Assembly (NCBI RefSeq): GCF_000019905.1
Contig: NC_010556.1
Location: forward strand, 956,001 to 1,020,000
Reading direction: 5' to 3'
DNA length: 64,000 bases
DNA from: Exiguobacterium artemiae 255-15
GTDB taxonomy: Bacteria > Bacillota > Bacilli > Exiguobacteriales > Exiguobacteriaceae
Part shown: positions 1 through 64,000 of the stretch, one piece after another
Layout of the letters: the number at the start of each line of letters is the position of its first letter
How positions within the stretch are numbered: the stretch's first letter is position 1
Made by a program: the position numbers and the translations under genes
Notes under the pieces: generated by a model
Told to the model about the DNA's origin: nothing
Database searches by the model: none
Seen by the model: the letters and a program-made list of their open reading frames with translations, nothing else

Positions 1-774
1 ACATTTGCTGCCGGTCAGGCAACACAAGGCATGAAGCCGGTCGTCTCGATTTATTCGACCTTCTTCCAGCGTGCATACGACCAACTCGTTCATGACGTCG
101 CACGCCAGAACCTCGATGTGACGTTCACAATCGACCGTTCGGGTCTCGTCGGTGCGGACGGCGAAACACACCAAGGTGTCTTTGATATCGCCTTCATGCG
201 TCACGTACCGAATATCCGGATTGTCATGGCGAAAGATGAGAATGAACTGCAACACCTTCTCTATTCGGCTGTTAAATACGAAGGACCGATTGCCGTCCGT
301 TTCCCACGCGGAGAAGGCATCGGTGTTCCGATGGATGAGACACTCCATGAAATTTCGCTTGATACATGGGACGTCGAACGCGAAGGAACGGATGTCGCCA
401 TCATGGCATTCGGTCCACAAGTACAGGACGCCTTGAAAATTGCGGAACTTCTAGAAGGGGATGTATCGGTACGGGTCATCAATGCCCGGACGATCAAACC
501 ACTGGATGAAAAAATGTTGAATGCATTATACGCGGAAGGTATTCCACTCGTAACGCTTGAAGAAGCGGTGCTCAAGGGCGGATTCGGTTCAGCTGTTCTC
601 GAACATGCCAATGAACAGGAAGCTTTCCCGCGCGTCAAACGATTTGGTATCCCGGATTGGTATATCGAGCATGGCGGTGTCAACGAATTGTTAGAAGAAA
701 TCGGATTATTACCTGGACAAATTGCGGAAGAAGTCCGCTCATTTGTCAATCAAGGAAAGAAACAGAGTGTGTAA
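1..774 (+). CDS. dxs: 1-deoxy-D-xylulose-5-phosphate synthase, 3' part
   Basis: C-terminal 257 residues of DXS, the thiamine-diphosphate enzyme that condenses pyruvate with glyceraldehyde 3-phosphate at the start of the MEP isoprenoid pathway. The reading frame is open from base 1 and the first visible residues (TFAAGQATQG) are the usual DXS pyrimidine-binding region, so the gene begins outside the window. The segment contains the transketolase pyrimidine-binding part (DRSGLVGADGETHQG) and the transketolase C-terminal domain. It stops 6 bases before tlyA, and the dxs-tlyA-argR-recN order is that of Bacillus. An internal ATG at 31 is not the start because conserved sequence precedes it. Confidence 0.96.
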   Translation, partial: TFAAGQATQGMKPVVSIYSTFFQRAYDQLVHDVARQNLDVTFTIDRSGLVGADGETHQGVFDIAFMRHVPNIRIVMAKDENELQHLLYSAVKYEGPIAVRFPRGEGIGVPMDETLHEISLDTWDVEREGTDVAIMAFGPQVQDALKIAELLEGDVSVRVINARTIKPLDEKMLNALYAEGIPLVTLEEAVLKGGFGSAVLEHANEQEAFPRVKRFGIPDWYIEHGGVNELLEEIGLLPGQIAEEVRSFVNQGKKQSV

Positions 775-780
775 CGATTA

Positions 781-1587
781 ATGGAAACTGTAAAAAAAAT
801 CCGCCTCGACGTTCTGCTCGTCGAGCGCGGTTTATGTGAAACACGTGAAAAAGCAAAACGGACCATTATGGCAGGTCTTGTATTCAGTGGCACGGAACGG
901 CTGGAGAAAGCCGGTGAAAAAGTAAAATCAGACATCGATTTGACGGTCAAAGGTCAAGTCATGCCATACGTTGGTCGCGGTGGATACAAGATGGAAAAAG
1001 CATTAGCGGTATTCGATATCGATGTATCCGGACGGACTGGTCTTGATATCGGTTCTTCGACAGGCGGGTTTACGGATTGTGCCTTACAAAACGGGGCTGC
1101 CCATATGTATGCGCTGGATGTCGGCTCCAATCAACTGGACTGGAAATTACGGTCGGACGATCGTGTGACGGCAATGGAAAAAACCAACTTCCGTCATGCG
1201 ACGCCAGATATGTTTCCTGTTCAGCCGAGCTTTGCGACCATCGATGTCTCGTTCATCTCACTGAGATTGATTTTGCCGCCATTAAAGGCGATTTTAGCTG
1301 AGGGCGGGGATGTCATTGCGCTTGTCAAACCACAGTTTGAAGCAGGGCGTGATGATGTCGGTAAAAAGGGAATCGTTCGAGATGAGCGGATTCACGATCG
1401 GGTACTCAAAGAGATGGTAGATTTCTTTGTCCGGGAAGGATTTTACGTTCAACAATTGGATTTTTCACCGATTACCGGCGGTGAGGGAAATATCGAGTTT
1501 CTCCTGCACGCCAAGCTTGAGACACCGGGGATGGAAGAATCGGTTGATCCGCTTGAAACCGTTCGTCTGGCCCATGCCGCGTTGTAA
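781..1587 (+). CDS. tlyA: TlyA-family rRNA methyltransferase (YqxC-like)
   Basis: A 268-residue protein with an N-terminal S4 RNA-binding domain (about residues 5-65) and an FtsJ-like Rossmann methyltransferase domain with the SAM-binding motif GLDIGSSTGGFTD. TlyA-family enzymes 2'-O-methylate rRNA in mycobacteria; in Bacillus the orthologue YqxC is usually annotated hemolysin A by homology only. It lies 6 bases after dxs, so it is translated from the same message. A terminator hairpin follows at 1604-1638. No strong Shine-Dalgarno precedes the ATG, which suggests coupling to dxs translation. The family assignment is secure; the exact substrate is inferred. Confidence 0.92.
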   Translation: METVKKIRLDVLLVERGLCETREKAKRTIMAGLVFSGTERLEKAGEKVKSDIDLTVKGQVMPYVGRGGYKMEKALAVFDIDVSGRTGLDIGSSTGGFTDCALQNGAAHMYALDVGSNQLDWKLRSDDRVTAMEKTNFRHATPDMFPVQPSFATIDVSFISLRLILPPLKAILAEGGDVIALVKPQFEAGRDDVGKKGIVRDERIHDRVLKEMVDFFVREGFYVQQLDFSPITGGEGNIEFLLHAKLETPGMEESVDPLETVRLAHAAL

Positions 1588-1603
1588 GTCTAATCGATTT
1601 CCA

Positions 1604-1638
1604 AACAGGCTCCGTCAAAGATGATGGAGTCTGTTTTT
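1604..1638 (+). terminator. Intrinsic terminator after tlyA
   Basis: AACAGGCTCC at 1604-1613 pairs with GGAGTCTGTT at 1626-1635 (one G-T pair) and is followed by a T run. It separates the dxs-tlyA message from argR. Confidence 0.8.
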
Positions 1639-1729
1639 GATTTGTCAGGAATGAATAGGGCAAGCATGGACTTTTATCGAATTATTGGATTACAATAGTA
1701 TCAGTGAAGAAAAACTGTGAGGTGCAAGG

Positions 1730-2179
1730 ATGACAAAGGGGCAACGGTTAATCAAGATTCGGGAAATCATTACGCAGTCAGAAATCGAAACACAAGATGA
1801 GTTAGTCGAGGAACTTCGAAATGCAGGCTATAAAGTAACCCAGGCGACCGTCTCTCGAGATATTAAAGAACTTCATCTCGTGAAGGTGCCGCTCAATGAT
1901 GGCCGATACAAATACAGCTTGCCTGCCGATCAGCGGTTCAATCCACTCGGAAAGTTACGCCGATTGCTCGGAGATAGCTTCATCTCGATTGATTCCGCAC
2001 AAAACTTGATTGTCATGCATGTCTTACCCGGAAACGCAAATGCATTAGGTGTCTTGCTCGATCATTTAAACTGGCCGGAGTTACTCGGGACAGTCTGTGG
2101 TGACGATACGATCCTGATGATTACACGAAATGAAGAAGCAGCAACGGAAGTGACCGAACGTATTTTAGGAATGTTGTAA
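1730..2179 (+). CDS. argR: Arginine repressor ArgR/AhrC
   Basis: A 149-residue ArgR-family regulator, the normal family length. The N-terminal winged helix contains [17 protein letters not shown], the DNA-recognition segment of the family. The C-terminal part ends with GDDTILMI, the oligomerisation and arginine-binding domain. ArgR represses arginine biosynthesis and activates catabolism when arginine is bound. The ATG follows a GAGGTGCAAGG Shine-Dalgarno. The gene precedes recN by 9 bases, as in Bacillus, and a possible -10 (TACAAT, 1691-1696) lies upstream without a clear -35. Confidence 0.95.
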
Positions 2180-2188
2180 GGAGTTGAC

Positions 2189-3898
2189 ATGATGTTAGCT
2201 GAACTATCGATAAAACAATTTGCAATCATTGACCAGCTACAGATTGATTTCAAAAAAGGCATGACGGTCTTGACCGGAGAAACGGGAGCCGGTAAATCGA
2301 TTGTGCTGGATGCGATTGGATTACTGATCGGTGGTCGCGGTTCTGCTGAATTTGTCCGGTACGGTGAGGACAAGGCGGAATTAGAAGGTCTCTTCATGAT
2401 TGAAGACGGTCATATGGCCTATACGTTAGCAGAAGAGTACGGGATCGACATGGAAGACGGCATGATCATTTTACGCCGTGATTTGTTTGCTTCCGGAAAA
2501 AGTGTCTGTCGCGTCAATCATAAATTAGTCACCTTGACGATTTTACGGGAATTCGGCCGGGCTCTTGTCGATCTCCATGGTCAGCATGAACATCAACATC
2601 TGATGGAAAGTACGTATCATCAAACGATTTTGGATGACTTTGGACATGCGACGATTGCTCCGATTCTCGAACGGTATCAGGAACGTTTTCAGCAGTATGA
2701 AGAAAAACGGGATGCCTTGCAGGCACTGGCGCAAAGTGAACAGGAGTTAGCCCAACGTATTGACTTGTTGTCTTTTCAAACGGAAGAAATCGACAGTGCG
2801 AAACTCCGAACAGGTGAGGAAGAAGATTTATTGAGCGAACGAAACCGGTTGGCAAACTTTGAAAAGCTTCATGCTTCTCTCAGCGCCGCTTACGATGCGT
2901 TACATGACGAACGGCGCGGGATTGATTCCGTCGGAGACGCCATGCGTGAACTGCAACAGGCTTCAAGTATCGATGATGAATTTTCGGGTCAAAGCGATAC
3001 ATTGGCCAATGCATTTTATGCGCTTGAGGAAGTCGGCTATGCGGTCCGGGATCAACTTGAAACTTTGGAGTTTGATTCGAACCGGCTCGACGAAATCGAG
3101 CTTCGTTTATCTGTATTCCAACAACTCAAACGGAAATACGGAGCAACGATAGAAGAAGTCATCGCTTACGGTAAAAAAATCGGTGTGGAACTGGATACGA
3201 TGACGAATCGCGATGAGCGGATTGAAAAACTGAAAACAGAAGTGGAACAGTTGGAGACGGAACTGTTCGACATCGGCGGAGAACTGTCTCAGGCCCGGAG
3301 AAAAGCAGCGCATCATTTAGGTGAAGCGATTCACCTTGAACTCCGTCAGTTGTATATGGAAAAAGCCCGCTTTGAAATCCGCTTCCTCCAAGATGGAAAG
3401 GCGCCGACTTTACGTAAAAACGGAATCGACTTCGTCGAGTTCTACATTATGACGAACGCCGGAGAACCGTTTAAATCACTCGGGAAAGTCGCTTCCGGCG
3501 GCGAATTGTCTCGGATCATGCTCGGACTGAAATCGATTTTCTCACGTTCGGTCGGTGTGGCTTCCATCATCTTTGATGAAGTGGATACAGGGGTATCCGG
3601 ACGTGTCGCACAAGCGATGGCAGAAAAGATTTATCGTCTGTCAATCGACAGTCAAGTCTTGTGTATCACCCACTTGCCGCAAGTTGCATCGATTGCGGAT
3701 CAACACTTGTATATCCGTAAAATCGAAGAAACGGACCGGACGACGACACAGGTCAACGTACTGACGGACTCCGAGCGCGGAAATGAACTGGGACGGATGA
3801 TTTCCGGCACACATATGACGGATTTGACGTTGCGTCATGCGGAAGAACTGATGGAACAGGCAATGAACATGAAGGAATCGCTTAAAAATGGGGTGTAA
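2189..3898 (+). CDS. recN: DNA repair protein RecN
   Basis: A 569-residue SMC-like ATPase acting early in double-strand break repair. It has the N-terminal Walker A (GETGAGKS, about residues 32-39), a long coiled-coil middle (about 150-360) rich in Glu/Gln/Leu, and a C-terminal head with the signature LGKVASGGELSRIMLG and Walker B IIFDEVDTGVSG. Two adjacent ATG codons (2189 and 2192) follow AAGGAG at 2178-2183; the second gives the canonical MLAELSI start, so the true start may be 3 bases later. It ends 3 bases before spo0A. In Bacillus the protease gene spoIVB lies between these two genes, and here it is missing. Confidence 0.96.
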   Translation: MMLAELSIKQFAIIDQLQIDFKKGMTVLTGETGAGKSIVLDAIGLLIGGRGSAEFVRYGEDKAELEGLFMIEDGHMAYTLAEEYGIDMEDGMIILRRDLFASGKSVCRVNHKLVTLTILREFGRALVDLHGQHEHQHLMESTYHQTILDDFGHATIAPILERYQERFQQYEEKRDALQALAQSEQELAQRIDLLSFQTEEIDSAKLRTGEEEDLLSERNRLANFEKLHASLSAAYDALHDERRGIDSVGDAMRELQQASSIDDEFSGQSDTLANAFYALEEVGYAVRDQLETLEFDSNRLDEIELRLSVFQQLKRKYGATIEEVIAYGKKIGVELDTMTNRDERIEKLKTEVEQLETELFDIGGELSQARRKAAHHLGEAIHLELRQLYMEKARFEIRFLQDGKAPTLRKNGIDFVEFYIMTNAGEPFKSLGKVASGGELSRIMLGLKSIFSRSVGVASIIFDEVDTGVSGRVAQAMAEKIYRLSIDSQVLCITHLPQVASIADQHLYIRKIEETDRTTTQVNVLTDSERGNELGRMISGTHMTDLTLRHAEELMEQAMNMKESLKNGV

Positions 3899-3901
3899 CA
3901 A

Positions 3902-4615
3902 TTGATTAGAGTCGGGATTGCGGATGATAACCGAGAAATGGTCGAATTGATTCGGCAACATCTATCTGCCCAAGAAGACATGGAAGTAGTATGCGTTGCC
4001 TATAACGGAGAAAGTTGTCTTGAAAAATTAGGACATGTCGAGACCGATGTGCTGTTATTGGATATCATCATGCCCCATCTCGATGGACTGGGTGTCTTGG
4101 AGGCCTTGATGAACCAAAAGAGCAGTCCGGCTGTCATCATGTTAAGTGCGTTCGGGAAGGATGAAGTATCGCAACAGGCTGTTTCACTGGGCGCTGCCTA
4201 CTTTTTATTGAAACCGTTCAGTTTAGATCAACTCGTCAACAAAATTCGTCTGGTCGTGAACGGCGTACAGCCAAGCCAAGCAGAACCGGTCGAAACGAAA
4301 GTCGGCACCACGCTCCGGGAAATCGGAATTGCGCCGCACATCAAAGGATTCACGTACTTGAAAGAGGCGGTCTTGTTGGTGCTGGAACGGGAAGATTTAT
4401 TGGGGCTGATTACAAAAGAGCTATACCCGACGATTGCTAGAAAACATCAAACGACTGCTTCGCGTGTCGAGCGGGCGATGCGCCATGCGATTAAGTCGGC
4501 CTGGAAAGAAGGCATGAATGAACATACATTGTTTAACGGACGAATTGAACAGGAGAAAAGTCCGAAAAATTCCGAGTTCATCTCTTATGTATCGAACCAT
4601 ATGAACGGATCTTAA
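3902..4615 (+). CDS. spo0A: Response regulator Spo0A
   Basis: A 237-residue protein, shorter than the roughly 267 of B. subtilis, mainly through a reduced linker. The N-terminal receiver has the acidic pocket D8/D9, phosphoacceptor D54 in LLLDIIMPHLDG, S at the usual Thr switch position (VIMLSAFG) and Lys in FLLKPFS. The C-terminal Spo0A domain retains EIGIAPHIKGFTYL and the recognition helix TTASRVERAMRHAIKSAW nearly unchanged, plus the terminal NSEFI segment. It begins with TTG at 3902, 3 bases after recN, so it is probably co-translated. Spo0A is the sporulation master regulator. In non-sporulating relatives it would be expected to control biofilm or transition-state genes, which is inference. 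Confidence 0.95.
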   Translation: MIRVGIADDNREMVELIRQHLSAQEDMEVVCVAYNGESCLEKLGHVETDVLLLDIIMPHLDGLGVLEALMNQKSSPAVIMLSAFGKDEVSQQAVSLGAAYFLLKPFSLDQLVNKIRLVVNGVQPSQAEPVETKVGTTLREIGIAPHIKGFTYLKEAVLLVLEREDLLGLITKELYPTIARKHQTTASRVERAMRHAIKSAWKEGMNEHTLFNGRIEQEKSPKNSEFISYVSNHMNGS

Positions 4616-4625
4616 TAGAGCGGTA

Positions 4626-4673
4626 ATCAGGTTTTGACGGATGAAGAAAATCCGGAGAAGCCTGGTTTTTTTT
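4626..4673 (+). terminator. Terminator after spo0A
   Basis: An imperfect long hairpin (TCAGGTTTTGACGGAT against ATCCGGAGAAGCCTGG) ends in eight T residues. It closes the recN-spo0A transcript and isolates the following noncoding unit. Confidence 0.82.
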
Positions 4674-4710
4674 AATACAAATAAAAAACTAAATATTCAT
4701 TAAATAAATG

Positions 4711-4738
4711 TTGCACAAACTGAAATGTTTGTTATAAT
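4711..4738 (+). promoter_or_regulatory. Sigma-A promoter of the large noncoding RNA
   Basis: TTGCAC at 4711-4716 and TATAAT at 4733-4738 are separated by 16 bases, with a TG dinucleotide (4730-4731) one base before the -10, making an extended -10 element. The predicted transcript start is near 4745. No convincing protein gene follows for about 750 bases on this strand. Confidence 0.85.
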
Positions 4739-4990
4739 AAAGGTACCAAATGATTTGGAAAGACGTCAGATGAACGTCGAGTCGAATTGGTTCCCGGAAA
4801 ACCGTTCAACGAATTTCATCTCAGGTCGCCACCTGTAAACGGCTCAAGAATGATGGATGACATTCTCTTGGTAGAATTCTTATCAAGGCATTTCATATCT
4901 TTTTCGGATGATTTATCTCAAACAGATATGAGACTTCATGATTTCGAAGCAAGGAAAAAGTGAAGGGTAACGTAAATTAAACGTCCAAAG

Positions 4991-5178
4991 CAAGACCAAG
5001 CAAGACCAAGCAAGACCAAGCAAGACCAAGCAAGACCAAGCAAGACCAAGCAAGACCAAGCAAGACCAAGCAAGACCAAGCAAGACCAAGCAAGACCAAG
5101 CAAGGCCAAGCAAGACCAAGCAAGACCAAGCAAGACCAAGCAAGACCAAGCAAGACCAAGCAAGACCAAGCAAGACCA
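4991..5178 (+). repeat. Tandem 10-nt repeat CAAGACCAAG, 18.8 copies
   Basis: Eighteen complete copies and a partial copy of CAAGACCAAG run from 4991 to 5178. A single variant (CAAGGCCAAG) sits at 5101-5110. The plus strand carries no T across the array and the unit has no self-complementarity, so as RNA it would be an unstructured A/C-rich linker between two structured halves. The copy number is likely to vary by slippage. Open frames read from the opposite strand through it are a by-product of the repeat. Confidence 0.97.
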
Positions 5179-5450
5179 GTAACAAGTACAGTTCGTGAAA
5201 AGGAGTGTTGTCTAGCAGTGAATGTTAGCAACCGAATGATCGACTGCAACAAGCGGATGACATTACGCTTCACCTAGGTCCAAGTAAAGTCAGATACTGG
5301 AGTAGTTTTACCTTTCTATCGATCGCTCGATAGCCAAATCTGATTTCTTTCAACCTCTTCATTAAGAGGACAACCTATGGTTTTGAAGTACACGAATAGT
5401 TCTGCTATGAGAGGAGTTCATCCGTAAGTGAAACCAACTTTATATGAATA

Positions 5451-5495
5451 AAAGGTCCCGCGCTTGAAATGAGTTCAAGAGATGGGGACCTTTTT
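5451..5495 (+). terminator. Terminator of the noncoding RNA, bidirectional
   Basis: AAAGGTCCC (5451-5459) pairs with GGGGACCTTT (5484-5493) around an inner CTTGAA/TTCAAG stem, then a T run. Read on the other strand it also ends in a T-rich run and would serve the converging DUF2627 gene. Confidence 0.88.
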
Positions 5496-5501
5496 GTGTG
5501 T

Positions 5502-5756
5502 TTATTTTTTTTGATAGCGCTCCGATACTTTGCCTCGTTTACGATCGCGGTAAAAGACATAACCGGCGACGAAGCCGATTCCGCCGATGGCTAACGCCAG
5601 GCCGGAAAATCCTTGTAATACATATACATAGGCAGAATCCCCTAGATACCGGAAGGGGAATTGCGCTTTTAAGAAAACACTGTCCCGCATCAGCTTGATG
5701 CCGATGGCACCGATGATACCCGGAATGAGTAAAGATAATAGACCGATGATTCGCAT
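5502..5756 (-). CDS. DUF2627 small membrane protein (YqzF-like)
   Basis: An 84-residue protein with two predicted membrane segments: residues about 2-20 (IIGLLSLLIPGIIGAIGIK) and about 44-66 (a Gly/Ala/Leu-rich stretch ending GFVAGYVFY). A basic tail, RDRKRGK, follows. It resembles B. subtilis YqzF, which sits in the same neighbourhood. The start is the ATG at 5756 because AAAGGGG lies 8 bases upstream; an earlier in-frame ATG at 5798 lacks such a site. Its function is unknown. It converges on the noncoding RNA and shares its terminator. Confidence 0.8.
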   Translation of the reverse strand: MRIIGLLSLLIPGIIGAIGIKLMRDSVFLKAQFPFRYLGDSAYVYVLQGFSGLALAIGGIGFVAGYVFYRDRKRGKVSERYQKK

Positions 5757-5877
5757 GATTGTGACCCCTTTCCAAGCGTATTGTATCAGAAAATCCATAT
5801 GACTGCGAATTCGATTTGCCCTCCTGTTTTAATACAGGTAGGATAAAGATGTAAGCAGTTTCAAAGGGGGAATTAGA

Positions 5878-7533
5878 ATGCATCATCTTTTGATCGTTGG
5901 TGCGGGGCGCGGTGGAACAGAAGTATTACATGCTTTTCAACGTTCGCCTTTGTTGACGGTAATCGGGGTCGTCGATCCAGACGAACACGCGATTGGCGTT
6001 CAACTCGCAAAACGGGGACATATCCGGGTGGAAAAAACATGGACGGCTTTTCAAGGCACGGCCATTGACTTTATTATTGATGCGACCGGAGAACACGGTG
6101 TGCTCGAGCAATTGATTCATTATTTTCCGGAAGCCGCGGTTTTACCGGGAGAGTTTGTCCGTGTGTTACTCGAGCGTTTGGCAGAAAAAGAGCGGATGCT
6201 CGAAGCTATCATTCACTGTACGAGTGAAGCGATTTCAGTAGCCAATCAGGCGGGGGAAACGATGCTGATCAATCCTGCGTATACCCGGATGACCGGATAT
6301 ACAGAGGGAGACGTCATCGGTAAGCCGGCAAGCGCAGATATCGGGATGCAGGAATCGGTCCATTTACGGGTGCTCGAAACAGGCGAAAGTGTTCGGGATG
6401 CCCGGATGAAGATTGGTCAAGACAGACGGGATATCATTGTCAATGCCGCACCGGTCGTCGTGGATGGTCAAGTACGAGGATCAGTCGGTGTCATTCGCGA
6501 TATCTCAGAAATGAAAGCGTTAACAAAAGAATTGAAGGCGGCCAAACAAAAAATCCGGACACTGGAGGCGAAATACACGTTTGATGACATCATTGCCGAA
6601 AGTGAGTCAATGCGTTTTGTCGTCGATCAGGCGAAGCTTGCCGCGACGATGCCGGTCAATGTCTTGATCCGGGGAGAGTCTGGTACCGGGAAGGAATTGT
6701 TTGCCCATGCGATTCATGCTGCAAGCGATCGCCGATACGAACAATTCGTCCGGGTCAACTGTGCAGCGATTGCGCCGAGCCTACTTGAAAGTGAATTGTT
6801 TGGTTATGAAGAAGGCGCCTTTTCCGGCGCCCGCCGTGGCGGAAAAAGAGGCTATTTTGAAGAGGCGCATGGCGGCTCCTTGTTTTTAGATGAGATTGGT
6901 GAACTGCCGCTTGATGTCCAAGCCAAATTATTACGGGTACTGCAAGAAAATGAAGTCGTTCGCGTCGGTGGAGCCAAAGCGGTTCCGGTCGATGTCCGAA
7001 TCATTGCCGCGACAAATGCCAATCTTGAACAGAAAATCATCACCGGGGAGTTCCGGGAAGATTTGTATTACCGGATCAACCGGCTGCCGATCCATATTCC
7101 TGCTCTTCGCGAACGACCGGATGATCTTGCTCCGCTGTCGACACATCTGTTGCGTAAATTGAACCAAAGTTACGGCCGGTCCGTCGAACGTGTTTCTGAA
7201 GATGCATTGGAAGCGATCAGACAACAGACGTGGAAAGGAAACGTCCGGGAACTCGAAAATGTCATCGGACGCGCGTTGATTTTTACGGATAAAACGGAAC
7301 AGGTTTTACGCAAAGGCCACCTGCAACTCGTTTCCCCGACACCGTCTAAACGGTCGGAACGTCCAAAAAAAGAAATCAAGCATCTGTCGGATGAGATGTC
7401 CTACGTCGAAGAACAATTGATTCGGGAAGCACTTGATGTCGTAAATGGAAATAAGACCGAAGCTGCCAAACAGTTAGGCATCTCTTTACGGGCACTCTAT
7501 TACAAAGTGGAACGGTTTAACATCCAATGTTGA
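5878..7533 (+). CDS. bkdR: Sigma-54-dependent activator of the bkd operon
   Basis: A 551-residue bacterial enhancer-binding protein. Residues about 1-85 look like a Rossmann dinucleotide-binding fold (LLIVGAGRGGTEVL, then VVDPDEHA). Residues about 105-220 form a PAS domain. The AAA+ domain has Walker A GESGTGKE (266-273), a GAFTGA-loop variant GAFSGA (313-318) and Walker B GGSLFLDEIGEL. A Fis-type helix-turn-helix lies at the C-terminus (NKTEAAKQLGISLRALYYK). It should bind upstream sites and drive SigL-RNA polymerase at the -24/-12 promoter before ptb. AAAGGGGG precedes the ATG. In B. subtilis BkdR controls the same operon in response to isoleucine and valine; the inducer here is not visible. 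Confidence 0.95.
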   Translation: MHHLLIVGAGRGGTEVLHAFQRSPLLTVIGVVDPDEHAIGVQLAKRGHIRVEKTWTAFQGTAIDFIIDATGEHGVLEQLIHYFPEAAVLPGEFVRVLLERLAEKERMLEAIIHCTSEAISVANQAGETMLINPAYTRMTGYTEGDVIGKPASADIGMQESVHLRVLETGESVRDARMKIGQDRRDIIVNAAPVVVDGQVRGSVGVIRDISEMKALTKELKAAKQKIRTLEAKYTFDDIIAESESMRFVVDQAKLAATMPVNVLIRGESGTGKELFAHAIHAASDRRYEQFVRVNCAAIAPSLLESELFGYEEGAFSGARRGGKRGYFEEAHGGSLFLDEIGELPLDVQAKLLRVLQENEVVRVGGAKAVPVDVRIIAATNANLEQKIITGEFREDLYYRINRLPIHIPALRERPDDLAPLSTHLLRKLNQSYGRSVERVSEDALEAIRQQTWKGNVRELENVIGRALIFTDKTEQVLRKGHLQLVSPTPSKRSERPKKEIKHLSDEMSYVEEQLIREALDVVNGNKTEAAKQLGISLRALYYKVERFNIQC

Positions 7534-7535
7534 TT

Positions 7536-7586
7536 TGCAAAATGTTGCGTGCAATATATTGCAAATAAATGCAATTCCATGCAAAA
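7536..7586 (+). promoter_or_regulatory. Candidate BkdR upstream activating sites
   Basis: A cluster of TTGCA/TGCAA words includes TTGCGTGCAA (7545-7554) and the perfect 12-base palindrome GCAATATATTGC (7551-7562). It lies 40-90 bases upstream of the -24 element, where enhancer-binding proteins bind. The binding assignment is inferred from position and symmetry. Confidence 0.6.
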
Positions 7587-7623
7587 ATAAAGACGAAGAT
7601 GTTGGTATACCGTCGGTTTAGAG

Positions 7624-7640
7624 TTGGCATGGAAATTGCT
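7624..7640 (+). promoter_or_regulatory. Sigma-54 (-24/-12) promoter of the bkd operon
   Basis: TTGGCAT, five bases, then TTGCT matches the sigma-54 consensus TTGGCACN5TTGCW at all but one position. It sits between the gene for a sigma-54 activator and ptb. Confidence 0.9.
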
Positions 7641-7678
7641 ATTAAATAAAGAGAACGACAGGTAAGGGGGGAAATGGC

Positions 7679-8599
7679 TTGAGGTTTGAACAAATGGTTC
7701 AACAAGCAGCAGGTCTTGAAGATGCAGTCGTTGCGATTGCATCCGCTGATGATGAAGAGGTAATGGATGCAGTGTCGTTGGCAATTGAGAATGATTTAGC
7801 CCGTTTTCATTTGTTCGGGGATGCGACACGTATTCAAAAAATGATTCAAGATCGACAGTTGAGCGAATCACAGTTCGTCATCACGCATACGGCTACGGCA
7901 CAAGAAGCAGCAGAGCGTGCCGCCTATGCCGTCCGCAAAGGGGACGCGGATGTCTTGATGAAAGGACTCGTTCCGACAGCGACGTTCATGAAAGCTGTCT
8001 TGAACAAGGAGACCGGCTTACGATCAGGAAAAGTGTTGTCTCATGTCGCTTTGTTTGAAGTACCGGGACGGGAGACCGCCATTGGATTGACGGATGCTGC
8101 GATTCATATCGCTCCGACGCTGGAGGATAAAGTCCACATCATTGAAAACGGTGTGACCGCACTTCGAGCCGTCGGATATTCCTTGCCGAAAGTGGCAGTA
8201 CTTGCTGCTGTCGAGGTCGTCAATCCGACGATGCCGGCGACGATTGATGCCGCCTTACTGACACAAATGAATCGACGCGGACAAATCAAGGATTGCCTTG
8301 TTGACGGTCCGCTTGCTCTAGATAACGCCGTCAATTTAGAAGCGGCGAAACAAAAGGGACTGACAGGAGACGTTGCGGGGGCAGCGGATCTACTCGTCGT
8401 GCCACAAATCGAGGTCGGAAACGTAATTTATAAATCCCTGATGTACTTTGCTCAGGCATCGGTTGCAGCGATTTTAGTCGGGGCTAAAGCACCTGTCGTC
8501 TTAACAAGTCGAGCCGACACGGCGGAAGCGAAACTCTATTCATTAGCCTTTGCTTTACTTAATGCGCAACCTACCAAAAAAATCAAACAAACAATCTAA
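7679..8599 (+). CDS. ptb: Phosphate butyryltransferase
   Basis: A 306-residue PTA/PTB-family enzyme that converts branched or butyryl-CoA plus phosphate to the acyl phosphate. Family segments are visible: [29 protein letters not shown] and the C-terminal [17 protein letters not shown]. The start is TTG at 7679, 7 bases after AAGGGGGG; an ATG at 7675 is in another frame and stops after two codons. First gene of the SigL-dependent operon, followed by bcd after 13 bases. With Buk it recovers ATP from branched acyl-CoA. Confidence 0.95.
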
Positions 8600-8612
8600 G
8601 GGGGAACTAACA

Positions 8613-9737
8613 ATGGTTGAAACAAACGTAGAAGCACGATTCAGTATTTTCGAAACGATGGCAATGGAAGATTACGAACAAGTCGTATTTTGTCACGATA
8701 AAGTCTCAGGATTAAAGGCGATTATCGCGATTCATGATACGACACTCGGACCAGCACTCGGCGGACTCCGTATGTGGAACTATGCGTCTGACGAGGAAGC
8801 ATTGATCGACGCGCTTCGTTTGGCAAAAGGCATGACGTATAAAAATGCGGCAGCCGGTCTGAACCTTGGCGGCGGGAAAGCGGTCATCATCGGTGATGCG
8901 AAAACGCAAAAATCAGAAGCTCTGTTCCGTGCATTCGGTCGTTACGTACAGTCGTTAAACGGACGTTACATCACTGCGGAAGACGTCAACACAACAGTCG
9001 CCGACATGGATTATATCCACATGGAAACAGATTTCGTAACCGGTGTCAGCCCGGCATTCGGATCAAGCGGCAATCCGTCACCAGTCACGGCTTATGGCGT
9101 TTACCGCGGAATGAAGGCAGCCGCTAAAGAAGTATATGGCACAGATTCACTCGGAGGAAAAACAGTTGCGATTCAAGGTGTTGGTAACGTTGCTTTCAAC
9201 CTATGCCGTCACTTGCATGAAGAAGGCGCAAAATTGATTGTCACAGACATCAATCAAGATGCATTACGCCGTGCAGAAGAAGCGTTTGGCGCTCTCGTCG
9301 TCGGACCGGATGAAATTTACAGCGTCGATGCCGATATCTTTGCGCCGTGTGCCTTAGGTGCGACATTGAACGATGAGACGATTCCACAACTGAAAGTGAA
9401 AATCATTGCCGGAGCAGCAAACAACCAACTCAAAGAAGATCGTCACGGAGATATGCTCCAGGAACGCGGTATTTTATATACACCGGACTTCGTCATCAAC
9501 GCAGGAGGTGTCATCAATGTGGCCGACGAACTCGACGGGTACAACCGTGAGCGGGCGATGAAAAAAGTCGAACTCGTCTATGATGCGGTAGCAAAAGTCA
9601 TCGAAATTGCCAAACGTGACCATCTGCCGACTTACCGGGCAGCAGAGAAGATGGCAGAAGAACGGATCGCGACAATGGGCAGTGCCCGCAGCCAGTTCTT
9701 ACGCCGGGATAAAAACATTTTAGGATCACGCGGTTAA
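8613..9737 (+). CDS. bcd: Leucine dehydrogenase
   Basis: A 374-residue NAD-dependent branched-chain amino acid dehydrogenase that deaminates Leu, Ile and Val to the 2-oxo acids used by the BKD complex. It shows the substrate and catalytic lysines in [11 protein letters not shown] (K77) and NLGGGKAVI (K89) and the nucleotide-binding [10 protein letters not shown] in the C-terminal half. The start is the ATG at 8613 after AAGGGGGAA; an upstream in-frame ATG at 8550 overlaps ptb and would add a non-family extension. The length is slightly above the usual 364-366, mostly at the N-terminus. Confidence 0.96.
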
Positions 9738-9753
9738 TCAGAGGAGGATTTCA

Positions 9754-10857
9754 ATGAGCGAACGTATTTTAACCATCAATCCGGGTTCAACCTCAACGAA
9801 AATCGGAATCTTTGATGGAACAGAGCAAGTGTTTACGAAAACGTTGCGCCATTCAGCTGAAGCGGTCGGAGGACCGCTTTCAGATCAGCTGAACATCAGA
9901 CGCCAAGTCGTCCTCGATGTGTTAGCACAAGAACAGATTGATTTGAAAGCGCTTACGGCGATTGTTGGTCGCGGTGGTCTGCTTCGTCCGCTCGTCAGCG
10001 GGACATACCGCGTCAATCAGGAAATGCGTGAGGATTTACTGAACGGCACATTCGGAATTCATGCTTCGAATCTCGGTGGACTGCTTGCAGATGAGATTGG
10101 TCAAACGTTATCGATTCCGGCATTCATCGTTGATCCGGTCGTCGTCGATGAACTGGAGCCGATTGCCCGTCTTACAGGATTGCCTGAACTCGAACGGAAA
10201 AGTATTTTCCATGCCTTAAATCAAAAGGCAGTCGCGAAACGGTATGCGAAAGAAAATGGAATACCCTACGAGCAATTACGGCTGATTGTTGCCCATATGG
10301 GTGGCGGGATCACGGTCGGTGCCCATCTGAACGGACGCGTGATTGATGTCAACAATGGACTCGACGGAGAAGGGGCTTTTTCACCGGAACGAAGCGGATC
10401 CCTGCCTGTTGGTCAACTAGTAGAACTATGTTATAGTACCAAGTATAAACTCGAGGAAATGAAGCGTCTGGTCGTTGGGTCAGGCGGACTTGTCGCGCAC
10501 TTAGGCACGTATGATGCGGTTGAAATCGAACGTCGGATTGACGACGGAGATGAAAAAGCCGCTCTACTGTATGAGGCGATGGCGTATCGAGTTGCAAAAG
10601 AAATCGCGGCCCAAAGTGCTGTTTTATACGGTCAAGTCGATGCTGTCATCTTAACGGGCGGTCTCGCATACAGTGATCGGTTGACGAAAGCGATTGAAGA
10701 ACGGATTGCCCATATCGGATCTATCATCCGGATACCGGGAGAAGATGAGTTACGGGCGCTTGCAGAAGGCGTAATACGTGTACTGCGTCAAGAGGAACAA
10801 GTGAAGGAATATGGAGGCGAATTAACATGGCTAGAGAATTCGACGTCGTTGTCCTAG
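9754..10857 (+). CDS. buk: Butyrate kinase
   Basis: A 367-residue ASKHA-fold acyl kinase that transfers phosphate from butyryl or branched acyl phosphate to ADP. It begins with the phosphate-binding [12 protein letters not shown], has the conserved [12 protein letters not shown] loop and ends with [20 protein letters not shown] precedes the ATG, 16 bases after bcd. Its last 31 bases overlap the start of lpdV, which is unusual in this otherwise loosely spaced operon and implies coupled translation. Confidence 0.96.
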
Positions 10858-12248
10858 GTGGTGGACCCGGTGGATACGTCGCAGCGATCCGCGCTGCGCA
10901 AGCCGGGAAGACGGTAGCAATCGTAGAACAAGGAAAACTCGGGGGAACCTGTCTGCATCGTGGATGTATCCCATCCAAAGCATTTTTAAAGTCGGCTGCC
11001 GTCTATCAGACAGTAAAACACGCCGCTACATACGGCGTCGACGTACCGGAATCGTTTTTACGGTTCGAACAGGTCAAACAACGGAAACAGGACATCATTG
11101 ATGGTCTCGAATCTGGTATCCAGCACCTGATGAAAAAAGGAAAAATCGAAGTCTTTCACGGCCGCGGTTCGATTCTCGGACCAAGCATCTTTTCACCGAT
11201 GCCGGGAACGATTAGCGTCGAGCCGGAAGAAGGTGACGGCGAATTGATTTTACCGCGCCAATTGATTGTTGCGACCGGTTCACGACCGCGTCCGTTAAAC
11301 GGTCTGGCGTTTGACTCCGAATATGTGCTCAGCTCGGATGAGGCACTCGACATGAACGCTTTACCAAAATCAATTGTCATCATCGGCGGCGGCGTCATCG
11401 GAATCGAATGGGCGTCGATGTTGACGGACTTTGACGTCGAGGTTACAGTCGTTGAATTCAGCGACCGGATTTTACCGACGGAAGATCAAGCTGTCAGTCG
11501 GGAAGTGGCCCGTCAGCTCAAAAAACGCGGTGTCAAAATCATGACGAGTGCAGCGGCGCAAAGCGACAGCTTCCAGCTGACCGAGTCGGGTGTGACGATC
11601 GATGTCGACCGTAACGGGGACAAGACGACGCTCGCAGCAGACAAGCTGCTGGTCGCAATCGGCCGGATGGCAAATGTCGAAGGAATCGGACTTGAGAATA
11701 CGAATATCATCGTCGAAAACGGATTCATCCAAGTCGATGATGAGTTCCGCACGAAGGACAATCATATCTTTGCGATTGGTGATGTCATCGGACGCCTGCA
11801 ACTCGCACACGTCGCGTCAGCAGAAGGGGCAAAAGCGGTCGAAACGATTGTCAACGGTTCAACGACACCGCTGAACTATGCCTTTGTTCCGCGTTGTATT
11901 TACAGTGTGCCGGAAGCCGCCTCCGTCGGATTGACGGAAGCCGAAGCGAAGGCAGCAGGACTCGATGTCAAAACGGGGATGTTCTCGTTTAACGGTCTTG
12001 GAAAAGCACGGATTGAAGGGGAAGCAGCCGGATTCATTAAACTCGTTTCCGATGCCAAGACGGATGATCTGGTCGGCGTTCATATCGTTGGACCTAAAGC
12101 AACGGAATTAATCAGTGAAGGTGGTCTTGCGCTTGTGCTGAATGCAACGGCATGGGAAGTCGGACAGCTTGTCCATCCACACCCTGCACTTTCAGAAGCG
12201 TTCGGGGAAGCAGCACTGGCAGTCGACGGATTAGCGGTTCACGCCTAA
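10827..12248 (+). CDS. lpdV: Dihydrolipoyl dehydrogenase (E3) of the BKD complex
   Basis: A 473-residue flavoprotein disulfide oxidoreductase that reoxidises the lipoyl groups of E2 with NAD. It has the FAD-binding [17 protein letters not shown], the redox-active pair in [13 protein letters not shown], the NAD-binding [13 protein letters not shown], the second FAD motif [14 protein letters not shown] and the C-terminal dimerisation domain with catalytic HPHPALSE. The start is the ATG at 10827, 9 bases after GGAGG and inside the end of buk. A leucine or isoleucine deaminase (bcd) and E1/E2 genes around it make the BKD role more likely than pyruvate dehydrogenase. Confidence 0.96.
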
Positions 12249-12261
12249 GGAGGAAAAACAG

Positions 12262-13275
12262 ATGGAAAAAATAGAATTCAAAGAACTCGTCGAACTGGGT
12301 TTGACGGAGCAGGACGCGATTCAAATGTTCGAAACGATGGTCCGCGCACGGAAAATCGACGAACGGATGTGGAAATTAAACCGGGCGGGTAAAATTCCAT
12401 TTCTCGTTTCCTGTCAGGGGCAGGAAGCAGCACAAGTCGGTGCTGCCTTCGCGCTTGAAAAAGGAACAGACTATATCTTGCCGTACTACCGCGATCTCGG
12501 AGTTGTCCTGCATTTTGGACAGACGTCACGTGATATCATGTTGTCCGCTTTCGCAAAAGCGGAAGACCCGAACTCAGGTGGACGTCAAATGCCGGGTCAT
12601 TACGGTTCACGTGCCCTGAACATCGTGACAGGATCAAGTCCGGTCACGACGCAAGTACCGCATGCGGTCGGGATTGCCCTTGCTGCGAAGATGCGTCGGG
12701 AACCGCTTGTCGCCTACGTTTCGTTTGGTGAAGGGTCGTCGAACCAAGGAGACTTCCATGAAGGAGCAAACTTTGCCGGCATTCACAAATTACCGGTCAT
12801 TCTGTTCTGTGAAAACAATAAATATGCGATTTCGACACCACTCTCGAAACAATTATCGGCGAAACACGTTGCCGACCGGGCGATCGGATACGGGATGCCG
12901 GGTGTGACGATTGACGGCATCGATCCGCTTGCTGTCTACAAAGCGGTCAAAGAGGCACGTGAACGCGGTCTGCGCGGTGACGGTCCGACACTGATTGAAG
13001 TTGAAGTCGAACGTCTCGTACCGCATTCGTCCGATGATGATGATAAATCTTACCGTTCGGCAGAAGAACTGGCTGAACTGAAAACACGCGACGGTGTCAA
13101 ACTGTTCCGCGAAAAACTGATTCAAATGGGTGTCCTGACAGAAGAAACGGCACAGGAACTCGAAACGAAACTCGAACAAGAAGTCGATGAAGCGACGGCG
13201 TATGCGGAAGCGGCAGCTTACGATGCACCGGAAAATGCACTCCGTTACGTGTACGATGAGGGGGAAACGAAATGA
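12262..13275 (+). CDS. bkdAA: Branched-chain 2-oxo acid dehydrogenase E1 alpha
   Basis: A 337-residue thiamine-diphosphate subunit of the E1 heterotetramer that decarboxylates branched 2-oxo acids. Visible family segments are LVSCQGQEAAQVGAAFAL, GRQMPGHYGS, the cofactor region GEGSSNQGDFHEGANFA with ENNKYAIST, and the regulatory-loop-like PHSSDDDDKSYR. AAGGAGG precedes the ATG 13 bases after lpdV. The last four bases overlap the E1 beta start (ATGA). Confidence 0.95.
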   Translation: MEKIEFKELVELGLTEQDAIQMFETMVRARKIDERMWKLNRAGKIPFLVSCQGQEAAQVGAAFALEKGTDYILPYYRDLGVVLHFGQTSRDIMLSAFAKAEDPNSGGRQMPGHYGSRALNIVTGSSPVTTQVPHAVGIALAAKMRREPLVAYVSFGEGSSNQGDFHEGANFAGIHKLPVILFCENNKYAISTPLSKQLSAKHVADRAIGYGMPGVTIDGIDPLAVYKAVKEARERGLRGDGPTLIEVEVERLVPHSSDDDDKSYRSAEELAELKTRDGVKLFREKLIQMGVLTEETAQELETKLEQEVDEATAYAEAAAYDAPENALRYVYDEGETK

Positions 13276-14255
13276 CGACATTAAGTTTAATCGAAGCCAT
13301 TAACAGTGCGATCAAAGAAGAGATGGAACGCGATGAATCCGTCTTCGTCCTCGGAGAAGACGTCGGCGTCCGCGGCGGTGTTTTCCGCGCGACACAAGGA
13401 TTGTTGGAGCAGTTCGGGGAAGAACGTGTCATCGACGCGCCACTCGCTGAAAGTGCAATTGCCGGAGTCGGAATCGGCGCAGCGATGTACGGAATGCGTC
13501 CAATTGCTGAAATGCAGTTTGCGGATTTCATCATGCCGGCCGTCAACCAAATCGTCAGTGAAGCGGCAAAAATCCGTTACCGTTCGAACAATGACTGGTC
13601 ATGCCCAATCGTCATCCGCGCACCATTCGGCGGCGGGATTCACGGTGCCCTTTACCATTCCCAATCCGTCGAAGCGATGTTCAATTCGACGCCGGGCTTA
13701 AAAATCGTCATTCCGTCTAATCCATATGATGCGAAAGGTTTGCTGAAAGCAGCCATCCGTTCAAACGATCCTGTCCTGTTCTTTGAACATAAACGCGGCT
13801 ATCGTCTGCTCAAAGGTGAAGTGCCAGAAGGAGACTATACTGTTGAAATCGGTAAAGCCGATGTCAAACGGGAAGGTGAAGATTTAACGGTCATCACGTA
13901 CGGTCTTTGTGTTCAGTTTGCCCTTGAAGCAGCGGCGCGTCTTGAGAAAGACGGCATCGATGTTCATATTCTTGATTTACGGACGGTTTATCCGATTGAC
14001 CGGGAAGCGGTCGTCGCGGCAGCCCGGAAAACCGGAAAAGTCTTACTCGTTACAGAAGACAACAAAGAAGGCAGTGTCATGAGTGAAGTATCTGCCATCA
14101 TCGCGGAAGAAGCGTTGTTTGATCTCGATGCACCAATCGAGCGTCTCTGCGGTCCGGATGTACCGGCGATGCCATACGCTCCGACGATGGAGAAATTCTT
14201 TAACGTCTCGAGTGAAAAAATCGAGGACAAAATCCGGACGCTGCACGCGTACTAA
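13272..14255 (+). CDS. bkdAB: Branched-chain 2-oxo acid dehydrogenase E1 beta
   Basis: A 327-residue partner of BkdAA that completes the E1 active site. It shows LGEDVGVRGGVFRATQGL, the pyrimidine-binding region with DAPLAESAIAGVGIGAA, FGGGIHGALYHSQS and the C-terminal transketolase domain with DLRTVYPID. It overlaps bkdAA by ATGA, typical of translational coupling that balances subunits. Confidence 0.96.
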   Translation: MTTLSLIEAINSAIKEEMERDESVFVLGEDVGVRGGVFRATQGLLEQFGEERVIDAPLAESAIAGVGIGAAMYGMRPIAEMQFADFIMPAVNQIVSEAAKIRYRSNNDWSCPIVIRAPFGGGIHGALYHSQSVEAMFNSTPGLKIVIPSNPYDAKGLLKAAIRSNDPVLFFEHKRGYRLLKGEVPEGDYTVEIGKADVKREGEDLTVITYGLCVQFALEAAARLEKDGIDVHILDLRTVYPIDREAVVAAARKTGKVLLVTEDNKEGSVMSEVSAIIAEEALFDLDAPIERLCGPDVPAMPYAPTMEKFFNVSSEKIEDKIRTLHAY

Positions 14256-14268
14256 GGGGGAAACGTCA

Positions 14269-15552
14269 ATGAAAACCGAAACATTAACGATGCCACAGCT
14301 TGGTGAGAGTGTAACGGAAGGGACGATTTCCCTTTGGCTCGTCAAACCAGGTGATACGGTCAAAAAGTATGATCCGATTGCGGAAGTCATTACTGATAAA
14401 GTCACGGCAGAAGTACCGTCGTCGTTTGACGGCGTCATCGACAAACTGCTTGCTGAAGAAGGAGATACGCTGCAAGTCGGGGAAGCAATCGTAACCTTGC
14501 AAGTCAGCGGCGGATCGACAGAAGTCGCGGCAACGGAAGAAGCTGTTCCGGCGATTGAAGAAACGCCAGTCTCGAGTGATCAGTCGATGAAGAAACGTTA
14601 TTCACCAGCCGTTTTGAAATTGTCGGCTGAACACGGCATCGATTTGGAACAGGTTTCGGGAACAGGTGCCGGCGGCCGGATTACCCGGAAAGACTTGTTA
14701 AAAATCGTCGAAACCGGACAAATCAAGCAACCGGATACAGTCGAAGCACCGACGATTGAGTCGGTTCCGGCAGCAAAACCGGCTGAGCAACGGGAATCGG
14801 CGCAACCGTCACGTCCGCAAGCAGCTAAATCAACAGCAAGCACGACGGAAGACGGAGACATCGAAATTCCGACAGCAGGTGTCCGTCAGGCAATCGCAAC
14901 GAACATGGTCCGTTCTAAGCACGAAGCACCGCATGCCTGGTTAATGATTGAAGTTGACGTGACAAACTTGGTTGAAGCCCGGAACCGTCATAAAGACGCC
15001 TTCTTCAAACAAGAAGGCGTAAAATTGACATTCCTACCGTTCTTCATGAAAGCAACGGTTGAAGGCTTAAAGAAACATCCGATCATGAACTCGACGTGGG
15101 CGGGTGACAAGATCATTCAGAAAAAAGCGATCAACCTGTCACTGGCAGTCGCAACACAGGAAGCACTATTCGTACCGGTCGTCAAAAATGCCGACGAGCT
15201 CAGCATTAAAGGACTTGCCCGGTCGATTGATGATTTCGGTAAACGCGCGCAAGCCGGACGCTTGTCATCAAGCGAAATGCAGGGCGGAACGTTTACGGTC
15301 AACAATACCGGATCATTTGGATCGATTCAGTCAGCACCGATTCTGAACTTCCCGCAAGCGGCAATCTTATCCGTCGAATCGATCGTTAAACGTCCGGTCT
15401 GGATCAACGGTATGTTCGCAGCACGCGATATGGTCAACCTCTGTATGTCGATTGACCACCGGGTGCTCGATGGACTCGTGGCCGGTCAATTCCTGCAGAC
15501 AGTCAAACAGTCACTCGAATCAATTGACCCGAATCAACTGTCTTTATATTGA
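14269..15552 (+). CDS. bkdB: Lipoamide acyltransferase (E2) of the BKD complex
   Basis: A 427-residue E2 core protein. One lipoyl domain spans residues about 1-78 with the attachment lysine K44 in EVITDKVTAEV. It is followed by an Ala/Pro/Glu linker, a peripheral subunit-binding domain (KRYSPAVLKLSAEHGIDL ... GGRITRKDLL), a second linker, and a catalytic domain with H397 and D401 in DHRVLDG. The start at 14269 follows AAGGGGG; an in-frame ATG at 14083 lies inside bkdAB and lacks a site. Together with bkdAA, bkdAB and lpdV it forms the complex that supplies branched acyl-CoA primers for iso and anteiso fatty acids. Confidence 0.96.
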   Translation: MKTETLTMPQLGESVTEGTISLWLVKPGDTVKKYDPIAEVITDKVTAEVPSSFDGVIDKLLAEEGDTLQVGEAIVTLQVSGGSTEVAATEEAVPAIEETPVSSDQSMKKRYSPAVLKLSAEHGIDLEQVSGTGAGGRITRKDLLKIVETGQIKQPDTVEAPTIESVPAAKPAEQRESAQPSRPQAAKSTASTTEDGDIEIPTAGVRQAIATNMVRSKHEAPHAWLMIEVDVTNLVEARNRHKDAFFKQEGVKLTFLPFFMKATVEGLKKHPIMNSTWAGDKIIQKKAINLSLAVATQEALFVPVVKNADELSIKGLARSIDDFGKRAQAGRLSSSEMQGGTFTVNNTGSFGSIQSAPILNFPQAAILSVESIVKRPVWINGMFAARDMVNLCMSIDHRVLDGLVAGQFLQTVKQSLESIDPNQLSLY

Positions 15553-15566
15553 TTCAGACAAATCTG

Positions 15567-15595
15567 TTGACAGAAAACGGTTTCCAACGTAATAT
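15567..15595 (+). promoter_or_regulatory. Sigma-A promoter of the trp operon
   Basis: TTGACA at 15567-15572 and TAATAT at 15590-15595 with a 17-base spacer, directly upstream of the first T-box. Confidence 0.85.
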
Positions 15596-15617
15596 AAAAA
15601 ACAATTAAACAATACAG

Positions 15618-15877
15618 ACGCAATGACGAAGAGAAGTAACCTATGAAACGATTCAAGAGAGCTGATGGATGGTGCGAATCAGTATCGGGAAACAGGTGAA
15701 TGGACTTCTGAGCATCAGACCGAACTTATAGTAGGCTCTGACGGGTACCTTCCGTTATCAAGGACGACGAATCAGGGTGACCGGTTCGTTCGAGGGGACT
15801 AGCATTAGTCAACGAAGGTGGTACCGCGGGTTTTCCCGTCCTTCATGTTTATCATGAATGGACGGGAAAACCCTTTT
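15618..15877 (+). ncRNA. T-box riboswitch 1 (tryptophan)
   Basis: Stem I contains AGAAGT (15632-15637) pairing with ACTTCT (15704-15709); the UGG specifier is at 15701-15703, immediately before the descending strand. The distal arm with GGATGGTGCGA lies at 15667-15677. The T-box sequence AAGGTGGTACCGCG is at 15815-15828. The terminator GGGTTTTCCCGTCC/GGACGGGAAAACCC (15828-15873) is followed by TTTT. Uncharged tRNA-Trp should stabilise the antiterminator and allow read-through. Confidence 0.93.
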
Positions 15878-15899
15878 CGTATTTAATTGAATAAATAAA

Positions 15900-16167
15900 T
15901 CGATGAATGAGTTAAGTAATCAGACAAATCGTTGTTTCAGAGAGCGGAAGAATGGTGGGACTTCCGTACAAGGATGTGTGATGAATGGTCTCATGAGAGC
16001 AGGACTGAAAGGTAAGTAGGTCGTGACGGAAGCCCCCGTTATCTCAGGCTACGATGTCTCGTCAAGACGCATCGGAAAGAGTGGGAACGTACTTCGTTCC
16101 AATTGTGAGGTGGCACCGCGAGTCTATCGTCCTCCATACGGCATTTGCTGTATGGAGGACTTTTTTT
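15900..16167 (+). ncRNA. T-box riboswitch 2 (tryptophan)
   Basis: A second complete T-box follows the first by about 20 bases. ATGAG (15907-15911) pairs with CTCAT (15990-15994) just after a UGG specifier (15986-15988). The distal arm with AATGGTGGGA is at 15951-15960. The T-box sequence GTGAGGTGGCACCGCG is at 16105-16120 and the terminator GTCCTCCATAC/GTATGGAGGAC at 16129-16160 ends in seven T. Both switches must read uncharged tRNA-Trp for trpE transcription, so termination is imposed twice. Confidence 0.93.
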
Positions 16168-16186
16168 ATATCAGGAGGCGAACAGG

Positions 16187-17581
16187 ATGATCGAGACAGA
16201 ACAATTGATAATCGAACAAATCGAAATGAACGGCGATGAGTTAACACCGATTTCGATCTTTTTACATCTGGAAGGAGACCGGAAATGTCTGCTTGAAAGT
16301 TCGGCGAGCGGTGGGAACGGTCGCTACTCGATCATCGGCGTTAATCCGGTTGAACTGCTTCGGGCGGAAGGCAGTCAAGTGACACGACATCATCTTCAGA
16401 CGGAAGAAACCGTAACGATGACAGGAAATCCGGTCCAACTTCTGCAACAGTCTGTGACACGGGGAACAACGGATTTCGAGTTTCCGTTTTTAAGCGGCGC
16501 AATCGGCTATGTCGGCTATGATGCGATTCGGGCCTATGAAAACATCGGACCTGTGCCGGACAGTGATCGGAATTTACCGGACGCACTGCTTGCGGTCTAT
16601 GACGAAATCATTTTATACGATCATTTGGAACACCGCGTGCATTTGATTCATACGTCACTCGGCGGGCTGACCGACCGGCAGGAGATGGTACGGAAGCTGC
16701 ATATCCGTAAAACGCAGCTCGAACAAACCGGTCAACAGACGCGGATCGAACTGCCGCTTGAAAATATCGTCTACCAACCGCAGATTGAGAAAGAAACGTT
16801 CATCTCGCTCGTCGAGCAGGCAAAACAGCATATTCGGCAGGGTGATGTCTTCCAACTGGTGCTGTCACAACGGTTAGACGCAACATTCGCCGGTGATCCG
16901 TTCCACTTTTACCGGAAGTTGCGGCAGGACAATCCGAGCCCGTACCTCTTTTATATTGATTTGGGAGAAGTCATCGTCCTCGGCGCATCCCCGGAAAGCC
17001 TGGTTCAAGTCAAAGGTCGTCATGTCACGACGAATCCGATTGCCGGGACACGCCCCCGCGGCAAAACAAAACAGGAAGACATACAACTGGCGGATGAGTT
17101 ACTGAACGACGAAAAAGAGCAGGCTGAGCACCGGATGCTCGTTGACTTGGGCCGGAACGATCTCGGTCAAGTCTGTCAGATTGGCAGCATTCATGTTTCA
17201 CGGCAAATGGAAATCGAACGCTTTAAAAATGTCATGCATCTCGTTTCCGTCGTCGAAGGGACACTGGCGGAAGGAAAGACAGGGGCAGACGCCTTGATTT
17301 CTTGTCTGCCGGCAGGTACGGTCTCCGGAGCTCCGAAAATTCGGGCGATGCAACTGATCAATCAATACGAGACAAAAAAGCGCGAAGTGTATGCCGGAGC
17401 CGTCGGATATTTTGATGTCAGCGGGAATCTTGATTTTGCGCTTGCGATCCGGACGATGGTCATCCAGCACGGAAAAGCGTATGTTCAGGCCGGAGCAGGT
17501 ATAGTGTATGACTCTGATCCGACCTTGGAGTATGAAGAGACGTTGCACAAAGCGAAGTCACTACTGGAGGTTTGGAAATGA
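16187..17581 (+). CDS. trpE: Anthranilate synthase component I
   Basis: A 464-residue chorismate-utilising enzyme that makes anthranilate using ammonia delivered by TrpG. The N-terminal half carries the tryptophan feedback site region (LLESSASGGNGRYS). The C-terminal half has VLGASPESLVQV, TNPIAGTRPRG, EHRMLVDLGRNDLG and GTVSGAPKIRAM. The ATG at 16187 follows AGGAGG by 8 bases; an upstream in-frame ATG at 16145 lies inside the T-box terminator and is not used. Its stop overlaps the trpG start (ATGA). Confidence 0.97.
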   Translation: MIETEQLIIEQIEMNGDELTPISIFLHLEGDRKCLLESSASGGNGRYSIIGVNPVELLRAEGSQVTRHHLQTEETVTMTGNPVQLLQQSVTRGTTDFEFPFLSGAIGYVGYDAIRAYENIGPVPDSDRNLPDALLAVYDEIILYDHLEHRVHLIHTSLGGLTDRQEMVRKLHIRKTQLEQTGQQTRIELPLENIVYQPQIEKETFISLVEQAKQHIRQGDVFQLVLSQRLDATFAGDPFHFYRKLRQDNPSPYLFYIDLGEVIVLGASPESLVQVKGRHVTTNPIAGTRPRGKTKQEDIQLADELLNDEKEQAEHRMLVDLGRNDLGQVCQIGSIHVSRQMEIERFKNVMHLVSVVEGTLAEGKTGADALISCLPAGTVSGAPKIRAMQLINQYETKKREVYAGAVGYFDVSGNLDFALAIRTMVIQHGKAYVQAGAGIVYDSDPTLEYEETLHKAKSLLEVWK

Positions 17582-18144
17582 TTGTACTGATTGATAACTA
17601 TGATTCTTTTACCTATAACCTGTATCAATATGCGGCTGTCTACGATGACATCCAGGTCATCCGAAATGATGCGATTGAAGTGACTGCACTTGCTGACTTG
17701 CATCCCGACGGTATCATCTTATCACCGGGTCCGGGAAATCCGAATGACGCCGGCATCTGTCTCGACGTGATTAAGACCTATTCCGGAAAAATCCCGATTC
17801 TCGGTGTCTGCCTCGGACATCAGGCGATCGGTCAAGCCTTTGGCGGACACGTCATTGAAGCGGATGAAATCCGACACGGGAAAACCTCAACCATCAAACA
17901 AACCGGACGCCTGTTTACCGGTCTTCCGGAACGATTCGATGTCATGCGTTACCACTCGTTGATTGTCGACCGGACGACCTTACCCGAAGTACTTGAAGTA
18001 ACGGCAACGACGGATGACGGCATAATCATGGCACTCGAACACCGTGACCATCCGACCTACGGGATTCAGTTTCACCCGGAATCGATCGGAACACCATTTG
18101 GACAAGACATGATTCAACGATTTATCGAATTGATGAAGGAGTGA
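17578..18144 (+). CDS. trpG: Anthranilate synthase glutamine amidotransferase
   Basis: A 188-residue class I glutamine amidotransferase that delivers ammonia to TrpE. The nucleophile is in ILGVCLGHQAIG and the His-Glu pair in GIQFHPESIGT; the start region is IVLIDNYDSFTYNLYQY. The ATG at 17578 overlaps the trpE stop and has GGAGG 7 bases upstream. Unlike B. subtilis, where the gene is shared with folate synthesis and lies in the pab operon, trpG here is inside the trp operon. Confidence 0.96.
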   Translation: MIVLIDNYDSFTYNLYQYAAVYDDIQVIRNDAIEVTALADLHPDGIILSPGPGNPNDAGICLDVIKTYSGKIPILGVCLGHQAIGQAFGGHVIEADEIRHGKTSTIKQTGRLFTGLPERFDVMRYHSLIVDRTTLPEVLEVTATTDDGIIMALEHRDHPTYGIQFHPESIGTPFGQDMIQRFIELMKE

Positions 18145-18149
18145 CAGGA

Positions 18150-19169
18150 ATGAAGGACGTATTAACAAAACTGGCAAACGCCAATCATCTTCGTTTTGAA
18201 GAAATGCAACAAGCTGCCCGTGAACTGTTTGCGGAAGACGTCACGGACAGCGAAATCGCAGCTTTTTTGATTGCCTTAAAAGCAAAAGGGGAAACAGCGG
18301 AAGAACTGGCCGGTCTCGCCTCAATCATGCGTGAAGTCGCCGTCGACATTCCGGTATCGGGAACAGATTTCATCGACAATTGCGGTACAGGCGGTGACGG
18401 ATCCCAGTCCTTTAATATCAGCACGACAGCGGCGTTTGTCTTAGCCGGTGCCGGGGCGAAGGTCGCGAAACACGGAAACCGGAGTGTATCGAGTAAGACC
18501 GGCAGTGCCGATGTCCTGGAATCACTTGGTGTCCCGCTTGATGTCTCGACGGAAGAAATTGCGACATTACTTGAGACAAACGGGATTGCCTTTCTGTTCG
18601 CCCAACGGATGCATCCCCGTGTCAAACAAATCATGAAAGTCCGCCGTGATTTACGGATTCCGACGATTTTTAATCTGATTGGTCCGCTTACGAATCCGGT
18701 ACCCCTTAAAACACAGTTGCTCGGTATTTACCGGGAAGATTTACTGGAGACGATAGCTTTGACATTGCATCGTCTCGGACGAAAACGTGCCATCGTCCTG
18801 CACGGCGCATGCGGCATGGATGAAGCTTCACTCGCCGGAACCAATCAATTGGTGTTGCTTGATCAAGGTGAGTTGATCCGGTTCAGTCTGCACCCGGAAG
18901 AAGTCGGATTATCGGTCGCTCCAATCGAAGCAATCCGCGGCGGAACGGCAGCGGAAAATGCAGAAATTCTGTTACGGGTTCTGCGTGGGGAAGCGGGTCC
19001 ATACCGGGATACGGTGTTACTCAATGCCGGAATCGCCCTGTTTGCCGAAGGACGGGTCGAAACGATCCGAGAAGGAATTGAACGATCGGCGGAAAGCATC
19101 GATTCCGGCCGGGCACTTGAAAAATTACAGTATTTACAACGGATGAAACAACAGGAGGCGATCGGATGA
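18150..19169 (+). CDS. trpD: Anthranilate phosphoribosyltransferase
   Basis: A 339-residue type III phosphoribosyltransferase that joins PRPP to anthranilate. It shows DNCGTGGDGSQSFNIST (PRPP binding), KHGNRSVSSKTGSADVLE and MHPRVKQIMKVRRDL. I choose the ATG at 18150, 8 bases after GGAG and giving the normal family length; a GTG at 18141 overlapping trpG is possible but lacks its own site. The stop overlaps trpC by ATGA. Confidence 0.96.
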   Translation: MKDVLTKLANANHLRFEEMQQAARELFAEDVTDSEIAAFLIALKAKGETAEELAGLASIMREVAVDIPVSGTDFIDNCGTGGDGSQSFNISTTAAFVLAGAGAKVAKHGNRSVSSKTGSADVLESLGVPLDVSTEEIATLLETNGIAFLFAQRMHPRVKQIMKVRRDLRIPTIFNLIGPLTNPVPLKTQLLGIYREDLLETIALTLHRLGRKRAIVLHGACGMDEASLAGTNQLVLLDQGELIRFSLHPEEVGLSVAPIEAIRGGTAAENAEILLRVLRGEAGPYRDTVLLNAGIALFAEGRVETIREGIERSAESIDSGRALEKLQYLQRMKQQEAIG

Positions 19170-19942
19170 ATATCTTAGACCGTATCATTGAAACGAAACG
19201 ACAGGAAGTCGCCCGCTTGAAGATCGACGGTGTGGCGCAAGCAGAGGCGCGACAACTCAACCAATCGATTCATCAATCACTCGGCGGAACCGATTTGTCC
19301 GTCATCGCCGAAATCAAACGGGCATCCCCGTCAAAGGGCGATATCTCATTAAACGTTGATCCGGTGGCACAGGCGAAACGATATGCCGAAAGCGGGGCGA
19401 CAGTCATTTCCGTTCTGACCGACCAGACCTATTTTAAAGGAAGCATGGAAGATTTGGCGGCTGTCACGAAAGCAGTCGACGTCCCGGTCCTATGCAAGGA
19501 TTTTATGATTGACCGGATTCAGATTGATCTTGCGAAAGCGCATGGTGCGAGTTTGATTTTATTGATTGTTGCAGCGCTTGATGACGAGACGTTAGAGGAT
19601 TTATACGCGTATGCCTATGCAAGCGGTCTCGAAGTGTTGGTCGAGGTTCACGATGCGCTAGAACTCAAACGGGCAGAGCGGTTGCAGGCGAAAATCCTCG
19701 GAATCAACAACCGGAATCTGAAAAAATTCGAAGTGAGTCTCGACACATCACTCGAATTGCTGAAGACGAAGTCACCGGGTGTCCGCTATATCAGTGAGAG
19801 CGGCATCAAGACCGTTGCAGAAGCACAGATGCTTCATGCAGCAGGAGCGGACGGGATTCTGATTGGAGAAACACTGATGCGGGCGGAGAATCCGGCAGAT
19901 TTCATTGAAGCCGTCAACGGAGTCAAACATGACACGTATTAA
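19166..19942 (+). CDS. trpC: Indole-3-glycerol-phosphate synthase
   Basis: A 258-residue TIM-barrel enzyme that closes the indole ring from CdRP. Conserved segments are ILDRIIETKRQEV, VIAEIKRASPSKG, VLCKDFMID, LGINNRNLKKF and the phosphate-binding SESGIKT. It starts in the trpD stop (ATGA) with AGGAGG upstream. Its end overlaps trpF by 14 bases. Confidence 0.97.
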   Translation: MNILDRIIETKRQEVARLKIDGVAQAEARQLNQSIHQSLGGTDLSVIAEIKRASPSKGDISLNVDPVAQAKRYAESGATVISVLTDQTYFKGSMEDLAAVTKAVDVPVLCKDFMIDRIQIDLAKAHGASLILLIVAALDDETLEDLYAYAYASGLEVLVEVHDALELKRAERLQAKILGINNRNLKKFEVSLDTSLELLKTKSPGVRYISESGIKTVAEAQMLHAAGADGILIGETLMRAENPADFIEAVNGVKHDTY

Positions 19943-20504
19943 ATTCTGCGGGCTGAAGCGGGCGGAAGACGTCCGGTACGCTGTAAGACTGGCGGATTAT
20001 ATCGGATTCGTCTTTGCCCCGAGCAAACGTCAGGTCACAGTGACGGAAGCGGCACGGCTTCGGACAGAAATTCCAGAGACGGTTCAGGTCGTCGGCGTAT
20101 TCGTCTCGCTGACGAAACAGGAAGTCGAAGAAGCGGTGGAACAAGTCGGACTGGATTTCATTCAGCTTCATGGTCCGGTCGTGGACGAAATCTATCACGA
20201 AAAACAGGTGCCGGTCATTCAGGCACTCGCAGCCGGATCACAGGCTATGATTCATCCGGAAGCGGATTATGTCTTGTTTGATGCGCCGGAAGCCGGCAGC
20301 GGACAAACCTTTGATTGGACGACCGAGTTACAGATCGATCAACCGATGTTTGTCGCAGGCGGTCTGAATCCGGATAATGTCAAACAAGTAATCGACCGAT
20401 ACGAACCGTTTGCCGTCGATGTCTCGAGCGGAATCGAAACGGATGGTCAAAAAGATCAAACAAAAATGCAGGCATTTCATGATGCCGTAAAGGAGACTTT
20501 CTAA
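19929..20504 (+). CDS. trpF: Phosphoribosylanthranilate isomerase
   Basis: A 191-residue TIM-barrel isomerase with the start [13 protein letters not shown] (catalytic Cys), [13 protein letters not shown] and the C-terminal [13 protein letters not shown] containing the catalytic Asp. The ATG at 19929 is chosen because it gives the family start and has GGAG 6 bases upstream. The stop and the trpB start share one base. Confidence 0.96.
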
Positions 20505-21703
20505 TGACACGTTATTCACAACCGGACGCTTTAGGACAGTACGGGATTTACGGAGGACGTTATATCCCGGAAACGTTGATGCAGGCTGTTCTCGAACTGG
20601 AACAAGCCTATGCCGAAGTGAAGGAAGACCCGGCATTTCGTGAACGGATGAATGATTTGCTGGAAAACTACGTCGGCCGGCAAACTCCGCTTTATTATGC
20701 GGAACATTTGACACGGACAATCGGCGGCGCCAAAATCTACCTGAAACGGGAAGACTTAAATCATACCGGAGCGCACAAAATCAACAATACGATCGGGCAA
20801 GCCTTACTCGCTGAGCGGATGGGGAAACGTAAAATCGTCGCCGAGACCGGAGCGGGACAACACGGTGTCGCGACAGCAACCGTTTGTGCACTGCTTGATC
20901 TCGAATGTGTCATCTTCATGGGCGAAGAGGATATCCGCCGCCAGGAACTAAACGTCTTCCGGATGGAGTTGCTCGGCGCGAAAGTCGTGTCCGTCACCCA
21001 AGGAAGCCGGACGTTAAAAGATGCCGTCAATGAAGCATTGCGCTACTGGGTCAAACATGTCGACGATACGCATTACTTGATGGGCTCCGTTCTCGGACCA
21101 CACCCGTTTCCGGAAATCGTCCGTGACTTCCAGGCAGTGATCGGACAAGAGACCCGGACACAAATCCTTGAAAAAGAAGGCAAGTTACCGGAAGCTATCG
21201 TCGCCTGCGTCGGCGGCGGCAGTAATGCAATCGGAATGTTCCACCCGTTTATCGATGATGAAGAGGTTGCCTTGTACGGCATCGAAGCAGCCGGTAGCGG
21301 ACTCGAGACGGAGAAACACGCCGCGACGATGTCGAAAGGTGAAGTCGGAGTCTTGCACGGCTCGATGATGTACCTGTTGCAGGATGAGCATGGTCAAGTG
21401 ACGGAAGCACACTCGATTTCAGCGGGACTTGATTATCCGGGCGTCGGACCGGAACACAGCCTGTTAAAAGACATCGGCCGCGTCCAGTATGAAGCGGTGA
21501 CCGATCAGCAGGCACTGGATGCCTTGCAACTGCTTTGCCAAAAAGAAGGCATCATTCCCGCACTCGAATCAGCTCATGCCGTTGCCCATGCAAAGGAACT
21601 TGCGAGAGGGATGCAACCGGAAGAAGTCGTCGTCATCTGTCTCTCAGGACGCGGCGATAAGGATGTCATGACCGTCAGAAATGCCTTAAAGGGGGAAGCA
21701 TGA
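20504..21703 (+). CDS. trpB: Tryptophan synthase beta subunit
   Basis: A 399-residue PLP enzyme that condenses indole with serine. The PLP lysine K92 is in [15 protein letters not shown], the phosphate-binding loop is [12 protein letters not shown] and the catalytic Glu is in [14 protein letters not shown]. It overlaps trpF and trpA at both ends, so the operon is translationally coupled throughout. Confidence 0.97.
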
Positions 21704-22482
21704 TGCGATTAGAACAAGCGATTCGCACAGTCAATGCACGTGGTGAAAAAGCCTTTATCCCGTATGTGATGGGAGGAGACGGAGGCATCGACCGTCTGCC
21801 GGATATTTTAGCGTTCCTCGAACGATCGGGTGCGACGGCAATTGAAGTCGGTGTCCCGTTTTCCGATCCGGTCGCCGATGGTCCGGTCATTCAGGAGGCA
21901 GGTTTGCGGGCACTGGCGGATAATATCAGTCTGAAGGATGTTCTCGAAGCAATCCGGATTGCCCGTCAGTCGACGGGCGTGCCGATTGTCGTCATGACTT
22001 ACTTGAATCCGATTTTCCGCTTCGGCATTGATACTTTTTTATCGACCTGTCGTGAAGTCGGCGTCGACGGACTGATTATTCCTGATTTACCGCTCGAGCA
22101 AAGCGATCAGTTTTTTGCCGGACGCAATAAACAGGACATCGCACTCGTTCAACTGGTGTCGTTGACAAGTCCGATGGAACGGATTGAGAAACTGGCGGCG
22201 CACAGTGAAGGATTCCTCTATGCTGTGACTGTCAACGGAACGACCGGTGGACAGACAAACTTCGGGGATTCGCTCGAACAGCATTTGGCAAAAGTGGCAC
22301 AGCTGAGTCCGGTGCCGGTTATGGCCGGTTTCGGAATCAGTACGCCGGAACATGTCCGTCAACTAAGTACAAGTGTTGCCGGTGTCATCGTCGGCAGTAA
22401 GATCGTCGAATTGTTGCAACAGGGAGATGAAGCGACCATCGAACAGTTGATGGCGGCCCGTCTGCCGGACGTGACGGTGTAA
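21700..22482 (+). CDS. trpA: Tryptophan synthase alpha subunit
   Basis: A 260-residue TIM barrel that releases indole and passes it to TrpB. The catalytic Glu is in [20 protein letters not shown] and the second acidic residue in [11 protein letters not shown]; phosphate binding is at [12 protein letters not shown]. Two ATG codons (21700 and 21703) are possible. Last gene of the operon, closed by the terminator at 22501-22539. Confidence 0.97.
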
Positions 22483-22500
22483 GATCAGACAATCAAAATC

Positions 22501-22539
22501 AAAGGGTGCCGGATTGATTTCCGGCACCCTTATTTTTTT
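22501..22539 (+). terminator. Bidirectional terminator between trpA and the converging PBP gene
   Basis: AAGGGTGCCGG (22502-22512) pairs perfectly with CCGGCACCCTT (22521-22531); T-rich on the plus side and preceded by an A run on the other. Confidence 0.9.
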
Positions 22540-22550
22540 AGGCTCAGTTT

Positions 22551-24539
22551 TTACCTATTGGCATGACTTTTTAAGACGTCCGCGACGAGTCCCGAGACAT
22601 ACGGGCTGCCCCGGTCTTCCTGTTCGACCGATTCAATCATGATGGCGACGAGCAGATCTTTTCTGTCATTGTCATAACCGACGAAAAATCCGTTTTCCTG
22701 TCCGTTTTCTTCGCCTGCTTTTTTCAATTCGGCCGTACCGGTCTTACCGGCGACTTTAATCTCAGGAATTTCGGCCGGTAAGGAATAACCGGCATGGACG
22801 ACGTCATACAGATCGTTGCGGATCAAGGCGGCATCTTTTGCTTCGAGGAGATCTTTTTTCCAGACCTGTTTGGTTTCTTCCTCAGCGAGCAATGTTGGTC
22901 GGTAAATCGTTCCGTCCGTCAGGAAGATTTCGTACATCGACGCAAGGTGCAGGATGTTCGTCAGCATTTGTCCTTGACCGTAAGACGTATCCATCAGCTG
23001 TCCGTCGGAAGCAATCGAGCCGTCGTTTGAAATTTGTGATGCCCGCATCGGATAGGTGAAGGGAATCTTTTCACCGTATCCGAGTGCTTCAAGACCCGAA
23101 GTAAACGTTTTGGTCCCGATCTGTTCGAGTGTTGATTTTGCAAAGTAGACATTATCCGAGTAAACGAGCGCATTATGCAGATTGACCGGATCCGGTGTTT
23201 CATGAATCCGGGTAACGTTAAACCCGTCGATCTTCGTTTTTAACCCGTCAATCGTATAAGCTTTTTCCGGATCAAGTGTCTTGCTGTTTAAACCTACTGC
23301 AGCCGTCAACGGTTTTTGGGTCGATCCGGGTGCAAAAGCACTTGTAAACCGGTTTAAGAGCGGTTGGTCGGGATCGTTCGTCAATGTATCGAGCCGAGCC
23401 TGAGAAATGCCCGTCGTAAACTCGGACGGATCAAATCCCGGTGAACTTAGCAGGACCCGTGTTTCACCCGTCCGTGGGTCGATGACGGCTGCGGTTCCCG
23501 GATCGTCTTTCATCGTTGCATAGGTCGTTTGCTGCAACTTGCCGTCAATCGTCAGCTGGATGTCTTGTCCATCCTTTGCTTTCGTCTCTGCGACATCAAC
23601 CGTTGATTGATCTGGTTTAACAATTTCGATTCGGGCACCCGATTTCCCGCGTAATGTTTCGTCGAGTACCTGCTCGAGCCCACGTTTTCCGACTTGTTCA
23701 CCGGCCTGAATGGTTTGTTTCGATTGTTTGATGTCATCCGCAGTCGCCGAACCGGTATAGCCGATTAAATGGGAAGTCGCTTTGCCGAACGGATACGCCC
23801 GGACTTCCGTTTCCTTGACGCTGACACCATCAATCTGTTTCAGACGATTGATTTGTGTTTTGTCGTTTGCTGCATATGTTTTCAACGGAACGAACTGTCC
23901 GTCTTTGACCCAGCTGGCGGCGAGCGCCTCTTCAATCGCTGAGACAGGACGGTTCAACTGTTTGGCGAGCGTCTTAAGATCGTTGATTTTGCCTGCGACC
24001 ACACCGACCACGTATCCGGTTCCCGTTGTAGCAAGAGGTTGCTTTTTCGTATCAAGCAAATCACCGCGTTTCGCCTCGAGTGTCGTCAATTGAATCTTGT
24101 CTTCTTTCTTGAAATCCTTTAGAACAAAAGAAGAATCCCAGTTGATGTACCAGTTTTCTGTATCTTTCTGTTTTTCGAACGTTAACGGAATTTCTTTTTT
24201 GTAGGAAACGGGTCCGGCCAATGTCTCAAAAGAAATCGTGACCGGTAAACTTGCCTGTTTCTCATCCTCATTTTTGTCTGTTTTCGTCCGTGTGACGGAA
24301 ATGTTTTCAATCGCAAGAGACGCTGCTAGTTTTTTCGTCCGATCGATGAATTCCTTTTTACCGTATGTTTTTTTCGTTTCTGTACTGGCATACTCCGCGT
24401 ACATTTTTTCATAATCCTGTTTTTCCCATAACTTAATATAGGCGTCCAGTCGTTCTTCCGGTGTCGGTTGATCCTGACATCCGGCAAGTATCGTCAGCAC
24501 GAAGCTGGTTGAAAGCAGAAGCGGGAGTGTCTTCTTCAA
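22551..24539 (-). CDS. Penicillin-binding transpeptidase lipoprotein (PBP3/MecA-like)
   Basis: A 662-residue lipoprotein with a signal peptide and lipobox (LTILAGC). An MecA_N-type NTF2-like domain spans about residues 25-145, then a PBP dimer domain, then a transpeptidase domain with S406 in GSTQK, SDN in YSDNVYF and K599 in AGKTGTAEL. All three active-site motifs are intact, so it should cross-link peptidoglycan at the outer membrane face. The architecture and length match B. subtilis PbpC (PBP3), a low-affinity class B PBP. It may contribute to beta-lactam tolerance by analogy with MecA; that is inference. Confidence 0.93.
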   Translation of the reverse strand: MKKTLPLLLSTSFVLTILAGCQDQPTPEERLDAYIKLWEKQDYEKMYAEYASTETKKTYGKKEFIDRTKKLAASLAIENISVTRTKTDKNEDEKQASLPVTISFETLAGPVSYKKEIPLTFEKQKDTENWYINWDSSFVLKDFKKEDKIQLTTLEAKRGDLLDTKKQPLATTGTGYVVGVVAGKINDLKTLAKQLNRPVSAIEEALAASWVKDGQFVPLKTYAANDKTQINRLKQIDGVSVKETEVRAYPFGKATSHLIGYTGSATADDIKQSKQTIQAGEQVGKRGLEQVLDETLRGKSGARIEIVKPDQSTVDVAETKAKDGQDIQLTIDGKLQQTTYATMKDDPGTAAVIDPRTGETRVLLSSPGFDPSEFTTGISQARLDTLTNDPDQPLLNRFTSAFAPGSTQKPLTAAVGLNSKTLDPEKAYTIDGLKTKIDGFNVTRIHETPDPVNLHNALVYSDNVYFAKSTLEQIGTKTFTSGLEALGYGEKIPFTYPMRASQISNDGSIASDGQLMDTSYGQGQMLTNILHLASMYEIFLTDGTIYRPTLLAEEETKQVWKKDLLEAKDAALIRNDLYDVVHAGYSLPAEIPEIKVAGKTGTAELKKAGEENGQENGFFVGYDNDRKDLLVAIMIESVEQEDRGSPYVSGLVADVLKSHANR

Positions 24540-24615
24540 GGGAAATCCTCCTTTTACGAGCAGTCTATTTTACAACCGTACCATTCTTTCGGAAGGATTT
24601 CATCTTGAACGAACG

Positions 24616-24652
24616 ACAAAAAACTCACACGAAGACAAACATTCGTGTGAGT
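24616..24652 (-). terminator. Terminator of the M23 peptidase gene
   Basis: Perfect 11-base stem ACTCACACGAA/TTCGTGTGAGT (24623-24652) followed by a T run on the minus strand. Confidence 0.87.
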
Positions 24653-24664
24653 GGAGTTTACATC

Positions 24665-25381
24665 TTAATTGAAGTAGTTTAATGGGTTGACGCTGTTTGC
24701 TGCATATGTACCGCTGTAGACATAACTACCGCGATGCATTTCGAAGTGAAGGTGAGCACCGAAAGCATTACCTGTTGCACCAATCGTTCCGATCTTTGTG
24801 CCTTTGGCAATCGTTTGCCCAACATACACGGAACGGCTGTTTAAATGAGCATAGACTGTCGTATATGAGACACCGTTGACAGTATGTTTCATCATGATGT
24901 GATTACCGTAGGCCCCGTAATACCGGGAAGTGATGACGGTACCGCCGGCAGAAGCATAAACCGGTGTGCCCGTTGGTGCGCCGATGTCGATTCCGTTATG
25001 GAAGGTATAGCCGTAGACACCGCTTGCTCCGCCATATCCCTGAGTAATCGGACCACTTGCCGGGCGGGAAAATCCGCTTGACGCTTTAGTAGAAGTCGTG
25101 ACACTGTATTTTTTTGCATATGTAGAAGACACATAGCGGGCAGTGCCGCCGTAAGAAATTTTTGTCCAAGATCCCGAAACACCCAGATAATTGAACGTTT
25201 GGCCGGAATTGACACTTCCGACAACTCGGTAAGCCGTTGAAGGACCGGTCCGGACGCGGACACCGTCTGCCGTTATTTTTACTTTATACGTCGTTGCTGC
25301 TTCCGCTTTTTGTGTGGGAAGAGCAGAAAAACCAGAAACCATCAGGGCTGTCATTGTCATAGTTGTAAGTAAACGTTTCAT
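24665..25381 (-). CDS. Secreted M23 endopeptidase with SH3 domain
   Basis: A 238-residue exported cell-wall hydrolase. A signal peptide (MKRLLTTMTMTALMVSGFSA, cleaved near AEA) is followed by a bacterial SH3 domain (about 28-90, VKITADGVRVRTGPST) and a C-terminal peptidase M23 domain. Zinc ligands are visible in HNGIDIG and HLHFE. The start is the ATG at 25381 after AGGAGG; a longer in-frame start at 25528 would put a non-signal extension in front. It probably cleaves peptide cross-links of peptidoglycan. Expressed alone, with a promoter at 25505 and its own terminator. Confidence 0.93.
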   Translation of the reverse strand: MKRLLTTMTMTALMVSGFSALPTQKAEAATTYKVKITADGVRVRTGPSTAYRVVGSVNSGQTFNYLGVSGSWTKISYGGTARYVSSTYAKKYSVTTSTKASSGFSRPASGPITQGYGGASGVYGYTFHNGIDIGAPTGTPVYASAGGTVITSRYYGAYGNHIMMKHTVNGVSYTTVYAHLNSRSVYVGQTIAKGTKIGTIGATGNAFGAHLHFEMHRGSYVYSGTYAANSVNPLNYFN

Positions 25382-25504
25382 GTGGAAGTTCCTCCTAAAA
25401 TGTGAAAGACGACGGACGATTATGTAAGGGAACAAGACCCTTTCAAAGTTGTAAGATATGAAGTTCATATACTTAATATGTATAAATATTTTCTTGCTAG
25501 AATG

Positions 25505-25510
25505 ATTATA
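25505..25510 (-). promoter_or_regulatory. Extended -10 promoter of the M23 peptidase gene
   Basis: TATAAT preceded by TGC on the minus strand; the -35 region is T-rich and weak. It predicts a 5' leader of about 120 bases containing a small AAGGG/CCCTT hairpin (about 25421-25437). The rest of 25382-25706 is AT-rich and holds no gene that I can see. Confidence 0.55.
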
Positions 25511-25654
25511 GCATCGCGAATAACACAAAAATATTTCAATTTCATTGCAAAGTTATAGTTGTATAACATATATTGTAATGGATAATATTTCATTTAGTAT
25601 CTGAATTTGTTTTTATAAAAATAGAAATTAAAAGTCCTCTTTTGAAAAAATATT

Positions 25655-25689
25655 AAAAAACGTGATGATGCGCCAGGCACATCATCACG
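25655..25689 (-). terminator. Terminator of the lipid kinase gene
   Basis: CGTGATGATG and CATCATCACG form a 10-base stem, with TTTTTT following on the minus strand. Confidence 0.87.
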
Positions 25690-25706
25690 AATATAGGCAA
25701 TAAGGA

Positions 25707-26597
25707 TTATTTAGATACAGGAGCAAAGACTGTTAAATGTTGACTTAACACTTGGACTGTCACCGGCAGATGACCGGCTGTATCACCGTCGGCATTAATC
25801 GGAAGACGTTCTTTTGAATCGACATGAACTTCTTTTGTCGTAAAGTATTCGACTTGATCGGCATCGGAAATTTTTCCGGTCAATAATTTTGGTAAGGCCT
25901 GTAAGGCATCAAAGAAACCAAGCTGTTTAACGATGAAGACGTGTAACAAACCATCATCCACACGGGCATCCTTTGCGAATGATTCGAAACCACCGACAGA
26001 ATTAGTTAGGGAAATGATCAAAAGAGGAGTTTCACCATCAAACGATTCTTCTTCCGCCGTCAGGCGAATCGGATACGGACTGTGGTCCTTAAAAGCTTTT
26101 AATCCTTCGATGAAGTAGGCGACGGAACCGAGTGATGTTTTTTGTTCGACACTGACTTCTTCGACAGCTTCAGCGATTAACCCGACCGCGATGACGTTCA
26201 TGAAATAATGGTCATCATATTTCCCGATGTCGAGTGGACGGGACGGGGCATCCTCTAAAATACTGATCGCCTCCTCGGGATCAGTCGGGATGTGTAAAGC
26301 GCGTGCTAAATCATTGACCGTCCCGAGAGGTACGATTCCGAGAGTCGGACGATGCGCCTGTTCCGCGATACCGGTGATGACTTCATTCACTGTTCCGTCC
26401 CCGCCCATGGCGACGACGGCATCATAGTGGCCGAGTGAAGCTTGTGTGGCGAATTCAGTTGCATCAAGTTCTTTTTCCGTGAAGCGTACATCAACTTCCG
26501 TAAACCGTTGAGCCAATGTTCCTTCAGCGAGTTCCGCATGTTTTTTACCGAGTTCTTTACCGGACGATGGATTGATAATGAGCATGACTTTTGACAC
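25707..26597 (-). CDS. YegS/BmrU-family lipid kinase
   Basis: A 296-residue diacylglycerol-kinase-fold enzyme. The N-terminal nucleotide-binding domain shows LIINPSSGKELGKK and the hallmark AMGGDGTVNEVITGI with GIVPLGTVNDLARAL. The C-terminal beta-sandwich ends in INADGDTAGHLPV. Members phosphorylate diacylglycerol or related lipids at the membrane. In B. subtilis bmrU lies next to the bkd operon, so this is a probable positional orthologue separated by the trp operon. AGGAGGA precedes the ATG. The lipid substrate is not determinable from sequence. Confidence 0.9.
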   Translation of the reverse strand: MSKVMLIINPSSGKELGKKHAELAEGTLAQRFTEVDVRFTEKELDATEFATQASLGHYDAVVAMGGDGTVNEVITGIAEQAHRPTLGIVPLGTVNDLARALHIPTDPEEAISILEDAPSRPLDIGKYDDHYFMNVIAVGLIAEAVEEVSVEQKTSLGSVAYFIEGLKAFKDHSPYPIRLTAEEESFDGETPLLIISLTNSVGGFESFAKDARVDDGLLHVFIVKQLGFFDALQALPKLLTGKISDADQVEYFTTKEVHVDSKERLPINADGDTAGHLPVTVQVLSQHLTVFAPVSK

Positions 26598-26664
26598 AAA
26601 TGATTCCTCCTTTAATTCTACCTGTTCCTATTTTCCCAAGATTACATAAACATAATCCTGGACA

Positions 26665-26703
26665 GAAAAAAACCTTGGACATCGACAGACGTCATGTCCA
26701 AGG
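26665..26703 (-). terminator. Terminator of the AGCS symporter gene
   Basis: CCTTGGACAT/ATGTCCAAGG (26673-26703), perfect 10-base stem, followed by a T run on the minus strand. Confidence 0.88.
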
Positions 26704-26714
26704 CGATTTTGAAA

Positions 26715-28190
26715 TTAGCGGCGGGCGATTGGCGGTGGGGATGCTTCTCCAGCTGCCGGACGAACCGTTTCTTCTTCGTCCCAACACTCTGTATTTTCGA
26801 TACCGAGAGCTTTCGCCGAGAAAACAGGATCAAGTCCTTTTTTCCGTTGTTCCTGGTAATCGTTGATGACTTTCAGCGCGATGCCACCTAAAAGTGAGAT
26901 GGCCGTCAAGTTGATCAAGGTCATACCGGCCATGAAGAGATCGGCAAAACTCCAGACCATTCCGAGACTGAGAACAGATCCGATGAAAACGAAAGCCATT
27001 GTCGCAATCCGGAATCCGAAGACGGCAGCCGGACTGTTTTTGATGAATTCAATGTTCGTTTCGCCGTAGTAATAACTGCCGACAATGGAACTGAAGGCAA
27101 ACAGGAAAACACAGACTGCGATGAAAGCCGGGGCAACAGCTCCAAGCTGTTCGCCTAAAGCATTTTGTAACATCGCAATTCCTTCACCGTTTCCGGCAGC
27201 ATAGCTGTCACTCAACAAGACGATGGCAGCAGTTGCTGTACAGACGATCAGTGTATCGAGGAAAACACCCAGTGTCTGGAGGAACCCTTGTTTTGCAGGG
27301 TGCGAGACTTCAGCCGCAGCCGCAGCATTTGGTGCTGAACCCATTCCGGCCTCGTTCGAGAAGAGACCCCGTTTAACACCAAGTGAGATAGCTGCTCCGA
27401 CAGATCCGCCGACGGCTTGTTCGATGCCGAATGCGCTTTTGAGAATCATCATGAAGACAGCAGGGAGTTCTGTGAAGTTCGTGACGACAACGAAGAGGGC
27501 AGCAATCAGATAAAGACCCGCCATGATCGGGACAACGACAGCAGAGAATTTCGCAACGCGGTGAACACCGCCGAAGATGACGAGTCCTGTCAAGACGACG
27601 AGGACACCGCCGATAACGGCTTTGTTGATTCCAAAGGCATTGTCAAAGGCAGCTGCGATCGTATTCGATTGAACCGAGTTGAAAATCAAACCAAAAGTGA
27701 CGGCAATCAAGATGGCGAAAACAACACCGAGAGCACGGTTTTTCAATCCTTTTTCGATGTAGTAGGCCGGTCCGCCGCGGTAAGCGTTGGTCTTACTGTC
27801 GCGGACTTTGTAGACCTGAGCGAGCGTGCTTTCAATCAAAGCCGTTGCTCCACCGAGCAAAGCGACCATCCACATCCAGAAGACGGCACCGGGACCGCCA
27901 AGCGTGATGGCAATCGTAACGCCGGCTAAATTACCTGTCCCGATCCGGGTAGCGGCGCCGATGAAGAACGATTGCAGTGAAGTGATGCTTTCTCCTTCAT
28001 CATCCGTTGTTTTCTCATTTTTATCGAGTGTGACACGGAACATTTCTTTTAAGTACCGGAACTGAATGAATTTTGTCCGGATGGTGAAGTAGATGCCGAC
28101 GCCGATTAGTGCCGCGATTAAAACATAAGACCATAATAAGTTGTTGGCAAAATCGACTCCTGATTGTACTGCTTGCTGAAAGGCATCCAT
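26715..28190 (-). CDS. Alanine/glycine:cation symporter (AGCS family)
   Basis: A 491-residue polytopic membrane protein with about 11 hydrophobic segments. Family signatures include GNLAGVTIAITLGGPGAVFWMW, GGPAYYIEKGL and GVKRGLFSNEAGMGSAPNAA. It should import alanine, glycine or a related small amino acid with Na+ or H+, like B. subtilis AlsT. The C-terminal tail is hydrophilic and Glu/Pro-rich. AGGAGGA precedes the ATG. Monocistronic between its own terminator and an AT-rich upstream region. Confidence 0.93.
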   Translation of the reverse strand: MDAFQQAVQSGVDFANNLLWSYVLIAALIGVGIYFTIRTKFIQFRYLKEMFRVTLDKNEKTTDDEGESITSLQSFFIGAATRIGTGNLAGVTIAITLGGPGAVFWMWMVALLGGATALIESTLAQVYKVRDSKTNAYRGGPAYYIEKGLKNRALGVVFAILIAVTFGLIFNSVQSNTIAAAFDNAFGINKAVIGGVLVVLTGLVIFGGVHRVAKFSAVVVPIMAGLYLIAALFVVVTNFTELPAVFMMILKSAFGIEQAVGGSVGAAISLGVKRGLFSNEAGMGSAPNAAAAAEVSHPAKQGFLQTLGVFLDTLIVCTATAAIVLLSDSYAAGNGEGIAMLQNALGEQLGAVAPAFIAVCVFLFAFSSIVGSYYYGETNIEFIKNSPAAVFGFRIATMAFVFIGSVLSLGMVWSFADLFMAGMTLINLTAISLLGGIALKVINDYQEQRKKGLDPVFSAKALGIENTECWDEEETVRPAAGEASPPPIARR

Positions 28191-28344
28191 CTGAAAAATT
28201 CCTCCTCATGTGTTGTGGTAAAATGGCTATAAGCTAAATTATACGAATTTTCAGATAATTAACAAGAGAAATTTTAAAACTTTTTTTCGGAAACTAATCG
28301 AATTAATTATTTAGAATGTAAAAAGAAAACTTGATTCAGAATGA

Positions 28345-28377
28345 GAAAAAAAGACCTGTCGATGATTACGACAGGTC
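28345..28377 (-). terminator. Terminator of the ABC-F gene
   Basis: GACCTGTCG/CGACAGGTC (28353-28377) with a run of seven T on the minus strand. Confidence 0.87.
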
Positions 28378-28404
28378 AAAACAGGGTGATGTATGGTTAG
28401 AGAA

Positions 28405-30270
28405 TCATTCTACGGCAAGGAATTGTTCGTACAGTTCGTCAATCTTTTGAACCAGCTCTTCCCGACTGGTAGAAAGTTTCATCAATCTTTCGTAATCGCT
28501 TGTCTGTTCGAGTTGCGACTCCAGTAGAAATAACTCTTGCTCTGCTTGCTGAATTGTCTCTTCGAGTTGCCGGGAGGTTTGCATCGGAATCATCGAAGGT
28601 GTCGGTTGAGGTGATTTTTTATTTAAAGAGAGTTGTTTCGGTTCAGCGGAAGGGGACGCGACAGTCCGTTTGCTTACCGCATATGCATAAGGACCGTGAT
28701 ACAGTGTCGGTGTTTGTCCGAGCCAGAGTGTTTTCGTAAACAGCCGATTTAAAAAGTAGCGGTCATGGGAAACAGCGATCAGCGTTCCGTTAAACGATTC
28801 AAGCGCCTCTTCGAGAGCATCCCGTGATTCGATGTCGAGATGGTTCGTCGGTTCATCAAGGATCAAGACGTTTAATTCCGAGTTGACGAGGATTGAAAGC
28901 ATCAGCCGCATACGCTCGCCTCCGCTTAAAGCGGTCACAGGTAAAAAGACACGGGGACCGAAAAATAAAAACTGGGCGAGCCGTTTACGGGCTGTCCCTT
29001 CATCACATACGATGTTTGACCGGAAGACATCAATTAACCGTTGATCGTCAGGAAAGTCGATGTGTTGGGATAAATAGCCGATTTTGACCGAAGGACCTTG
29101 GGAGATGAGACCGCTCGTCGGTTGAATATGACCTAACAACAATTGCAACAGAGTCGTTTTTCCACTGCCATTGGCACCGACGATGGCCAAGCGGTCCTTG
29201 GCAACGATATCGACGGTTAAAGAATGGAACAACGGCGACTCGGTGAAGGAAACGCCGACGTCCTCCAGACGATAGACCGTCCGGCTTGTTTTACCTTGTG
29301 CCGTAAAAATAAGATCCGGTGTCTCAGCCTCAAGCTTCGGACGTTTGATCCGTTCGATTCGTTCCAGCGCACGTTCCATTGATTTTGCTTTCCGGAACAG
29401 CTTTTCGCTTGGAGGAGAAGCTTCATTGGCCCACTGCCGTAAGCGGCGGATTGCGTCCTTCATTTGCTTGATCTTTTTTTGCTGTTCCTGATAGGCATGG
29501 AATTGTTCAAGTAAAAGACGTTCTTTTTCCATCATGTAGTACGTATAGTTTCCTTGGTAAAGCCGGACTTCACCATCTTCGAGTTCAGCGATGCTCGTCA
29601 CGACCGTATCAAGGAAAACGCGGTCGTGAGATACGAGTAGGACGGCACCGGCGTAGTGTGCTAAAAATGACTCAAGCCATTCGACGGCTTCCAGATCGAG
29701 ATGGTTGGTCGGTTCGTCAAGAATCAACAAGTCGGGTTCACTCAACAGCATCCGTCCGAGACAGATTTTCGTTTGTTCACCGCCGCTGAGCTGATTGAAC
29801 GGACGATTAAGTAACGGATGAAGCCGTAAACCGTTAATCATCCGATCGACTTTAGACTCCAGTAAATAGCCGCCTTGCCGCTCGAATGCTTCGGTCACCT
29901 TCGTATACTGTACAAGCAATGACTCGAGTTGATCGGTTTTCGTTGCCATCTCTTGTTCGAGCTGGTGCAACGATTGCCGTAAGTCGAGTAAAGAGGCGAA
30001 CGCGGTCCACAGGACGTCAAGACCGGTCATGTGGTGATCGTATACCGGCAATTGTTCCAAATAACCGATGGATAGCCCGCTTTTTTGGTAGATGGTTCCG
30101 GCGTCAGGTGAATCAAGCCGGGCCAGTAAACGCAGGAAAGTCGTTTTCCCGCTCCCGTTACGTCCGATCAAGCCGATACGGTCGTGTGACTGGATAAAGA
30201 GGGACACATCCGTTAAGATATCGTCGCCTCCGAATTGTTTGGACAGGTGTTGGATGTCGCAGATCATCAT
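28405..30270 (-). CDS. ABC-F ATPase, probable ribosomal protection protein
   Basis: A 621-residue soluble protein with two ABC domains and no membrane segment. Domain 1 has Walker A GRNGSGKTT, signature LSGGEQTK and Walker B LLILDEPTNHLD. Domain 2 has GANGSGKTT, LSGGERMR and LILDEPTNHLD. The inter-domain linker (about residues 235-310) is helical and basic, as in ABC-F proteins that reach into the ribosomal P/E site. A C-terminal coiled coil (about 545-620) follows. The start is the ATG at 30270, 8 bases after GAGAGGA. An upstream leader peptide and two terminators point to attenuation induced by ribosome-targeting drugs, as for VmlR-type genes. Housekeeping ABC-F function remains possible. 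Confidence 0.88.
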   Translation of the reverse strand: MMICDIQHLSKQFGGDDILTDVSLFIQSHDRIGLIGRNGSGKTTFLRLLARLDSPDAGTIYQKSGLSIGYLEQLPVYDHHMTGLDVLWTAFASLLDLRQSLHQLEQEMATKTDQLESLLVQYTKVTEAFERQGGYLLESKVDRMINGLRLHPLLNRPFNQLSGGEQTKICLGRMLLSEPDLLILDEPTNHLDLEAVEWLESFLAHYAGAVLLVSHDRVFLDTVVTSIAELEDGEVRLYQGNYTYYMMEKERLLLEQFHAYQEQQKKIKQMKDAIRRLRQWANEASPPSEKLFRKAKSMERALERIERIKRPKLEAETPDLIFTAQGKTSRTVYRLEDVGVSFTESPLFHSLTVDIVAKDRLAIVGANGSGKTTLLQLLLGHIQPTSGLISQGPSVKIGYLSQHIDFPDDQRLIDVFRSNIVCDEGTARKRLAQFLFFGPRVFLPVTALSGGERMRLMLSILVNSELNVLILDEPTNHLDIESRDALEEALESFNGTLIAVSHDRYFLNRLFTKTLWLGQTPTLYHGPYAYAVSKRTVASPSAEPKQLSLNKKSPQPTPSMIPMQTSRQLEETIQQAEQELFLLESQLEQTSDYERLMKLSTSREELVQKIDELYEQFLAVE

Positions 30271-30294
30271 ATGAATTTTCCTCTCTGACGCATC

Positions 30295-30326
30295 AAAAAA
30301 AGGAGAGCGCAAACAGCACTCTCCTT
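30295..30326 (-). terminator. Leader terminator 2 before the ABC-F gene
   Basis: AAGGAGAGTGC pairs with GCGCTCTCCTT (one G-T pair), followed by seven T on the minus strand. It lies only 25 bases before the ABC-F start codon, downstream of the leader peptide, so it acts as an attenuator and not as the end of another gene. Confidence 0.87.
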
Positions 30327-30376
30327 CACCAGTGGAAGATGCGCTTTGCTTTATTTTTCAAGTATAGAGTTCTTCG

Positions 30377-30399
30377 AAAAAAGGACAGACTAGTCCCTT
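30377..30399 (-). terminator. Leader terminator 1, overlapping the leader-peptide stop
   Basis: AAGGGAC and GTCCTT form a short stem with one bulged base and a following T run. Its 5' arm touches the stop codon of the leader peptide (30398-30400), so ribosomes at the end of the leader would block folding. Confidence 0.65.
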
Positions 30400-30478
30400 A
30401 GAACGCCATTCCATGAAAAATCGCGCGCAACAGATACAGTTGTTCCATCAACCAATGCTTACACGCAGCAAAACCCAT
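30398..30478 (-). CDS. Leader peptide of the ABC-F attenuator
   Basis: A 26-codon open frame starting MGFAACKHWLMEQL and ending HGMAF. AAGGTGG lies 9 bases upstream of its ATG and GGAG closer in. It is placed between a promoter and two terminators before the ABC-F coding region. This matches leader-peptide attenuation known for macrolide, lincosamide and phenicol resistance genes: drug-stalled ribosomes on the leader would free the message from termination. Coding status is inferred from context; it is too short for homology. Confidence 0.6.
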   Translation of the reverse strand: MGFAACKHWLMEQLYLLRAIFHGMAF

Positions 30479-30512
30479 CTCTCCACACCACCTTTTCTCA
30501 TTCGATGACTCT

Positions 30513-30518
30513 ATTTTA
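30513..30518 (-). promoter_or_regulatory. Extended -10 of the ABC-F leader transcript
   Basis: TAAAAT preceded by TGG on the minus strand; no good -35. It is positioned about 35 bases before the leader peptide ATG. Confidence 0.5.
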
Positions 30519-30549
30519 CCATGCCGCCTGGAATGAAAGGAAGAGCAGA

Positions 30550-31431
30550 TTATTTAAATAAACCGGCGATGGAATTAAAGAAGGCACTTAAGCCGTCAAA
30601 CAGTTTGGCGAAAAATCCTTTTGTTTCTTCCGATGTCGCAAAGGACTGGATGTTTTGTCCGGCATCCTTCAGTCCCGTCTCAATTTGTCCCCAGTTAAGA
30701 TCAGCTTTTTCCATTTGATTAAACAGACCGGTCAAGCGTTCCATTTGGGCATCGGACAGATTGATATTGTTGTTTTGAATGACTTGGACGATGACATTCT
30801 CGATTTCGACTTTCGTCTCCGGTTTTTGCTTCGCGATTTCGGCTTTGATTTCGTTCATCAAGTCGGCGACTTTATCCGTTCCGACGGTTTTTCCGACATC
30901 TGATGTGACCGATAATTCTTGTTGGGCTAAATCTTTCCGTTCATCCGTCAGTTTGATACCGGTCTCACTTGACGTTTGATCATAGGCTTTCATGATACCG
31001 GTCAAGGCAGACGTACCGGTTACTTTATAAGGGGAAGTAATCGTAATGTCGGCATCGGTCACACCGGCCGTGACCAGCGCATTCAAATACATGTCTTTTG
31101 TGACCCACGTGATATTTTCGGTTGCGACGGACAGACCGTCGCCTTTTTCAGCCAATTCAATCTTGGCGGAGGAATACATATTGCCGCCACGCTGGGATTG
31201 GGGAATGTTTTTTCCGAGATATTTTTCCTCATCGGCAGACGTCGCGATTATCGGAGTGATGCCTTCCGGCGCATTGAGGCGGGACAAGACCCATGCTTTA
31301 TCCTTTGCTCCGAGCGATTCACCGAGTGTGATGATCGTTTTGTCGACGACCTGCTCGGCAGATGCGGCAGTAGGCAGTAATAACGTCGTGGCAAGTAATG
31401 CCGAAGCAGTCCATGTGATGGTTTTATTCAT
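30550..31431 (-). CDS. DUF1002 secreted protein (YpuA-like)
   Basis: A 293-residue exported protein with a clear signal peptide (residues 1-25, cleaved after ASA). The body resembles B. subtilis YpuA: TIITLGESLGAKDKAWVLSRL near the start, an NITWVTKDMY region in the middle, and a long Asn/Gln-rich helical part. The C-terminal 40 residues are amphipathic (FAKLFDGLSAFFNSIAGLF) and might associate with membrane or wall. The family function is unknown. GAGGAATC precedes the ATG. It ends just upstream of the ABC-F promoter on the same strand, with no obvious terminator between. Confidence 0.85.
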   Translation of the reverse strand: MNKTITWTASALLATTLLLPTAASAEQVVDKTIITLGESLGAKDKAWVLSRLNAPEGITPIIATSADEEKYLGKNIPQSQRGGNMYSSAKIELAEKGDGLSVATENITWVTKDMYLNALVTAGVTDADITITSPYKVTGTSALTGIMKAYDQTSSETGIKLTDERKDLAQQELSVTSDVGKTVGTDKVADLMNEIKAEIAKQKPETKVEIENVIVQVIQNNNINLSDAQMERLTGLFNQMEKADLNWGQIETGLKDAGQNIQSFATSEETKGFFAKLFDGLSAFFNSIAGLFK

Positions 31432-31629
31432 TGTCAGATTCCTCCGTAAGTTAAGTATCAGGTACTAATTTCAGTCTAATCGACCGGTGATGGAAGAGAA
31501 TCGGTCTCAAGGACGAGCCGGCATCGACCTTCCGTCATGTTCATTGTACAGAAAAACAATGGAAAGAAGGGGGGCGGGTTCAGAATTGAATGAAATCATG
31601 TTACACTTGAAACAAATCAAATAGCGACC

Positions 31630-31714
31630 ACTAGGGGAGTCAGTAGGCTGACTGAGACGACGGAGACGTGCGGACCCTTTGAACCTGATTAAGTTTGGAC
31701 TTACGGAGGGAAGT
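31630..31714 (+). ncRNA. TPP riboswitch (THI element)
   Basis: Core blocks are in order: CTAGGGGAGT, GGCTGACTGAGA, GGACCCTTTGAACCTGATTA and TACGGAGGGAAGT. A 12-base-pair terminator hairpin follows at 31748-31779 before tenA. TPP binding should terminate transcription when thiamine is plentiful. Confidence 0.93.
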
Positions 31715-31747
31715 GGCGTGACAGATCCTCTTTTTCTGGTCTTTTCA

Positions 31748-31779
31748 CGTCATATCTGACATCAGGTGTGGCGTTTTTT
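31748..31779 (+). terminator. Riboswitch expression-platform terminator
   Basis: CGTCATATCTGA pairs with TCAGGTGTGGCG along 12 positions including G-T pairs, followed by six T. It lies between the TPP aptamer and the tenA Shine-Dalgarno. Confidence 0.85.
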
Positions 31780-31801
31780 GATGAAAAAAGGGGGAAGAAA
31801 T

Positions 31802-32497
31802 ATGAAATTCAGTGAAGAAATCCGGCAAGCGGCAGGACAGTATTGGGACAGCAGTTTTACGCATCCGTTCGTGACCGGTCTTGCAGACGGGACATTGCCG
31901 GAGAAGAAATTCCGACATTACGTACTCCAAGACGCCTATTACTTAAAACATTTCGCGAAAATTCAGGCCCGTGCCGCGTCCAAGGCACAGGATTTCGTGA
32001 CGATTGCAGAGCTCGCGGAACATGCGACATCGACCTATGCCGCAGAACTGAGTCTGCACCAGTCGTTTTTTAAACCGCTTGGGATTTCGGACGAAACATT
32101 AGCCCGGTTCGAGCCGGCTCCGACCGCATACGCCTATATTTCACATATGCACCATGCGAGCGAAGGGACGCTCGGGGAGACAATTGCTGCCATCTTACCG
32201 TGTTACTGGCTCTATTATGAAATCGGACAACAGTTACAGAGCGCTGTACCGGCTTCACCGATTTATCAACAATGGATTGCGACATACAGTTCGGACTGGT
32301 TCGAGCGGGTAGTCTTTGAGCAGATCGAGCGTTTGAATGAGCTGGCAGCGCAAGCAAGTGATCAAGAACGCACCCGGATGAAGCAGCATTTCGTCAGAAG
32401 CTGTTATTACGAATTGATGTTTTGGGAAATGGGCTGGACGGAAGAGACATTTGAAAAAAGCCTGGCACAGATTATTACAACGACATCATTGAAATAA
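31802..32497 (+). CDS. tenA: Aminopyrimidine aminohydrolase / thiaminase II
   Basis: A 231-residue all-helical TenA protein that hydrolyses degraded thiamine or formylaminopyrimidine to recover HMP. The nucleophile C134 lies in PCYWLYYEIG, the substrate-binding Asp/Tyr pair in LQDAYYLKHFAK, and the terminal acidic motif in CYYELMFWEMGW. The ATG at 31802 follows AAGGGGG by 7 bases; an in-frame ATG at 31766 sits in the terminator hairpin. It is a single-gene unit under TPP control, so the regulon is split across the chromosome. Confidence 0.95.
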   Translation: MKFSEEIRQAAGQYWDSSFTHPFVTGLADGTLPEKKFRHYVLQDAYYLKHFAKIQARAASKAQDFVTIAELAEHATSTYAAELSLHQSFFKPLGISDETLARFEPAPTAYAYISHMHHASEGTLGETIAAILPCYWLYYEIGQQLQSAVPASPIYQQWIATYSSDWFERVVFEQIERLNELAAQASDQERTRMKQHFVRSCYYELMFWEMGWTEETFEKSLAQIITTTSLK

Positions 32498-32510
32498 GAC
32501 AGGACAACGT

Positions 32511-32548
32511 AAAACACCGGATTCGCTTGTTGGCGGATCCGGTGTTTT
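32511..32548. terminator. Bidirectional terminator between tenA and spo0M
   Basis: AAAACACCGGAT/ATCCGGTGTTTT, a perfect 12-base stem with A and T flanks usable from both sides. Confidence 0.88.
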
Positions 32549-32564
32549 ATATAGAAAAGATAAA

Positions 32565-33338
32565 TCAGCTGTGGTGTTCAATCAAATCTGCGAGGCGTTG
32601 TTTCACCAGCGACGGATTGGTTAACTCCTGATTGGATAATGAAAGTTTCGTCATCGTTTCGTCCGTACCCGCCATTTCGCTGAACAAAGAGCCGAGGCTG
32701 TGGGCACGACGGTCGATTTGAAGAACGATATCGATTCCGGACCGGTCCTGCAGCAAGATGACTTCGATTTCATCCAGTTTATGCGCATAATGCGTGCCGC
32801 GGGCAGAATATTCGAGTTCCTGCGCGATCGGTAAATCTTTTCGGAAGCGGCCCGGTAATTTTTCTGTATCTGCTTTCTTCAAACGGAATCCGAGATCTTC
32901 CATCGCTTCCAGAATGACGGATTGATAGTCATTTGCCTTGACGACGACCGCATCATGATCGGACGGGTCGACCGCTTGCGCGATATCAAGACCGGTCTCG
33001 ATCCAGGATTTCGATTGACTGACGGAGAGGGGTGTATTAAAAGGAACCTGCAGCGTGAACGGAATTTCGCGTTCGACATCGGCTTCGATGGTAAACGGTG
33101 CTTCATTTAACACAAACCGATCCAGTGTGAATGTCGTGAATGTCTTGCTGTCCCCAACTTCCTGTTTGTACTGGGTATTGAAGGCGAGATAAATCCGTGC
33201 GATTTCCTGATCGACGTTACCGCCTTTGATATGGACGACTCCTTGAATCGTACCGCCGGGTTCACAGTGTTCTTGCTCGAGGCGTGTGTCGACCGTTGCG
33301 GCACCGATACCGATTTGGGAAAGGATTTTTTTAAACAT
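32565..33338 (-). CDS. spo0M: Sporulation-control protein Spo0M (arrestin-like)
   Basis: A 257-residue Spo0M-family protein with the arrestin-like beta-sandwich start FKKILSQIGIGAATVDTRLE and VHIKGGNVDQEI. The second half contains the family segment LEYSARGTHYAHKLDEIEVIL. In B. subtilis Spo0M influences entry into sporulation and cell division or morphology. Presence next to a spo0A-containing but spoIVB-less region supports a role outside spore formation. AAGGAGG precedes the ATG. Confidence 0.92.
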   Translation of the reverse strand: MFKKILSQIGIGAATVDTRLEQEHCEPGGTIQGVVHIKGGNVDQEIARIYLAFNTQYKQEVGDSKTFTTFTLDRFVLNEAPFTIEADVEREIPFTLQVPFNTPLSVSQSKSWIETGLDIAQAVDPSDHDAVVVKANDYQSVILEAMEDLGFRLKKADTEKLPGRFRKDLPIAQELEYSARGTHYAHKLDEIEVILLQDRSGIDIVLQIDRRAHSLGSLFSEMAGTDETMTKLSLSNQELTNPSLVKQRLADLIEHHS

Positions 33339-33454
33339 GTTGTGTTCCTCCTTAAATTAAGTATGACGACTGAAAAGAAAGCTGACTTGCTTGTCGAACA
33401 CGGATGAATTTGCTACAGTTTCGAAAGACCAAACAAAAAAGGACGGGACGATAC

Positions 33455-34639
33455 GTGGAACTACATCAATTAAAAGACTTGCTCACGGAAAAACTGCAGG
33501 CGACTTCACTCATACACGCGACGATCAGCGCTCCGCGTCTGAAATCAAATGATCTCCGCCGAATCAAGGTAAAACCGATTCTACTTAGAGATACGTATGC
33601 AATCCAGTTAGAGTTTCAACATGAACGGATCATTAAGCATGAGAATTTAAGTATAGAAGAATTTATTGTAAGAATGGACCAATTCTTTGACGAATTCCGT
33701 CAATTTTTATTCCGGTTCGAAACGGAAGAAGTCCAGTTTCAACTCTCGAAGAAAATGAAAGTCTCTATTAAGACGACCGTCAAAGAACCGATTCAGGCAG
33801 AGTTGTCTCATAACCGCAAGAAAAGTCACTTGTTAGAAGACGGTGTACCGGTGCCGTTTTTAATCCGTTTAGGTGTCATGACGGAAGAAGGACAGGTCAA
33901 ACGCCAAAAATACGACAAATTCAAACAAATTAATCGGTTTCTGGAATTTGTCGAAGACAGTATCGCGGTGTTGCCGAAAGGACGTACATTGCGGATTTTA
34001 GATTTTGGATGCGGAAAATCGTATCTGACGTTTGCTCTTTATCATTACTTGAAGATCGTTAAAGGTTTTGATTTAAATGTCACCGGTCTTGATCTAAAAA
34101 AAGAAGTCATTGAGGAATGTGCCGCGATCGCTGCTGATTTAGGGTATGATGATTTGTCCTTCCGTGTCGGTGATGTCCACGATTACGACCAGGATACGGA
34201 AGTCGACTTAATGGTGACGCTTCACGCCTGTGATGTTGCGACCGATGTTGCGCTCGCACGTGCCGTCGATTGGAATGCCTCGGTCATTCTCAGTGTTCCG
34301 TGTTGTCAAAAGGAATTAAACCGTCAACTGGATTGTTCACCGCTTGATGTCATGCTGCAACATGGGTTGATTCAAGAAAAGTTTGCTTCACTCGCGACGG
34401 ATTCGATTCGGGCCGAGTTATTGACACTTGTCGGATACGAGACGCAATTGCTTGAATTCATCGATTTAGAAAACACGCCGAAAAACATCCTGATTCGGGC
34501 TTACAAAAATCCGAAACGGCCAACAGAAGAAAAAATCGACCGGTATATCGCTTTCCGTGAGCTGTTGCATGCAAAGCCGTATTTAGAACGTGAATTGAGC
34601 GGCAGACTTGGACAGATTTCATCGAAACTCGTACAATAA
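33455..34639 (+). CDS. Class I SAM-dependent methyltransferase (Methyltransf_32 type)
   Basis: A 394-residue protein from the GTG at 33455. The N-terminal 170 residues are basic and may bind RNA. The methyltransferase domain has the SAM motif [19 protein letters not shown], an acidic loop [10 protein letters not shown] and the motif [13 protein letters not shown] followed by [12 protein letters not shown], which are typical of the GSTCD/METTL25-like family. I prefer the GTG because AAGGACGGGA lies upstream and a possible promoter (TTGTCG, 17 bases, TACAGT) overlaps the alternative ATG at 33404. Its substrate is unknown. Confidence 0.82.
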
Positions 34640-34673
34640 AGAAGACAACGAATTAAAGGGGGAAACAAATACA

Positions 34674-35099
34674 ATGGATTTCCAAATGTATTTTGAAGAT
34701 GTCGTTCAAACGGCACGTAAAGAAGCAGCAGCAGCCGGTTTTGAAGAATTAACAACGGCTGAGAGCGTTGATGAGGCAATGAAACGCGAAGGACTGACGC
34801 TTGTCCTCGTCAATTCCGTTTGTGGATGCGCCGGCGGTATTGCCCGTCCGGCAGCTGCCTACGTCAACCGTATGGAAGGTGTCAAACCGGATCATTTTGT
34901 AACGGTATTTGCAGGACAAGACCGGGAAGCAACCGATCGGGCCCGTGAATACTTCGAAGGATATCCGCCATCATCGCCATCATTCGCTTTGATGCAGGAT
35001 GGAAACATCCTGTCGATGGTCGAACGGTTTGACATCGAATCGTTTACAGCGGAAGAAGTCGTCGAGAAGTTAGAATCATTGATTGAAATCTACGCTTAA
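34674..35099 (+). CDS. brxB: Bacilliredoxin BrxB/BrxA (YqiW/YphP family)
   Basis: A 141-residue thioredoxin-like protein with the CGC redox motif in [15 protein letters not shown]. Bacilliredoxins remove bacillithiol from oxidised proteins. The start at 34674 follows AAGGGGG; an earlier in-frame ATG overlaps the preceding gene. In B. subtilis the paralogue yqiW (brxB) lies directly before artPQR, exactly as here, which favours BrxB. Confidence 0.92.
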
Positions 35100-35106
35100 G
35101 TACATC

Positions 35107-35143
35107 AAAAACCTGCTCCTGCTTGAGGGGGCAGGTTTTTTTT
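35107..35143 (+). terminator. Terminator after brxB
   Basis: AAACCTGC/GCAGGTTT stem with eight T. Confidence 0.85.
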
Positions 35144-35187
35144 ATGAACACCGTCCGTTGAACGAAAGTCGCTTCTCCTGAAATGAA

Positions 35188-35201
35188 TGTAAGCGTTATC
35201 A
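35188..35201 (+). promoter_or_regulatory. Catabolite-responsive element (CcpA cre) upstream of artP
   Basis: TGTAAGCGTTATCA matches the cre consensus TGWAANCGNTNWCA at every position. It lies about 70 bases upstream of a possible -10 (TACAAT, 35271-35276) and 200 bases before artP. It suggests control of the amino-acid importer by carbon status. The remainder of 35144-35403 is AT-rich leader without another feature I can name. Confidence 0.75.
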
Positions 35202-35403
35202 AAATAAGTGATTACTCATCAAACATGAATAAATCCGTATTTTATGCAATTTTTACAGATTATTATGCTTTACAATGAATAAATATTCGTATATTCTAAA
35301 AGCAATAAATCAGGTCGAACTTTTTAGTATTGAATTAGAAAAAAACATAAGTCATACTATTGTTAAAGTTCTGACAATTGAGCGTTGGAAGGGGAATTTA
35401 TTG

Positions 35404-36180
35404 ATGAAGAAATTAGCAGCAACGGCAATGGCAGGCATTCTAGCAGTCACAATGGCAGCATGTGGCGCTTCGGAGGAATCGACAGGGGATACGACCAAAA
35501 AGAACGATAAAGTATTGACGATGGGAACGTCAGCAGATTATTTCCCATTCGAGTATATCGATACAGCAAAAGGTGATGACATCGTCGGATTTGATGTGGC
35601 AATCGCCAAAGAAGTCACAAAAAATCTCGGATATGATTTGAAAATTGAGGACATGGAGTTCGGCAGTCTGCTTGGAGCGCTCAGTGCGGGACGTGTTGAT
35701 TTCGTCATGGCGGGAATGACGCCGACCGACGAGCGGAAGAAAAACGCCGACTTCACGGATATTTATTTCCAGTCCAAAAACCTGGTCATGACGAAAGATA
35801 AAGCGATCGCGTCAGATGACGAGCTAAAAGGCAAGAAACTGGGTGTCCAGCTCGGATCGATCCAGGAAGCGTTGGCGAAGGACCGTTACAAAGACAGTGA
35901 AGCTGTTTCATTAAATAAAATTCCGGAAATCATTCAGGAGTTGAATACGGGCCGGATCGACGCCTTGATCATTGAAGACGCAGTAGCCGTCAAATACATG
36001 GATCAGGACAAAGCATTAAAAACGTATGAAATCAAAGAAGACGGGCCAACCGGTTCTGCCGTCGCCTTCAAAAAAGGGGACAAAATGCGTGACGACTTCA
36101 ACAAAGAGTTGAAGAAGATGATCGACAACGGCGACATCGATAAACTCGCTGAAGAATGGTTCCAAAAAGAAGCAAAATAA
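35404..36180 (+). CDS. artP: Amino-acid ABC transporter, substrate-binding lipoprotein (ArtP-like)
   Basis: A 258-residue lipoprotein with signal and lipobox (AVTMAAC) and a family 3 solute-binding domain: GTSADYFPFEYID, GFDVAIAKEV, MEFGSLLGALSAGRVDFVMAGMTPT and LGVQLGSIQE. It captures a polar amino acid at the outer membrane face. Position after a bacilliredoxin gene and before permease and ATPase matches B. subtilis artPQR (arginine), but glutamine or cystine cannot be excluded by eye. The start at 35404 gives the signal peptide; an in-frame ATG at 35275 is in the leader. An intergenic hairpin follows. Confidence 0.9.
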   Translation: MKKLAATAMAGILAVTMAACGASEESTGDTTKKNDKVLTMGTSADYFPFEYIDTAKGDDIVGFDVAIAKEVTKNLGYDLKIEDMEFGSLLGALSAGRVDFVMAGMTPTDERKKNADFTDIYFQSKNLVMTKDKAIASDDELKGKKLGVQLGSIQEALAKDRYKDSEAVSLNKIPEIIQELNTGRIDALIIEDAVAVKYMDQDKALKTYEIKEDGPTGSAVAFKKGDKMRDDFNKELKKMIDNGDIDKLAEEWFQKEAK

Positions 36181-36192
36181 GAGTAGTGCATA

Positions 36193-36218
36193 GGGGTGGG
36201 GGTAACCTCATCCCTTTT
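36193..36218 (+). terminator. Intercistronic attenuator between artP and artQ
   Basis: GGGGTGGGG (36193-36201) pairs with CCTCATCCC (36206-36214), then TTTT. Partial termination or 3' end protection here would keep the binding protein in excess over the permease. Confidence 0.65.
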
Positions 36219-36240
36219 GTGCGACGTTAGGAGATTGGTT

Positions 36241-36897
36241 ATGATAGACTTTACAAAGATTCAAGATTCAATCCCATATATTCTGCAAGGAATTCCAGTT
36301 CTATTTCAAGTTGTCATCGTCGCTGCGATTGCCGGTATGTTAATCGGGATCGTCGTTGCGGCATTAAAAATTACGAAAAACGGATTTGTTCGATTTATTG
36401 GTCATGCCTATACGGCAGTTTTCCGCGGAACGCCGCTCATTTTACAACTGGCGATCATTCACTTTGGGTTACCGCAGTTGACGGGGTATGTGACGACGGG
36501 GTATCAATCCGCCATCATCGCCTTTTCCTTAAACTCCGGGGCTTACATTTCGGAAATCATCCGGGCCGGCATTCAAGCCGTTGACCGCGGACAGTGGGAA
36601 GCAGCAGACGCCCTTGGTATTCCTTACATGAAACAGTTACGGTCGATCATCTTGCCGCAAGCGTTCAAAAATATCCTGCCGGCGATCATGAACGAGCTGA
36701 TCACATTAACAAAAGAATCCGCTTTGATTTCGACCGTCGGTGTCCTCGACGTCATGCGCCGGGCGCAAGTCGTCGGTGGAGAGAAGGCCTTGTATTTTGA
36801 ACCGTTATTGTTTGCAGGATTCGTCTATTTCGTACTTGTCATGGGATTGTCCTTGATTGGTCAACAAGTCGAAAAAGCTATGAGAAAGAGTGGGTAA
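36241..36897 (+). CDS. artQ: Amino-acid ABC transporter permease (ArtQ-like)
   Basis: A 218-residue HisMQ-family permease with five membrane segments. The start region is [22 protein letters not shown]; the cytoplasmic EAA loop is [30 protein letters not shown], given here only as landmarks ([10 protein letters not shown] and [11 protein letters not shown]). The ATG at 36241 follows AGGAG by 7 bases. It overlaps no neighbour and precedes the ATPase by 4 bases. Confidence 0.92.
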
Positions 36898-36901
36898 TCA
36901 G

Positions 36902-37633
36902 ATGGAACCTATGATTCAAGTTACTGATCTATATAAGCAGTTTGGAAAACTAGAAGTCTTAAAAGGCATTACGACGACGGTCGGACGCGGCGAAGTCGTT
37001 GCCGTCATCGGTCCGTCGGGATCCGGGAAATCAACGTTCTTACGATGCATTAATTTGTTGGAACAGCCGACAAGCGGCACGATTAACGTCGATGGTTTTG
37101 AATTGACGAAACCGAAAGCAAACATCGCCAAGGCCCGTCAAAACATCGGCATGGTGTTCCAACAGTTTAATCTGTTCCCGCATAAATCGGTCCTCGATAA
37201 CTTGATTTATGCACCGATTAACGTGCTTGGTCTCTCGAAAGATGCGGCTGTCAAACGGGCGGAAGTCCTGCTCGAACGTGTCGGTTTGGCCGAAAAGCGT
37301 GACAACTTCCCGAACCAGCTGTCGGGCGGTCAAAAACAACGGGTCGCGATTGCTCGAGCTCTCGCGATGGAACCGAACGTCATGCTGTTTGACGAGCCGA
37401 CATCGGCGCTTGACCCGGAAATGGTCAACGAAGTGCTTGATGTCATGAAACAACTGGCGGAAAGCGGAATGACGATGGTCATCGTTACGCACGAGATGGG
37501 CTTTGCAAAAGAAGTTGCAGACCGTGTCCTGTTCCTCGATGAAGGCATTCTGATGGAAGAAGGCAGTCCGGTTGAACTGTTTGATCATCCGAAAACTGAT
37601 CGCGCCAAAAAATTCTTGGAAAAAGTGTTATGA
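36902..37633 (+). CDS. artR: Amino-acid ABC transporter ATPase (ArtR-like)
   Basis: A 243-residue ATPase with Walker [11 protein letters not shown]-loop [14 protein letters not shown], signature LSGGQKQR, Walker [15 protein letters not shown] and H-loop VTHEMGFA, all intact. It powers the ArtPQ importer at the cytoplasmic side. The start is ATG 36902; a GTG at 36890 overlapping artQ and an ATG at 36911 are alternatives. Closed by the terminator at 37636-37673. Confidence 0.94.
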
Positions 37634-37635
37634 GG

Positions 37636-37673
37636 AAAAGCGCTGACTCGATTCAACGAGTCGGCGCTTTTTT
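37636..37673 (+). terminator. Terminator of the art operon
   Basis: AAAAGCGC-GACTCG pairs with CGAGTC-GCGCTTTT with single internal mismatch, then T run. Confidence 0.9.
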
Positions 37674-37692
37674 AAGACAGAGGAGGTAGACT

Positions 37693-38298
37693 ATGGGAAA
37701 CGAAGAAACGGAACGGTTTGTCCAAGCGTTTCATGCCGCTGATTTTTCCGGACATGACTTTGCCCACATCGAACGTGTCCGGAAGATGGCGTTACGGATT
37801 TCAGCAGCTGAGGGAGGCGACGCACGCATCATTGAACTCGCTGCACTCCTGCACGATGTAGCAGACAATAAACTCGGCGGAACGAGTGACAGCGTCGATC
37901 AGTATTTGCGCCCACGCGTCTCGGAACAGGACCGCCTCCATATCCTCGACATCATCAACAGTTTATCGTTTAAAGGAGGTGACCGTCCGCCGATGAAGAC
38001 ACTGGAAGGGAAGATTGTCCAGGACGCGGACCGCTTGGACGCGATTGGTGCGATTGGGATCGCCCGGACATTTCAATTTGCCGGTCACTTTAAGGAACCG
38101 ATGTATGTACCGGGACTCGCTCCCCGCGAGCCGGGTGACCGGACAGGGACGACAAGTGCCTTACACCATTTCGATGAAAAATTATTCCGTTTAAAAGATT
38201 TGATGAATACGAACACAGCGAAGATCATTGCTGAAGATCGTCATCAGTATATGCTGGATTTCGTCGAACGGTTTAAGCAGGAATGGAACGGTCAGTAA
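37693..38298 (+). CDS. HD-domain phosphohydrolase (YedJ-like)
   Basis: A 201-residue HD-superfamily protein. Metal ligands are visible as HDFAHIERVR near the N-terminus and LLHDVADNK further on, with KIVQDADRLDAIGAIGIART in the middle. It should hydrolyse a phosphomonoester or nucleotide; the substrate is unknown. GAGGAGGT precedes the ATG. It converges with the ZIP transporter gene. Confidence 0.88.
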   Translation: MGNEETERFVQAFHAADFSGHDFAHIERVRKMALRISAAEGGDARIIELAALLHDVADNKLGGTSDSVDQYLRPRVSEQDRLHILDIINSLSFKGGDRPPMKTLEGKIVQDADRLDAIGAIGIARTFQFAGHFKEPMYVPGLAPREPGDRTGTTSALHHFDEKLFRLKDLMNTNTAKIIAEDRHQYMLDFVERFKQEWNGQ

Positions 38299-38306
38299 TG
38301 ATAAAG

Positions 38307-38341
38307 ACAGGGATCCGCTCCATCAGGAGCAGATCCCTGTT
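38307..38341. terminator. Hairpin between the converging HD and ZIP genes
   Basis: ACAGGGATC-GCTCC/GGAGC-GATCCCTGT, a 14-base-pair stem with one mismatch. The T runs on either side are short, so efficiency is uncertain. Confidence 0.65.
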
Positions 38342-38343
38342 CG

Positions 38344-39057
38344 TTAGCTTAAGATGACAGCTGTAATCAGGCCGAGAGAAGCGAACAGACCAACGATGGC
38401 TCCGCCTTCCTCATGCGCTTCCGGCATCATCGTCGAAGCGAGCATGGCAATGATACCGCCACTGGCAAAAGCACCAATCATCGCAAACTGCATATCCGGC
38501 AATTCTGATAAAATCGAATATCCGGCAAGGGAAGCGAGCGCGGAAATCAACCAGACGACTCCCCACATGACCAGGATTTTTTTCTTCGAGAAACCGTCTT
38601 TTTGTAAGCCGGTCGTACTCGACAAACCTTCCGGGATGTTACTGACGAAAATGGCTGCGACAAGCGCGGCGCTGACATTTCCCGATAATAAACTGGCACC
38701 AATCATGATCGATTCCGGAATCGCATCAAGAATCGTTCCGAAAAAGATGGCAGTTCCTGTCCCTTCGTTTCCGCCGGATGAGCGTTTTCGTTTACTGGCC
38801 CCACGTGAGGAAACAAACATATCAAAAGCAGTGAACACGAGTGCCCCCACGATGAAGGAGATGCCGACAATCTTCGTCGTGGATTTATTTAGGGCTTCAT
38901 CCAATAACTCAAACGTTGCCGCCCCGATTAAAATCCCTGTTCCAAACGACATCACGTATCCGATCAACCGTTGTTTAAGAGGGAGAAACAAACCAATCAA
39001 AGCTCCAATGACGACGGCTCCTCCAGCGATTGCCCCCCACATAAAAGCGATTCCCAT
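38344..39057 (-). CDS. ZIP-family divalent metal transporter
   Basis: A 237-residue protein with about seven to eight membrane segments. It has a basic cytoplasmic loop after segment three (SSRGASKRKRSSGG) and the ZIP-like segment LDAIPESIMIGASL containing the conserved Pro/Glu pair; FVSNIPEGLSSTTG repeats the pattern. It likely moves Zn2+ or another divalent ion across the cytoplasmic membrane. AGGAGGA precedes the ATG. The long open frame on the opposite strand is a shadow. Confidence 0.87.
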   Translation of the reverse strand: MGIAFMWGAIAGGAVVIGALIGLFLPLKQRLIGYVMSFGTGILIGAATFELLDEALNKSTTKIVGISFIVGALVFTAFDMFVSSRGASKRKRSSGGNEGTGTAIFFGTILDAIPESIMIGASLLSGNVSAALVAAIFVSNIPEGLSSTTGLQKDGFSKKKILVMWGVVWLISALASLAGYSILSELPDMQFAMIGAFASGGIIAMLASTMMPEAHEEGGAIVGLFASLGLITAVILS

Positions 39058-39165
39058 GTAAACATCCTCCTTAGCTCTTTCCCTATCTGTATTACTATTT
39101 TCCTAAAAAAATGATTGATAAACATAGCTAGTTAAAAAAGCAGAAAAGGTAATCCGGAAACAAGG

Positions 39166-39197
39166 AAAAACGCCTTTCGCTGAAAAGGCGAGAGGCG
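39166..39197 (-). terminator. Terminator of fadH
   Basis: CGCCT/AGGCG outer and TCGC/GCGA inner stems with TTTTT on the minus strand. Confidence 0.75.
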
Positions 39198-39207
39198 TGT
39201 TGTATGA

Positions 39208-39972
39208 TCAAAACGGTTGTTTATTTAACCAATGCCCGCCGTCGAGGGCAATACATTCCCCATTTAAGTAACTCGCTTGATCGGACAACATCCAGGTCGC
39301 TAGTCCGGCGATTTCTTCCGGTGTGCCGAATCGGCCGAGCGGGACGTTGCGGCGAATCCGTTCCGCATGTTCCGGTGACATGGCAAGTTTATCGGCGCCG
39401 CCGGTCCGTTCAATCGGTCCCGGACTGATTGCATTGATGCGGGCTCCGTATTTGTATCCCCATTCGACAGCAAGTGTTCGTGTCAGGTTCAGGACACCAG
39501 CTTTTGCTGCAGCACTCGGTGCGACACCGGCACCTGCCTGCCACGCGTATGAGGCAACGATATTCAAGATTTGTCCGCCCGATACGTTGTCTTCCTGCCA
39601 GCCTTTGACGAGGGCATGGGAACAGTTGAATGTCCCGTTCAAGACGATATCAATGACCGTTTTCCATCCGTTCGGCGAGAGTTCGTCCGTCGGACAGATG
39701 AAGTTACCAGCAGCATTGTTGATGAGGGCTTCCAGTTGTCCAAACTGTTGTCGGGTTTGATTGACAGCAGCGATACAGGCATCCGGATCCCGGACGTCCA
39801 TTTGAATGACACTGTGGTGTCCGTCAATCGCTTGTAAATCCTGATCGGTTTGCTGCAACCGTTCGGCATTCCGACCGGTCACGACGACATTCCACCCGGC
39901 CTCTTTTAAAGCGATCGCCATCGCTTTCCCCATTCCGCTCGTTCCACCTGTGACAAGTACTGTTTTTGCCAT
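39208..39972 (-). CDS. fadH: 2,4-dienoyl-CoA reductase-like SDR (FadH/YkuF)
   Basis: A 254-residue classical short-chain dehydrogenase with TGGTSGMGKAMA (NADP binding), the unusual NNAAGNFICPTDELSPNGW segment and the C-terminal ISPGPIERTGGADKL, both shared with Bacillus FadH/YkuF. That enzyme reduces 2,4-dienoyl-CoA during unsaturated fatty acid beta-oxidation. The start is ATG 39972 after AAGGGGG; an earlier ATG at 40008 lacks a site. Confidence 0.9.
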   Translation of the reverse strand: MAKTVLVTGGTSGMGKAMAIALKEAGWNVVVTGRNAERLQQTDQDLQAIDGHHSVIQMDVRDPDACIAAVNQTRQQFGQLEALINNAAGNFICPTDELSPNGWKTVIDIVLNGTFNCSHALVKGWQEDNVSGGQILNIVASYAWQAGAGVAPSAAAKAGVLNLTRTLAVEWGYKYGARINAISPGPIERTGGADKLAMSPEHAERIRRNVPLGRFGTPEEIAGLATWMLSDQASYLNGECIALDGGHWLNKQPF

Positions 39973-40023
39973 TTCCAAAACCCCCTTATAAACTGAATGA
40001 ATAGCCATTCAATATAAGTATTC

Positions 40024-40051
40024 AAAAAAGAAGGAGTAAACTCCTTCTTTT
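40024..40051. terminator. Terminator of ppaC
   Basis: AAGAAGGAG/CTCCTTCTT, perfect stem with A and T runs on both sides, four-base loop. Confidence 0.85.
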
Positions 40052-40060
40052 GGACAGAAA

Positions 40061-40996
40061 TTATTCGACAGCTGCTGCCGTATTTGTCAAGACAGGAACA
40101 ACTTGTTTTTTACGTGACACGACACCTTCGAGATAAAGAAGATGGTTCGTCGCTTCAAGTCCGAAGGCCCGTTCGACAAGCGAAGCTTCAGGTCCGAGGA
40201 CGAGCGCCACCGAATTGTTCGTCAGGATGTCCGTAACGAGTAACATATATAAATTCAAATCTTTTTCGGCAATCAAGGCTTCGATCCGCGTTTCGAGCTC
40301 TGCCTGACGAAGCAAGACTTCCGCTGTATCGACCGTGTTGGCTTGGGCAATCTCGACTTTGAATGGTCCCATTGAAAATTCTTTTGCATCAAGTGCAATC
40401 AACTCGTCAATCGTTTTCTTAGATAGATCAGCACCTGCTTTTAACATGTCGAGACCATAGACGTTGGCATCGACACCGGCAATCGTCGCCAGTTCACGTG
40501 CTGCGATGACGTCTTGCTCCGTGCATGTCGGCGACTTAAACAACAAGGAATCGGAAACGATGGCTGACAACATCAAACCGGCAATTTCCGGTTTGATCGC
40601 AACACCGTGTTCTTTGTACATTTTGTTTAGGATCGTCGTCGTGCAACCGACTGGTTCCGCACGGTAATAAACCGGATCAGATGTCTCGAAGTTGGCAATC
40701 CGGTGATGGTCGATGACTTCCGTCACTTTGACAGCATCGATATCATCCGCGCTTTGTTGACGTTCATTGTGGTCAACAAGAATGACGTGTTGTGCTTCTT
40801 TTGATACTTCCGTTACGAGGCGGGGACGAGCAACTTTAAAGTAGTCGAGGGCAAATTGTGTTTCCCCGTTGACTTCACCAAGACGAACGGCTTCAGCATG
40901 AACACCGAGCTCTTTTTTTAATTCGGCATAGGCGATCGCCGATGCAATCGTATCCGTGTCCGGATTTTTATGACCAAATACTAAAACTTTTTCCAT
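40061..40996 (-). CDS. ppaC: Manganese-dependent inorganic pyrophosphatase
   Basis: A 311-residue family II pyrophosphatase of the DHH superfamily. Metal-binding motifs are [13 protein letters not shown] near the N-terminus, VDHNE and [11 protein letters not shown]; the DHHA2 C-terminal domain carries the substrate-binding basic segment near SRKKQVVP. It hydrolyses PPi in the cytoplasm and drives biosynthesis. No CBS insertion is present. Confidence 0.96.
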
Positions 40997-41052
40997 GTGT
41001 ATTCACTCCTAAATGATTGATGTCTCGACCATTAGTGTACCATAAGTCCGTT

Positions 41053-42138
41053 TTAGACGGCGTTCATTTTCAAGAGTATGCCGGCGATTTTTTCGCTCCA
41101 ATACGGATCGGATGCGTAAAAAACATTCATTCCACGTGCCTTGTTTCCAAGAAACGGACCGCGGTAGTATTTCCCGTCTTTCGAAAGATAGTCGCGGGCA
41201 ATGAAGCGGCCTGTTTTCCGGATGGAGTCTTCAAACGAATCATATGACGTCGCATTTTGACCGGGAGCAATATCCGTTGCATTGACGCCAAACAGATTGA
41301 ACTTGTCTTTTGCGATGTCCGACCGTCCGTAATCGGACTCGTGAATCGCATGGGCAAGCAGATAAGCCGCATTGATTCGATAGGTGCGTTCAACTTGCTT
41401 AAAGGTCTTTCCTTTCCCGATCAACGGACTGTCGGGAGCATTTTTTTTAATGTAGGCATCGAGTTGTTTCGCTGTCAAAGCGGTCGGTTTCCGTAAATCC
41501 TGCGTTAGTGTTTTCGATTCAATGTACTGCATCGTTCGGTCATCTAACGACGCTGGTGCTTCCCCGGCTGTGATCAAACCGCCGAGTCCGGCATCGGCGA
41601 CGATGTAATGCAACAGACGATCGCCTTGCTTTTCATAATAGGACCGGTTACTGGATTGTTCAAGCGGGTAAAGAGTCAGCCGATCGGAAGCAACGTAACC
41701 GGTCAGACCGGCAATTTCAACCCGGCTGACGGAATCTGTGTACGCAAGCAGGGAAACACGGCTGCCGGGGGCGATATACGTATGTCGTTTTTTTAGAGCG
41801 CGGTCGGTGTAGATGTTCAGCGTCTGATTCGGCTTGACGATGCCGATCCCGCTGCCGGTCAAATAGATATAACGTTCATCCGCCGTCCGTTTGACGGCCC
41901 CGCGGCGTCCGTCGATAAAGGCCTTCGCTTTTTCGGCAGAATCGAATTCTTCTTCCCGGATGACTTTCCCGTCCCGATATAATTCCGCAACATAAGGAGA
42001 AGCCGGGGGAAGAATGGTTTGCGGTTTCTCCCGTAACAGCAGGAACAATCCGCAACCGAGTAAGAAAAAGAAGACAAGCCCCTTGAAAGAACCCGTTCGA
42101 CGGACCGGGCGGGCGGGGCGAATTGTACGTTTAGTCAA
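41053..42138 (-). CDS. Membrane-anchored N-acetylglucosaminidase
   Basis: A 361-residue autolysin. A basic N-terminus (TKRTIRPARPVRR) precedes one membrane anchor (about residues 20-36). An SH3-like region follows (about 115-165), and the C-terminal half is a glucosaminidase domain (AAYLLAHAIHESDYG with the catalytic Glu, DKFNLFGVNATD, RFIARDYLSKDGKYYRG). It cleaves GlcNAc-MurNAc linkages of peptidoglycan at the cell surface. I choose the TTG at 42138, 9 bases after GAAGGA; a TTG at 42171 in the same frame has no site. Divergent from the yqjA-like gene. Confidence 0.88.
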   Translation of the reverse strand: MTKRTIRPARPVRRTGSFKGLVFFFLLGCGLFLLLREKPQTILPPASPYVAELYRDGKVIREEEFDSAEKAKAFIDGRRGAVKRTADERYIYLTGSGIGIVKPNQTLNIYTDRALKKRHTYIAPGSRVSLLAYTDSVSRVEIAGLTGYVASDRLTLYPLEQSSNRSYYEKQGDRLLHYIVADAGLGGLITAGEAPASLDDRTMQYIESKTLTQDLRKPTALTAKQLDAYIKKNAPDSPLIGKGKTFKQVERTYRINAAYLLAHAIHESDYGRSDIAKDKFNLFGVNATDIAPGQNATSYDSFEDSIRKTGRFIARDYLSKDGKYYRGPFLGNKARGMNVFYASDPYWSEKIAGILLKMNAV

Positions 42139-42216
42139 AAAATCACGTCCTTCAAAAAAATCAATCGACAACCTGGGTAAAGAATAGGTAACCTAACAAA
42201 GAATGGAGGGAAGTCT

Positions 42217-43170
42217 GTGTTTATCGGATATCGAACGTTAAAAACCGCTGTCGCAGCGGCACTGGCGATGTGGATTGCGGAAAAGATGCAACTGGATTAC
42301 TACGTCTTTGCAGCCATCATCGCCATTTTGAGTATTCAAGCGACAAGAAAAAAATCATTTCGGTCGTCATATGAACGGATCATGGCGTCCATTCTCGCGA
42401 TTGGACTTGGTTTTGTCATCTTCGAAGTCATCGGCTACCGTCCGATTGCAATTGCACTTTATTTCATTCTATTTCTTCCACTGACGCAACGCCTCCGCCT
42501 GCAGGACGGTTTTATCACGAGTGTCGTCATTCTCACCCATCTTTACGTCGCACAGCAATTGAATCTGGCCATCTTTTTAAACGAAATTTATTTGCTGCTG
42601 ATCGGTGTCGGTGTAGGACTACTCGTGAACATGTATATGCCGAGTCTCGACCGGACGATTGCCGAGCGACGGTTGCAGATCGATCAACGGATTGCCGCCT
42701 TGTTCTTTGAAGTCGCAGCCGCGATTGAAACGGGATGGATCAATCGGCATTCGTTGACACTGCACGAGACGGAACGGCTGTTGAAGGAAGGAAAGGATGC
42801 TTCGCTGAAACGGATGGGCAATGCCATCGGCCGACGGAATGATGATGAAGACTACCTGTATTTCCGAATGCGTGAACAACAGTTTGAATTATTAAACGGA
42901 ATCGTCCGCAACGTCGATGATCTTGTCCTCGTCGTAGAAGAAGGAAAAAAAGTCGCCGGCCTGTTCCGGACAATTGGTGACAATGTCCGACCCGATGCCG
43001 ACGCAACGTTATTTTTAGCGGAACTTGAACGACTGCTCGAAGAGTTTCGCGAGTCACCGCTCCCGAAGACACGGGATGAGTTTGAAGTCCGGTCCGCATT
43101 ACTGCATATGTTGCAGGAAGCAGAGCAGTATTTGCAATTAAAGCAACGATTCGTCAATCAGAAGAGGTAA
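42217..43170 (+). CDS. Aromatic acid exporter family / DUF939 protein (YqjA-like)
   Basis: A 317-residue protein with four to six N-terminal membrane segments (KTAVAAALAMWIAE, YYVFAAIIAILSIQ and others to about residue 140). A cytoplasmic alpha-helical domain (about 145-317) follows, the DUF939 C-terminal region. B. subtilis yqjA in the same neighbourhood has the same layout. The start is GTG 42217, six bases after GGAGGG. Function is unproven; FUSC-like export is inferred from the fold family. Its 3' end overlaps a small minus-strand gene by 13 bases. Confidence 0.85.
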   Translation: MFIGYRTLKTAVAAALAMWIAEKMQLDYYVFAAIIAILSIQATRKKSFRSSYERIMASILAIGLGFVIFEVIGYRPIAIALYFILFLPLTQRLRLQDGFITSVVILTHLYVAQQLNLAIFLNEIYLLLIGVGVGLLVNMYMPSLDRTIAERRLQIDQRIAALFFEVAAAIETGWINRHSLTLHETERLLKEGKDASLKRMGNAIGRRNDDEDYLYFRMREQQFELLNGIVRNVDDLVLVVEEGKKVAGLFRTIGDNVRPDADATLFLAELERLLEEFRESPLPKTRDEFEVRSALLHMLQEAEQYLQLKQRFVNQKR

Positions 43171-43265
43171 AACATCGTCGAGGCAAAGGTGCCGAGCAGG
43201 AAAATCGTCAAAATCGTAATCGTCGTCCACTTAATGATTCGTTGTTGTTTTGATGGTTTTGCCAT
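43158..43265 (-). CDS. 35-residue single-span membrane protein
   Basis: An open frame of 35 codons starting MAKPSKQQRIIKW, then a continuous hydrophobic span of about 18 residues (TILTIFLLGTFASTMFYL) to the end. AAAGGAG lies 10 bases before the ATG. The basic head plus one span resembles DUF4044-type small proteins of Bacilli. It overlaps the end of the yqjA-like gene on the other strand. Codon use and the good ribosome site make it likely real; its role is unknown. Confidence 0.68.
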   Translation of the reverse strand: MAKPSKQQRIIKWTTITILTIFLLGTFASTMFYLF

Positions 43266-43398
43266 AGCAAGACCGCTCCTTTCATACTTCCATTGATTAT
43301 AGCCATTGTACAAACAACGCTTGCGAAGTGCAAATCTGCCTATAGATGGTATACTAAAAAAGCGCTAGATGAACTGAAAAAATGAGGAGGAATGCAAC

Positions 43399-44523
43399 AT
43401 GGTTAATGAGCAACGTGTGCTCGACACCTTTTTAGAACTGGTCCAGATTGATTCGGAATCAAAAGAAGAGGCACAAATTTGTGCCCATTTGAAAGAGACG
43501 TTTACGGCACTGGGGTGTGACGTATTCGAAGATGACGCTTCATCGAAAACCGAGCATAAAGGGAACAACTTAATCATCACGCTTCCGGCAACAAAAGACG
43601 GCGTCGATAAAATTTATTTCACTTCCCATATGGATACGGTTTTCCCGGGACAGGGAATCAAACCAATCATCGAGGACGGTTACGTGAAGACGGACGGAAC
43701 GACGATTCTTGGGGCAGATGATAAAACGGGGCTTGCTTCGTTGATCGAACTGGTCCATGTCTTAAACGAAACGAACCAGCCGCACGGGAAAATTCAATTC
43801 GTCATCACGGTAGGGGAAGAATCAGGCTTAGTCGGCGCTATGGTTCTCGATCCTTCGAAGATTGATGCGGATTACGGTTTTGCTTTGGACTCGGATGGTA
43901 AAGTCGGAGACATCATTACGGCTGCACCAACCCAAGCGAAAGTAAATGCCAAAATTTACGGTAAAACCGCTCATGCCGGTGTGGCACCTGAAAAAGGAAT
44001 TTCGGCCATCACGATTGCAGCAAAAGCGATTGCCAAAATGCCGCTCGGCCGCATCGATGAAGAAACGACAGCAAATATCGGACGCTTCAGCGGTGGTGGT
44101 CCATCGACCAACATCGTATGTGATTACGTGGAAATCTTTGCCGAGGCCCGTTCGCTCGTTGCGCCTAAAATGGAAGCTCAAACAGCGAAAATGAAAGCGG
44201 CGTTTGAAGAGGTTGCCGCTGAATTTGGCGGACGTGCCGAAGTCGAAGTTAAAGTCATGTATCCTGGTTTCAAATTTGAAGACGGTGATCAAGTTGTCGA
44301 GGTTGCGAAAGCAGCGATTACACAACTCGGTCGGACACCACGTCTCTTGCACTCTGGCGGGGGATCAGATGCAAACGTGATTGCCGGTTTCGGTATTCCG
44401 ACTGTCAACCTGGCTGTCGGCTATGAAGACATCCATACAACGAACGAAAAAATGCCGATTGAAGAACTCGTGAAAACAGCAGAATTGTGCGTGACGTTAG
44501 TCGATTACATCACAAATAAATGA
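43399..44523 (+). CDS. M20 metallopeptidase (YqjE/PepT-like)
   Basis: A 374-residue zinc aminopeptidase. Metal ligands are in FTSHMDTVFPG, LGADDKTGLASL, TVGEESGLVGA and the C-terminal NEKMPIEEL region; the dimerisation lid domain spans about residues 180-290 (KTAHAGVAPEKGISA). It should act on tri- or dipeptides in the cytoplasm. GGAGGAATG precedes the ATG. B. subtilis yqjE is the positional counterpart. Confidence 0.92.
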   Translation: MVNEQRVLDTFLELVQIDSESKEEAQICAHLKETFTALGCDVFEDDASSKTEHKGNNLIITLPATKDGVDKIYFTSHMDTVFPGQGIKPIIEDGYVKTDGTTILGADDKTGLASLIELVHVLNETNQPHGKIQFVITVGEESGLVGAMVLDPSKIDADYGFALDSDGKVGDIITAAPTQAKVNAKIYGKTAHAGVAPEKGISAITIAAKAIAKMPLGRIDEETTANIGRFSGGGPSTNIVCDYVEIFAEARSLVAPKMEAQTAKMKAAFEEVAAEFGGRAEVEVKVMYPGFKFEDGDQVVEVAKAAITQLGRTPRLLHSGGGSDANVIAGFGIPTVNLAVGYEDIHTTNEKMPIEELVKTAELCVTLVDYITNK

Positions 44524-44534
44524 TGACAGACTAA

Positions 44535-44571
44535 AAAGAGTGTACCGCGACATTGCGGTACACTCTTTGTT
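44535..44571. terminator. Bidirectional terminator after the M20 peptidase gene
   Basis: AAAGAGTGTACCGC/GCGGTACACTCTTT, perfect 14-base stem. Confidence 0.9.
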
Positions 44572-44580
44572 CGTTTACGA

Positions 44581-44760
44581 TTAAGTTAATTGAGGACGTT
44601 CGAAAAATTCCATCGACTCCAGAATGAGTTCCTCGGTACAGAGTAAAGTCGTTGCGATTTCTTGAAGTTGAATCGATTTTCCGTACTGTTGCCGATAGTT
44701 CTCGTTCAATAAACGAGCAGCTTGTACGACACGTGCATAAGTCCGTTCGATTTTGGTCAT
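44581..44760 (-). CDS. 59-residue protein resembling sigma-70 region 3
   Basis: Small cytoplasmic protein. After TKIERTYARVVQAARLLNE it reads YGKSIQLQEIATTL and CTEELILESMEFF. The spacing of Gly, the EIA motif and the following helix resembles region 3 of sigma-70 factors, here as a stand-alone domain. AAAGGTGG lies 8 bases before the ATG at 44760. It is monocistronic and divergent from rnz. The fold suggestion is mine and weak; no function is assigned. Confidence 0.6.
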   Translation of the reverse strand: MTKIERTYARVVQAARLLNENYRQQYGKSIQLQEIATTLLCTEELILESMEFFERPQLT

Positions 44761-44868
44761 GGAAAAAACCACCTTTCGAATCAGTATAGGCCCATTTTAG
44801 CATGCTTCGGACCGAGAAAGGTGTATTTTATGTATAAAAAATGCTAATTTTACGAAAAGGGGAAAAAG

Positions 44869-45774
44869 ATGGAATTTTATTTTTTAGGGACCGGTGCAGG
44901 AATGCCGTCCAAACAACGGAATGTGTCTGCGATTGCGCTCTTACATCCGAAAATGACCTGGTTGTTTGACTGTGGAGAAGCGACACAACACCAAATGTTG
45001 CACAGTCCGATTAAACCGCGCAAAGTCAGTACGATTTTTATTACACATCTGCATGGAGATCATATTTTCGGTCTTCCCGGCTTCATCAGTACGCGGGCTG
45101 CACTCGAAGGAACGACGTTATTAACGATTTTCGGTCCAAAAGGAATCAAGGAATGGCTCGAGGCAACTTTGCGTATCACCGGTACGTACTTACGTTATCC
45201 GCTTGATGTCATTGAAGTCGAAGCCGGTCAGACCTATGAGCAGGAAGGATTTCACATTCACGTTGAAGCGTTGGAACATCGCTTTTTAGCCTACGGTTAC
45301 CGGATTGAAGGTCAGGAAGAAAAAGGAGCTCTGCACGTTGAAGCGCTGAAACAACTGGGTGTCCCTTCAGGACCGCTCTATCGACAAATCAAACAGAAGG
45401 AAACGTTTGTTTTCGAGGGAACGGAATATCAGTCAACGGATTTTCTCGGAGAACCGAAGCCGGGCATCAAGTTGGCGGTGTTAGGAGATACGGTACCATG
45501 TGAAGGAAGCCTTCGGTTGGCGGAAAAAGTCGATGTTCTTGTCCACGAAGCGACATTTGCCGATTCGGAACAGGATCATGCAGGACGATTTGGTCATTCA
45601 ACAGCTAGACAAGCGGCTGAAATCGCTTTGAAAGCAGGGGTGAAGAAACTGTTGTTGACGCATATTTCGGCGCGATATGTCGATCAGGAACAACGGTTGG
45701 AAGCGGAGGCGCGGGAAGTATTTGAAGAGTCATACCTCATGACGGATCATCAATCTGTCGTGATTAAGGGGTAA
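44869..45774 (+). CDS. rnz: Ribonuclease Z
   Basis: A 301-residue metallo-beta-lactamase-fold endonuclease that removes 3' trailers from tRNA precursors. The zinc motif is FITHLHGDHIFGLPGF; the start FLGTGAGMPSKQRNVS and the exosite arm segment (about residues 150-180) are typical. The C-terminal HxxE-type motifs VHEATFADSEQDHA and LTHISARY are present. AAAAGGGG precedes the ATG. It is followed after 5 bases by an unknown membrane protein, so the ECF group may be co-transcribed with it. Confidence 0.95.
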   Translation: MEFYFLGTGAGMPSKQRNVSAIALLHPKMTWLFDCGEATQHQMLHSPIKPRKVSTIFITHLHGDHIFGLPGFISTRAALEGTTLLTIFGPKGIKEWLEATLRITGTYLRYPLDVIEVEAGQTYEQEGFHIHVEALEHRFLAYGYRIEGQEEKGALHVEALKQLGVPSGPLYRQIKQKETFVFEGTEYQSTDFLGEPKPGIKLAVLGDTVPCEGSLRLAEKVDVLVHEATFADSEQDHAGRFGHSTARQAAEIALKAGVKKLLLTHISARYVDQEQRLEAEAREVFEESYLMTDHQSVVIKG

Positions 45775-45779
45775 CCAAC

Positions 45780-46676
45780 ATGGACTTTCTTATCCAATGG
45801 TCATTGTTTCTGTTAGCAAGTATCCTGCTCGGTTTCTTTTTAGAAAAACGGACCGAAAAGGAACAATATCTTTACCTGAAGTTTGTTTTTTATGCTTGCT
45901 TAGGATCAGTGTCGTTTCCTGTTTACGATATCCAATTGCCGCTTGGCATTATTTTGTTCCTGATTGTCCTGCATCCGAAAAAAAATTCGAGGTACAAACG
46001 ATATATGGCCTTATTCGGATTCCTCTTTTTTCTGCTTCAGCTCATCATGGGACCGTTTGATACGTTTACGCTGCGGGAAGAAACTCAACAAATGGGACAG
46101 GTCACGATTACGGATGAATCGTTTGATACGCTGATGACGCACATTGATCGGCGGATCGGAGATGACTCTTTGCGACTTGAACAAAGTCAGTTGTTATTTG
46201 ATCAGGGAGGTAACTTGCGGAATGCGACATTTGAGTTGATTGCGAAAAGTCCGAAACGGTTCATCCGGTACGAAGTAACGTATCAAGAAGTGACGGGCAC
46301 ATTAACGTATCGTCCCCGGGAAGAAGTCTTGACGCGTTCGCTCGAGGTTTATTATCAAAAATTAATTGATGCTTCAACCTCGTTTCAGACATTGAAGACG
46401 TTATCCATCAAACAGATTCTTCATGAATCGAAGACTCCGTATGTCGAGATGGATTTGGACGGGTTGTATGAAACGTTCAGCTTACAGGATGCGACAGTTC
46501 TCTTGATTAACGATCAAGGCGAACTGATTCCGTATGTCAATACGGGAGACGATGTGTTAGCCAACGCGATTCGATTGACGTACTTGCGTTCTGACGGTCA
46601 ATCGTTACGGGAGAAAACCATACTTTTATATAATTACAGTTTTGAGACCTCAAGACGAAAAGGAGTCGTACGATGA
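45780..46676 (+). CDS. Unknown membrane protein in the ECF/DUF4430 group
   Basis: A 298-residue protein with three N-terminal membrane segments (residues about 5-20, 32-65 and 75-93). A hydrophilic C-terminal domain of about 200 residues, probably extracytoplasmic, follows and is rich in charged and Thr residues. I recognise no family. Its stop overlaps the next gene by ATGA, and the first five genes after rnz are tightly packed, so it probably works with the lipoprotein and ECF transporter. Confidence 0.75.
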   Translation: MDFLIQWSLFLLASILLGFFLEKRTEKEQYLYLKFVFYACLGSVSFPVYDIQLPLGIILFLIVLHPKKNSRYKRYMALFGFLFFLLQLIMGPFDTFTLREETQQMGQVTITDESFDTLMTHIDRRIGDDSLRLEQSQLLFDQGGNLRNATFELIAKSPKRFIRYEVTYQEVTGTLTYRPREEVLTRSLEVYYQKLIDASTSFQTLKTLSIKQILHESKTPYVEMDLDGLYETFSLQDATVLLINDQGELIPYVNTGDDVLANAIRLTYLRSDGQSLREKTILLYNYSFETSRRKGVVR

Positions 46677-47083
46677 AAAAATGGATATTAATCGGGGGAG
46701 TCCTCCTCCTGGCAGGGTGTGCGGAACAACCGACAGATCAAGCTGCTGAATCAAAGAAGTGTGAACGTTTGGTAGAAGTATCGGTCGTCAATCATACGAG
46801 TGATAAGACATTATATGAAAAAGACATGTGTCTCAAGAAATCAGAGACGGCACTTGATGCGTTAGAAGAAACGGATCTTCCGGTCGTCAAAACCGGTAAG
46901 GGTGAGATGGCATACGTGACGGCCGTTGACGGCATCCGTGAAAAATCAGCCGGAGCAAGCAGCGGTTGGGTGTTCGGCGTCAATGACAAACCGGCACAAG
47001 TCGGGGCAGGAGCGTATCAATTAAAAGACGGCGACCGTCTGGAATGGCGATTTGAAAAAGATGCAATGGCTTATTTTCAGTAA
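46673..47083 (+). CDS. DUF4430 lipoprotein
   Basis: A 136-residue lipoprotein (signal and lipobox LLLAGC). The body matches the DUF4430 / transcobalamin C-terminal-like fold: SGWVFGVNDKPAQVGAGAYQLKDGDRLEWRFE. In other Firmicutes such proteins accompany ECF transporters for corrinoids or other cofactors, and act as surface binding modules. The start overlaps the preceding gene and AAGGAG lies upstream. Ligand is not shown by sequence. Confidence 0.82.
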   Translation: MKKWILIGGVLLLAGCAEQPTDQAAESKKCERLVEVSVVNHTSDKTLYEKDMCLKKSETALDALEETDLPVVKTGKGEMAYVTAVDGIREKSAGASSGWVFGVNDKPAQVGAGAYQLKDGDRLEWRFEKDAMAYFQ

Positions 47084-47759
47084 GGCGGAACGGGAGCGAC
47101 TTCATCCACTGAATGTCGCTCTTTTTTTAGTGGCGATGTTATCGGTCCCTTTCTTTTTGCAGACACATATCAGTATCTTGATTGTCTTGAGCGGACATAT
47201 ACTGTTCTTTACGTGGATCCGGCAATGGAGTGTCCTGCGTTATTTAACCTTACCCTTGGTTTATATCGGAATGATGTATGTTCCTTTGCTTGTCGGTGCT
47301 TCCGTTGATCCATACGGAATTTGGTTGACTGGTCTGACGGTGGCGTTGTTCGTGACATCCAGTCAACTGACCTTCACCCTGGTCCGGCTCGATCAAATGG
47401 GGCCGTTATTCCGTATTTTGCCGCGCCTGACCCGTTTGACGGGAATGGTTTTGGCGATCTTACCTTCATTGCTCCGGACGTGGCCGGAAGTGAAAATGAG
47501 CCATACCAAACAACCGCTGACAGAAAAGATGGAACGGGTGGCACTGTACCACCTGTTGCCCATCGAAGCGGTCCCCAGTCCGTTACGGCATTTGACACTT
47601 TCTGATTGGATGATCGGGCTTTTAATTACAGGAATCTATCTTGCCTTCTGGTCTCCTGTAGCAGTAATAGCCGCTTTAGTGTTACCCGGACTGTTGATGT
47701 TCTCGAAAGGAGGGGTACGCGATGCCTACCATTATTACCGACGAAGCAGGGTCACGTAA
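47061..47759 (+). CDS. ECF transporter T component (divergent)
   Basis: A 232-residue protein with about five to six membrane segments. A cytoplasmic segment (ILPRLTRLTGMVLAILPSLL then EVKMSHTKQ) occupies the place of the coupling helices, but the usual Ala-Arg-Gly signatures are not clear. Position between a DUF4430 lipoprotein and an ABC ATPase supports the EcfT assignment. It overlaps both neighbours (23 bases with the lipoprotein, 38 with the ATPase). The start is ATG 47061; a TTG at 47052 is an alternative. Confidence 0.72.
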   Translation: MQWLIFSKAERERLHPLNVALFLVAMLSVPFFLQTHISILIVLSGHILFFTWIRQWSVLRYLTLPLVYIGMMYVPLLVGASVDPYGIWLTGLTVALFVTSSQLTFTLVRLDQMGPLFRILPRLTRLTGMVLAILPSLLRTWPEVKMSHTKQPLTEKMERVALYHLLPIEAVPSPLRHLTLSDWMIGLLITGIYLAFWSPVAVIAALVLPGLLMFSKGGVRDAYHYYRRSRVT

Positions 47760-48687
47760 GCGGCTGGAACAACTGGCTCGTGCGGCCGGGGCAGAAGTGA
47801 TTCAACCGGATCGCCTGCTGCATGGTCGTGTCCGCGATATGTTGGCGACAACCAGTCTGTTTGTCGCTGGAGAACTGGCAACGTTACTCGGCTTAGAAGC
47901 TTTCTTTGACCGGGAGACAAGTGAATTATCCTCGGGGGAACAGCAACTGGTCTCGCTCGGGTATACCTTGTCCGGCTTACCGGAAAAAATCTTCTTGGCA
48001 GAGCCGTTTTTATTTTTAGATCAAGTCCGCAAAACCCGGCTGATGCTGTTGTTCGAGGAAATCGAACACCGTTTTTCCTGCCAGATCACCTATTCCGTCA
48101 TTCAACAGCAGCCGCTTGAAAAGCTAGAAGGAATAGAACCGGGCAAAGGAAAGGTCATCGATGAGATATGGCGCATCCGGCACCGCTATCCGTTACAGGA
48201 AAAGTATGCCTTGTCGGTTGAACGAATGTCCTTTCACCTGGGGGAACGGGTGGCACTGATCGGAGCCAACGGGAGTGGAAAATCAACCTTGCTCCGTCTG
48301 TTACTCGGTGTGGAACGGCCGCTGTACGGAAAGGTCAAGCGGACCGGCGAAAAATGTTATGTTCCGGCGCATCCGGCGCTTGCACCTGTTCTCGATGAGC
48401 CGATTGCTACGTTTTCCGAACAAAAACAACAATTGATGGAACGGCTCTCCTGGAAGGAAGTAGCCTGTTATTTTGATGAACCGACGGCCGGATTAACCAA
48501 TCGGCAACGGTCTGCGTTCATTCAAAATATGCTCGATCATCCGGATCAATTGATTGTATTCGCTACGCACGATCCTGATTTGATTTTTTATGCGACCCGA
48601 GTCGTCTATCTGGTTCAGGGGGAAATTGCTTTTGACGGTCCAACTTCGACTTTCATCGAGCAAAGCAGGTTATACGAATGGAACTGA
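47722..48687 (+). CDS. Reduced two-half ECF ATPase with one composite ATP site
   Basis: A 321-residue ABC protein built from two shortened halves. The N-terminal half lacks any P-loop but keeps the signature (LSSGE, residues 69-73) and a degenerate Walker B (IFLAEPFLFLD). The C-terminal half has Walker A GANGSGKST (181-189), Walker B YFDEPTAG (D252/E253) and H-loop ATHD, but the helical subdomain and signature between them are missing (about 70 residues instead of 110-130). Normal ECF ATPase pairs total about 550 residues. One catalytic site could form from the C-half P-loop and the N-half signature, within one chain or between two. AGGAGGGG precedes the ATG. Confidence 0.8.
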   Translation: MPTIITDEAGSRKRLEQLARAAGAEVIQPDRLLHGRVRDMLATTSLFVAGELATLLGLEAFFDRETSELSSGEQQLVSLGYTLSGLPEKIFLAEPFLFLDQVRKTRLMLLFEEIEHRFSCQITYSVIQQQPLEKLEGIEPGKGKVIDEIWRIRHRYPLQEKYALSVERMSFHLGERVALIGANGSGKSTLLRLLLGVERPLYGKVKRTGEKCYVPAHPALAPVLDEPIATFSEQKQQLMERLSWKEVACYFDEPTAGLTNRQRSAFIQNMLDHPDQLIVFATHDPDLIFYATRVVYLVQGEIAFDGPTSTFIEQSRLYEWN

Positions 48688-49244
48688 TCGGAGCAGCAGT
48701 CCTCATCATTAGTGTAGTTGTTTTATCTTTTGAAAAGCGTCCGATGTCAGAGGCGATGCTTCGGTTCATTGCGCTGGTCACAGCGGCAGCGATTGTCGGA
48801 CGGCTGATTTTTGCAAGTATTCCGAACGTCCAGCCGGCGACGGCACTGGTCCTTTTGGTCGCTGCCTGTGTAGGACCGGTCACCGGCGCCATTGTCGGGA
48901 TGCTTGTAGTCGTGTTGACGAGTTTATTTTTAGGAAGTGGTCCTTTCGTATTATTTCAAATCATTGCCTATTCGGTCATCAGTCTTTTCTGTATTTTGCC
49001 GGGCATGCAGACGCGGTGGATTCTAACGGCTTATGGACTGGCGGCAGGTTTTTTTTATGGATGGATCAGCAATTTGGGTTTTTTGATCTTTACGGACTTT
49101 TCGCGGGAAGCGTTTTTTACACTCCTTTTGACAGGCGGTTTTTTTGATTTGTTGCATGGGGTTTCGAATGCTATTTTCATCTGGTTGCTGTATCCGATTT
49201 TTTTACGGATTCTGCACTCGTTTGATGGAAAAAAGGGTAAATGA
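48678..49244 (+). CDS. ECF transporter S component
   Basis: A 188-residue membrane protein with six predicted segments. The family feature RLIFASIPNVQPATALVLLVAACVGP, seen at residues about 39-64, is characteristic of the ECF S family with an IPNVQP loop. It should bind the transported cofactor in the membrane and dock on the T/A module. It overlaps the ATPase gene by 10 bases. Adjacent DUF4430 lipoprotein makes a corrinoid the first candidate, which is inference. Confidence 0.82.
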   Translation: MELIGAAVLIISVVVLSFEKRPMSEAMLRFIALVTAAAIVGRLIFASIPNVQPATALVLLVAACVGPVTGAIVGMLVVVLTSLFLGSGPFVLFQIIAYSVISLFCILPGMQTRWILTAYGLAAGFFYGWISNLGFLIFTDFSREAFFTLLLTGGFFDLLHGVSNAIFIWLLYPIFLRILHSFDGKKGK

Positions 49245-49276
49245 TAAGTAATCCCATTCGATTGGAGTGAAGCGTA

Positions 49277-49651
49277 ATGCTGAGTTCGCCGCTGTCCATA
49301 ACGTATCTCGTCGGGTTGTTACTTATCGCTGGTTTGGGTCTGGCATTTGGTAGTATTTTATTGTTGAAGGGAACGATTCGGGGGCGGTATGCAGGATTTT
49401 ATTTACTGGCAGCAGCCATTTTTCCCGGAGCGATGCTGATTACATCTGCAGAAGGCGGATTAGTCGGACATCTCTTTTTTGAAACGGATCTCTTCTTGTC
49501 GATTGTCGCCTGGTTATTAGTCCTGTCGAGCGGTTATTTGGTCATGGTGACGGGAGCAGTCACTCTTCGGTATGTATACCGCTACACCTCGATTCCGAAA
49601 AATGTTCAAAAATGGATGACGGATCATGTGCATCGTCCGAAACCGAACTGA
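49277..49651 (+). CDS. Small membrane protein, unknown
   Basis: A 124-residue protein with three predicted membrane segments (about 8-30, 38-56 and 70-97) and a basic C-terminal tail (NVQKWMTDHVHRPKPN). GGAGTGA precedes the ATG 33 bases after the S component. No family recognised. A strong terminator follows, so it is probably the last gene of the rnz/ECF transcript. Confidence 0.75.
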   Translation: MLSSPLSITYLVGLLLIAGLGLAFGSILLLKGTIRGRYAGFYLLAAAIFPGAMLITSAEGGLVGHLFFETDLFLSIVAWLLVLSSGYLVMVTGAVTLRYVYRYTSIPKNVQKWMTDHVHRPKPN

Positions 49652-49658
49652 ATCAAAG

Positions 49659-49704
49659 AAGACGTTCGTTCTTTTCCGGTATGGAAAGAACGGACGTCTT
49701 TTTT
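49659..49704 (+). terminator. Terminator of the ECF gene group
   Basis: AAGACGTTCGTTCTTTTCC pairs with GGAAAGAACGGACGTCTT (one mismatch), followed by T residues. Confidence 0.9.
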
Positions 49705-49717
49705 ATTAATGTCTAGA

Positions 49718-50530
49718 TCAGTTGGAGACAGCGAATTCTTCAACCGGCGTTTCTTGTTGTTGCTGATCCGGATTTTGAATGCGTCCCGTGACTTCCGTCA
49801 AAAGGCGGCGCGGCAGGAATTTTGCAAATGTCACCATGGCGCGGTTGCTCGCTCCCGGTACGACAACCCGTTTACCTTTCAACGTTCCCCGGTATCCGGC
49901 AAAGGCGACGAGGTGGGACGGCATGCTTTTGAAAGGTAACGTAATCTGTGCACGGTCAAAAAAGTTCGTATCCGTCGGTCCCGGGCAAAGGCAGGTGACC
50001 GTCACACCCGAACCGTCCAGTTCAGAAGCGAGTGCTTCAGACAGCGACAGGACATACGCTTTTGTCGCGTAATAGACACTCATGTAAGGTCCCGGCATGA
50101 AGGCAGCAACAGAGGCCACATTCAAGATCCGGCCGAATCCGCGGTCAAGCATTCCCGGCACCAACCGTTTCGTCAGTTCCGTCAGGGCGACGACGTTGAC
50201 ATGGATGGAATTTAAATCTTCGGACGGATCGATTTCTGCAAAGCGGCCGGATGTCGCAAAACCGGCATTGTTGAACAACAGATCGACCGTCAGCTCATGT
50301 TCCTCAAGGAAACTGAGGATCCGCGAGACACTGTCCGGTTTTGAAAGGTCGGCTGCGAATGTATAAGCCTTGATTTGGTAACGTTTTTCAAGGACATGCT
50401 TAAGCTCCGTCAGTTTCTTTTCATTGCGGGCAATCAATACACAATCAAACCCGTCGCGTGCCGCCAAAACAGCCAAATCAAGACCGATTCCACCGGAAGC
50501 ACCTGTAATCAAAGCGGTTTTTCGTAACAT
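49718..50530 (-). CDS. Short-chain dehydrogenase/reductase (YqjQ-like)
   Basis: A 270-residue SDR with TGASGGIGLDLA (cofactor binding), NNAGFATSGRF and the active-site YYATKAYV with upstream Ser in NVASVAAF. It reduces or oxidises an unknown alcohol or ketone. B. subtilis yqjQ lies in the same neighbourhood. The start is ATG 50530 with GGAGGA 7 bases upstream; the ATG at 50545 overlaps that site. The Gln-rich C-terminus (PDQQQQETP) is an extension beyond the fold. Confidence 0.88.
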   Translation of the reverse strand: MLRKTALITGASGGIGLDLAVLAARDGFDCVLIARNEKKLTELKHVLEKRYQIKAYTFAADLSKPDSVSRILSFLEEHELTVDLLFNNAGFATSGRFAEIDPSEDLNSIHVNVVALTELTKRLVPGMLDRGFGRILNVASVAAFMPGPYMSVYYATKAYVLSLSEALASELDGSGVTVTCLCPGPTDTNFFDRAQITLPFKSMPSHLVAFAGYRGTLKGKRVVVPGASNRAMVTFAKFLPRRLLTEVTGRIQNPDQQQQETPVEEFAVSN

Positions 50531-50686
50531 ATCATACTCCTCCATTCAATTGATGACTCATTCTCTAATCTTTATCATTCCCTATTGTTCCCTTGATTCC
50601 TGCTCGATAAGCATCTCCTTTTAGAAGTCCGCCGATTCAAGGTATGATAAAGAAAGGATACACCTACAGAAAGTGAGCTGAGTCTC

Positions 50687-52147
50687 TTGAGAAAAAATGT
50701 CACGATTGCTTTGTTATTAGCTACATTTTTAGCGGCGATTGAAGGTACGATCGTTGCGACGGCAACACCGGTCATGGCAAGTGAGTTAAACGGCGCGAAA
50801 CTCGTCAGCTGGATTTTCGCCGGTTTCTTACTGTTCATGGCCGTCTCAACACCGATTTACGGGAAGATGGCAGACCTGTACGGAAGAAAACGTGTCCTGT
50901 TATTCGGAATCGGTGTCTTCACGGTCGCGTCGCTCGCCTGTGGATTGGCGCAATCGATGGAAATGCTGATTCTGTTCCGTGCCGCGCAAGGAATCGGAGC
51001 GGGAGCCGTCTTGCCGATTGCGATGACGATCATCGGGGATTTATATACATACGAGGAACGCGGAAAAATTCAAGGCGTTTTAAGTGCGGTTTGGGGAATC
51101 TCGGGTGTCGCCGGTCCGCTCGTCGGCGGTTTTTTAGTCGAGACGTTATCGTGGCGTTACATCTTTTTATTAAATGTACCGTTTGCTCTGATTTCATTCA
51201 TCATGATTGTTTTGTTTTATAAAGAAAATGTCACCGAGACGTCACGGAAGATTGATTACCGGGGAGCCATTTTATTTGCGACTGGCATGAGCGCGTTACT
51301 GTACGGATTATTATCGGGAAGTGAATCCGAATCATTTGCCGAGACGCTGATTTTAATCAGTTTTGCAGTCAGTGTGATCCTGCTGTTCTGGTTTTACCGG
51401 GTCGAGAAAAAAGCGTCGGATCCGCTGTTGCCACCGGCGGTCATCCGGCATCCGGTCATTCTCGTCATCAATTTGGCGGTCTTCTTTTCTGCCTGGGTAC
51501 TCGTCTCGATGTCGGCCTACATCCCGATTTTCGCGCAAGGCGTGCTCGGAAAAAGTCCGACGGAAGCTGGTTTTATGCTGATGCCGCTGTCGTTGTTTTG
51601 GACACTGACGGCAATCGTCGGCGGACGGACGATCGGAATTGCCTCGCCGCGCTACCGGACGATGACCGGAATGGGTTTACTCGTCATCGGGATGGCGATT
51701 TTAATTGGAATCGGCCGGGAATCGAGTGATGTCTTTATCTACCTTGCCGTTTCGTTGATCGGAATCGGTTTCGGACTAGCGCAACCCGTCTTTATGGTCG
51801 TCCTGCAGACTTCGGTCGACTGGTCGCTCCGCGGATCAGCGACTGCCGTCAACTCGTTTTTGAGTACGACCGGACAAACGCTTGGTGTGGCGATCTTCGG
51901 CACCTTGTTTAATGTGTCGATTATCCAGGCATTTTCCGACTCGAAACTGCTTTCTGGCTACTCGATTGATCCGTTTTTCCAGTCGGGTACGGCCTCCCGT
52001 TACGGAGCAGACGTTCAATCGGCCGCGGAACAAGCACTCGCAAACGGACTGCATCTCGTCTTCATCGGGGGCCTCGTCTGTGCCATTCTTGCCTTTTTCA
52101 TGACCTTCCGACTGCCGAAAGTCCGTCCGGAAGATCCGACCAATTAA
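50687..52147 (+). CDS. MFS multidrug exporter (DHA2 type, 14 segments)
   Basis: A 486-residue membrane protein of the 14-segment drug:H+ antiporter family. Landmarks are LAAIEGTIVATATPVMASEL in segment 1 (motif with conserved acidic residue), GKMADLYGRKRVLLFG (motif A) and GVLSAVWGISGVAGPLVGG (motif C). It begins with TTG at 50687. Possible substrates are cationic dyes or antibiotics; none can be specified. A possible promoter TTTAGA, 18 bases, TATGAT lies upstream. Confidence 0.88.
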   Translation: MRKNVTIALLLATFLAAIEGTIVATATPVMASELNGAKLVSWIFAGFLLFMAVSTPIYGKMADLYGRKRVLLFGIGVFTVASLACGLAQSMEMLILFRAAQGIGAGAVLPIAMTIIGDLYTYEERGKIQGVLSAVWGISGVAGPLVGGFLVETLSWRYIFLLNVPFALISFIMIVLFYKENVTETSRKIDYRGAILFATGMSALLYGLLSGSESESFAETLILISFAVSVILLFWFYRVEKKASDPLLPPAVIRHPVILVINLAVFFSAWVLVSMSAYIPIFAQGVLGKSPTEAGFMLMPLSLFWTLTAIVGGRTIGIASPRYRTMTGMGLLVIGMAILIGIGRESSDVFIYLAVSLIGIGFGLAQPVFMVVLQTSVDWSLRGSATAVNSFLSTTGQTLGVAIFGTLFNVSIIQAFSDSKLLSGYSIDPFFQSGTASRYGADVQSAAEQALANGLHLVFIGGLVCAILAFFMTFRLPKVRPEDPTN

Positions 52148-52203
52148 AAAATACCAGTCAGACAATCTTCTAACAGAAGACTGCTGACTGGTATTTATTT
52201 TTT
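52146..52203. terminator. Bidirectional terminator between the MFS and EamA genes
   Basis: AAATACCAGTCAG/CTGACTGGTATTT with an inner CTTCT/AGAAG stem, and T or A runs on both sides. Confidence 0.9.
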
Positions 52204-53095
52204 ATTCCGCAGTCGTCGCGGCATTTTGTTTGGCAAATTGTTCCCGGATATCACGTTCATTGCGGCGCAGGAACAGACCGATTCCGACGAGCAGTAAGGC
52301 AGCACCGGTGATTTGAATCCACGTCAATGATTCCTGGAACAGGAAGTATCCGAAAATCATTCCCCAAACGGCTTCCCCGAGAATCGTAATACTGACGATG
52401 CTGGCACTGACACGTGACAAGGCCCAATTGAATAAGTTGTGGCCGAGCAGTGTCGGGAAAACAGCGAGTAAAATATAGATTTTCCAATCGGTTTGGAATG
52501 AACCGACTAGATTGACCGATTGAATGAGCGAAAACAGTAACAGAACGACGGAAGACACGGCATAGACGCCGAATGAATACGTATTCGTCGAGACGCTTGT
52601 CCGGACGTGTTGACCGAGCAGCCAGTAACCGGCGACAAGAATCGTCGCAAGCAAGGCGAGTCCATCTCCGATCAGTGCTCTTGGACCAACCGCGATGTCA
52701 CCATAAGCGACAAGTCCGCCGCCGATTAAAGCGACACCGACGAAAAAGAGAGCTTTTCTCGACGGATGCTGTTTGAAGAAGACGGCATTGCCGATCAAAA
52801 CAAAAATTGGACTCGCGGTTACGAAGAGCGTCGAGCTAGCAACTGTCGTATAATCAAGGGACAGGAACCACAGCCAAAAATGACCGGCTAAGAGAATTCC
52901 GCTTAAAATCATATGTCGGATGGTCGTTGAACTGAGACTAAGTAATTCTTTCAGGTGAATCAACGGTAACAGTAACAGTGTCGAAAACAACATTCTGTAA
53001 AAAGCAACCGCTTCGATTGGGGTTTCGGCCCATTTAACGAAAATTGCAGATGTCGAGATAAAAAAGAGTGCCATGAATAAAGTGAAATAGGGCAT
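52202..53095 (-). CDS. EamA-family DMT exporter
   Basis: A 297-residue transporter with ten predicted membrane segments in two EamA repeats. Landmarks are FISTSAIFVKWAETPIEAVAF in repeat one and TLLGHNLFNWALSRVSASIV with GEAVWGMIFGYFLF in repeat two. It probably exports amino acids or metabolites. The start at 53095 follows GGAGG; an earlier in-frame ATG at 53230 reaches into topB. Divergent from topB with only 43 bases between start codons. Confidence 0.87.
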   Translation of the reverse strand: MPYFTLFMALFFISTSAIFVKWAETPIEAVAFYRMLFSTLLLLPLIHLKELLSLSSTTIRHMILSGILLAGHFWLWFLSLDYTTVASSTLFVTASPIFVLIGNAVFFKQHPSRKALFFVGVALIGGGLVAYGDIAVGPRALIGDGLALLATILVAGYWLLGQHVRTSVSTNTYSFGVYAVSSVVLLLFSLIQSVNLVGSFQTDWKIYILLAVFPTLLGHNLFNWALSRVSASIVSITILGEAVWGMIFGYFLFQESLTWIQITGAALLLVGIGLFLRRNERDIREQFAKQNAATTAE

Positions 53096-53138
53096 GTTAA
53101 CCTCCGCGTGTCTGAAGTAAGGAAATGAGGGTGAACCA

Positions 53139-55256
53139 ATGCAATTAATCATTGCGGAAAAACCAAAACAAGCTGAAAAACTCGCAGCACCGTATCCATC
53201 GGTCAAGCGGGACGGATATATTGAAATCAAACCGTGTGACCGGTTTCCGGCGGGGGCAAAGCTTGCTTATGCCGTCGGCCATTTATGTGAACTCCAGGAA
53301 CCGGCCCATTACGATGCCAAATGGAAACGATGGAACTATGACCATCTTCCGATCATCCCGGAACGGTTCGACTACCGGTTATCCCGGGGAAAAAGCAAAA
53401 CCTTTCAAGTCATCAAGAAGTTACTGAACGAACGGACGACAACTTCCATCATTATAGCATCGGATGCCGAGCGAGAGGGAGAGGCAATCGTCCGATTGAT
53501 TCTCCGATTGGCCAATAACGCAAAACCGATTCAGCGCCTTTGGATTTCCAGTCTGACACCACAGGCCGTTGATCACGGTTTCGCGAACCTGCTCGACGGC
53601 AAAGAAACCGAGAATCTGTTTCATGAGGCGATGAGCCGCGCCTGTGCCGACTGGTTAATCGGGATGAATGCTTCCCGGGCCTATACGACGCTGCTCAAGA
53701 AAAAAGGCATCGCCGATGTCTTTTCACTAGGACGGGTGCAGACGCCGACATTGTCATTGATCGTCGAACGGGAAAAACAAATTGAGAACTTCCGTCCGGA
53801 AACGTTTTTTGAAGTCGAGGCCGATTTTACCCGGTATACCGGAAAGTACATCAATCCGAAAAAACAAACGAAGATTACGGAACGGAGCCTTGCGGAAGCA
53901 ATCGTTGCCCGAACAACAGGAACCGGTACCGTTGCAGCGGTCGAAAAGACGGAACAAGTCGAAAAACCGCCGTTCTGGTTCAGTTTATCGCTGTTGCAAA
54001 CGGAAGCCAGTCGCCGTTTCGGACTCGGGGCAAAGGAAACACTCGATATCGCGCAAAAACTGTATATCCGGGGCTGGATCAGTTATCCGCGGACGGATTC
54101 GTCTTTCGTCTCAAAAGACGAGGCGAGCCAGTTTCCGGCGATTTTAAACCGGCTCCTGAAACAGCCGGAGTATACCGAACTGACGGATCTCGTGACGAAC
54201 AATCTGATGAATAATAAACGGTACGTCAATTCCGCGAAGGTCAGTGATCACTATGCCATCATCCCGACGGAAGAAGCGGGAGCCGTTGCGAAACTGTCCG
54301 GACGCGATGCGCAAGTCTATGATTTAATCGTCCGCCGTTTCTTAGCTGCCTTTGCAGCGGATGCCCGGTCGGAAAAAACGGAAATCATCACGGAACGGGA
54401 ACAGGACCGTTTCCTGACGAAAGGCAGCCGGTCGCTTGAACTCGGCTTCAAGAAAGTCTTGAAAATCGAAGCAAAAGAGCAGGAGCTGCCGGCAGTGGAA
54501 GTCGGTCAGCCGGTACCAATCAAAGGAGCAAAGCTGCTCGAGAAACAGACGGAACCGCCAAAACGCTATACGGAAGGGACGCTGATTCTCGGAATGAAGA
54601 CAGCCGGGAAAGTGCTCGAAAATGAACTGCAAGCCATCATGAAGGAAATCGAAGGCCTGGGAACAGAAGCGACACGCGCCGGCATCATCGACGGACTGAA
54701 ACGCCGGGAATACATTCAAGTCAAGAAAAAAGAACTCCATCCGACAGCAAAAGGGCGGATTTTGATTGAAGCCGTCAGCGGCAGTATCCTCGCTTCCCCG
54801 GAGATGACGGCAAAGTGGGAAAGCCGGCTCGACCAAATCGGCAAAGGGGAAGCATCCGCGGCCCAATTTGTCGATCAGGCGAAGAAGCTGTCCCAGCATT
54901 TAGTCCAGGATGCGAAAACACGGGTGGAACAACTGGAAGTCGATCCGACGCAAGTTCCGGCTAAACGGGCGCGCGGCGCCACGAACCGGCCGGTCGGCAT
55001 CTGTCCGGTTTGTCAGGCGGAACTGCTTGATCGTGGAAAGTTTTACGGGTGCAGTGCCTATCAGAAAAACAATTGCGGGTTTACCCTGCCGAAGACGATA
55101 CTCGGGGCGCGTCTGACACAAACCGAGCTGAAAAAAATGCTCGCGAACGGAAAAACAAAACCGCTTGAGATGAAAAAGAACGGGCGGACTTTCCAGGCGA
55201 TGCTGTATTTGGAACAACACCAATTGAAATTTGAGTTCGTGAAGGGAGAAGCTTGA
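53139..55256 (+). CDS. topB: DNA topoisomerase III
   Basis: A 705-residue type IA topoisomerase that decatenates DNA with single-strand passage. Toprim motif is in IIASDAEREGEAIVRLI; catalytic Y316 is in GWISYPRTDSSF; the C-terminus carries a zinc-finger-like CPVCQAELLDRG segment with a second Cys pair (GCSAYQKNNCGF). Length matches B. subtilis TopB. The stop overlaps the next gene by one base. Confidence 0.96.
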   Translation: MQLIIAEKPKQAEKLAAPYPSVKRDGYIEIKPCDRFPAGAKLAYAVGHLCELQEPAHYDAKWKRWNYDHLPIIPERFDYRLSRGKSKTFQVIKKLLNERTTTSIIIASDAEREGEAIVRLILRLANNAKPIQRLWISSLTPQAVDHGFANLLDGKETENLFHEAMSRACADWLIGMNASRAYTTLLKKKGIADVFSLGRVQTPTLSLIVEREKQIENFRPETFFEVEADFTRYTGKYINPKKQTKITERSLAEAIVARTTGTGTVAAVEKTEQVEKPPFWFSLSLLQTEASRRFGLGAKETLDIAQKLYIRGWISYPRTDSSFVSKDEASQFPAILNRLLKQPEYTELTDLVTNNLMNNKRYVNSAKVSDHYAIIPTEEAGAVAKLSGRDAQVYDLIVRRFLAAFAADARSEKTEIITEREQDRFLTKGSRSLELGFKKVLKIEAKEQELPAVEVGQPVPIKGAKLLEKQTEPPKRYTEGTLILGMKTAGKVLENELQAIMKEIEGLGTEATRAGIIDGLKRREYIQVKKKELHPTAKGRILIEAVSGSILASPEMTAKWESRLDQIGKGEASAAQFVDQAKKLSQHLVQDAKTRVEQLEVDPTQVPAKRARGATNRPVGICPVCQAELLDRGKFYGCSAYQKNNCGFTLPKTILGARLTQTELKKMLANGKTKPLEMKKNGRTFQAMLYLEQHQLKFEFVKGEA

Positions 55257-55672
55257 TGTATTACGATTTAATGGAGAATAAAACCTTTATCCCGATGTTT
55301 GAACAATTTTTAAAAGAGGGGACAAAGCTGACGGTCTGGTTTCCGAACGAAGTGACGATCGGGCAGGCGGATGCTTTGATCGAAGAAGCCGAGGAATTGT
55401 TCGGGGTGACGGCCGAAGTCATCGATGATCCGCAATCGTTCGGAAAATCCTTGCTGTTGCCGTATTTAACGGAGCAGGAAACCCGGGAAGACGATTTCGT
55501 CCGTTACGAAACGGTGATGACGGAAGAGGTGAAAGCAGTCTTACGGGAATTGACCTTGCCGATGATGACAGACGGTGATTTCGCCGTCCTCTATTCGTAC
55601 CGGATTGACCGGCCGGATGGCTTTTTATTCGTCGAAGATTGGTTTAATGCGGAAGTTTCCTTAGAAACTTAA
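55256..55672 (+). CDS. Unknown acidic protein coupled to topB
   Basis: A 138-residue cytoplasmic protein without membrane segments, rich in Glu, Asp and aromatic residues (TVWFPNEVTIGQADALIEE, FLFVEDWFNAEV). I recognise no family. Its ATG overlaps the topB stop by one base and has GGGAG 7 bases upstream, so it is co-translated with topB. Possible helper or accessory of TopB; that is inference. Confidence 0.72.
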   Translation: MYYDLMENKTFIPMFEQFLKEGTKLTVWFPNEVTIGQADALIEEAEELFGVTAEVIDDPQSFGKSLLLPYLTEQETREDDFVRYETVMTEEVKAVLRELTLPMMTDGDFAVLYSYRIDRPDGFLFVEDWFNAEVSLET

Positions 55673-55686
55673 CAAAAAAACGGAAA

Positions 55687-55742
55687 CCCTCCTGGTTCGT
55701 GTTGCGTAAGAGTAACTATCACACGAAACGAGGAGGGCTTTT
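55687..55742 (+). promoter_or_regulatory. Two-part hairpin overlapping a Shine-Dalgarno
   Basis: CCCTCCT (55687-55693) pairs with AGGAGGG (55731-55737), and TTCGTGT pairs with ACACGAA inside. The 3' arm is the Shine-Dalgarno of the gene starting at 55743. A short T run follows, so it may also act as a terminator. Confidence 0.7.
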
Positions 55743-56276
55743 ATGTCGTTTTCAGGAATCGCTTCATTGCTTAACGGCAACCGACTGTTGCTGTATATCG
55801 AAGGTGACGGTTTTTTTTCCGGAATGCCGGTTTTTATGATGATCTTTTTTGGAATCATCGTATGTATTTTCGTCATCGGTCTGTTTGCGATGATTACACA
55901 GGGTGCCTCGACACACAGTCTGACGAAGTCGCTCCGGCATCATGCCTCGGAACTCGTGACACCGTCGGAGGAAAGTGCACAGCGGTATCTGGATTATCTC
56001 CGCTCCTTGTCATCGTTTCCGGTCGAAAAGACGAATCTCGAACCGATTCGTTTGGCGAAAGGGATTCTATCGTTGATTCAACAGACGGATCAGGTACAGG
56101 AGGCAACGAAAAAAGACATCGCGGCACAATATGCACGACTCGGTGTGTTGATGGGGGATCCGCTCGCGGATGAAGAACCTGTCCGCCGTCATTCGAGTAT
56201 GCATCATCACCATGACCACCATCAGATGCACGTCAATCAGCAACAGAACGATCACTCTAATCATTCTAATTTTTAA
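55743..56276 (+). CDS. Membrane protein with His-rich tail
   Basis: A 177-residue protein with one membrane span (about residues 27-51, MPVFMMIFFGIIVCIFVIGL). An alpha-helical cytoplasmic region follows (about 55-145). The C-terminal 25 residues are very His-rich (HHHHDHHQMH and further His), which could bind Zn, Ni or Co. No family recognised. Its AGGAGGG ribosome site is inside a hairpin. Confidence 0.7.
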   Translation: MSFSGIASLLNGNRLLLYIEGDGFFSGMPVFMMIFFGIIVCIFVIGLFAMITQGASTHSLTKSLRHHASELVTPSEESAQRYLDYLRSLSSFPVEKTNLEPIRLAKGILSLIQQTDQVQEATKKDIAAQYARLGVLMGDPLADEEPVRRHSSMHHHHDHHQMHVNQQQNDHSNHSNF

Positions 56277-56314
56277 TGGTTTGGAGCCGACTCACGAGTC
56301 AGTCTCTACAAAGA

Positions 56315-56350
56315 AAAGGGTGACGGATTCCAATTCCGTCACTCTTTTTT
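56315..56350 (+). terminator. Terminator after the His-rich protein gene
   Basis: AAGGGTGACGGA/TCCGTCACTCTT with one G-T pair, then six T. Confidence 0.87.
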
Positions 56351-56670
56351 CGTTAAAAAAGATCACCCGGTTCACGCGACTCCTGCAGGAAAAAGTACAA
56401 GTTGGGCTGTCAGAGACAAACCGGCTTGTATCTCGCCTGAGAAAAGGGCGTGAAAGAACGAGTGATGCCTTTTGGAATCAGCTCCTTTTAACAAATCGTC
56501 CTAAAATCCCCCATTTTTTGAAATCTCTTTGTAACATACAAGCATTTAGATTAAAGTTAGATGAAAAGTAATCTTTTTTGAGCATATCTAGTGGTTTTGC
56601 CTAAAAAACCTTTAGAATAAGGTTTAGAAACAATTAGTTTAAATTTTTACAAGTAGAGGGGGATGAATAG
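56351..56670 (+). other. Intergenic region before the histidine kinase
   Basis: No gene that I trust. It is increasingly AT-rich towards the kinase and has a 7-base hairpin AAACCTT/AAGGTTT at 56606-56625. I see no clear sigma-A promoter. An open frame that runs through its first half from the preceding gene lacks a start of its own and looks fortuitous. Confidence 0.5.
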
Positions 56671-59241
56671 ATGAAGTCATGGCTTAATCGAACGATTGGA
56701 CGCCAAATTATGTCTGCCTTCTATATGGTTATCTTGACACTCGTGCTGACCTCAGCCGGCGTTTATTTTTATACGAAAAGTCAGGTTCAGACATCACGTC
56801 AGGAACTGCTGACATTAAACGATCATCGGACACGTGCGACGAACTTATATGAATCATGGCAAAGTCTTCAGTATGAAATGCGCGGATTCGTCTTACTGGG
56901 CGATGAAGCAATGCTCGAAGAAATTGAACGGAAAAAGGATAATATCAATCAACAAACGACCTGGTTTGAGAAAAATGCCCGTTTTAAAGAAGAAAAACAG
57001 TATGCAAAAGACGCCCGATCGCTGTACACGGCGTACACACAACGTGTCATGCCGAGTCTGACGAACTACGTTGCTGCCAAAAAAGACGGCGACGTAACCG
57101 AACCGTTCCTGCAGATGGCAACGCTCGGAAAAGTCACGCAGGCGCCTAAGCTCGATCCGAAACGGAAATTCAACATCAAGACGAAAAGTGCGGCTGATAT
57201 GAGCTCAAGTATCGTCGACATGGAGACCGTCTTTACAAAGTACCGCAACTCATTAAATAAACAAGAGCTCGCGGCCCAAGAAAAGCTCGGAAAACAGGTT
57301 AACGCTTCACAGATATTGGGATTTGTTAATCTTGCTGTCCTGCTGTTGATCATTGCCTTGCTCGTCCGACCGTTCGTTTCGCGGTTGACCGGCCAGTTGC
57401 GTCAATTGAACCGTGAAAGCAGCCGTCTTGCCCGAGGCGAGGACGCGACACCGATCAAGGTCGTAAATGCCCGGGATGAAATCGGCGAACTGACGACCAC
57501 CTTCAATCAGATGGCTGCCTCGATCTCTTCGCAGAAAATGCAACTCGTGTCGAGTAACGACGAACTGCAGAGTCAGCAGGAAGAACTCGTTGCCCAGCAG
57601 GAAGAGCTGCAGATGCAACAAGAGGAACTGGAAGAAGCACTCGACACTACGTTGCGAAACGAAACGCATTTGCGGTATCGCAATGAGTTGACGGAAACGC
57701 TCGCTTCACGTGAGACGTTGACGGCGTATCCGGCCATCATTGAAAAGTTGATTACGATTACAGATGCCGAGCTCGGGGCGATTGTTTTCCTTGACGATGA
57801 CCGCTATACGGATATCGTATCGTACGGTATGACACCGGATCAGCAGCATCAGTTGTTACACTCTTCGATTTCGTTACTGGAACGGGCACGGATGCACAAG
57901 CATGCTGTCCGTTCGACGAAACAAGTGACGAGTGATCATCCGTTGCCGTATCCGTACAGTATGTATGAAACGGTCGTTCCGGTCATGGATCCGTCGACCA
58001 ATACGATGATTGCCAGCATTTATCTGGTCCGTTACCGGGACCAGTTCAATGAAGAACAAACGGAAGAAATTTGGTCCTTCTCCCGGCAATTGGCCTTGTC
58101 CCTGCTTCGGATGCGGGTGTTTGATGAAATCGAGCGGGAACGCGAGAAAACATCGAAGTTGTTGCACTCAATCCGTGAAGCGGTCATTTACATCGAAGAT
58201 GACAAGATTTTTGCCAATAAACCATTATTGGCCTTATTCCATCATCCGTCCCACGATCAATTTAACGAGGGATTGATGACACTTGATGTCAAAATCGAAG
58301 AGTTGGCTGTCCAGGTCGACCAGCACGAGGCGTTTCTCGAATATATGAACCGAGTCTGCCGCCATGACATTCCGACTGAAGGCTTGTCTTTATCCTTAAA
58401 CAAAGAGGAACGGTTCGTTCAAGTGTACGCGGAAGGCATTCAATACGGCGGCCGTTTCCGGGGAACGATGCTTGTCCTGCGGGACGTGACGATCGAAACC
58501 GGTATCGACCGGATGAAGTCCGAGTTCGTGTCGACGGTATCCCATGAGTTGCGGACGCCGCTTGCCTCGATCTTTGGTTATACCGAGTTGATGCTCGCAA
58601 AAGACTTGCCTGTCGATCGTCAGCAACGGTACTTGACGACGATTCATTCGGAGACGCAACGTCTGACGAGTCTCGTCAATGATTTTCTTGATGTTCAGCG
58701 CATGGAATCGAGTCAGCAACAGTATCAGTTCGTGAAACTCGATCTTCGGAACTTGATTCAGGAAGTTGCCGAATTCCATGCCGGTTCAACGAGTCATCAC
58801 CAATTGACACTCGAAACCGGGGACCGGCCGCTTCGTTGGATTGAAGCGGACGAACCAAAAATGCGGCAATTATTCGGGAATTTGATTAATAATGCCATTA
58901 AGTATTCACCGGACGGCGGAGAGATTGAGCTTAAGCTGGAAGAGCTGGAGGACCGGTTACGGATCCAAATCATCGATGAAGGAATCGGGATTCCGCAACA
59001 CGCCTTACCGGAACTGTTCAGTAAGTTTTACCGGGTCGATAATTCCGACAGTCGGAAAATCGGCGGGACCGGTCTTGGCCTTGCGATCTGCCAGGAAATC
59101 GTCCGGGCCCATGACGGGTTGATCCATGTGGAATCAACAGAAGGGAGCGGTTCAATCTTTACGATTGAACTGCCGTTCGAACAAATCAGTTCGCTTGAAA
59201 CGATTACCGGAACGGAACACGCGAAAGACCATAAAAGATAA
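56671..59241 (+). CDS. Orphan membrane sensor histidine kinase
   Basis: An 856-residue kinase. Two membrane segments (about 12-34 and 213-235) flank a roughly 180-residue helical sensor domain of the CHASE3 or four-helix type. A HAMP domain (about 236-288) and a Gln/Glu-rich coiled coil (about 290-330) follow. Then come a GAF-like domain (about 340-480), a PAS-like segment (500-605), a HisKA domain with H625 in VSHELRTPLASI, and an ATPase domain (NLINNAIKY, DEGIGIP, GGTGLGLAICQE). All catalytic boxes are intact. GAGGGGG lies 8 bases before the ATG. No response regulator gene is next to it, so its partner is elsewhere. Signal unknown. Confidence 0.9.
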   Translation: MKSWLNRTIGRQIMSAFYMVILTLVLTSAGVYFYTKSQVQTSRQELLTLNDHRTRATNLYESWQSLQYEMRGFVLLGDEAMLEEIERKKDNINQQTTWFEKNARFKEEKQYAKDARSLYTAYTQRVMPSLTNYVAAKKDGDVTEPFLQMATLGKVTQAPKLDPKRKFNIKTKSAADMSSSIVDMETVFTKYRNSLNKQELAAQEKLGKQVNASQILGFVNLAVLLLIIALLVRPFVSRLTGQLRQLNRESSRLARGEDATPIKVVNARDEIGELTTTFNQMAASISSQKMQLVSSNDELQSQQEELVAQQEELQMQQEELEEALDTTLRNETHLRYRNELTETLASRETLTAYPAIIEKLITITDAELGAIVFLDDDRYTDIVSYGMTPDQQHQLLHSSISLLERARMHKHAVRSTKQVTSDHPLPYPYSMYETVVPVMDPSTNTMIASIYLVRYRDQFNEEQTEEIWSFSRQLALSLLRMRVFDEIEREREKTSKLLHSIREAVIYIEDDKIFANKPLLALFHHPSHDQFNEGLMTLDVKIEELAVQVDQHEAFLEYMNRVCRHDIPTEGLSLSLNKEERFVQVYAEGIQYGGRFRGTMLVLRDVTIETGIDRMKSEFVSTVSHELRTPLASIFGYTELMLAKDLPVDRQQRYLTTIHSETQRLTSLVNDFLDVQRMESSQQQYQFVKLDLRNLIQEVAEFHAGSTSHHQLTLETGDRPLRWIEADEPKMRQLFGNLINNAIKYSPDGGEIELKLEELEDRLRIQIIDEGIGIPQHALPELFSKFYRVDNSDSRKIGGTGLGLAICQEIVRAHDGLIHVESTEGSGSIFTIELPFEQISSLETITGTEHAKDHKR

Positions 59242-59257
59242 GCAGATTGAAACAGCA

Positions 59258-59289
59258 GCAGACAACGGACTATCCGTTGTCTGCTTTTT
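59258..59289 (+). terminator. Terminator of the histidine kinase gene
   Basis: GCAGACAACGGA/TCCGTTGTCTGC, perfect 12-base stem, then five T. Confidence 0.92.
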
Positions 59290-59444
59290 GGTGTAAAACG
59301 ATTCGGAAGAAACAGTAACGGGAAAAGTAAAAAACAGGTGACAGAATATCATTCAAAAAGGAGGAATTCACTGTGAAACAGATACGACCGCCTTGCTAAG
59401 TTCGAATTCGACGGAATATTCAACTGCTGTATCTGAATCGTTGT

Positions 59445-60539
59445 TTGACCGCCTGTCTGCCGGCGTATGTCATCGAGCGGTTGTTTTGGCAACAACGTGG
59501 CATGACGGTGCAGGACGTCGTGTATGCTGAAATCGCCTTTGCCCTGACGGTGATGATGCTAGAAGTCCCATTTGGTTTGTTCGCTGATCGGTTGGGACGG
59601 AAAATCAGTCTGCTGACAGGAACCCTATTTGAAACGTTATCGTTTGTAATCTTGCTTCACGCGTACGACCTGTCGTCCTTTTTACTCGCGATGGTGTTAG
59701 CCGGAATCGGAAGTACTGCTGTCAGCGGAGCGGAAGAGGCATTGATTTACGAAACGATGGAGCAACTAGGGGGAAGGGAGCATTTTGAGAAAACGATTGG
59801 TCGGATAAACGCGGCAGGCCTTGCAGCAACCGGTAGTGCGGCGCTGATTGGAGCCTGGCTTGCGACATCCTACGAGCTGACGGTGCATTATCATCTCTCG
59901 CTTGGTTGTTTGACGGCGGCTGTTTTTGTCAGTTGCTTGTTGACTGAACCGGACAAATCCGGACGACCGTCAGTTTCTGTTACGCGTTACGACTGGCGTC
60001 GGTGGGATCTTGTTCCTTCGTTCATCCGGATGACGCTACTCAGCATTTCGTTTGGAGCGACATTGACGTTCTTGGATGAGTTCTGGCAATTGTATGTCCA
60101 GGAACAAGGCATTTCCGTCTCCTGGTTTGGGGTTATCTTGATTGGTCTGATGGTTGCCCAGGGACTCGGTAATCTTTTACCTAAACCGGCCCGTCCGTTC
60201 GTTCCGCTCAGCGTTCTTCTACTTGTGTATGCAGGCGGTTTTGTCTTACTTGCTGTGATGGACAGTCGATGGTCCGTTCTTGTCTTAATAGGTCTGTTTT
60301 TGATTTACGGCTGGTCGGAACCAGTCCTGACGACATGGTTGCAGGGCATTTTGACGGATGATGTTCGGGCGACCGGCAGTTCAATGCTTTCGATGCTTGA
60401 GAGTGTGGTGATGATCGGTATCGGATTGGTGTTTGGTCAAATTAGTCAAAGTTCAGGTCTTGACGGAGCCTATTTCTCGCTTGGATTTGTCTGTCTGTTG
60501 ATGGGAACAGGATTGCTGGTATTTCACCAAAAAAGATAG
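59445..60539 (+). CDS. MFS transporter, 5' end possibly broken by a stop codon
   Basis: A membrane protein of the MFS with motif A-like GLFADRLGRKISLLTG and about eleven visible segments in 364 residues. Conserved-looking sequence continues upstream of the TTG at 59445 in frame (RNIQLLYLNRC), completing the first membrane segment. AAGGAGG (59358-59364) lies before a GTG at 59373 in the same frame. A TAA at 59397-59399 separates that GTG from the rest. So the gene either has a nonsense mutation at codon 9, starts at a rare codon, or contains a sequence error. The substrate is unknown. Confidence 0.72.
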   Translation: MTACLPAYVIERLFWQQRGMTVQDVVYAEIAFALTVMMLEVPFGLFADRLGRKISLLTGTLFETLSFVILLHAYDLSSFLLAMVLAGIGSTAVSGAEEALIYETMEQLGGREHFEKTIGRINAAGLAATGSAALIGAWLATSYELTVHYHLSLGCLTAAVFVSCLLTEPDKSGRPSVSVTRYDWRRWDLVPSFIRMTLLSISFGATLTFLDEFWQLYVQEQGISVSWFGVILIGLMVAQGLGNLLPKPARPFVPLSVLLLVYAGGFVLLAVMDSRWSVLVLIGLFLIYGWSEPVLTTWLQGILTDDVRATGSSMLSMLESVVMIGIGLVFGQISQSSGLDGAYFSLGFVCLLMGTGLLVFHQKR

Positions 60540-60550
60540 CAACGAACAGA

Positions 60551-60603
60551 TAAAAAAGAGAGGTCTTTTCCAGGTGCGATACCTGAAAAACCCTCTCTTT
60601 TTT
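60551..60603. terminator. Bidirectional terminator between two converging MFS genes
   Basis: AAAAAAGAGAGG/CCTCTCTTTTTT outer stem and TTCAGGT-type inner stem (TTCCAGGT/ACCTGAA). Confidence 0.9.
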
Positions 60604-60612
60604 ATGCTTATC

Positions 60613-61791
60613 TTATGAGATGCGCTGTTTCTGCTTGATCGCAACGGCATCATGCAAACGCCGGGCTGCCGGGAACATCAGCAGAGCGACCGCGGCCGCT
60701 ATCCAGTAGACGGTCTCGATGCTCAACCGGTCCGCAAGCAATCCGAATAGCAGGCTCCCAAGACAAAAGCTGAGCGTATAGACGGTTTGTTGCATGCTGT
60801 AGACATACGGTAAGCGGGCGGCTAGCGTCGCTTCCTGTAAACGGGTAGTCAGCTCAATCGCCCGTAGTTGGCTTGAGGCGCCCTGCAACACACAGGCGAC
60901 AACGGCAAAGACGACAGACGGTGCGAACGCAAATAAGACGGTGGCTCCGACCGATAACGCCACACTCAGCGTTAACAGGGAAACAGACTTGGTCCGGCGG
61001 AGCATGTAATAACTGCCGCCGATCATGCTGAGCAGATAAAAGGCATTTAAGATGCCCCACCAGCTGTCAGACACATGGAGATGCGTATCAATATAAACAA
61101 GGAATAACGCTGAAATCCAGGCGGTACTAGCAAAGGCGTCGATGCCGAGCAACGTCGTATTCAGCCGGGCCGGTTCAGTCGTCCATGTGTAGCGGAAGCT
61201 CGACCGGAACGATGGTGTTTCCTGCGTTTCTTCGATAGGATCCGCGAGTTGACGGACCTGATGACGAAACAGACCGGTCCAGAGACTTGCCAAAACAAAC
61301 AAGCCGAATGAAATCGTCAGGACGAGACCGGGGGAGCCGAGGCTGACAAAAATCGCACCGAGCGGCCACATCACCAGTTGGACAACTTGGTTTGTCCCTT
61401 GAACCAGACTGTTGGCTTTTTGAAGATTATCCGTGATGCGCGGCAGGAAGGCACTTTCGAGCGGTCGGGCAAATCCGTCGAGAAAGGCAATCCAGACGAC
61501 GCACCCAAGCAGATAACCGAACGGTAAATCAAAAAATACAATCAGACCGAGGCTGATCGTTTTTAAAAGCTGACTGGATAACAAAAGCGAAGCATGACGG
61601 AACCGTCTTGCGAGATCGGCAAAGAAAAATCCGCTGATCGTCATGCCTGCTGTCACGGCAATCGGGAATAGGGCAGCAGTGCTGGCCTGTCCGGTTTCAG
61701 CATACAGGGTAGCGATGAGAGCGACGATGTAGAGCGCATCTCCCGCATTTGCTACCCACTGGCTGACCAGTAAAGTTGTAAATCGGTTCAT
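60613..61791 (-). CDS. MFS exporter (MFS_3, macrolide/siderophore efflux-like)
   Basis: A 392-residue transporter with 11-12 membrane segments. It starts MNRFTTLLVSQWVANAGDAL, typical of the enterobactin exporter / Mef-like branch, and has FARPLESAFLPRITDNLQKAN and NSLVQGTNQVVQLVMWPLG. The substrate may be a macrolide, peptide or siderophore; sequence alone does not decide. It has a consensus promoter (61881-61909) and an inverted repeat in its leader. GGAGG precedes the ATG. Confidence 0.86.
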   Translation of the reverse strand: MNRFTTLLVSQWVANAGDALYIVALIATLYAETGQASTAALFPIAVTAGMTISGFFFADLARRFRHASLLLSSQLLKTISLGLIVFFDLPFGYLLGCVVWIAFLDGFARPLESAFLPRITDNLQKANSLVQGTNQVVQLVMWPLGAIFVSLGSPGLVLTISFGLFVLASLWTGLFRHQVRQLADPIEETQETPSFRSSFRYTWTTEPARLNTTLLGIDAFASTAWISALFLVYIDTHLHVSDSWWGILNAFYLLSMIGGSYYMLRRTKSVSLLTLSVALSVGATVLFAFAPSVVFAVVACVLQGASSQLRAIELTTRLQEATLAARLPYVYSMQQTVYTLSFCLGSLLFGLLADRLSIETVYWIAAAVALLMFPAARRLHDAVAIKQKQRIS

Positions 61792-61832
61792 CTATAAAAC
61801 CTCCACATCGTTCGTATTTAGTTAGTGGGTGG

Positions 61833-61850
61833 GTAAATAGATGAATTTAC
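61833..61850. promoter_or_regulatory. Inverted repeat in the MFS leader
   Basis: GTAAAT, six bases, ATTTAC lies between the promoter and the start codon of the minus-strand MFS gene. It could be an operator for a local repressor; the repressor is not in view. Confidence 0.4.
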
Positions 61851-61880
61851 ATCGGTCAGCCTCATTTCGCGTTTTTTTTG

Positions 61881-61909
61881 ATTGTATAAGGAAAAAAATG
61901 GATTGTCAA
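61881..61909 (-). promoter_or_regulatory. Consensus sigma-A promoter of the MFS gene
   Basis: On the minus strand TTGACA (61904-61909) and TACAAT (61881-61886) are separated by 17 bases. The leader is about 80 bases. Confidence 0.87.
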
Positions 61910-61937
61910 TGGAGTCGGGAAAATGAGGTCAATGAAC

Positions 61938-63068
61938 TCAGACCGGGCGTTGTTTTTTGAGAGCCCGCATGTTGAGGGCGACGAATAACACAACAAATCC
62001 TGCCAGTACGACGAGGTCGACCCAAATGTCCTGTAACCCGTAGCCCCGAGTCATGATATTTTGCAAGGCGTGCGCAGCATAAGTCAACGGCATCAACCGG
62101 TTGATGACTTCCACCCAAAGCGGCGCATCACTCAAATCAAACAGTCCGCTGAAAAAGATCTGAGGTACGATTGCTAAAGGAATGAACTGAATCAATTGAA
62201 ATTCCGTCCGGGAAAAACTCGACAGCAGTAAACCGAGTGACAAGGCGACGCTTGCCGTCAAAAGATTGACGAACAAAAGCAGGAAGTAATTCCCCTGTTG
62301 CGTCACGTCAAGTACGTTGACGATGAACAGTTGGATGAGAATCGTTTGAATCGTGACGAATAAAAAGAAACCGACGAAATAACCGAAGACAATGCTCGAC
62401 CGTTTGAGCGGAGTCGCAAGTGTCCGTTCCAGTGTGCCGCTCGACCGTTCCCGTAAAAAGCTGACACCGGCAATGATGAAAACAAATAAGAAGATAAAAA
62501 AGCCCATTAAGGCAGGAGCGATTTGGTCAAACAATTCAGCGTCCGGATTGCCGTATAAAAACTGGATGTCGGGTTTAGTGACGGCCGGTGCGACAGGTTG
62601 CGGTGTTTCAAACGTTTGATTCGTCAACTGGGTCAGCTGTTGCTGCAACTGTTTAACGGCTGCCGTAAGTTTCGTATTGGCAGCAGACGTTTGTTGTCCT
62701 TGAATCGTGATCAAGGTTTCTTGAATGACTTGGAGCGCTGCTACATTTTTTGAAATATCGCCGCCTTCAATCAAAATCTGCGGCTGATTCTGTTGAAAGG
62801 TGATCAGGGAATCGATTTCGCGATCCTTCATAGCGGTGACACCGGTCGCTCTGTCTGTAAAGGTACGGGTATCGGTTTTTGTTTTTAACGTGTCTTGAAA
62901 GGATGCCGGCAGATCGACCGTACCGATCGTCACATCATCTGAGCTCGAGCCGAGAATCGTTGACAGTAAGAACAGGACAAACAGCGGAGCGAGAAACATC
63001 ATCGCAATCGTCCGTTTATCCCGAAAAATTTGTGAAATGACACGTTCCGCTACCGTCAGAGTTTGCAT
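61938..63068 (-). CDS. ABC-2 type exporter permease
   Basis: A 376-residue permease of the ABC-2 superfamily. One N-terminal span (RTIAMMFLAPLFVLFLLSTI) is followed by a large extracytoplasmic domain (about 45-195) with a Gln-rich coiled stretch (VKQLQQQLTQLTNQ). Five C-terminal spans follow, with the family segment FFIFLFVFIIAGVSFLRERSSGTLERTLATP, cited here only by FLRERSSGTLERTLATP. Overlaps the ATPase gene by one base; together they form an exporter of unknown substrate (drug or peptide). Confidence 0.9.
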   Translation of the reverse strand: MQTLTVAERVISQIFRDKRTIAMMFLAPLFVLFLLSTILGSSSDDVTIGTVDLPASFQDTLKTKTDTRTFTDRATGVTAMKDREIDSLITFQQNQPQILIEGGDISKNVAALQVIQETLITIQGQQTSAANTKLTAAVKQLQQQLTQLTNQTFETPQPVAPAVTKPDIQFLYGNPDAELFDQIAPALMGFFIFLFVFIIAGVSFLRERSSGTLERTLATPLKRSSIVFGYFVGFFLFVTIQTILIQLFIVNVLDVTQQGNYFLLLFVNLLTASVALSLGLLLSSFSRTEFQLIQFIPLAIVPQIFFSGLFDLSDAPLWVEVINRLMPLTYAAHALQNIMTRGYGLQDIWVDLVVLAGFVVLFVALNMRALKKQRPV

Positions 63069-63769
63069 CAGACTCGCTCCTTTTGAATGAAAGCTTCGTC
63101 GATGGAACCAAAGCGCTGAATCAGATCATCCGGTGTACCGGCTTCGATCAGGCGGCCGTGCTGAATCAACAACAGACGATCGCAACGCTCGGCTTCATCC
63201 ATGACGTGTGTCGTGACGAGTACTGTTACACCGGATTGACGCAGTTGTTCAAATTCATGCCAAAATGTTTTTTTGAGCGCAGGATCAATCCCGACTGTCG
63301 GCTCATCGAGCAGTAAAAGACTCGGTTCATGAATCAAAGCGATGGCAAGACTGAGCCGCCGCTTCATTCCGCCGGAAAACTGATGAATCGGGCGATCAGC
63401 ATCTTTTTTTAAATCGACGAATTCAAGGACGGTTTCGATCCGGGCCCGGAGCCGTGCTTTTTTCAAACCGTACAATTTTCCAAAGTATTTGAGATTCCCT
63501 CTTGCCGTCAAGTCTTCATAGAGCGCATCAGATTGTGCCATATAACCGATTTTCTCGGCTTGTGCGAGTGAGGGTTGTCGTGTTCCGAGAACGGTAATCG
63601 TCCCGGTCGTCGGTTGCTGCAGACCGATCAAGGACTTGATTAAAGTCGTTTTGCCGGAGCCGCTTGGTCCGATCAATCCGACGATTTCCCCCCGACCGAT
63701 TGAAAACTGGACATCGGTCAAGACCGTTCGTTTTCCGAATGTCTGTGAGTAATGGGTTACATCAATCAT
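63068..63769 (-). CDS. ABC exporter ATPase
   Basis: A 233-residue ATPase with Walker A GPSGSGKTT, Q-loop GYMAQSDALYEDLT, signature FSGGMKRR, Walker B LLLLDEPTVGIDP and H-loop TTHVMDEAE. Typical DrrA/CcmA-like nucleotide-binding subunit of ABC-2 exporters. The permease starts in its stop codon. The gene upstream ends 15 bases before its start, so a three-gene message is likely. Confidence 0.93.
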   Translation of the reverse strand: MIDVTHYSQTFGKRTVLTDVQFSIGRGEIVGLIGPSGSGKTTLIKSLIGLQQPTTGTITVLGTRQPSLAQAEKIGYMAQSDALYEDLTARGNLKYFGKLYGLKKARLRARIETVLEFVDLKKDADRPIHQFSGGMKRRLSLAIALIHEPSLLLLDEPTVGIDPALKKTFWHEFEQLRQSGVTVLVTTHVMDEAERCDRLLLIQHGRLIEAGTPDDLIQRFGSIDEAFIQKERV

Positions 63770-63784
63770 GCCATCACATCCCTT

Positions 63785-64000
63785 CTACTTCTTTATACCC
63801 ACTTCGCTGCTTGACGATGAAGGATCCGCCTGTTTTTTTTCGGAACGCGGCCGATCCCAAAGTAAACGGACCGTTACATAAAAATAAACGGCAGAGATGA
63901 TATAAAAGAGACTGCCAATCGTCAAAAAATCAATCAGATAACCGGCGGCGATGATGCCGAGCGCCGACCAGAGGGACGTCTTAAAGTGATAGCGGCCGAT
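63785..64000 (-). CDS. Membrane protein, C-terminal part (truncated by window end)
   Basis: The frame is open from the window edge for 71 residues, with two hydrophobic segments (SLWSALGIIAAGYLIDFLTI and SLFYIISAVYFYVTVRLL) and a hydrophilic Ser-rich tail (ADPSSSSSEVGIKK). The start lies outside the window. Close spacing to the ABC ATPase suggests the same operon. Family not recognised. Confidence 0.7.
   Translation of the reverse strand: MGRYHFKTSLWSALGIIAAGYLIDFLTIGSLFYIISAVYFYVTVRLLWDRPRSEKKQADPSSSSSEVGIKK

Follow-up and report, generated by a model that had tools for sequence, protein, structure and literature searches.

The interval that follows spo0A in Exiguobacterium artemiae 255-15 raises a simple question: does it hold a gene, and if so, of what kind? 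The window analysed here is a stretch of 64,000 nucleotides from a genome that has 3 contigs and 3,040,786 bases in all, with 3,034,136 in the first contig. By Pfam, its genes run in the order dxs (C-terminal part), an FtsJ/S4 protein (tlyA), argR, recN and spo0A (3902-4615); the gene names are our own assignment, with which the Pfam search of the neighbours agrees. On the far side of the interval lies a DUF2627 gene (5502-5798, Pfam) on the opposite strand, followed by a sigma-54 activator and a PTA_PTB enzyme (Pfam). Passages of PMC2615787 describe two plasmids of 1765 and 4885 bp in E. sibiricum 255-15, and call spo0A an unexpected regulator there because the organism lacks spoIIA and spoIIG and most likely forms no spores. 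A first-pass annotation had proposed that the interval encodes a large structured noncoding RNA, either a divergent OLE RNA or a new class. What looks like an RNA gene does fill the interval between spo0A and DUF2627, and the second of these identities is the one that the comparative evidence favours.

Distribution and conservation

The predicted transcript runs on the plus strand from 4745, a start set from the -10 box, to 5495, the end of the terminator T run, and measures about 750 nt with a decanucleotide repeat and 560 nt without it, as the first-pass annotation had estimated. The element occurs in all 38 family genomes (one of which, G061, is 8% contaminated), spanning two genera, g1 and g2, of Exiguobacterium in the wide sense, and its 3' half has one match per genome in 38 of 38. 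Nucleotide identity is 72-100% within g1, 83-99% within g2 and 55-62% between the genera; the Spo0A proteins of g2 have 55-57% of residues in common with that of the window. No examined genome of the group is without the element; the group can be cultured, and passages of PMC10837837 characterise its clades as psychrophilic, saline and thermophilic.

Searches at several depths confine the element to this family. A DNA search of 61 genomes with the segment matched 38, comprising 37 of its own family and one outside (G047), where the match is weak (39 bases, E 5e-4); a match at a second place in G027 is also weak (31 bases, E 2e-4). Among 398 Bacilli genomes, covariance model R1, built like model R2 from the homologues, gave 38 matches, all in the family and none in the 360 non-family genomes, and across 398 genomes of the phylum it matched the element's own genome alone. 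Outside the family, model R2 gave a single weak match (G389, E 0.0096, 28.8 bits), which is at chance level, as 3 to 4 such matches are expected over 360 genomes at E<=0.01 each. The R1 and R2 searches scored 8 candidates per genome under strict filters and may miss weak distant relatives. An exact pattern taken from the 3' domain, run against 84,980 genomes at one per species, returned 24 stretches, all from Exiguobacterium. A mobile origin was considered and rejected, since neither the plasmid nor the phage searches returned a match to the element.

Predicted promoter, terminator and possible regulation

The element has a predicted promoter of its own (4711-4738, plus strand). Its -10 box, TATAAT at 4733-4738, is preceded at a distance of one base by TG, which gives an extended -10 (TGtTATAAT), and its -35 box, TTGCAC at 4711-4716, is weak (3 of 6 matches) and stands 16 nt from the -10. 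The transcript would end at an intrinsic terminator (5450-5495, plus strand) with the inner stem CTTGAA/TTCAAG, 7 bases from the DUF2627 stop, and the convergent DUF2627 transcript may stop at this terminator too. TATAAT and the terminator are both found in 38 of 38 homologues, where they served as the anchors used to excise the element. Both signals had been called in the first-pass annotation, and both are borne out. Generic promoter and terminator scans report neither of them, probably because the -35 box has only 3 of 6 matches and the terminator stem contains an inner hairpin.

The spacer between the -35 and -10 boxes contains an inverted repeat (ACAAAC..GTTTGT). The spacer itself (4717-4732; AAACTGAAATGTTTGT, which belongs to the inverted repeat) is nearly invariant across g1, the deep branch L020 included, and looks as if it were bound by a regulator; in g2 homologues the spacer is variable. 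A scan with the general CcpA consensus places a CcpA-like site (<=2 mismatches) upstream of 29 of the 38 copies. In L011-L020 this site begins 44 bases ahead of the -10, and in all 19 g2 copies it overlaps the -35; it is absent upstream of the nine other g1 copies, that of the window among them. In 3000 single-base shuffles of one upstream stretch, sites with no mismatch arose 0 times, with one mismatch 5 times and with two mismatches 60 times. CcpA-type sites upstream of most copies would link the RNA to carbon supply.

Comparative evidence for a conserved fold

The main evidence for the predicted structure is comparative. Consensus folds were computed separately for the two genera with no hand-set structure, yielding 141 pairs in g1 and 146 in g2; 41 of these are exactly the same in both folds, and 65 agree if an offset of one column is allowed. 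In the slid control (4 to 60 columns), the folds have a mean of 0.5 and a maximum of 8 exact pairs in common. The helices common to both genus folds are P1, P2, one pseudoknot stem, P6, the inner part of P7, P9, P11 and the inner stem of the terminator.

A second line of evidence comes from hand-set structures, which were drawn partly by eye from the sequences on which they were then tested. In these, 99.3% of cells pair in the 5' part, 99.7% in the 3' part and 88.8% in the middle, as against 29-43%, 39-57% and 30-64%, respectively, when the same structures are slid. Percent paired and the covariation score lie above all 500 shuffles and all slides in every part. Under a null that preserves the tree and moves substitutions between columns, 14 of 62 hand-chosen pairs reach E<0.05. 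The summed scores of the 5', 3' and middle parts (4.11, 2.03 and 1.44) compare with null means of -2.52, -1.39 and -1.49 and null maxima of -0.72, -0.12 and -0.18, and are above all 300 null runs in each part. Reconstruction along the tree gives 15 two-sided events, 36 one-sided events that keep the pair and 7 that break it. The pair tests did not count P3, where the alignment between the genera is poor, or P10, which is in a different register in each genus.

The result for hand-chosen pairs is not matched by a blind covariation test. An all-against-all test on the full alignment listed 22 pairs with E up to 20, none of them significant, and the best standard pair has E 7.25. The reason is that most double changes fall on the single split between the genera; with one deep split and very many column pairs, such a test has little power, and we therefore used the structure-restricted and fold-comparison tests. 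Some measures also fail to exceed the shuffle control: the observed count of pairs with two-sided changes is reached by 322 of 500 shuffles in the 3' part and by 308 of 500 in the middle, and further pair types are no more numerous than among shuffles, whichever part is taken. Covariation also says little on PKa, PKc and P12, because the first two are invariant and the sole variation in P12 is G-U against A-U. Folding energy is only moderately better than that of shuffled sequences (z of -2.3 from 20 shuffles, and -2.7 and -2.2 from 100 each, for three homologues) and is weak evidence.

Predicted domains and the variable linker

All parts of the predicted structure lie on the plus strand. The 5' domain would be a series of hairpins around an H-type pseudoknot. 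It opens with P1 (4746-4758; CCAAA/TTTGG, CCAAG/CTTGG in g2) and P2 (4762-4778; GACGT/ACGTC, AGCGT/ACGCT in g2), the loop of which, AGATGA, may form an invariant pseudoknot, PKa, with TCATCT at 4816-4821. P3 (4789-4803) carries the palindrome CCGG (4794-4797), which is found in 38 of 38 copies, with the form UCCGGA in 28; its stem in g1 changes between GGT/ACC, GGA/TCC and GTG/CAC. The H-type pseudoknot itself (4822-4843) combines CAGG/CCTG (4822-4825 with 4832-4835) and GCC/GGC (4828-4830 with 4841-4843). Each of its stems has one pair with E<0.05. In the second stem, pair four is a mismatch in 6 of 33 distinct rows as well as in the window copy.

Further along, P4 (4847-4866) pairs AGAATG with CATTCT, or GAGGTG with CATCTC or CACCTC in g2, and P5 (4867-4887) is predicted in g1 only. 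P6 (4904-4920) has the core GAT/ATC, CGAC/GTCG in g2, and includes one pair that never forms (26 of 26). The inner stem of P7 (4934-4965; loop GAAGC(T/A)AG) covaries, and its outer stem is mismatched in many rows. We considered a T-loop for UUCGA in the P7 loop and dropped it because the bases vary.

Between P7 and the 3' domain the element is elastic. The linker, taken from the P7 loop to AAAAGGAGTGTTGTC with the 3' strand of P7 included, measures 34-36 nt in g2 and mostly 44-48 nt in g1, and reaches 78 to 243 nt in seven g1 genomes, in which the extra length consists of the decanucleotide repeat or its relics. In the window the repeat occupies 4988-5178 with 19.1 copies of AAGCAAGACC at 98% matches. 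Exact 10-mers occur in just 5 of the 38 genomes (17, 16, 16, 10 and 5 copies), L008 retains a relic, L007 has a 9-base unit, and the repeat is absent in 31, which rules it out as a needed part. The array in L007 (genome G009) has thus changed its unit length relative to the 10 bases of its relatives. The rarity of the repeat and the varying length of the linker point to expansion of a tolerant linker and not to the core of the element; the repeat is a lineage-specific expansion of the variable linker that joins two predicted structured domains.

The linker ends at AAAAGGAGTGTTGTC (5198-5212), which is identical in 38 of 38 copies and contains a Shine-Dalgarno-like AAAGGAG; its first part is unpaired in the g1 consensus fold. 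The stretch at about 5180-5255 has no settled structure. The 3' domain (5255-5423) is predicted to be compact, with possible further pseudoknots. P8 (5268-5279 with 5373-5388) changes from CTTCA/TGAAG to CTCCA/TGGAG within g1 and reads ACATGA/TCATGT in g2, with outer mismatches in L020 and inner ones in 7 of 19 g2 copies. Further helices are P9 (5290-5295 with 5338-5343), P10 (5316-5321 with 5328-5333) and P11 (5354-5369), and P8 would be crossed by P12 (5345-5351 with 5409-5415) as a possible pseudoknot. PKc (GGATGA/TCATCC, 5255-5260 with 5418-5423) is nearly invariant. The helices drawn roughly agree with the initial count of at least ten local hairpins.

Proposed function and alternative readings

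The computational observations are conservation, one match per genome, a fixed neighbourhood, pairing that includes both stems of one pseudoknot, and the absence of a frame common to the genera. We think it probable that the element is a standalone structured noncoding RNA gene, restricted to Exiguobacterium as far as tested, whose product acts in trans as a preformed scaffold. One RNA of about 550-750 nt would be transcribed from its own predicted promoter to its terminator, with the linker between the 5' and 3' domains free to vary in length, and would act alone or with proteins, neither as a cis-regulator nor as an mRNA. Action in trans is suggested solely by autonomy, in that the RNA and its promoter stay together in changed neighbourhoods. 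For an element that is apparently autonomous, retained by all species examined, conserved in shape more than in sequence and devoid of a frame common to the genera, the simplest interpretation is a structural RNA that acts in trans. The large share of pairing and pseudoknots in what is conserved makes a scaffold, formed with protein, with further copies of the RNA or with both, more probable than antisense pairing.

Antisense pairing is nonetheless the foremost alternative, and itself a rather unlikely one: the RNA would be a trans-acting riboregulator of the RNAIII type, with exposed loops that pair with mRNAs. RNAIII is of similar size (514 nt), the invariance of AAAAGGAGTGTTGTC in all 38 copies and its partly unpaired state in the g1 fold would suit such a loop, and the CcpA-like sites upstream of 29 of the 38 copies suggest regulated expression. 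RNAIII-type antisense RNAs usually offer a C-rich seed, however, and the conserved stretch here is purine-rich and Shine-Dalgarno-like; conserved, partly pseudoknotted pairing also suggests that shape matters.

The same ribosome-binding-like AAAGGAG could instead serve a bifunctional or peptide-coding transcript, a reading we regard as very improbable. Across both strands of the 38 elements there are 143 frames of 30-108 aa, and at E<=0.1 they give 133 short cross-genus matches, the best shown having E 0.003 over 23 residues. These weak matches probably reflect a common DNA motif read in one frame. At E<=0.001, none of 2068 hits among frames of at least 30 aa joins the two genera, and the longest plus-strand frame in g1 ranges from 73 aa (L009) down to none of at least 30 aa (L008). 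A protein-coding reading for frames of this size is thereby ruled out, in agreement with the first-pass view that the unit holds no credible gene, and sequence changes within the element track base pairing instead.

A cis element, either a structured 3' tail of the spo0A mRNA or an antisense or terminator region for DUF2627, is no more credible. Its appeal lies in the neighbourhood, as spo0A and DUF2627 flank the RNA on either side in 37 of 38 loci and the terminator stands 7 bases from the DUF2627 stop. The predicted RNA ends ahead of DUF2627, however, and spo0A has a terminator-like sequence of its own at about 4629-4675 (identified by eye and not in the generic scan list). In addition, RNA and promoter remain together where another gene separates them from spo0A. 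In L011-L019 the spacing between RNA and spo0A is much larger than elsewhere, and in L011, where a RibD_C gene intervenes, the promoter accompanies the RNA; it does so too in the 38th locus, L020, in which DUF2627 is present, spo0A is outside the stretch examined and a transposase-like gene lies upstream of the RNA. The RibD_C-domain gene of L011 spans 561-1217 on the minus strand, with similarly large spacing in L012-L019, and the transposase-like gene of L020 (genome G008), of IS3 type by eye, spans 2196-3059 on the minus strand upstream of the RNA promoter. The gene for a small membrane protein that the first-pass annotation noted beside the RNA would be this DUF2627 gene; it is convergent, and nothing was found that ties it to the RNA.

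A divergent OLE RNA is barely conceivable: a comparable length, a position near the dxs-tlyA-argR-recN block (where, as first proposed, OLE does occur in the two OLE genomes checked, G055 and G058) and a family without OLE would fit, but the OLE model (RF01071) matches 0 of 37 family genomes as against 9 of 24 other Bacilli (E 9e-147 to 4e-159, all below 1e-146), the segment has no OLE match even at E<=10, and OLE in those two genomes lies at its usual site upstream of dxs, not after recN and spo0A as here.

Comparison with known large RNAs

Against the 4227 Rfam models, the segment matches no family at its cut-off, and at E<=10 it has only four unrelated chance-level matches (best E 0.83); none of the models for ROOL, GOLLD, raiA and HEARO matches. 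RNase P RNA and 6S RNA were set aside, as both are found elsewhere in the same genome. Elsewhere in the window, Rfam identifies two tandem T-box leaders 47 bases apart (15614-15846 and 15894-16137, plus strand) and a TPP riboswitch (31623-31728, plus strand). The element shows pairing beyond the tree-preserving null and no conserved frame, with a blind all-pairs test that is non-significant, and the predicted RNA would be a new family of large structured noncoding RNAs, absent from the Rfam copy used. The first-pass reading of a large structured RNA of its own class is supported by conservation, conserved pairing and the absence of a frame common to both genera. Among the matches listed in a search of open-licence papers, no title, abstract opening or passage describes this RNA; PMC10837837 predicts Exiguobacterium small RNAs by program, and its passages do not name the locus.

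The large structured RNAs known from bacteria are few, and for several of them no function has been assigned. This RNA offers a new case in which to ask about the role of such RNAs and how widespread self-assembly is in this group. One copy per genome would make deletion or in vitro transcription straightforward and the case a convenient one, and the alignment of two genera at 55-62% identity is a workable basis for structure probing and for building models. Among chromosomal RNAs, RNAIII of Staphylococcus is likewise long and multi-hairpin; the RNA described here differs in having no Rfam match and no frame common to both genera. The raiA motif RNA, or ModT, is also a structured noncoding RNA of Bacillota, but passages of PMC11706538 place it in more than 2,500 species, whereas the present RNA has been found in Exiguobacterium only and has no Rfam match.

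There are likenesses to OLE, which passages of PMC11332333 and PMC12265935 describe as an RNA of about 600 nt in extremophile-rich Bacillota, with its biochemical function unknown, and which has a general gene block in common with this RNA in the two genomes checked. The differences are that neither sequence nor model matches, that the site is another one, and that the OLE ribonucleoprotein is membrane-associated with OapA (PMC11332333). OLE dimerises through contacts that include a kissing loop whose core is palindromic, and OLE and GOLLD chains are joined by symmetric kissing loops with such cores, according to passages of PMC12286853. The same source describes ROOL and GOLLD as ordered RNAs interrupted by a variable disordered linker, with symmetric kissing loops joining the chains.

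The architecture resembles that of ROOL and GOLLD: two conserved domains flank a variable linker, and a palindrome is conserved in one of the hairpins. GOLLD, and by the wording of PMC12286853 also ROOL, is encoded by phages and prophages, whereas the present RNA is chromosomal and has no phage or plasmid match. This resemblance, including the CCGG found in the P3 region of 38 of 38 copies, is a lead, not a test. A self-assembling RNA is a tentative and, in our estimate, unlikely extension of the scaffold reading: two or more copies of a pseudoknotted two-domain particle would join through the palindromic CCGG of P3 in a symmetric kissing loop, the hypervariable linker (34 to 243 nt) would hang free like the disordered linkers of ROOL and GOLLD, and the RNA would take the place of OLE in Exiguobacterium, whose genomes are without it.
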